This document shows positions 1-23,229 of a stretch of DNA of 23,229 nt, in pieces. Under the pieces are notes generated by a model that was not told the DNA's origin, searched no databases, and was given only the letters and a program-made list of their open reading frames with translations. The stretch is from a virus. Numbering within the stretch: the stretch's first letter is position 1; each line of letters starts with the position of its first letter. Made by a program: the position numbers and the translations under genes. The stretch lies in the IMG/VR virus record IMGVR_UViG_3300036790_000807, positions 1 through 23,229 of that record. One strand, given 5' to 3'.

Positions 1-1851
1 TCAGGTCACCGTAAACGGCGTTGCGTATGGCGTGAGAAGGCTGCCGTCGATACCCTCCACCCACGCATACCAAGTCCCTGCCGAGGCTGGAGTCGGCACG
101 TACGAACCCCAGAGATCCGTGTTGACGTACGTCGCAACCGTCCAGCTTGTGGGCGGGATCGTCACGGATGTCGAGAACCCGAACTGCACTGGAGCGGTCG
201 CCGGGGAAATATGCGCATTCACCGCGATTGCGCCGGCGGCATGGACGTAACTGCCTGACGGGGTGAGATTCCAGGTCACCGACGTGACGGACCCAGTTGC
301 CGCAAGAGTACTGGAGCTGAAGACCACAGACGGCGATCCACTTCCGGTACCGTTCGTCGCATACACCTGGACATCATAAGAGGTTGCGGACGAAAGCCCG
401 CTTAGCAAATACGACGTCGTGGTGATGCCCGATGCTCCGGTGGTCCAGGTCATATTGCCCGTGACTCTGTATTGGACCGTGTAGCTGCCGGGGGTTCCGC
501 CCGATGTGGGTGCCAGCCAGGTGAGCGCAATTGAACTGCTGGTCGGAGCGCTGCCGGTCAGGGCAGTCACCTGGCCCGGAGCGCTGAGACCCGTGGTCGT
601 GGACGCAGATACGGTTGGAGAAGGCGACCCGGTCCCCGCGCTGTTCACCCCGGCAACCGCGAAATCGTAACTCGTGCCGGAGAGAAGTCCGCCGACCACG
701 CAACTGGCCGTGGTCGACGACAATGATGTCCAGGACGTGGTCCCGGTGACTCGATACTGCACGTTGTAGGTGCTCGCAGCCGGCGATGATGCTGTCCAGG
801 TCAACGTGACACTGCTGGCACCGATCTCGGACGTTGCCAGCCCAGTCACCTGGCCTGGTACCTGAGCCGAGCTTGTTGCAGCAGCGGTGCTCGCGTAGGT
901 CACCGTTCCGCCGGAGTAGGTCGCGCGGTAAAGGCCCGCTGCCTGGCCGGCGGGCAGCATAGCGGTCCCCGACGACGTGACGATGCCCGTTGCGAATGTG
1001 ACGTTGCCGGAGCTGAGGTTAATCACCTCGCACTGAAACCCGGACCCCGTACCGGTCGCTGGTGGCGAAATCGTCACAGGCTGACTGCAAATGAGCAAAT
1101 GCCCGCCATGCTGCGTTGGGCTGAGCGTGGTGTTGACGGTGATTTCGAGGATCGGCGGTGTGTAGGTCGGAAGCTTGGCCGCAATCCACGTCCAGATCGC
1201 CGACAGCGACTGACACAGCGTGGTGCTGCCCCCCTGCCCCACCCAGAACGTGTCGGTGTCCGACGCCGCGCCTGCCGGTTGCGCTTGATCGATCGTCTGT
1301 CCGTTGATCAGGTTGGCATAAGCGATCGTATGGTCCGTGCCGGCCTGGCTGATACCAACCAGATCCGCCGAGCCAATCGTCGAGACGGATGGTAAATCAG
1401 TGATGCTGTATGCGGTCGTCCCTCCTGCGGATCCTGCCTCAACAGTAGCAGAGATCGTGCCGGAGGAATCGATCGAGATGTTCTGACCGGACGAGAACAA
1501 TCCTCGGAGCAATGTCAACTGGACCAACTTGGGCGTACCGCCGCTGTTCACGACTGCCTGGTCGGTAGGGGTCAAAACGCTTTCCGCCACGAAACCTGCG
1601 TGGTCGGCGCCCGTCGCGGTAAGTGTCTCTGACGCCAGCAGCAGGCCGGTTCCGACGGTGAGCGGCTCCGGGCCGCCGGCACCGAGGCTGACGCGGCCAA
1701 GCAAACTGCCGGTCGGCGCCATGATCGCCGGCTGCGTACTCGCCAGCAATGTACCAACACTCACCGACATCGTGGCTCCGCCCTGGCTGAGCGGCACCTC
1801 GTCTGCTGCGGTTACCTGCAAGGCAGACGGAAGCTGCGAGATTGTCGGCAT
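1..1851 (-). CDS. Tail fibre-like protein with two fibronectin type III domains (616 aa)
   Basis: This is probably a virion surface protein of the tail tip or fibre, acting in host contact. Residues 1-230 contain short modules with a pattern like D-x-[VF]-x-x-[SG]-Q-x-G, and the first is clearly related to the start of the next gene upstream (both begin MPTI, and both have LLGR..GAG..E near residues 50-62). Residues about 331-419 and 425-516 are two fibronectin III domains (PGQVT.L starts, LTW strand, QYRVTG strand, GL.S.TSYD.Q/AV strand). Residues 521-616 form a separate beta-rich C-terminal domain with many Trp and Tyr. The ATG at 1851 has GGAG five bases upstream. It is the last gene of the leftward block, and its stop codon lies at the window edge. 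The fn3 call is secure; the receptor-binding role is inferred from position. Confidence 0.8.
   Translation of the reverse strand: MPTISQLPSALQVTAADEVPLSQGGATMSVSVGTLLASTQPAIMAPTGSLLGRVSLGAGGPEPLTVGTGLLLASETLTATGADHAGFVAESVLTPTDQAVVNSGGTPKLVQLTLLRGLFSSGQNISIDSSGTISATVEAGSAGGTTAYSITDLPSVSTIGSADLVGISQAGTDHTIAYANLINGQTIDQAQPAGAASDTDTFWVGQGGSTTLCQSLSAIWTWIAAKLPTYTPPILEITVNTTLSPTQHGGHLLICSQPVTISPPATGTGSGFQCEVINLSSGNVTFATGIVTSSGTAMLPAGQAAGLYRATYSGGTVTYASTAAATSSAQVPGQVTGLATSEIGASSVTLTWTASSPAASTYNVQYRVTGTTSWTSLSSTTASCVVGGLLSGTSYDFAVAGVNSAGTGSPSPTVSASTTTGLSAPGQVTALTGSAPTSSSIALTWLAPTSGGTPGSYTVQYRVTGNMTWTTGASGITTTSYLLSGLSSATSYDVQVYATNGTGSGSPSVVFSSSTLAATGSVTSVTWNLTPSGSYVHAAGAIAVNAHISPATAPVQFGFSTSVTIPPTSWTVATYVNTDLWGSYVPTPASAGTWYAWVEGIDGSLLTPYATPFTVT
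304..861 (-). repeat. Tandem fibronectin type III domain pair
   Basis: Two consecutive domains of about 90 residues within the 616-aa protein share the PGQVT start, a central QYRVTG strand and a GL.S.TSYD motif near the end. They are diverged copies rather than a recent duplication. Fn3 domains are common decorations of phage virion surface proteins. Confidence 0.8.
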
Positions 1852-1902
1852 GGCTACTCCGCGCGGAGAAGAACAATCAGAGGCGGCGGCGAAACCGCGG
1901 GC

Positions 1903-4878
1903 CTAGGCCGCGACTTGCGTGCCACTGCAGACGGAAATCCAGTGCGTGCCGTCGCAGAACACCTCGACGCCCGACCCAGCGCCGGCGGCTTCACTGGGCT
2001 TTCGCCCGTTGCTGACGAACGCCAACGAGCCGGCTGTCGTGGCGGCAGGCAGGGCCGCCACCGTATAGGTTGGAAGCACCGGAGCGCCGGCAAAATGCGG
2101 GTTGACGAAGTTGGTACGAAATACTTCGCGCCAGCACGACGATCCATCTGAGATGATATGATAACGGTCATTCTGATGCAACGCTATTGGTGAATTGTCG
2201 ATGCTGTCCGTGCCATTCGCTGCGATCGTCACCACGCCAGAGGCAAGATTGGAAAAGGTAAAGCCAGTCCCTGCTGCAACCGTGCTGGCGGCCGGCAGGG
2301 TGATCGTGTAGCTCGAGCCACCGACCAGGAAGATGATGTTGCCAGCGACGTAGTAGGGAAGCGTTGCGCTGGCAGAGTAAACGTTCTGGAACCCGACCGT
2401 AATGCCCTTGCCGACGACGTAGGACAGTGACCCCTGGTTCCAACGAAGAGTCGAAGTAACGCTGTCGTACGCCAGAGCGTTGGTATTGGTCGGCTCGAAA
2501 GCGATCCTGTGCCCTGAGGCCATCCGGATGGCCGCCGCGCCCGTCATCTGTTGAGCAGCAGTTGTATCGAGAACCGATGTGGAAAATGGAATCCCGATCG
2601 TGAACACTTGATAGGCATGACCTGTGCTGCCGGCGCTGAGATACACGCCGATTATCGTAGAGATTTCCACCGGCGCTCCGGAGAGCGTTGTCTGTCCCAC
2701 AACAAGGGATTGAATTTGCCGCACTTTCGCGTCATCCGGGCCGTTTCCGAACCAATCCATCTCAATGGTCAGCGAGGCGTTGGTGACGCTCGACGGTTGG
2801 CCCGTGGCGTCACGGTACTCCAGGCACGCCGCCCAAAGCTGCGGCTGCGGCAAGGTCTGGCCGCTAGAGTTGCTGCCGACGGATTGTCGGACCGTCTGTA
2901 CATAGCGCGCGACGTGTTGAGCAGGGGTTGAGGCGGACGGCGTCTGCACGCCGCACCATAGGAGACGATCGAGGCCACCCCAGATATAGTTGTTGGGGCT
3001 GTTGTAAATAATCGTGTCGTGGCGGGTATTGGTAGAAACAACACCGGTGCTGCCGCCGGAGTGGTTGACGATGTAAGCGGAGCGGGAAACCGCGAAATCG
3101 GTGGGTTCCGAAGCGCCCTGCGACGTCTCCGCACTAGCGCCGTTACTACCGATGACCAGCCCGGGCAGAACGAAGCTGGATGGCGACCCGCCACCTGGTA
3201 TCGCGTCGGCGAGCGAAGTCCCATTCGGCAACGTGGTGCCGTCAATGATCCACTTGACCCACTTGGTGAGTGCGATACCCCAATTGCTGGGGTTCTGTAG
3301 GTTGGTAACGCCGTTGGGCACGTAGATCACGGAGCCCGCCGGCGCGGCTTGATAGGCGGCCGTGAACGCCGCCGAATCATCCGTGGTTCCGTTCATCTGC
3401 GCGGAATATGGCGGAGACTTGACGTTTATGACTCCGGTGGGACCGGAACTGAAATCGACATATTGTTTGGTGGCGGCGCCCAGGGCGACGGATGGGTTGG
3501 CAGAAAGTGTGAGCGGTCCGATGAGCGTACCACCGGCCAATGGCAAAGTTGTTGCCACTTGGCCGTCCACATACTGCTTCGTCGCCGCTTGCAACGCTGA
3601 CGCGGGATTCGCAGCGAGGGTCAGCGGTCCGGTCAGCGTACCCCCCGACGTCGGAAGCCCGGTGACCGACTGGCCATCCACATACTGCTTCGTTGCCGCC
3701 TGCAGCGCCGATATAGGGTTCGCAGGCAAAGTTAACGACCCGGTTAACGTGCCACCGGCCAAGGGCAACGTTGTCGCAACCTGACCATCCACGTACTGCT
3801 TCGTTGCTGCCTGCAATGCCGCCGTAGGATTGGCAGCCAGGGTCAGCGATCCGGTTAGTGTACCTCCGGAGGTTGGAAGCCCGGTGACCGATTGGCTGTC
3901 CACATAATGTTTCGTGGCGGCCTGCAACGATGACGTCGGGTCAGTGGCCAAAGTCAAGATCCCAGTGAGGGTTCCTCCCGCTTTTGGCAAAGTCGTCGCA
4001 ACCTGGTTGTCCACGTACTCCTTCGTTGCCGCCTGCAATGCCGACGTCGGATCGGCTGCCAGCATTAACGGTCCGGTCAGCGTATCGCCATTGCGCAGCA
4101 CGCGCGTATCCACATACTCCTTTGTGGCAGCCTGCAGCGCGGCCGTCGGATCAGCCGCTAGCGTCAACGCTCCGGAGAGGCTACCACCCGACTTCGGCAG
4201 TACGGTCCCCACCTGGCTATCGACGTAGTTCTTCGTAGCAGCCTGCAAGGTCGTTGAGGGATCGGACGCCAGAACCAATGCACCGGTTAGCGTGCCGCCC
4301 GATTTCGGCAGTGCCGTGCCAACCTGGCCGTCAACATACTCCTTCGTCGCCGCCTGCAACGGCGTGACCGGATCGGCCGCCAGCGTCAATGTTCCCGTCA
4401 TGGAGCCGCCCGATGTGGGCAACGTAGCCGCAGCGAAGTCCGCAAGCTTGACGCTGTTCTTGGCGCCAGTCGGCTGTAACAGCATAGCCGAGGCACTGAT
4501 ATTCGCAACGCCAGGCAGTCCGTTCATGAACTGGGTATAGGTCACCGCGGTGTTGGTACCACTCTGCCCTAACGGCACCATATCGCCACTGGCAGGCACG
4601 GTCCCCGCTAGCAGGCTGCTTATCTGAAACGGAGTCGCCGCGGCCGACAGTGAGCCGCTGGCAAGCACAAGATTGGCACCTATTGCAATCGACTCGGGCG
4701 CGCCCGCTCCCGCGCTTATTCGACCAAGAAGGGTTCCACTGCTGGGGGCCAACTGCGCCTGAACGCCGGATAACACCTGGGCGCGCGTAACCTTGACGGC
4801 CGCGCCACTCTGGCTCACGACAAATTCGTCAGTGTCCGACGAGGCTGTTGCCTGTGCGAGCTGATCGATCGTTGGCAT
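1903..4878 (-). CDS. Long tail fibre / tailspike-like protein with nine 37-residue repeats (991 aa)
   Basis: This is a likely host-recognition fibre. Residues 1-150 carry an attachment-type region with three short modules also found in the 616-aa fibre. Residues 153-475 are nine tandem repeats with core GGTLTGPLTLAADP and AATK.YVD, the repeat type of long phage fibre shafts. Residues about 483-525 (GVINVKS..., TDDSAAF, VIYVPNG) resemble the start of a pectate-lyase-like beta-helix domain as in tailspikes. The middle and C-terminal parts are beta-rich, and the last 60 residues (NGRKPSE, GVEVFCDG, WISVCSG) form a compact end module. No catalytic residues can be assigned, so enzymatic activity is unproven. 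The ATG at 4878 has a GGAG about ten bases upstream. A 106-bp gap with no gene or clear signal separates it from the adaptor gene. Confidence 0.85.
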   Translation of the reverse strand: MPTIDQLAQATASSDTDEFVVSQSGAAVKVTRAQVLSGVQAQLAPSSGTLLGRISAGAGAPESIAIGANLVLASGSLSAAATPFQISSLLAGTVPASGDMVPLGQSGTNTAVTYTQFMNGLPGVANISASAMLLQPTGAKNSVKLADFAAATLPTSGGSMTGTLTLAADPVTPLQAATKEYVDGQVGTALPKSGGTLTGALVLASDPSTTLQAATKNYVDSQVGTVLPKSGGSLSGALTLAADPTAALQAATKEYVDTRVLRNGDTLTGPLMLAADPTSALQAATKEYVDNQVATTLPKAGGTLTGILTLATDPTSSLQAATKHYVDSQSVTGLPTSGGTLTGSLTLAANPTAALQAATKQYVDGQVATTLPLAGGTLTGSLTLPANPISALQAATKQYVDGQSVTGLPTSGGTLTGPLTLAANPASALQAATKQYVDGQVATTLPLAGGTLIGPLTLSANPSVALGAATKQYVDFSSGPTGVINVKSPPYSAQMNGTTDDSAAFTAAYQAAPAGSVIYVPNGVTNLQNPSNWGIALTKWVKWIIDGTTLPNGTSLADAIPGGGSPSSFVLPGLVIGSNGASAETSQGASEPTDFAVSRSAYIVNHSGGSTGVVSTNTRHDTIIYNSPNNYIWGGLDRLLWCGVQTPSASTPAQHVARYVQTVRQSVGSNSSGQTLPQPQLWAACLEYRDATGQPSSVTNASLTIEMDWFGNGPDDAKVRQIQSLVVGQTTLSGAPVEISTIIGVYLSAGSTGHAYQVFTIGIPFSTSVLDTTAAQQMTGAAAIRMASGHRIAFEPTNTNALAYDSVTSTLRWNQGSLSYVVGKGITVGFQNVYSASATLPYYVAGNIIFLVGGSSYTITLPAASTVAAGTGFTFSNLASGVVTIAANGTDSIDNSPIALHQNDRYHIISDGSSCWREVFRTNFVNPHFAGAPVLPTYTVAALPAATTAGSLAFVSNGRKPSEAAGAGSGVEVFCDGTHWISVCSGTQVAA
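3454..4422 (-). repeat. Nine tandem ~111-bp fibre-shaft repeats
   Basis: Nine coding repeats, mostly 37 codons with two shorter ones of 34 and 36, each encode L P x x G G x L x G x L x L x A x P x x x L Q A A T K x Y V D. Copies 6-8 are the most alike, including the Q[SV][VA]T[GT] linkers, which suggests recent duplication or recombination within the array. Unit number sets the shaft length in such fibres. This is a protein-coding repeat and not a CRISPR array. Confidence 0.9.
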
Positions 4879-4984
4879 TTAAAGCAAGCTCCGACTGTGC
4901 CAACCTCACGCCCATGCGGCGATAGGTCGCTTCAGTGAGACAGTTCAAATAGTATTCGAGCAGGGCCGTTATGACGGAGCGGCA

Positions 4985-5464
4985 TCACTCGAGAATTGGA
5001 TTGCCGTTCTGATCCGTCAACACCACGCCGATTGTCGTCAAAATCGCAGTTGGCGGAACCGGCGGAACCGACAGAAACAGCACAGGCAACAGAACGCTAC
5101 GCTGTACAATTCGTCCGTTCACCGTGCCGATGACGATCGTAACGACATAGACCGTGCTGGCTTGACCAGCTGACAGCCAAAAGACTGCCTCCGTACCGTC
5201 CGCCGTCACGCTGTTTAGCGTCAGATCACCAGGCTCGTTTGGTGAGATGGTCACGTCTAGTGTAGCGATCGAGTCACCGGGGTTGCCCACAATCGCAGGA
5301 GCAATATCGAGCCGATAATCGAGGACGTCGTTGGGATCTTTCGTCGGCCAATTCAAGGGAGGAGGTGCAACGGCCGTCGAGCCGCGCGGAACAGGAATAA
5401 AGCTATCGATGACAACGGTTCGTGCGGTACTCGGCTTCCAGACATGCGTCGCTGGAATGGCCAT
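4985..5464 (-). CDS. Phage fibre-tail adaptor-like protein (159 aa)
   Basis: The protein starts MAIPATHVW and contains WPTKDPNDVLDYRLD, SPNEPGDLTLNS and a run of beta strands. This pattern matches small proteins called fibre-tail adaptors, which lie next to fibre genes and link the fibre to the tail. A start nine codons further upstream is possible, but the ATG at 5464 has a perfect AGGAGG five bases before it and is preferred. The gene sits between the fibre genes and the glycine-rich fibre, as the role predicts. The family assignment is from memory of the pattern and moderately sure. Confidence 0.65.
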   Translation of the reverse strand: MAIPATHVWKPSTARTVVIDSFIPVPRGSTAVAPPPLNWPTKDPNDVLDYRLDIAPAIVGNPGDSIATLDVTISPNEPGDLTLNSVTADGTEAVFWLSAGQASTVYVVTIVIGTVNGRIVQRSVLLPVLFLSVPPVPPTAILTTIGVVLTDQNGNPILE

Positions 5465-5469
5465 GGCGG

Positions 5470-5475
5470 CCTCCT
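5470..5475 (-). promoter_or_regulatory. Consensus Shine-Dalgarno AGGAGG
   Basis: A perfect AGGAGG lies five bases before the ATG at 5464. It decides the start of the fibre-tail adaptor gene in favour of the shorter form and suggests strong translation. Confidence 0.75.
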
Positions 5476-5524
5476 GGACAGATAAATGCAATATGTGCGG
5501 CGTAACAGTCCGCTAGATCCTGTC

Positions 5525-5800
5525 TTACTGGGTCTTCGTGCTGGCCGACAGCGCAGCAAGCTGCAAGCTCAGCGCAGCAAGCTGAGCTTGCAGTTCCAAC
5601 AGGGTAACGGGTGAAGCTGTTGACTCAGGAGCGTTTGGGGGCGAGAAATGCTGACCATCGTATTTCCACCCCACTGCCACACCATTCACCGACGTGACCT
5701 CCACCCATGGAATATCCCGGTGAAACATTGTCGTAATGTCCTGATCTGTGCTGAGTAGTTCGGCGACGTGCTCCGCCTGAATTCGTGCGTAGGTTTTCAT
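5525..5800 (-). CDS. Small uncharacterised tail-region protein (91 aa)
   Basis: The protein starts MKTYARIQAEHVAELL, has VNGVAVGWKYDG in the middle, and ends in a Leu/Ala/Gln-rich helix (LELQAQLAALSLQLAALSAS) likely to form a coiled coil. Small proteins of this kind near fibre genes may be fibre-assembly chaperones or fibre attachment subunits, but I cannot assign this one. The start at 5800 lies 7 bp after the stop of the glycine-rich fibre gene and has an AGGTGG-like site upstream. A longer frame would overlap that gene by 170 bp and is unlikely. The 3' part carries a perfect hairpin. Confidence 0.65.
   Translation of the reverse strand: MKTYARIQAEHVAELLSTDQDITTMFHRDIPWVEVTSVNGVAVGWKYDGQHFSPPNAPESTASPVTLLELQAQLAALSLQLAALSASTKTQ
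5561..5593. repeat. Perfect 13-bp inverted repeat, 7-nt loop, inside a small tail gene
   Basis: CTGCAAGCTCAGC at 5561-5573 and its exact reverse complement at 5581-5593 flank the loop GCAGCAA. The structure covers codons 70-80 of the 91-aa gene, close to its stop. No U-run follows in the transcript, so it is not a typical intrinsic terminator. It coincides with the AALSLQLAALS amino-acid repeat, which may partly explain it. Confidence 0.85.
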
Positions 5801-5807
5801 ATCGGAC

Positions 5808-7058
5808 TTACCACCTGACAACCACAAGACCGTTGGCGCCCGCTGCGCCTGGGTACGCCGTGGCGCTGTTCGCCCCGGTGCCCGCACCGGCCGCGCCACC
5901 ACCCGGGAAAACGCCCGGCACTGCATTGGTTCCACTGTTTTGCGTTCCGCCCATAGGTGCAGCGCCGCCAAGGCCTCCTTGATTCAAAACCGCGGCCTGG
6001 CCGGCCGAACCGTAAAGATTCACGTCCCCGCCTACGCCGTTGCCGCCAGGAGTCGCGCCATTCTGTGGGCTGGAAGCCGTAGCCAAAGCGTTAAGGCAGC
6101 CACCAGTCGCGCTAACGTAGGGACCGAAGCTAGACGTACCACCAGGCGTCGCGACGCCACCCGTCGTCGTGCCCCCCGCACCGCCGGCGCCAACCGTGAC
6201 CACAATCGACTGCCCGGGAGACAGTCCTGTTACGCGCCTGCGGGCATAGCCGCCACCGGCACCGCCACCGCTGGGCGTGGTCGAAAGAGACGCAAAAGTC
6301 CCAGCACCGGATCCCCAAACCTCCACCTCTACCTGAGTCACACCTGCCGGAACTGTAAACATACTCGAGCCAAGAAACGTCTGAACCCCGGAGCCAAAAC
6401 CAGGTCGAAGCGACGGCAACTTCCACGAAAGGAACGGAGCTGTTATTAGCGACGTGATGCCACTAGAAACGGCGGTCTGACCGTACGTGACGGTGATCAC
6501 ATATAGACCCACCCACCCATTATCCACCGGCGGTGTTGCTTGCGTGCCCGTGTTGGCAGGTGCCCCTGCCTTCAACTGTAGTTCGGCCTGCTGCGTCCGC
6601 AGAGTATTCTGCGCAGTGCCCGCGTTGTTGGGCCCGCTGTAAGGCTGAGCGGGATTCGCTGCATTATAGTATGGCAGAACAATTGGCGACGTATCGCTCT
6701 CCTCAAACGTCGCCTGAATGAGATAATTGGTCGATTGACCCGAGGTAGTCGGGGCCGTCAGCGTAAAGCTGTTAGAAGAAATGTTGATACCAAACTTGAC
6801 GAGCGGATCCGTAGTGTCGGCCGAAAGGGAACCGTAAGGCAGCGCATCAATCATCGAAAACTGAAAGATACTGCCCGGACCGACTGTGATGGTCATTGAT
6901 GGCGGGGAGGTGGGCGAGCACACAAGGCCATCAACGACAGTACCTGTGCCGAGCACGGCTTGCGCAAGATATCCCAGGGCAACCATGGTATTCCGGTTGA
7001 GCGACAGAAGGTCTGTGTCAAGCGGGATGCTTCCCGGATAAACTATGTTTCTATCCAT
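5808..7058 (-). CDS. Glycine-rich tail fibre / tail tip protein (416 aa)
   Basis: Residues 1-230 form an N-terminal domain starting MDRNIVYPGSIPLDTDLL, with SMTITVGPGSI and VLPYYNAANP. It resembles the attachment domain of fibre-like proteins encoded just after the baseplate genes in many proteobacterial phages. Residues about 235-416 are very rich in Gly, Ala and Ser (GGAGGGYARR, VGAGGAGG, GGGAAGAG) and end LVVVRW, the pattern of glycine-rich fibre-tip domains, which can form polyglycine-helix bundles that bind receptors. AGAGG lies five bases before the ATG. The low-complexity Gly-rich part is a likely site of recombination between phages. The exact receptor is unknown. Confidence 0.75.
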   Translation of the reverse strand: MDRNIVYPGSIPLDTDLLSLNRNTMVALGYLAQAVLGTGTVVDGLVCSPTSPPSMTITVGPGSIFQFSMIDALPYGSLSADTTDPLVKFGINISSNSFTLTAPTTSGQSTNYLIQATFEESDTSPIVLPYYNAANPAQPYSGPNNAGTAQNTLRTQQAELQLKAGAPANTGTQATPPVDNGWVGLYVITVTYGQTAVSSGITSLITAPFLSWKLPSLRPGFGSGVQTFLGSSMFTVPAGVTQVEVEVWGSGAGTFASLSTTPSGGGAGGGYARRRVTGLSPGQSIVVTVGAGGAGGTTTGGVATPGGTSSFGPYVSATGGCLNALATASSPQNGATPGGNGVGGDVNLYGSAGQAAVLNQGGLGGAAPMGGTQNSGTNAVPGVFPGGGAAGAGTGANSATAYPGAAGANGLVVVRW

Positions 7059-7092
7059 TTCATCCTCTGGATGTACTCTTTTCAGGCTATCA

Positions 7093-7764
7093 CTAGGTGA
7101 TGCGCGTCCAGCCGATCACGGCGACAGGAAGCACGCTGGCTATTGCTGCATTAATCTCATTGTCGGTGATCTGCCCCTGAATCATGGACAGATCGGCATA
7201 CTCGATCCCACCAATCCCGTAGCCACCAACGCCGCTGTTCCATCCGCCGACAAGGGCGATACCAGTCCCAATCGGGCGATAGGCCGTTACAAAAAACTGA
7301 AACGGCAATTGCAGGCTGCCCCATCCCCCGGCAACGCCGTAAGCCAATCCACCACCTGCCCTAGCCGTACCAGCGTACCCTCCAGTGTCGGGAGGGTACG
7401 CTGGCTCGAAAATCGCCGGCGCCTGCCCTGTCAGATCGAGTAATATCTTTACCACTGAAGCCCTGGTCCCGTGGTCGCGGACCAGATCATGCATTATTTC
7501 GGTACGAAACTGGTCGTCGCTTTCACCAGTGCGGCGCCTAACTTGATCGCCAAAGTAGTCCGCCGCAGCGATATCCAGCCATGTGTCTTGTGCAGTTGAA
7601 ATCCGAGCCTGAGTGCGAACATACTGGATTAAGCTGTACACTGACGCCCAGCCGCACGCGAGCCCGTTCAGCAGACTGTGGAGCACGGGGGTATCGTCGG
7701 GAAACCATCTGAGGGGGAGAACCGCCTTCAGACGAGATACCATATCCTGCTGATCGCCGGTCAT
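7093..7764 (-). CDS. Baseplate/tail protein in the gpI (YmfQ-like) position (223 aa)
   Basis: The N-terminal half is helical: LKAVLPLRWFPDDTPVLHSL, an SLIQYVRTQARI helix, then TAQDTWLDIAAADYFGD and RRRTGESDDQFRTEI. It then becomes Gly-rich. This resembles the small tail proteins (gpI or Mu gp48 type) that follow gpJ-like wedge proteins and link the baseplate to the fibres. It starts one base after the stop of the gpJ-like gene, so translation is probably coupled. Residues 121-132 are encoded by a perfect 14-bp hairpin. The assignment is mainly by gene order with partial motif support. Confidence 0.65.
   Translation of the reverse strand: MTGDQQDMVSRLKAVLPLRWFPDDTPVLHSLLNGLACGWASVYSLIQYVRTQARISTAQDTWLDIAAADYFGDQVRRRTGESDDQFRTEIMHDLVRDHGTRASVVKILLDLTGQAPAIFEPAYPPDTGGYAGTARAGGGLAYGVAGGWGSLQLPFQFFVTAYRPIGTGIALVGGWNSGVGGYGIGGIEYADLSMIQGQITDNEINAAIASVLPVAVIGWTRIT
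7370..7404. repeat. Perfect 14-bp inverted repeat, 7-nt loop, inside the gpI-like gene
   Basis: CCAGCGTACCCTCC at 7370-7383 and its exact reverse complement at 7391-7404 flank the loop AGTGTCG. The stem is GC-rich and lies in the middle of the coding region (codons 121-132), with no following U-run. A 14-bp perfect stem is hard to explain by the amino-acid sequence (AYPPDTGGYAG) alone. Confidence 0.9.
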
Positions 7765-7765
7765 T

Positions 7766-8890
7766 TTAGTTCACCAGGATCGTTCCCGCCTTCACTACAC
7801 CCGCCAGCGGCACCAGAATGTCCGCAGATTGGCCGTTGAGCGAGATTAAAGTTACGTTGTTAACGTAAGGACTAATGGAATACGCGAGCTGCGCAATGCG
7901 TGTCAGCGGCAATGATGCGCCGAGTGGCAGGCCGTTGACATAGGCGGTAATGGCAGTCGTTAGTGTCGCCACGATGGGTGCTTTGTCGATCCCCGGCATC
8001 ACCGAAAGCGTGAGTTCCACGTAAGCGATTGTGACCTGGGGTGGAAACACAGCAAAGGTGGAGCCGACCGGCCGGACTGCATCAACCGCACCCTGAATAC
8101 CCGAAAGCAGCGAGTCCGATGGATAGCCCGATCCGTCGTCAACATAGACCAGGAAGTTTCCCATTTGTGTTGTGCCAGTCGCCTCAACATTCTCCTGAAT
8201 GGTATAGGCCAGTCCCTGCTGCACGCATGAAATTGCGTATCCGACCGCCAACGGCGTTGCGCGAGATCGGCTGGAAATGAAACTCTGAAACCTCGCCCGG
8301 AAAGCAGCGTCCGATTCGGAATCGACGCCATTGGTGAAGCCCACTGCATTGATGACCGTGTCGATGCCGGGGATCGCGGTGGCAAGAACCGTAATGCTGC
8401 CAGCGAAGACGTTTCCACCGCTGCCCGGCACGAGAGCAACGACCGGAACGTCCAATGATGCTAGCCCCGCAGCGACTATATAGCACTGCTGGCCTACTAC
8501 CCAGGCTGCATTAGTGGAATCGGCAGTCACCGCGAACGTCTGGCTTCCGTCGGTCGTCCTAACCAAGGATCCGGCAAAAACAACAGCAGCCGCACTAGTT
8601 GTATATCTCGAAAGCGTCACTGCCCCCGATGCGGGACTCGCCGGCAGACGGGTAAGCGAAAAATCATTCATCCAGCTATCGAGATCTGGCCCATTGCTTG
8701 TCGCAGCACGGGTCATTTGCAGAACCTGCACCACCAGCCACTGCATCCACAGCCCTACGGATGCGTTTGCTTCCAGAATCGCTCGCAACGTTGACCCGAC
8801 TGTGACATCCAGCAACTGCGTGGCTGCCGACTGAACAGCAGCGGCCATGTTTTGGACCAGAGTAGTAAATGTCTGAAGCGGCAGCTGCAT
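7766..8890 (-). CDS. Baseplate wedge protein, gpJ / Mu gp47 family (374 aa)
   Basis: This is the main baseplate wedge subunit of contractile tails. The signs are an N-terminal helical part that includes LRAILEANASVGLWMQWL, a DLDSWMNDFSLTRLPASPASGAVTLSR segment, a beta-rich middle (VVALVPGSGGNVFAGSI, then TNGVDSESDAAFRARFQSFISS, the hallmark D/E..FR.R motif of the family), and a C-terminal domain with VRPVGSTFAVFPPQ. The length is normal for the family. It lies between the gp25-like and gpI-like genes, the conserved order, with a 4-bp gap upstream and one base downstream. Confidence 0.93.
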   Translation of the reverse strand: MQLPLQTFTTLVQNMAAAVQSAATQLLDVTVGSTLRAILEANASVGLWMQWLVVQVLQMTRAATSNGPDLDSWMNDFSLTRLPASPASGAVTLSRYTTSAAAVVFAGSLVRTTDGSQTFAVTADSTNAAWVVGQQCYIVAAGLASLDVPVVALVPGSGGNVFAGSITVLATAIPGIDTVINAVGFTNGVDSESDAAFRARFQSFISSRSRATPLAVGYAISCVQQGLAYTIQENVEATGTTQMGNFLVYVDDGSGYPSDSLLSGIQGAVDAVRPVGSTFAVFPPQVTIAYVELTLSVMPGIDKAPIVATLTTAITAYVNGLPLGASLPLTRIAQLAYSISPYVNNVTLISLNGQSADILVPLAGVVKAGTILVN

Positions 8891-8894
8891 GACG

Positions 8895-9272
8895 TTACGA
8901 GCTCGCTGAAAAACTTAGAACATGCGTCTGCCCCGATGCCGCATCGGCATAAGAGAGATACACGTACACTTCGCCTACTACGCCGCCAGGTGACACGGTC
9001 ACATCAATCACGGGCTCCGGAGTGCGGGCCACCGAGGACTCCTTGAAAATCTGGCTGCGGATCAATGCGCTGATTTGCAATGAATTCGCGGTCTGCCCTA
9101 TGAATCCTGCCAATCCCGCCCCGTAGTCGAGTTGCCAAATGTAATCCCCGGGGTTCGTCAACAAACGCCGCAGAATGCGTTGCTGTCCCAGTGTTGGCGC
9201 ACTGACAAGTGCAAGGTCTCCCGTGGACCCTAGCACAAGGTCACAGCCCCATTGCTGGAAAATGTCACTCAC
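8895..9272 (-). CDS. Baseplate wedge protein, gpW / T4 gp25-like (125 aa)
   Basis: This small protein connects the baseplate wedge to the first sheath ring. It has the expected length and arrangement: GSTGDLALVS, then GQQRILRRLLTNPGDYIWQLDYG (the conserved R..L.T..G....P.YG-type segment), a helix ALIRSQIFKESSV, and a last part of beta strands. The start is GTG at 9272 with AGGA about nine bases upstream. The gap to the gpV-like gene is 5 bp. Confidence 0.85.
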   Translation of the reverse strand: MSDIFQQWGCDLVLGSTGDLALVSAPTLGQQRILRRLLTNPGDYIWQLDYGAGLAGFIGQTANSLQISALIRSQIFKESSVARTPEPVIDVTVSPGGVVGEVYVYLSYADAASGQTHVLSFSASS

Positions 9273-9277
9273 GCGCG

Positions 9278-9793
9278 TTAGTCCTGAGGGCTCGGAGCGG
9301 TTGTCTGACCATTCCTGGAATCAATGTGGGTATGACTGTCGTAATGACTGCGGAGGCGCGACAACGATCCCTGCCGATCATAGACATCGCCCGCCACGTG
9401 CAGGTCTCCATTTATTTGCACGGTGCCATCATTCTGCAATTTTATGAACGAACCGGTCTTGTGGACCAACCAGAACTCTCCAACTGGCGTTACCGGAGGA
9501 AGCTGAGTATTGGAAAAGGCGCGGCCAACAATCACGCCGTTTTCCGCATCGCCCTCCTGCGGTAGGACAAGAACCTGATCACCCGGAGCCGGAAGACAGA
9601 CCATCCCCCACCCGGAACCTATCCAAGCGGAGAGAATGGGAAGCCACCCAGTTAGGACGCCCTCCGGCTGCAGGGCTACACAAGCCGTGGCTGCGTTTGG
9701 ATTGACTGACGTGACAGTAGCGAACCGAGGCTGGCCGCGTCCCTGATCAAGCGAATCTGCGTGCATTTTGATGGCATTCAAGAAGCGGTCCAT
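9278..9793 (-). CDS. Baseplate spike / assembly protein V-like (171 aa)
   Basis: This is the likely central spike that pierces the envelope. Residues about 18-95 form an OB-fold: FATVTSVNPNAATACVAL, GWLPILSAWIGSGWGMVCLPAPGDQVLVLP, then GDAENGVIVGRAFS. Next comes a beta-helix-like stretch (GSFIKLQNDGTVQINGDLHV) and a His-rich tail (SHYDSHTHID) of the kind that may hold metal at a spike tip; the metal role is an inference. The ATG at 9793 starts MDRFLNAIK. A longer frame beginning at 9865 would overlap the hub gene by about 60 bp and adds unrelated residues. Confidence 0.88.
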   Translation of the reverse strand: MDRFLNAIKMHADSLDQGRGQPRFATVTSVNPNAATACVALQPEGVLTGWLPILSAWIGSGWGMVCLPAPGDQVLVLPQEGDAENGVIVGRAFSNTQLPPVTPVGEFWLVHKTGSFIKLQNDGTVQINGDLHVAGDVYDRQGSLSRLRSHYDSHTHIDSRNGQTTAPSPQD

Positions 9794-9803
9794 GATTGGG
9801 TAC

Positions 9804-10913
9804 TCAGGTTGCAGACGCAATTGCGGATGTTGCGTAGGTTCGGGGTGACGTGTACTTAAGAACAACAGACTGTGTAAATCCGGTACGAGGCTGCATCATA
9901 CGTTCAATTGTATCGATATAATACGGCTGATCGAATGCTGTCTCTGTTCCCTCCAAAAGAACAACACTTCCTGGCATCATTGTCAGCTCACCCGGCATCG
10001 TAATCCGGACTGTGCGTTCGTGCCGGCAAAGCTCAGCTATATGTTGTAGCGCCAACCTGGAGGCAATATCCGGTGTAAGATTGGGACGTACAAAGACGTA
10101 TTGCGGAGCCGGGCTGGTTTGGTCGGCCTGGGCTGCTGTACCCGAACTATTTAGGGAACCCAAAACACACTCCATAATCGACTGCTGCAGTTGTGAATTC
10201 CAACTTTTCACAGTGACTCCAACGTCACCCGCCAAAGAAAGCGTACGATGCAGCGTTATTTTTATAGCATTCTCCGGTCGAATCCGAAGCGTAGCGGAAT
10301 TCGGGTCGGCAATCGGTTGAAAGTACAGTGTCGTACCACGGACAAAAAGATCGTACCGTTCGCAACGTGCGAGATAGGTCAGAAGGTCCCACTCGGTGGT
10401 GGACTTGGTGAACTGATCCAAGGTTGCGGTAGCGTAGCTTCCACCATAGTAGCGACCGACAGGCGTGGAGGTCGCAACTACCGCTGGCGTCAGGCTGTGA
10501 CGTTGCGCGAATTTTGTCGCAATTTCGCTAGCGGTTCGATTGGCAAAAGCCTCCTGCGTGCGCGCCTCAATTAATTGAGAGGAGAGGTCCCTTCCCTGTA
10601 CCGCGACCGAACCGCCTATTACATCGAGCGAGACCAGGTCGGCAAACCCTTGAGCCAAGCTAACAAAGGTCTGCCCGTCGTCCACGCTAAACTGAACCTC
10701 CAGATAAATGTTGTCACTCGACGCCCAAAAGCTCGCGTTCGCCCAAGTGTCGGTACCAAGCGCCACATCAACGGAAAACCTATCTGCTCCATAACGACTA
10801 CTTGATGTCACCTCAGCTTGAAAGGCACCCGCTAGCGCTTCGCCGTCGATAAGGACCCTAAGCCGCGGCTTCCGGAATGACGAGCTGAGACTACTGAGCA
10901 AGTATGCCACCAC
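9804..10913 (-). CDS. Baseplate hub protein, gpD (late control D) / Mu gp44-like (369 aa)
   Basis: This is the trimeric hub on which the spike sits. The signs are an N-terminal KPRLRVLIDGEAL strand, SRYGADRFSVDVALG, AQGFADLVSLDV, VQGRDLSSQLIEART, and then NRTASEIATKFAQRH and TTEWDLLTYLARCERYDLFVRGTTL, the segment that in the family leads into the second barrel. Length and position before gpV fit. The start is GTG at 10913, overlapping the gpX gene by 23 bp. The ribosome site is weak and a nearby GTG or TTG could be used, which would change only a few residues. Confidence 0.87.
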   Translation of the reverse strand: MVAYLLSSLSSSFRKPRLRVLIDGEALAGAFQAEVTSSSRYGADRFSVDVALGTDTWANASFWASSDNIYLEVQFSVDDGQTFVSLAQGFADLVSLDVIGGSVAVQGRDLSSQLIEARTQEAFANRTASEIATKFAQRHSLTPAVVATSTPVGRYYGGSYATATLDQFTKSTTEWDLLTYLARCERYDLFVRGTTLYFQPIADPNSATLRIRPENAIKITLHRTLSLAGDVGVTVKSWNSQLQQSIMECVLGSLNSSGTAAQADQTSPAPQYVFVRPNLTPDIASRLALQHIAELCRHERTVRITMPGELTMMPGSVVLLEGTETAFDQPYYIDTIERMMQPRTGFTQSVVLKYTSPRTYATSAIASAT

Positions 10914-11091
10914 TTGCGGCGGGATTCAGATCGGGAATAACAAGTGTCGTCACACCACTGAGATTTGGGTCTGTGATCGAGTTCAACTGCGCGATGCGAA
11001 TCCATTGGGTTGCATCGTTCAGCTCCTGTGCCGCGATCTGGAACAGGTTGCCGCCCGCCACTATAATGGATTTCAATTTAGGTGCTCGCAT
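10891..11091 (-). CDS. Tail protein X-like, LysM-type (66 aa)
   Basis: This short protein follows the LysM-like pattern of gpX: NLFQIAAQELNDATQWIRIAQLN, then ITDPNLSG, then TLVIPDLNP. In contractile tails gpX binds the hub and is encoded just upstream of gpD, as here. It overlaps the preceding gene by 14 bp and the hub gene by 23 bp, so the three are probably translated together. Confidence 0.8.
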   Translation of the reverse strand: MRAPKLKSIIVAGGNLFQIAAQELNDATQWIRIAQLNSITDPNLSGVTTLVIPDLNPAASGGILAQ

Positions 11092-11818
11092 TGTTAAGAT
11101 TTATGGCCGCTCTTCCGAGATACCCGCGTGCTGCTGTCAGACCCGCAAGTTGCTGCGTAGATTGAGTGGCTACAGATAGGCTTTGAAGCGCAGCCTGCGT
11201 GGATGTACTTGGTGAAGTCGTGCTAATCTGGATATTTGTTTCTTCGGCTACGACCTCGGCATTAACGCTAGACTGCAGTGTGATGAGCTCGGAGACTGCA
11301 CTGCCATACGCGCTCGTATCTTGTGTCGTTGCACCTGCTACGGTCAGCGATGCCAGGAGGTTCACAAAGTTCAGCGAGGTTCCGCTGGCACTAGCAGCGG
11401 CCGCGTTTATGTCACTGAGTATTATGTTCGCTAAAGAGGCCGCCACAGGAATGAAGCTTGAAGCTTCGTCTCGCAGAACCGCGCAGGTGATGCGGTAAGG
11501 TATCCAGGCATTGCGTTCGTAGGATGCTTGGAAGTCACTCAGAATTACCGTGTAGAAGAACACATCCCATGTAAGCGGCAGCGGCTCTCCAGCGACGCGT
11601 AGCACGTCAAGCAGGCGGGCACGCATGGTGGCGTCTGATCCTGAAAATATACCACGAAACGAAATATTTGAATCGTCGCGGCCCAAGCTATCGATTACGC
11701 GCCTTCCATCAGTCAACTGATGCACGGCAAGCCGTTGCTTGCCACCGATGTTGATTTGGTTTGGTACTTCAAAGCTCTGAAGGACCACTGGTCCAATGGT
11801 AAGTGTCGTATGTGGCAT
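11078..11818 (-). CDS. Hub-associated tail protein between tape measure and gpX (246 aa)
   Basis: Residues 1-120 are beta-rich with QINIGGKQRLAVHQLTDGRRVID, SNISFRGIFSG, AMRARLLDVLR-like text (seen as TMRARLLDVLRVAGEPLPL) and SDFQASYERNAWIPYRITC. This is the layout of baseplate proteins that lie between the tape measure and the hub (the Mu gp43 / XkdP-like slot). Residues 125-246 are Ala/Ser/Thr-rich and helical and might contact the tail tube or tape measure. The ribosome site before the ATG at 11818 is weak, and a 50-bp gap separates it from the tape-measure gene. The assignment rests on position and general pattern. Confidence 0.6.
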   Translation of the reverse strand: MPHTTLTIGPVVLQSFEVPNQINIGGKQRLAVHQLTDGRRVIDSLGRDDSNISFRGIFSGSDATMRARLLDVLRVAGEPLPLTWDVFFYTVILSDFQASYERNAWIPYRITCAVLRDEASSFIPVAASLANIILSDINAAAASASGTSLNFVNLLASLTVAGATTQDTSAYGSAVSELITLQSSVNAEVVAEETNIQISTTSPSTSTQAALQSLSVATQSTQQLAGLTAARGYLGRAAINLNNAST

Positions 11819-11868
11819 GGATTCAGCCGTGATGAAGGATTAGTAAGACTATCATGTCGCAGCTCGAT

Positions 11869-12906
11869 TCACATGCCGACCGAAGGACCGGCAAACATCG
11901 GCCCAAGTCGGGGATCTACCGCCGTAATCCCCGCATGAGGCCGATTAACCTGCTCCTCGAAATACGCGGTCATCCATCGCCCCAATGCGCTCCCGTCCAG
12001 ATAAATGTTCGAGGCAACACTCGTCGCCGAAGTATTTTGCATGTGGCTTACGATTCGATTTTCTATTCCAGTTTGTGGCCGCTGTTGCAGCGGTGCAAAG
12101 GGGCGTCCACTCACCAGCTCTGGCGCCACCGTTGTGTTCGACAGCTGAGGCGATCGGAGAGCCGGCATGCGCATGGTTCGCTGCGCTTGCGGCGACCGTT
12201 GGCTCAATACAGGAGCTGCGCCGATGCTTGCCGATGGGTCGGTACCCCCCCGAAGAAATTGGCGATCGGCTCTGCCGTGCCGTGGCCCGGACGCCAGCGC
12301 GCCAATGCGCAAATGGATAAGGGGGTGCCCATCGACGCCTGGCGTGACTTCAGGTCCCTGAAGGACACGGTGCGATGGATCTGCGGTCGGGACCAACAGA
12401 CGAGCCATCGCGCGCAGCAAAGGTAACGCGGGATGCCAGATATTTCTCGATCGCGGACCAACGTCTCCTATGAGTTTAGGTTGTGTCATTGACTTGGCAT
12501 ATGTAATGGCTGGGTACATCAGTGCGGTACGAATTCGAGGCAAATTCACCGTCGGACCCGCCTGTCGTCGAGTAATTGGCGGTCGCGACCACGTGCGGCC
12601 CAATGCCATGCCCGGTAGCCGCTGTTCCACACCTATGGCTGCTTCCCTAGGGAGCCGGCGAGCGGAGACCAGCGACGGTAAATCCAGCCATCCTCGACGG
12701 GCCGTCCGCACGATCGACAGCATTTGGCGTGCCACCGCCCGCAGCGGCTGCATACCAACAACCGATGCAAATCGCCGCGAAGAAAGCTGGGAGGACGCTC
12801 CCAACGGTGCAGCGCGGCGTGACAACCCTTGCATACGGTTCGACGCCATTGACTCGTCTCCGCAGGCCAGCGTCACGAGGGAACTATCCAACGTAGTGTC
12901 TGCCAA
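11869..12906 (-). CDS. Short arginine-rich protein in the tape-measure position (345 aa)
   Basis: The gene sits where the tail tape-measure gene belongs: after sheath, tube and frameshifted chaperone and before the hub genes. The start is TTG at 12906 with AGGAG five bases upstream, overlapping the frameshifted chaperone frame by 34 bp. The protein is unusual. By count it has 40 Arg but only 2 Lys, against about 19 acidic residues, and no clear transmembrane segment. The last 45 residues (IYLDGSALGRWMTAYFEEQVNRP...) look like the conserved end of a tail protein. If it is the ruler, at about 0.15 nm per residue the tail would be only about 50 nm. The rest of the sequence is not recognised. A G7 run in the transcript (12245-12251) lies in the middle. 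The tape-measure call is therefore an inference. Confidence 0.6.
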   Translation of the reverse strand: MADTTLDSSLVTLACGDESMASNRMQGLSRRAAPLGASSQLSSRRFASVVGMQPLRAVARQMLSIVRTARRGWLDLPSLVSARRLPREAAIGVEQRLPGMALGRTWSRPPITRRQAGPTVNLPRIRTALMYPAITYAKSMTQPKLIGDVGPRSRNIWHPALPLLRAMARLLVPTADPSHRVLQGPEVTPGVDGHPLIHLRIGALASGPRHGRADRQFLRGGTDPSASIGAAPVLSQRSPQAQRTMRMPALRSPQLSNTTVAPELVSGRPFAPLQQRPQTGIENRIVSHMQNTSATSVASNIYLDGSALGRWMTAYFEEQVNRPHAGITAVDPRLGPMFAGPSVGM

Positions 12907-13390
12907 TCAAACTCCTGACCTTCTAGTTTTCCGAATACAACAACATAAGCCATCCGTTCATCGGGAGGCAGGGAAAACGCGACATCGAACGGCACCCCGT
13001 TCCTGACCAGATAAAGGCAATCGATCAGGTCGGGGTGCCGGGTAAGTTTCCCGCGCTGCGTACCATTTCAGCAGCGTTGCGCTCGGTCATCGGCAACAGT
13101 GCATCAGCAGCGGCCGCAATGCCAATCTCGCCAAGGCGTCCCACCATGGCCTCTATCTGCTGCTCAGTCGTTGGCGACGGAATGGGTACATCGTCAATTG
13201 CCACCACTGAACTCGCCAACATTGCCATGCCTAACCAAGCCTCGTTGAGGGCGAGGTCGGGGCCAGCCGCCTTGAATAGACGAAGCTTATCCAGCGCCGT
13301 CAGTCGGTGCAACGTGAGCTTGCGGCCCAAACGATCAACCACGGTTTCCCCTGCAGTTGCCGATTCGACAATACTGACCGACGGGCTCAT
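12873..13390 (-). CDS. Tail assembly chaperone, long -1 frameshift product (172 aa)
   Basis: Residues 1-115 are those of the short chaperone. At the AAC codon ending at 13046 the ribosome is predicted to slip back one base on G GGA AAC and continue for 57 codons (LTRHPDLIDCLYLVRNGVPF ... WIVPS) to a TGA at 12873-12875. The extra part looks like real protein, with VPFDVAFSLPPDE and AYVVVFGKLEG, and has no start codon near its beginning, so it can only be made by frameshifting. This corresponds to lambda gpGT and P2 E+E', which bring the tape measure and tube together during tail assembly. It overlaps the next gene by 34 bp. Direct proof would need the protein. Confidence 0.85.
12912..12916 (-). 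promoter_or_regulatory. Shine-Dalgarno AGGAG supporting a TTG start
   Basis: AGGAG lies five bases before TTG at 12906 and supports this rare start codon for the tape-measure candidate. The site is inside the overlapping frameshifted chaperone frame. Confidence 0.65.
12990..13052 (-). promoter_or_regulatory. Programmed -1 ribosomal frameshift signal
   Basis: In the transcript the slippery heptamer GGGAAAC (13046-13052) is read G GGA AAC in the zero frame, the X XXY YYZ rule. A 5-nt spacer follows. Then CGGCACCCCG (13031-13040) pairs perfectly with CGGGGTGCCG (12990-12999). Inside it, 13023-13029 pairs with 13002-13008 (seven pairs, one of them G-U), leaving a 14-nt loop. The zero-frame stop codon lies inside the inner stem. 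The heptamer differs from lambda's GGGAAAG only in the last base. Confidence 0.88.
13025..13390 (-). CDS. Tail assembly chaperone, short product (121 aa)
   Basis: This is a small, mostly helical cytoplasmic protein: VDRLGRKLTLHRLTALDKLRL, then LNEAWLGMAMLASSVVAIDD, then EQQIEAMVGRLGEIGIAAAADAL. It lies directly after the tube gene (TGATG overlap at 13390), the place of gpG (lambda), E (P2) or Mu gp41. Such proteins hold the tape measure and recruit tube subunits, and are absent from the finished particle. The zero frame ends at TGA 13025-13027, after the frameshift site. The ratio of short to long product is expected to matter for assembly. Confidence 0.82.
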   Translation of the reverse strand: MSPSVSIVESATAGETVVDRLGRKLTLHRLTALDKLRLFKAAGPDLALNEAWLGMAMLASSVVAIDDVPIPSPTTEQQIEAMVGRLGEIGIAAAADALLPMTERNAAEMVRSAGNLPGTPT

Positions 13391-13818
13391 CAGATCCGCT
13401 GCCTCCGCGTTGCAAAGAACTCGAGCTTCTGTTTCACACTTGCATCTCCCTTCCAGGTCCCGGCATTTACCAATCGGAAGGACACACCGTCATACTGGTA
13501 AGTGGACGTAGATCCATCCGTCTCAGCGATGTACTGATACATTGTTCCCGAGCTTGTACTACCGCCGTTATAGTACTGCTGCTCTGTGGCGGCAATGAAA
13601 TCATCTATGACCGAACTGCCACGTTCCACCTCAAAGCTTCCCTCCCAGCCCTTTGGCAGCTCGGCACCAAGATGGGTACCATCCAGCCGGCTCACACGAA
13701 CAGATTGAGTAAGCTGGCGGCTTTCGAAGCCGGTGACATGGGTCAAATCGACTCGTCCGAGTGGCCCCATGACCACCAGTTGAGTGTCGCGCCCAATCGA
13801 AAATGCGGTATATGACAT
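13390..13818 (-). CDS. Tail tube protein (142 aa)
   Basis: This protein forms the inner tube of the contractile tail. It is short and beta-rich: LVVMGPLGRVDLTHVTGFESRQ, then SRLDGTHLGAELPKGWEGSFEVERG, then GVSFRLVNAGTWKGDASVKQKLEFFATRR. The end of the protein has the K/W-G-D-x-x-V-K-Q pattern of tube proteins. Its place directly after the sheath is conserved. AAGGG lies about nine bases before the ATG, and only 12 bp separate it from the sheath gene. Confidence 0.85.
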   Translation of the reverse strand: MSYTAFSIGRDTQLVVMGPLGRVDLTHVTGFESRQLTQSVRVSRLDGTHLGAELPKGWEGSFEVERGSSVIDDFIAATEQQYYNGGSTSSGTMYQYIAETDGSTSTYQYDGVSFRLVNAGTWKGDASVKQKLEFFATRRQRI

Positions 13819-13830
13819 AGTAACGGCCCT

Positions 13831-15393
13831 TTATGCTGGTTGACCGCTCGGAAGTGTCTGGCGTGTTACCTGAACTGTCTGTCCCCCTTCAAGATTGACA
13901 ATGAATTTCTCGTTGATTGCTTGGTACTGAACCTGCGCATCTGACTGAACGTACCCCAGTCCAGTGCGTGATGCTGGATTGTTCGAAGTATCGCAGATTA
14001 CGCTAAAGGGCAGGCTGCCATCGGTGCTTCCCAGAATTCCTTGACCTAGCATGTTCTGCAGGAAGGATAACTGAGTCGCGCGTATCCTAAGGAACAAATC
14101 CGAGTTAATGACCTGTCCAACGTACTGCCCCATGCCTGCAGAAAGGGTCTCGGCAATGTAGTTGGTCACTCGAGTGTAGTTGTCGCCATTGGTAGCGACG
14201 TTTGAGGACGAATTATGCCCACCGCGAACACCCCAGAAGCTTCCTCCAGGCTGGGGGTTGCAGATCACATCGATTCCTGCCCCCAGAAGAACCGCCAGAT
14301 CTGCTGCCGAATAGGACGTACTTTGGCCTGATCCGGGATTACCTGATTTCTGGCTTCCGATAACACCATACAGTTGCTTATTCAGGCTGGATTGCTCCGG
14401 GGAGAGGTTCGCAAGGCGCCCGGCAACAAACCCCTGCGGCGAGACCAATCGTACGATGCTGTTAACAGCATCGGACCACCACAGCCAGTCACCGAACATC
14501 AATTTGGCGGAATAGCTGTCAAGACCGGCCTGCTGCTTAACTGCGACAGCATTCTGAATTGAGTCCCCTGCAGGGCCGGTAAGGATCATGTAGATGCCTT
14601 CTTGCAGGCCAAATTCAGCCTCCAAGGTCCACTGTGTGGAGTCATCGCAGTCGGCCAGCAGCGCAATACCACATCCTTGACCGCGCAACGCGTACATGCC
14701 ACTCCGCGGCGGAATATCCAAACCGACCAATTGGTTGGTGCCGACTCCCGTCGCACCGTCAGAGCCGGCCGAACTTGCGCCAAGCATCATGGAGAACGCG
14801 ATAGGAGTTGCAGTCGCACCTCCGGCATTGGCGACGATAAGTTGGGAAGGCCCGCGTTGAGGTCCCTGACCTTGATTGACCGCAGCCGCCAGCGCAGCCC
14901 AGAATGGCGCCCCGGTTCCACCAATATTGTCGTAAACCTCCGGTTGCACCCCGACGAGCCAAACTGTAAGGCGCCAGGTATTGCTCTGCGAACCCGGACC
15001 CAGCGTCAGGCTGACCTGATTACCCAATGAGCCGGTATAAAGCGCAGTGAAACTTACCGTGGTGCCCGGGACGATGGCCTGCGCAGCTGCGTCAGTGCCA
15101 TCGGTCACTCGCACGCATCGGAAATTCTGTGCTCCCTGCTGTACTGCCGTGGCAATCTGCGTTCCGGCATCATATTTTCTCGCGATGATCGGGCCGAAGT
15201 TCTGCGCATAGTCGGCCATCGTCGCAAGGATAACGGGTTGCCCGGCAGGTCCCCAGGAGGCCGTCCCGACGAGACCGACCACATTGGTCGGAACACCGTT
15301 CAAAATCAGATTTTGCGGCGGAACGATCTGGACATAAAGATCGGGTACGATCAATGCCGTAGTGTTTATACTACCCTGCTGAACAATAGGCAT
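13831..15393 (-). CDS. Tail sheath protein (520 aa)
   Basis: This is the contractile sheath subunit. Near the N-terminus it has VPTNVVGLVGTASWGPAGQPV, the hallmark opening of sheath proteins, followed by an NFGP motif. The C-terminal third has AGIDVICNPQPGGSFWGVRGG (the family's common ..G.n.i....G....WG.RT-like region), VTNYIAETLSAGMGQYV, and a last strand INEKFIVNLEGGQTVQV that would engage neighbouring subunits. The ATG at 15393 (MPIVQQGS) has GGAG ten bases upstream. A GTG three codons earlier would overlap the small upstream gene by a GTGA, but its ribosome site is poorly spaced. The presence of a sheath defines the particle as myovirus-like. Confidence 0.95.
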   Translation of the reverse strand: MPIVQQGSINTTALIVPDLYVQIVPPQNLILNGVPTNVVGLVGTASWGPAGQPVILATMADYAQNFGPIIARKYDAGTQIATAVQQGAQNFRCVRVTDGTDAAAQAIVPGTTVSFTALYTGSLGNQVSLTLGPGSQSNTWRLTVWLVGVQPEVYDNIGGTGAPFWAALAAAVNQGQGPQRGPSQLIVANAGGATATPIAFSMMLGASSAGSDGATGVGTNQLVGLDIPPRSGMYALRGQGCGIALLADCDDSTQWTLEAEFGLQEGIYMILTGPAGDSIQNAVAVKQQAGLDSYSAKLMFGDWLWWSDAVNSIVRLVSPQGFVAGRLANLSPEQSSLNKQLYGVIGSQKSGNPGSGQSTSYSAADLAVLLGAGIDVICNPQPGGSFWGVRGGHNSSSNVATNGDNYTRVTNYIAETLSAGMGQYVGQVINSDLFLRIRATQLSFLQNMLGQGILGSTDGSLPFSVICDTSNNPASRTGLGYVQSDAQVQYQAINEKFIVNLEGGQTVQVTRQTLPSGQPA

Positions 15394-15398
15394 CCTGC

Positions 15399-15548
15399 TC
15401 ACACTCCAGTTGCTGGCGGATTGGCCACCCGGACAACCGCATGTGCATGCTCACCATTGAGAATTTCAGAAATGCGCGCTGCGTCCGCTATGATATCGCC
15501 ACGAGAATAGGCTGCGAACGGCCTCACAACCACCAAATGGAATTTCAT
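15399..15548 (-). CDS. Small protein between head-tail joining gene and sheath (49 aa)
   Basis: An intact frame starts MKFHLVVVRPFAAYSRGDII and continues ADAARISEILNGEHAHAVVRV. It has GGAG five bases before the ATG and ends 5 bp before the sheath start. It fills an otherwise empty gap of about 160 bp in a packed operon. The pattern (VRPF..Y..GD.I.D...I..IL.GEHA..VVRV) resembles small proteins seen before sheath or tail genes of other phages. Function is unknown; a role in tail completion would fit the position. Confidence 0.72.
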   Translation of the reverse strand: MKFHLVVVRPFAAYSRGDIIADAARISEILNGEHAHAVVRVANPPATGV

Positions 15549-15561
15549 GATATCTCCAATG

Positions 15562-16371
15562 TCATACAAATAACTGCGCAGCGTTCAAAACAAGATCCCC
15601 GAACAGCATTCGAGGCTGTGATGCGCTCAATGTCGTGGCATATTCGACCATGTAGAGAAGATCTCGGCGGTACAGCAGCGCGTCTTGTGACTGGTCAAAC
15701 TCCAATGTACCCTCGTATAAAATTCGACCTTGCGTTCCGTCGGGTAGGTCGATGAACCGAACCGCTGCCAATACCTGATCGATGGCGATCGCTGCGCTGT
15801 CTCGGATGGCCGGAGTCGGGCACCAGCAGGTAATTCGGAAGCTTTGCTCCTGGCGTCGAGCTTCCTGAACAACGGGGCAATCGGCGACAATCCTGACATT
15901 CACATTAGCCGCTCCAATCAGTGACAGCGCCGTCCCTGATTGTTGCACGATCCAGTCGGCACGCGCGAGCGTAGCCAAATTTGCTGCGACGGCGGCTGGA
16001 GTGTCACTACTTTGGATCCGGTACGCGTAGGCATGCTCATCTGCAAGGATACCAGCAACCTGCCCAAGCGTTGCTGCTCCGCTGAACGTTACAGAATTTC
16101 CCGAGGCGACGGCGATCAGTGCCGGAGTGATGGCAGTACCTCGCCATTGCTGCGCATACCGCGTGGTATTTCTACCAGGTTCCCCCTTTGCAAATACCGT
16201 GACGTTGACGAGGCCCGCAGCAAGATCACTGTCGAGTGCAGCCGATTGCGGCCAGCCCCGATATATCCGACAATCCGATCCAACAGTGCTGGTTTCATAG
16301 TCACCATTCGGATAAAGTGCTGCGGCTGCAAGGTTTACCAGCACGTTCTCCACGTCTGACTGATCGGCCAT
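15562..16371 (-). CDS. Tail completion / terminator-like protein (269 aa)
   Basis: The N-terminus has VENVLVNLAAAALYPNGDYE and IYRGWPQSAALDSDLAAGLVNVTVF, and the C-terminus has TLEFDQSQDALLYRRDLLYMVEYATT. A protein ending in such a strand-rich YR(R)DL.Y.V.Y segment just before the tail genes suggests the tail terminator that caps the tube and joins it to the head. A middle part (residues about 95-190) is probably an insertion, making it longer than typical terminators. It begins with a TGATG overlap with the gene upstream. Confidence 0.6.
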   Translation of the reverse strand: MADQSDVENVLVNLAAAALYPNGDYETSTVGSDCRIYRGWPQSAALDSDLAAGLVNVTVFAKGEPGRNTTRYAQQWRGTAITPALIAVASGNSVTFSGAATLGQVAGILADEHAYAYRIQSSDTPAAVAANLATLARADWIVQQSGTALSLIGAANVNVRIVADCPVVQEARRQEQSFRITCWCPTPAIRDSAAIAIDQVLAAVRFIDLPDGTQGRILYEGTLEFDQSQDALLYRRDLLYMVEYATTLSASQPRMLFGDLVLNAAQLFV

Positions 16372-17018
16372 CAGGTGGTCACCTGCTTAACCGTCAAGCG
16401 CCAGCCAAGTTCGCTCAGCTCTGCCGCCATCACCACCGCATTGCGACCGAGGTCGTCCGACATGAGATCCGTAGGACGTAGGACCACTTCTGGCGACACA
16501 GGCAGCAGTACTGTCCAGTATGGCACAGTGCTATTATCGCTAGGCAAATTCACCAAAGGACGACCGCCGTTCGATGCAGTCACAACACTCGCTGGCCAGT
16601 TAATCATAAGCGGAGTCACGTTGGCCGCAGTTATCCCGCCATACGTGCTTGCGCCCGTGGTAGATGGAGTCTTCGGCCGATTGAAGCTCACCACGCGGTC
16701 GGCTCGGACACACAAGACCGGTAGCAACCTGTGCTGCGAGGCGATGAACCATGTACCCTCGTCCTGCACAAGATAGTCACCTGGCTGTGTATAGGCAGCG
16801 TCAAATATCCCATACCATAACGAATTACCGTAGAAGTTGGCACGAGCAAACCCGCCGCGAACGCTCATAAACGCCACATGTAATCTTAAAAACCGATTGG
16901 TGAGCGCCAAGGGATCCGCTGGACCGACAGGTCGGTACGCGTCGGTGGACACGCCAACGCGCCGGGCCGCAACATTGAGCCCCCACCGTACCCGATCCTC
17001 CAGCCGAACCGCATCCAT
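16371..17018 (-). CDS. Head-tail joining protein, probable head closure (215 aa)
   Basis: The protein lies between the connector-like gene and the terminator-like gene, the usual slot of the head-closure (stopper) protein. It contains FYGNSLWYGIFDAAYTQPGD, EGTWFIASQHRLLPVLCVRADRVVS (a pattern of neck proteins that handle a 'tested/measured' beta-barrel), and ends GRNAVVMAAELSELGWRLTV. No family can be named with certainty. Its stop overlaps the next start by one base. Confidence 0.5.
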   Translation of the reverse strand: MDAVRLEDRVRWGLNVAARRVGVSTDAYRPVGPADPLALTNRFLRLHVAFMSVRGGFARANFYGNSLWYGIFDAAYTQPGDYLVQDEGTWFIASQHRLLPVLCVRADRVVSFNRPKTPSTTGASTYGGITAANVTPLMINWPASVVTASNGGRPLVNLPSDNSTVPYWTVLLPVSPEVVLRPTDLMSDDLGRNAVVMAAELSELGWRLTVKQVTT

Positions 17019-17019
17019 A

Positions 17020-17397
17020 TCATACTACCAGCGAGATGCCGCGGTTCAGGAATTCTGGCCCAGGTTGCATGCCCAGGAAACCGCAAAGCCGGCGCCGCCA
17101 ATCGTCAAAGAGCAAGGTACGGTCGCGTGTCTCGCTATGGTTATGGGTCCACACCGCGGCCTGGTCTGTGTCAAGGTTCTCGCCTGAGTGGGGCACAGCA
17201 ATTTCCAACATTCTTAGTGTACCAAGGTATCTCCTCACGACCGCAAGTTCGGACTCGGAAAGGTTGTTCATGCGGAATTCGAGCAAGCCGTACGCTTGAT
17301 AGAAGCGCCATGTTTGCAGCCCATCCGGAGCCGCTCCGTACACCGGATAGCCACAAAACCGGCGCACATCCGTTTTCTCCGCATCCGTGAGGTCCAT
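17020..17397 (-). CDS. Head-tail connector/adaptor-like protein (125 aa)
   Basis: This is a short, mainly helical protein (DLTDAEKTDVRRFCGYPVYG, MNNLSESELAVVRRYLGTLRMLE, RDRTLLFDDWRRRLCGFLGM). The start MDLTDAEKTDVRRF is typical of adaptor proteins that bind below the portal (the SPP1 gp15 / HK97 gp6 slot), where helices and an extended C-terminal tail are expected. It starts with a TGATG overlap with the small gene before it. Function is inferred from position and length. Confidence 0.55.
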   Translation of the reverse strand: MDLTDAEKTDVRRFCGYPVYGAAPDGLQTWRFYQAYGLLEFRMNNLSESELAVVRRYLGTLRMLEIAVPHSGENLDTDQAAVWTHNHSETRDRTLLFDDWRRRLCGFLGMQPGPEFLNRGISLVV

Positions 17398-17705
17398 CAG
17401 ATGAACGAACCGTCGCCACGACTAAACAACACGCTACCCGTCCCGGTAACGAGTGTCGCTGCCGCATAACTTATCAGCGAGTTCACCGACAGCATCGCTC
17501 GGGTATTAGGTAGGACTGGCATGTCGGATGACGAGGCCGCAACGGATGGGTCACCACCAAAGCGGATATACGCCACCGACGCTGCCAGATTCGTCACGAC
17601 GACCGTCTCGCCTCCACCGGCAAGTTGAACGCTCGCCGACGCCGTGCTCCCGCTCACCGCTACCGTTCCTGTGGGACGGAACGGACTTGTTGATCCCATT
17701 GCCAT
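17397..17705 (-). CDS. Small beta-rich protein after the capsid gene (102 aa)
   Basis: Rich in Ser, Ala, Val and Thr, with VVVTNLAASVAYIRFGGDPS and PNTRAMLSVN, this looks like a compact beta barrel. Its position directly downstream of the major capsid gene suggests a head decoration or head-completion protein, but I do not recognise a family. AGGAAGG lies seven bases before the ATG at 17705; a second in-frame ATG is two codons later. It lies 21 bp from the capsid gene. Confidence 0.5.
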   Translation of the reverse strand: MAMGSTSPFRPTGTVAVSGSTASASVQLAGGGETVVVTNLAASVAYIRFGGDPSVAASSSDMPVLPNTRAMLSVNSLISYAAATLVTGTGSVLFSRGDGSFI

Positions 17706-17726
17706 GGTCGGACCTTCCTCGAATCC

Positions 17727-19049
17727 TCAGCCGATATGCTCGACAATCACTGCGCGCTTGAAGGCTGCGTTGGTCGCTGTCGGGATGGTCGTTGGATTGG
17801 TCGTCGTGTCGGACGGCGCGCAAAACCCACCAATCCAGTACCAAGACTGGGCAATGATCTGTTGCAGCCGGTCGATCGGCTCACGCGTCACCATTGCAAC
17901 GTTGTTCACGATGGATACGATTGAGTCCTTCGGGGCGACGTCATCGGCCCCCATTCCGGCGAAATCGCCCTCAACCAACGTGCCGCGTCCGCAGATCACC
18001 GGCCGGCGCACCATCAGGCCGGCCAGCGTCGGATGTGGCTGAACAAATGCCTCGGTAGTTGGAACAAAGCGGAGACCAAGAAAGTCGTTCGTCAATCCCT
18101 GCCGAAATACCTGATTGGCCGATGTCGCGCCCTGGAATAGCTGCTTGAAATCAGGGTCTGCAAACAACTGCCGTGCCGAGATGGGATCCAGATAGCAGTT
18201 ATAGACGCCATCGATTTCCGGCACGGCATTCGAGCGAAGTTTGGATACCGCATCGAGAAGACACGACATCGTAAGAGTGTCCCCGGCAACGATCAAGGAT
18301 GTATTTGACCGTTGAGACGGCCGGACGATTACAGATGCACTGGCTGCCGTGACGGTATTGCCCGCGGTGCCGTCGCTAACAGAGACATTGCCAGAAAATG
18401 TCAGTACACCTGAGACACCGTTCGGCGCGGTGGAAACGTTAGTTGCGTCGGCAGCGGCACCCGCCAGTGTGTAGGCATCAGCCCCAACGGTCACGGTCAG
18501 CGGACTGGTACTGCTCACTGACTGCTGCACGCCGTTGACAAAAGTCGTCTGAAATCCACGAATATCATCAACCGAGACCGCTGGACCGGCGCTGCCTAGC
18601 GTAATGCGGACCCGCGTATTGCCGCCAAAGTAAGCATTGAACAACGCATTTCGCGCCAGCTCGTCCAGACTGCGAGCCGCCTGCTCCCCATTGACATAGG
18701 CATTTTCGAGAAACTGTGATGCGATGCCAACTCGCGACGTGACCATGTTCAGGTCAGTGGTCGCCGCATAGTGATTTATTGTAATGGTGAATTGTTCGAC
18801 GCCCCAGTTTGTCGCCGTCAAACCGTTGTCAAAATTTGTGTTCGTGGCCGGAGGCAGCGGGATGGTTACCGTGGGTTTCAGGCCCGCACGGGTCTTGGTG
18901 AGCGTTTCACCAATACCAACAGCGATGTCCTCACGATCCGCGCACGCCCGGTAGCCGAGGCGTGACCGCAACGCCTGCTCGAATTCGCGCTCGAGGAATC
19001 CCTGCTGGATAATCGGTTGCAGCGCGGCGGGGAAGTTCTGAATTCCCAT
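17727..19049 (-). CDS. Major capsid protein, HK97-fold (N4-gp56-like?) (440 aa)
   Basis: This is the shell subunit. The N-terminus contains REFEQALRSRLGYRACADRED, the middle NHYAATTDLNMVTSRVGIASQFLENAYVNGEQAARSLDELARNALF (the long spine-helix type segment), and the C-terminus LDPISARQLFADPDFKQLF, FLGLRFVPTTEAFVQ, DSIVSIVNNVAMVTREPIDRLQQI and SWYWIGGFC. Residues about 155-255 are Ser/Thr/Val-rich and beta-like and probably an inserted domain on the outside of the capsid. AGGA lies seven bases before the ATG. There is no protease gene nearby, so maturation probably relies on the scaffold. The capsid role is secure; the subfamily is tentative. Confidence 0.85.
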   Translation of the reverse strand: MGIQNFPAALQPIIQQGFLEREFEQALRSRLGYRACADREDIAVGIGETLTKTRAGLKPTVTIPLPPATNTNFDNGLTATNWGVEQFTITINHYAATTDLNMVTSRVGIASQFLENAYVNGEQAARSLDELARNALFNAYFGGNTRVRITLGSAGPAVSVDDIRGFQTTFVNGVQQSVSSTSPLTVTVGADAYTLAGAAADATNVSTAPNGVSGVLTFSGNVSVSDGTAGNTVTAASASVIVRPSQRSNTSLIVAGDTLTMSCLLDAVSKLRSNAVPEIDGVYNCYLDPISARQLFADPDFKQLFQGATSANQVFRQGLTNDFLGLRFVPTTEAFVQPHPTLAGLMVRRPVICGRGTLVEGDFAGMGADDVAPKDSIVSIVNNVAMVTREPIDRLQQIIAQSWYWIGGFCAPSDTTTNPTTIPTATNAAFKRAVIVEHIG

Positions 19050-19106
19050 CGATCTTTCCTTTATCTATGTATGAGTCAAAATTTTCTTCAAATGCTTCCC
19101 GGCAGC

Positions 19107-19517
19107 TTACGAACGTTGCTTCAGCAATGCTGCTCGCGCAGTGCGATATTCCGCATCCGTCATTTCGGTCGCAAGCTTCTGTCGAAGCGGCTGCACTGGC
19201 GGAACGGCTGTTGCACTGGAGGAAGATGGTGCGCCGAACAGCCAAGGTTTGGCCTTTTTCAGTTGCGTCATGAGGTGCGCGGCTCCTTCCACCTCACCGT
19301 TTTCGTTGAGCTTCGCCGAGGTCAGGTCGAGTAACTTCAGCCCATCCAGGTCCACCATGCCGAATCGGAGCGCTTCAACCTTGAGTCCCGTAAGGATCAA
19401 GCGCGTATCGGCCTGCCGCTGCATGTCAGCAAGCTGGCGTTCCAGGGTCTCGGCGCGCTCACGCAACGCGGTAAGTGGATCATCAATGGATCCAATTTCA
19501 TTTGCAGGGCTATCCAT
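19107..19517 (-). CDS. Capsid scaffolding protein, GP20-like (136 aa)
   Basis: Residues 14-40 form a coiled coil (LTALRERAETLERQLADMQRQ). Then comes LKVEALRFGMVDLDGLKLLDLTSAKLNENGEVEGAAHLMTQLKKAKPWLFG, which follows the pattern of GP20-type scaffolds (aliphatic helix, D..LLDL, short NENGEVEG turn, then LK...PWLF). The C-terminus is charged and helical (DAEYRTARAALLKQR), the part that in scaffolds binds the coat. The position between portal and capsid is classic. It overlaps the portal stop by one base. Confidence 0.72.
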   Translation of the reverse strand: MDSPANEIGSIDDPLTALRERAETLERQLADMQRQADTRLILTGLKVEALRFGMVDLDGLKLLDLTSAKLNENGEVEGAAHLMTQLKKAKPWLFGAPSSSSATAVPPVQPLRQKLATEMTDAEYRTARAALLKQRS

Positions 19518-20932
19518 CAGACTTTCCTAGTTTCCTGATCAACCTTGATGCGCGCTAGCTCGGCTGGAACATCGTCAATGTCGTACGTCTTGGCAATTGC
19601 CTTTACCGCAGTTTCCCGACTTACGTATCCCGATGCGGCCAAGGTCGCGAGCGTCTGGGCGTCCTTCTGACGGTCATCAGCGCTCGGTGGATACCATCGG
19701 GGCCAAATCAGGGACAGCCGCGCGTTCGGATCTAGTGATGGAATCTGCCTGTCACCCGTACGAATTTGATAGGCTTGTGATGCCTTTAGGACCATGCGTG
19801 CAAGACGCAGCAACGCTATCTCGCCATACGTTACTCGCAGATTGTCCGCGAGCCAGAGAAGGCCCTGATTCATCATTTCCAATGCTCGGCCGGACTGAGA
19901 AACCGTTAACCTGTCCGCATTGGCCCGATTGCCATGCACGCTTTCCAAGGCTAGTTCGCGCAGCGTGCGTACATATTCAATGACTGCGGCCGAGGCTGTA
20001 CCTCCGATTTCCAGCAGCCTCGCATCGCCTTTTTCACTGACGACCAGGGCATTACCTGCCCCTTTCACGATCTCTCCGTCAGTGCCGACTGGTTCCTTGA
20101 TCAGAAGTGTCGGATCGCTACTGTACTTGAGTCCCCGGCCCGCCTGGCTGAGCTGGTAATCAATCTCGATCTGAGTCTCGATGGCGGTGCGAAAGGTGCA
20201 CGCGCCATCATTGAGATCTCCGGTTGCGGAAATGCCAGGCAGGTTCCTGACCCAGACGATCGGTACGCATCCGATCCCGTGGCGGACAGTTCGCACCTCA
20301 TCCAGTGCTCCCACTTCGTTGCTTTCAGTGGGCGTGGGGATGAACCACGACTCCCAATCCGTATCCCACGACCGCTGGAACCAGTAGTTACAACCGATGT
20401 CGGGAATATCGAAACCATTTGCAGCAAGCTGCGTTCCAGCGACCTTGTACCGCTCCGTCACAGACAAGAGGGTATCTGGTTCCTCCGGATCCCAGACGGG
20501 TAACAAATAGGTTGTGTCGAGAACATCAAAGAAGATACGGCCTCGAAGCAATCTCATCAGGATCGCGACGGATCCCACGGAGCCGCGAATCGCCGCCTCG
20601 GTCATGACCAGGTTAAGCCGCGTGTCGTGGGCAACGTCCGCCAGAGCAGTCCGCACGTTTTCGTCCGTGCAGTCGATCGTTGGGAAGTGACCCTCGCTGA
20701 ACAGTAGCGACACGCTGTCTTCTACCACCAGCCGACATAGGCCGTAGCGGATGCTCGGTCTACGTTTGCGCAGGGGAATGTACTCTCCACCGGCACTTCT
20801 CTCCTCATGAAATTCATACGGCAGCGTGTCGTACAACCGCCCATCCAGAACGCGACGCAAGATATCGAGAATCCGTACGCGTGGCGGGTAATCTGAGTCG
20901 AGTGGAATCTGGCTGCATATCGTATCAAACAT
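19517..20932 (-). CDS. Portal protein, SPP1 gp6-like (471 aa)
   Basis: This is the dodecameric channel in the capsid vertex through which DNA enters. Signs include YPPRVRILDILRRVLDGRLYD near the N-terminus, a LVVEDSVSLLFSEGHFP segment, and a C-terminal part with ETQIEIDYQLSQAGRGLKYSSDPTLLIKEP, REL ... ESVHGNRANADRLTVSQSGRALEMMNQGLLWL and LSLIWPRWYPPSADDRQKDAQTL, the pattern of the portal crown and stem. Length is in the family range. It follows the terminase after 44 bp. A TATAAT lies close upstream but a promoter is unlikely. The ribosome site before the ATG at 20932 is weak. Confidence 0.88.
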   Translation of the reverse strand: MFDTICSQIPLDSDYPPRVRILDILRRVLDGRLYDTLPYEFHEERSAGGEYIPLRKRRPSIRYGLCRLVVEDSVSLLFSEGHFPTIDCTDENVRTALADVAHDTRLNLVMTEAAIRGSVGSVAILMRLLRGRIFFDVLDTTYLLPVWDPEEPDTLLSVTERYKVAGTQLAANGFDIPDIGCNYWFQRSWDTDWESWFIPTPTESNEVGALDEVRTVRHGIGCVPIVWVRNLPGISATGDLNDGACTFRTAIETQIEIDYQLSQAGRGLKYSSDPTLLIKEPVGTDGEIVKGAGNALVVSEKGDARLLEIGGTASAAVIEYVRTLRELALESVHGNRANADRLTVSQSGRALEMMNQGLLWLADNLRVTYGEIALLRLARMVLKASQAYQIRTGDRQIPSLDPNARLSLIWPRWYPPSADDRQKDAQTLATLAASGYVSRETAVKAIAKTYDIDDVPAELARIKVDQETRKV

Positions 20933-20976
20933 CGGCGTTCACATTATATCCAATGGACGGAAGCGCATAATTTTTC

Positions 20977-22470
20977 TCAACGACCAATAAGGGGAAGCGA
21001 TATGCTTCGTGCGGGAGTACCAACGCGGGTCAGTTCCAAAAATGCGCGCGCAAACGCATCAACCTGATCATCCTTTCGACCGAATGGAAAGTCTCGCAGT
21101 TCTTCAATAAAGGCGTGATTCCACGCTGCACGCACGATTGCCACATTGCCAGCCTCTACTTGTGAGGCCGCAGGCGCCGCTCGTGTCTCCTTCGCCCCAG
21201 TCTCTCGGGACGACGTGACGTGGTACCCGGCAAGCCTGGCGGTCAGGTAGGCAACCTGACCCTTGCCGGCTTGACCTGGATCTTCCGGCAGGCTAATCTT
21301 GACTTTGCTTCCATCGCAGCGAGCCGCTGTTATGATCGACTCCTCGACTTGCCGTGGAGACCCACGCATCCTGATGACGTCGAGCACAGTGCATCGCCCC
21401 ACCTCATCGCACGTGACCTTGACGCCGACAGTCCAATCGGGGTCGGTGCCGCTTACCGCCACGCTCGCAGCCAAGTCCCAGGCGCGGATGACAGTTCCGG
21501 AAGCCCTCTCCGGTGGTGTGTCAATGAATGCCAGACGGTCCACGTCGAACAATGAGCCAGTATTCGGGCGTGGGGTCTGCTGAAACAGCGCCAGCCATGC
21601 TCGCTCTCCGAGAAGTGCACGCTTGCGTTGCAGCGCACTATCATTCTCCCACTCGGGCCACAGCGGCCCCTCGACGGACCGGCCCAGTGGATCCGTCTCT
21701 TCCGCGAGTGCCGGGAGCTTCAGAACCCTCCACTCCGCGGGAACCTGGTCCAGTAATCGGCCACCGATATCGTCCTCATGCCACCGGGTCATGACGAGGA
21801 CGACGCGAGCATTCGGTTTCAACCTGGTCGTTAAGTCCGAACGATACCAATCCCAGATGCCATTCCGCAGCGTCTGACTGTCCGCGTCAGCCCGCGACCT
21901 GATAGGATCGTCTATGATAGCGAGATCGGCGCGTCTTCCGATGACCGAGCCCCGCACGCCAACTGCATAATATTCGCCGCCGGACGTTGTCGTCCAGCTC
22001 GCATCCGCCCGAGTGTCCGGGGCAATGGAATAGCCTAGCCGGCTGGTATGTTCTGCGATGATACGGCGGGTCCGGCGCGCGAAGTACTCTGCAAGTTGTG
22101 CGGTATGCGTTGTAGCGATGATTGAACTATGAGGATGCTGAGTGAACCACCATGCTGGCAACAGAATTGAAACGTAGGTTGATTTCGCTGATCCGGGCGG
22201 CATCAAGATCATCAAGCGGTCAGTTTTACCGCGGCTGAGACACTCCAACTCCTCGAGCAGCAACCGATGATGTGCCGTAGGCTGCTGACCCAAGTCTCTG
22301 AGTGCCGACGTCACCCAATCCTGCAGACTGTGGCGAACGAGGCTTCTTCCCGAAATTTCGCCCCAATGCCTTATTGTATCTGAGCCTGCATGTTCGCGTT
22401 CAAGTGCAGGCCGCGTTTTCGGCGCCTGCACCGCGGTGGTCCGCAGCACCTCCATCGTAGTGATATTCAT
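20977..22470 (-). CDS. terL: Terminase large subunit (497 aa)
   Basis: This is the ATP-driven motor and nuclease that packages phage DNA. Walker A is at residues 91-98 (PPGSAKST, a terminase-type variant), Walker B is LAIIDDP (183-189), and a coupling-like MTRWHEDDIGG lies at about 227-237. The RNase H-like nuclease has an acidic AWDLA (Asp 332), LPEDPGQAGKG at about 394-404 and DDQVDAFA (467-474), the expected metal-binding set. Length is normal. The ATG at 22470 overlaps a possible 60-codon frame by ATGA; an internal ATG five codons later is a possible alternative, and neither has a good ribosome site. Confidence 0.94.
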   Translation of the reverse strand: MNITTMEVLRTTAVQAPKTRPALEREHAGSDTIRHWGEISGRSLVRHSLQDWVTSALRDLGQQPTAHHRLLLEELECLSRGKTDRLMILMPPGSAKSTYVSILLPAWWFTQHPHSSIIATTHTAQLAEYFARRTRRIIAEHTSRLGYSIAPDTRADASWTTTSGGEYYAVGVRGSVIGRRADLAIIDDPIRSRADADSQTLRNGIWDWYRSDLTTRLKPNARVVLVMTRWHEDDIGGRLLDQVPAEWRVLKLPALAEETDPLGRSVEGPLWPEWENDSALQRKRALLGERAWLALFQQTPRPNTGSLFDVDRLAFIDTPPERASGTVIRAWDLAASVAVSGTDPDWTVGVKVTCDEVGRCTVLDVIRMRGSPRQVEESIITAARCDGSKVKISLPEDPGQAGKGQVAYLTARLAGYHVTSSRETGAKETRAAPAASQVEAGNVAIVRAAWNHAFIEELRDFPFGRKDDQVDAFARAFLELTRVGTPARSISLPLIGR

Positions 22471-22649
22471 ACCTCAGAATGGGGTGAATGGGCAAGCGTT
22501 TTTTCCTTTCTGGGGATATCTTTCTTTGCAACCGTCCCCGAGCTGCCGGGACCCGGTTGGGTGGCGGATGTTCCCCCATGCGCCGATGTACTGCGCTGGA
22601 GGTTCTGTATCACGCCGAGGAATTCACGGAGTTTGACGCTCTTTTCCAC
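22467..22649 (-). CDS. Possible small gene just upstream of terminase (60 aa, doubtful)
   Basis: The frame begins with GTG at 22649 and ends inside the terminase start (ATGA), which would couple the two. The product (VKLREFLGVIQNLQRS ... KKDIPRKEKTLAHSPH) has a short helix and then a basic, Pro- and Ser-rich tail. There is no ribosome site before the GTG and no resemblance to known small terminase subunits. A packaging or leader role is possible; chance is equally likely. Confidence 0.25.
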   Translation of the reverse strand: MEKSVKLREFLGVIQNLQRSTSAHGGTSATQPGPGSSGTVAKKDIPRKEKTLAHSPHSEV

Positions 22650-22716
22650 ACACGACCAGAGGCAGACCGTCTAGCATTGTGCATCGAGATGCCGTTCAAC
22701 CGTCCGGAGGGGTCGA
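22471..22716. other. Divergent intergenic region between terminase and receiver-like gene
   Basis: About 250 bp separate the two oppositely oriented genes. Promoters for the leftward late operon and for the rightward gene should lie here if both start here. I see no convincing -35/-10 pair on either strand and no terminator or attachment-like repeat. A TTGACG at 22633-22638 has no -10 at the right distance. The doubtful 60-codon frame covers part of the region. Confidence 0.5.
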
Positions 22717-23229
22717 ATGACGTATGTGAATCGTCTTTTGCTTGATAGAAAGATTGAAGATACAAATCGGCGGCAGCCAATAGAACGTCAACCGCTTTTG
22801 CTTGTCGTGGAAGATAACGAAGCTACCACCGCAGCGCTGCAACCAATCTGTGAGTTCCTGGACGTTGCGATCGAACGGATTCCAAGCCACCTTGATCTTG
22901 CCAACATTCTGCGGGAATTCCGTCCAATGGGTGTGATTACGGAGCTGGACTGCCAGGGTCAGGACGGCTGCCACGTGATGATCACCATCGCCGACTTTGA
23001 TCGGACACTACCGATTCTGCTGCTGACTGGCGATGAGCCGTCTCTGGCTGGGGCTGTCGATGCTGTGGAGGAAATCTGGCAACTTGAAACCGTGAGCCAA
23101 TCGCCACGCTTGCCAAGCATTGGCGAAATCGTGGACTTCATCTTCAAAGCCGGACGCAAAGGTCGGTTCGCCCGCATGATGCCGGTGCAGCCGCATGCCA
23201 TCACAGCGCACAGCGACATCCCGCACTAG
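22717..23229 (+). CDS. Degenerate response-regulator receiver domain protein (170 aa)
   Basis: Residues about 26-145 follow the CheY-like receiver pattern: PLLLVVEDNEAT (acidic pair Glu32-Asp33), FRPMGVITELDCQGQDG, LPILLLTGDEP (Thr104) and a final helix IGEIVDFIFKAG. By alignment on the DG at the end of the third loop, the phospho-acceptor Asp is replaced by Glu76, and the usual Lys before Pro is Ser129, so it is probably a pseudo-receiver that is not phosphorylated. There is no output domain; the ends are a polar N-terminus and a basic tail. GGAGG lies six bases before the ATG. It is the only gene on this strand and may be a host gene at the boundary or a phage-borne accessory gene. Confidence 0.7.
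   Translation: MTYVNRLLLDRKIEDTNRRQPIERQPLLLVVEDNEATTAALQPICEFLDVAIERIPSHLDLANILREFRPMGVITELDCQGQDGCHVMITIADFDRTLPILLLTGDEPSLAGAVDAVEEIWQLETVSQSPRLPSIGEIVDFIFKAGRKGRFARMMPVQPHAITAHSDIPH

Follow-up and report, generated by a model that had tools for sequence, protein, structure and literature searches.

A likely programmed −1 frameshift in the tail chaperone gene of contractile-tailed Acetobacteraceae phages

Contractile-tailed phages and prophages of the Acetobacteraceae almost certainly use a programmed −1 ribosomal frameshift of the lambda G/GT type in their tail assembly chaperone gene. The cassette was studied in the window, a 23,229-nucleotide stretch of viral DNA (positions 1 to 23,229 of IMG/VR record IMGVR_UViG_3300036790_000807), and in its relatives. 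It consists of a slippery heptamer, a downstream stem under selection as RNA, and a conserved extension open in the −1 frame. This kind of frameshift is well known, and both GGGAAAC and GGGAAAC directly followed by TGA are already published. A literature search found no description of the site in this phage family, where it appears to be undescribed.

The frameshift site and its predicted products

All features of the cassette lie on the minus strand. Reading and translating the window places GGGAAAC at 13052-13046, in phase as G_GGA_AAC, within an ORF of 121 codons that starts with ATG (13025-13390). The heptamer is followed by a spacer of 5 nt (TTACC, 13045-13041), or 6 nt if counted to the conserved core of the stem. 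The zero-frame TGA lies 18 nt past the heptamer, at 13027-13025. The −1 frame contains no stop from 13067 to the TGA at 12875-12873, and offers 57 codons after the shift (12873-13046). The predicted shifted product thus has 115 + 57 = 172 residues, and the unshifted product 121. A preliminary description of the window had proposed this heptamer and spacer, this 57-codon open frame and these two product sizes; each was recovered on translation, and its coordinates hold throughout. A search of Rfam gave no match for the window at the curated gathering score.

In the mechanism that we favor, most ribosomes would read GGA-AAC and terminate at the TGA, releasing the short chaperone. A minority would be delayed by the stem while GGA and AAC occupy the ribosome, would shift one base backward onto GGG-AAA, and would continue through the extension to make the long chaperone. 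By analogy with lambda gpG and gpGT, the role of the short form would be to coat the tape measure protein, and tail tube subunits would be brought in through the extension that the long form carries.

The efficiency of shifting could be low. With queuosine-modified tRNA-Asn, about 2% shifting was obtained at a variant site, U UUA AAC, whose second codon is AAC (PMC6787027), so the same could apply to the AAC-ending site described here. A low percentage would suit a chaperone, given that the short and long lambda forms occur at a ratio of 30:1 (PMC5009743). Absence of queuosine was considered as an explanation for the AAC codon; however, tRNA-guanine transglycosylase (Tgt) is encoded in 59 of 60 host-family genomes sampled, so lack of the enzyme is not the reason. 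An upstream stimulator resembling a Shine-Dalgarno sequence was likewise rejected: only 46 of 174 sequences contain such a tetramer.

Conservation among relatives

Relatives were collected with the zero-frame product as protein query (80 viral contigs) and with the extension alignment as query (80 contigs from bacterial genomes, 80 from viruses). Pooling these first sets and removing duplicates left 191 distinct regions. In every one, a slippery heptamer joins the chaperone to an open, conserved −1 extension. The heptamer is GGGAAAC in 169, AAAAAAC in 20, and GGGAAAT and AAAAAAA in one each; the two main forms are unrelated. At least four switches of heptamer are placed on the tree, and no half-way mixture of GGG and AAA types is present among the 191.

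Because one search pattern contained the codons of the heptamer itself, a second sample was chosen by the zero-frame profile alone. This profile matched 124 of 299 genomes from the family of Acidisphaera rubrifaciens, and 94 loci were read, including loci from four further genomes. A heptamer of the GGGAAA or AAAAAA type is present in 89 of the 94. The exceptions are L276 and L324, with CCCTTTG, and L277, L316 and L320, with none at the expected place. The preliminary description had named heptamer loss with −1 stops in relatives as the outcome contrary to its reading; the relatives were checked for this, and it did not occur. A sequencing error or a decaying gene, with the frame change an indel artefact, has a practically negligible probability and is already refuted: nothing was found in its favor, and hundreds of independent assemblies share the arrangement, as do named isolate genomes.

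Where the records name a host, it mostly belongs to the Acetobacteraceae (Acidisphaera, Acidiphilium, Rhodopila, Acidisoma or one of many uncultured members). With the gene in 124 of the 299 genomes sampled, the cassette corrects the annotation of a very common, almost undescribed prophage family.

L276 and L324 are distant relatives that carry C_CCT_TTG at the heptamer position and still conserve the −1 extension; this is possibly a different slippery sequence. The chromosome of Limnoglobus roseus (NZ_CP042425; L155, L244, L246), a genus that we take to be planctomycete, contains two chaperone-extension cassettes with A_AAA_AAC and a largely retained stem. The range of the phage family, or of its tail module, may thus extend past the Acetobacteraceae.

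Evidence that the extension is translated

Residues K2, L3, R5, H6, L13, L15, G19, V20 and P21 of the extension, among others, are invariant or nearly so in the alignment. Conservation starts at the second codon, ahead of any usable start. Third codon positions are the most variable, and first and second positions are mostly fixed. For example, the leucine at codon index 12 is invariant (184 of 184), with a third-position entropy of 1.86 bits. By this point most relatives have passed their zero-frame stop, so this codon pattern is explained only by translation in the −1 frame.

A rival reading holds that the extension is a separate small gene, translationally coupled and begun at an internal start, either the in-frame GTG at 12995-12993 or an ATG further downstream, with the heptamer incidental. 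The Komagataeibacter phage phiKX1 is annotated in this way: its record leaves the frameshift unannotated and presents the extension as a separate hypothetical protein of 59 residues that begins at an internal ATG. The GTG, moreover, is universal among relatives. The earlier claim that the extension has no start of its own near the shift point needs a small amendment for this GTG; the first 19 extension codons contain no universal ATG. It would, however, be buried in the 9-bp stem, where it falls within the 3′ arm. Third-position variability begins upstream of this codon, the only universal potential start in the relatives; an internal start would discard the conserved −1 residues that lie between heptamer and GTG, and is thereby disfavored. 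Nor would it account for a heptamer kept in all 191 relatives. We consider an internal start very improbable, and retain the frameshift as the source of the extension.

The extension alone is predicted to fold as a small domain that combines helices with two strands (pLDDT 82.6). Comparison with solved structures gave no convincing fold for it (best Z 2.4), and Pfam and NCBIfam gave no credible match for either the chaperone or the extension.

The stimulatory stem

In the window, CGGCACCCCG (13040-13031) pairs with CGGGGTGCCG (12999-12990) at 10 of 10 positions. The stem encloses an inner helix and loop (13002-13029), in which 13029-13020 pairs with 13012-13002 and which contains the zero-frame TGA. 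The folded window region has a minimum free energy of −35.6 kcal/mol; none of 200 dinucleotide shuffles was as stable (z = −4.96).

The stem lies within coding sequence, and synonymous recoding of the −1 peptide with the codon usage of the family served as a control for protein constraint. Against this control the window scores z = −5.5; z averages −4.0 over 174 loci and falls below −1 in each, so the structure is lost on recoding. Silent sites in the stem are frozen: valine is encoded by GTG in 184 of 184 (41% usage among the family's other codons), and glycine by GGG in 179 of 183 (26% usage).

Across 229 distinct sequences, the pairs of a 9-bp core, formed by GGCACCCCG (13039-13031) and CGGGGTGCC (12999-12991), are standard in 92-100%. 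At six of the nine core pairs, both bases have changed in some sequences with the pairing preserved. Examples include C-G to T-A in L074/L199 and the inversion of two pairs each in L315 and L318; other loci with compensatory core changes are L285, L288/L299 and L303/L310. These alignments indicate that the outer 9-bp core is under strong selection as RNA.

Only this outer part is a firm feature of the family. The perfect 10-bp stem of the preliminary description is real in the window, but its outermost, tenth pair is standard in only half of the sequences. The inner stem enclosing the zero-frame stop is likewise present in the window fold, and the term two-part nested stem describes the window correctly. 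The claim that this stem is unusually elaborate is supported only in part: the outer stem is under strong selection, but among relatives the inner helix is partial. Several of its pairs form in 62-83% of sequences, whereas the figure for the innermost two is 26-48%; some pairs, 26-47 and 27-46 (region positions), form more often than in shuffles, and others do not. Comparison of relatives thus supports the inner helix only partly as a family feature.

The stem also bears on the possibility that slippage by RNA polymerase, rather than the ribosome, yields the −1 product. The six-A run of the AAAAAAC relatives would suit polymerase slippage. However, the majority heptamer, GGGAAAC, contains no run longer than three, and a stem that folds and covaries 6 nt downstream accords with slippage by the ribosome. 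Polymerase slippage is thus still more improbable than an internal start.

The divergent loci L280 and L281, which carry A_AAA_AAC, have an unrelated strong hairpin that apparently substitutes for the usual downstream hairpin.

A stop codon next to the heptamer

In 148 of the 191 distinct loci, a stop (TGA, TAA or TAG) immediately follows the heptamer. The first stop comes 18 nt on in 41 loci, the window included, and 3 nt on in two. Codon choice in the −1 frame carries the mark of this stop. Of 129 serines at the fourth −1 codon, 127 are encoded by AGY, against 35% of the family's serine codons (binomial p ~1e-54, relatedness ignored). For the preceding leucine, CTG or CTA, which completes the stop, is used in 143 of the 147 sequences with A as the following base but in 5 of the 40 with another base. 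The adjacent-stop state has changed at least 11 times on the tree. Sequences that lack the adjacent stop form the outer stem pair more often (32 of 40) than those that have it (53 of 132). Selection for an adjacent stop is visible in these codon patterns; relatedness inflates the figures, and the role of the stop is therefore treated as a hypothesis.

It is conceivable, though on balance unlikely, that the adjacent stop is part of the switch, that the ratio of the two forms depends on termination, and that the group of the window is a natural stop-less variant that compensates. Ribosomes that have passed AAC would stall with the stop codon in the A site; a slip to GGG-AAA, with CTG next, would then compete directly with release factor. 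The ratio of chaperone forms would be set by termination as well as by the stem, and the window's group would compensate for the missing stop, perhaps through its longer stem. Two RNA viruses offer partial parallels in that a codon or stop beside a −1 site can bear on shifting: in pea enation mosaic virus, a nearby stop codon affects frameshifting (PMC5009743), and in HIV-1, a stop that immediately follows the slippery site can be read before the ribosome slips (PMC4373837). Both differ in using eukaryotic ribosomes.

The family offers hundreds of natural variants of the cassette, which differ in heptamer (GGGAAAC or AAAAAAC), in stop position (0 or 18 nt) and in compensated changes to the stem. 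With these variants, whether an adjacent stop influences −1 frameshifting in bacteria can be tested directly.

Comparison with known systems

The lambda G/GT frameshift, at GGGAAAG, has counterparts across tailed phages (Xu, Hendrix and Duda 2004, cited in PMC5009743). As in lambda, the −1 shift proposed here falls late in a small tail chaperone gene, just ahead of the tape measure position, and the short and long forms are predicted to share one start. Unlike in lambda, the second codon is AAC rather than AAG, the 9-bp stem is strong and conserved, the tail is contractile, and the chaperone matches no Pfam or NCBIfam family.

Closer heptamers are known from elsewhere. GGGAAAC directly before TGA was predicted for gp18/gp19 of Burkholderia phage KL1, with a stem-loop predicted downstream, as here; KL1 differs in being a siphovirus of another host group with a longer extension, and its site was predicted from a single genome (PMC3483164). 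Chaperone sites of the Caulobacter phages phiCbK (AAAAAAC) and Colossus (GGGAAAC) have the identical two heptamers, hosts in the Alphaproteobacteria, and the same position in a chaperone gene before the tape measure; these are unrelated siphoviruses, however, and the passage describing their sites reports no conserved stem (PMC3556154). GGGAAAC and AAAAAAC tail-chaperone sites are also published for the haloarchaeal viruses HCTV-1 and HCTV-2 (PMC5009743).

Direct relatives are the Komagataeibacter phages phiKX1 and phiKX2 (LC644975 and LC644976; PMC8566455). The GGCACCCCG/CGGGGTGCC stem recurs in phiKX1, together with A_AAA_AAC-TGA and a homologous extension; this phage differs from the window in having AAAAAAC rather than GGGAAAC. 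In its record, the one examined, the two parts of the chaperone are annotated as separate hypothetical proteins, and the main text of the paper makes no mention of frameshifting. A nucleotide search of a phage collection with the family-consensus cassette returned no match.

Chaperone identity and the tail gene neighborhood

The zero-frame protein matches PHROG 20383, whose function is unknown; of the 53 relatives in the alignment, 25 also match PHROG 508, "tail assembly chaperone" (best E 1.6e-4). An AlphaFold2 model of the protein has a mean pLDDT of 84.6. Foldseek ranks the HK97 tail assembly chaperone, 2ob9, first in the PDB, weakly (E 0.1, probability 0.84), and VIA-align also places it first, with a modest Z of 5.2 (rmsd 4.3, 97 aligned residues). 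The next matches are YqbN (3klu) and then ORF19 of a PICI-like element (5ir0); among viral proteins, the model resembles Mu FS-gp41 and several that are annotated as tail chaperones. The model comparison, although its score against 2ob9 is modest, supports a tail-chaperone fold, and together with position among tail genes it bears out the earlier naming of this gene as a tail chaperone.

The gene order is sheath, putative tube, chaperone, and then an ORF of 336 to 345 residues in the tape measure position. The sheath, and with it a contractile tail, is certain (13831-15402; PHROG 23 tail sheath, E 6.7e-45). The putative tube protein (13390-13818) matches PHROG 12993, of unknown function, and the ORF in the tape measure position (11869-12906) has no family match; both are placed by gene order only.

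The likely start of this last ORF, GTG at 12876-12874, overlaps the stop of the extension (GTGA, 12876-12873), and an NTGA overlap of this kind occurs in 95 of 159 relatives having a downstream ORF. Translation of the next tail gene could thus be coupled to frameshifting ribosomes, although NTGA-type overlaps are common in phage operons.

Elsewhere on the minus strand of the window, a candidate major capsid protein (17727-19049) matches the N4-gp56 capsid family at a score below threshold, and a long, tail-fibre-like protein (ORF 1903-4878) contains a 111-bp repeat (37 residues, LTLAANPTAALQAATKQYVDGQ...) at 3522-4421.
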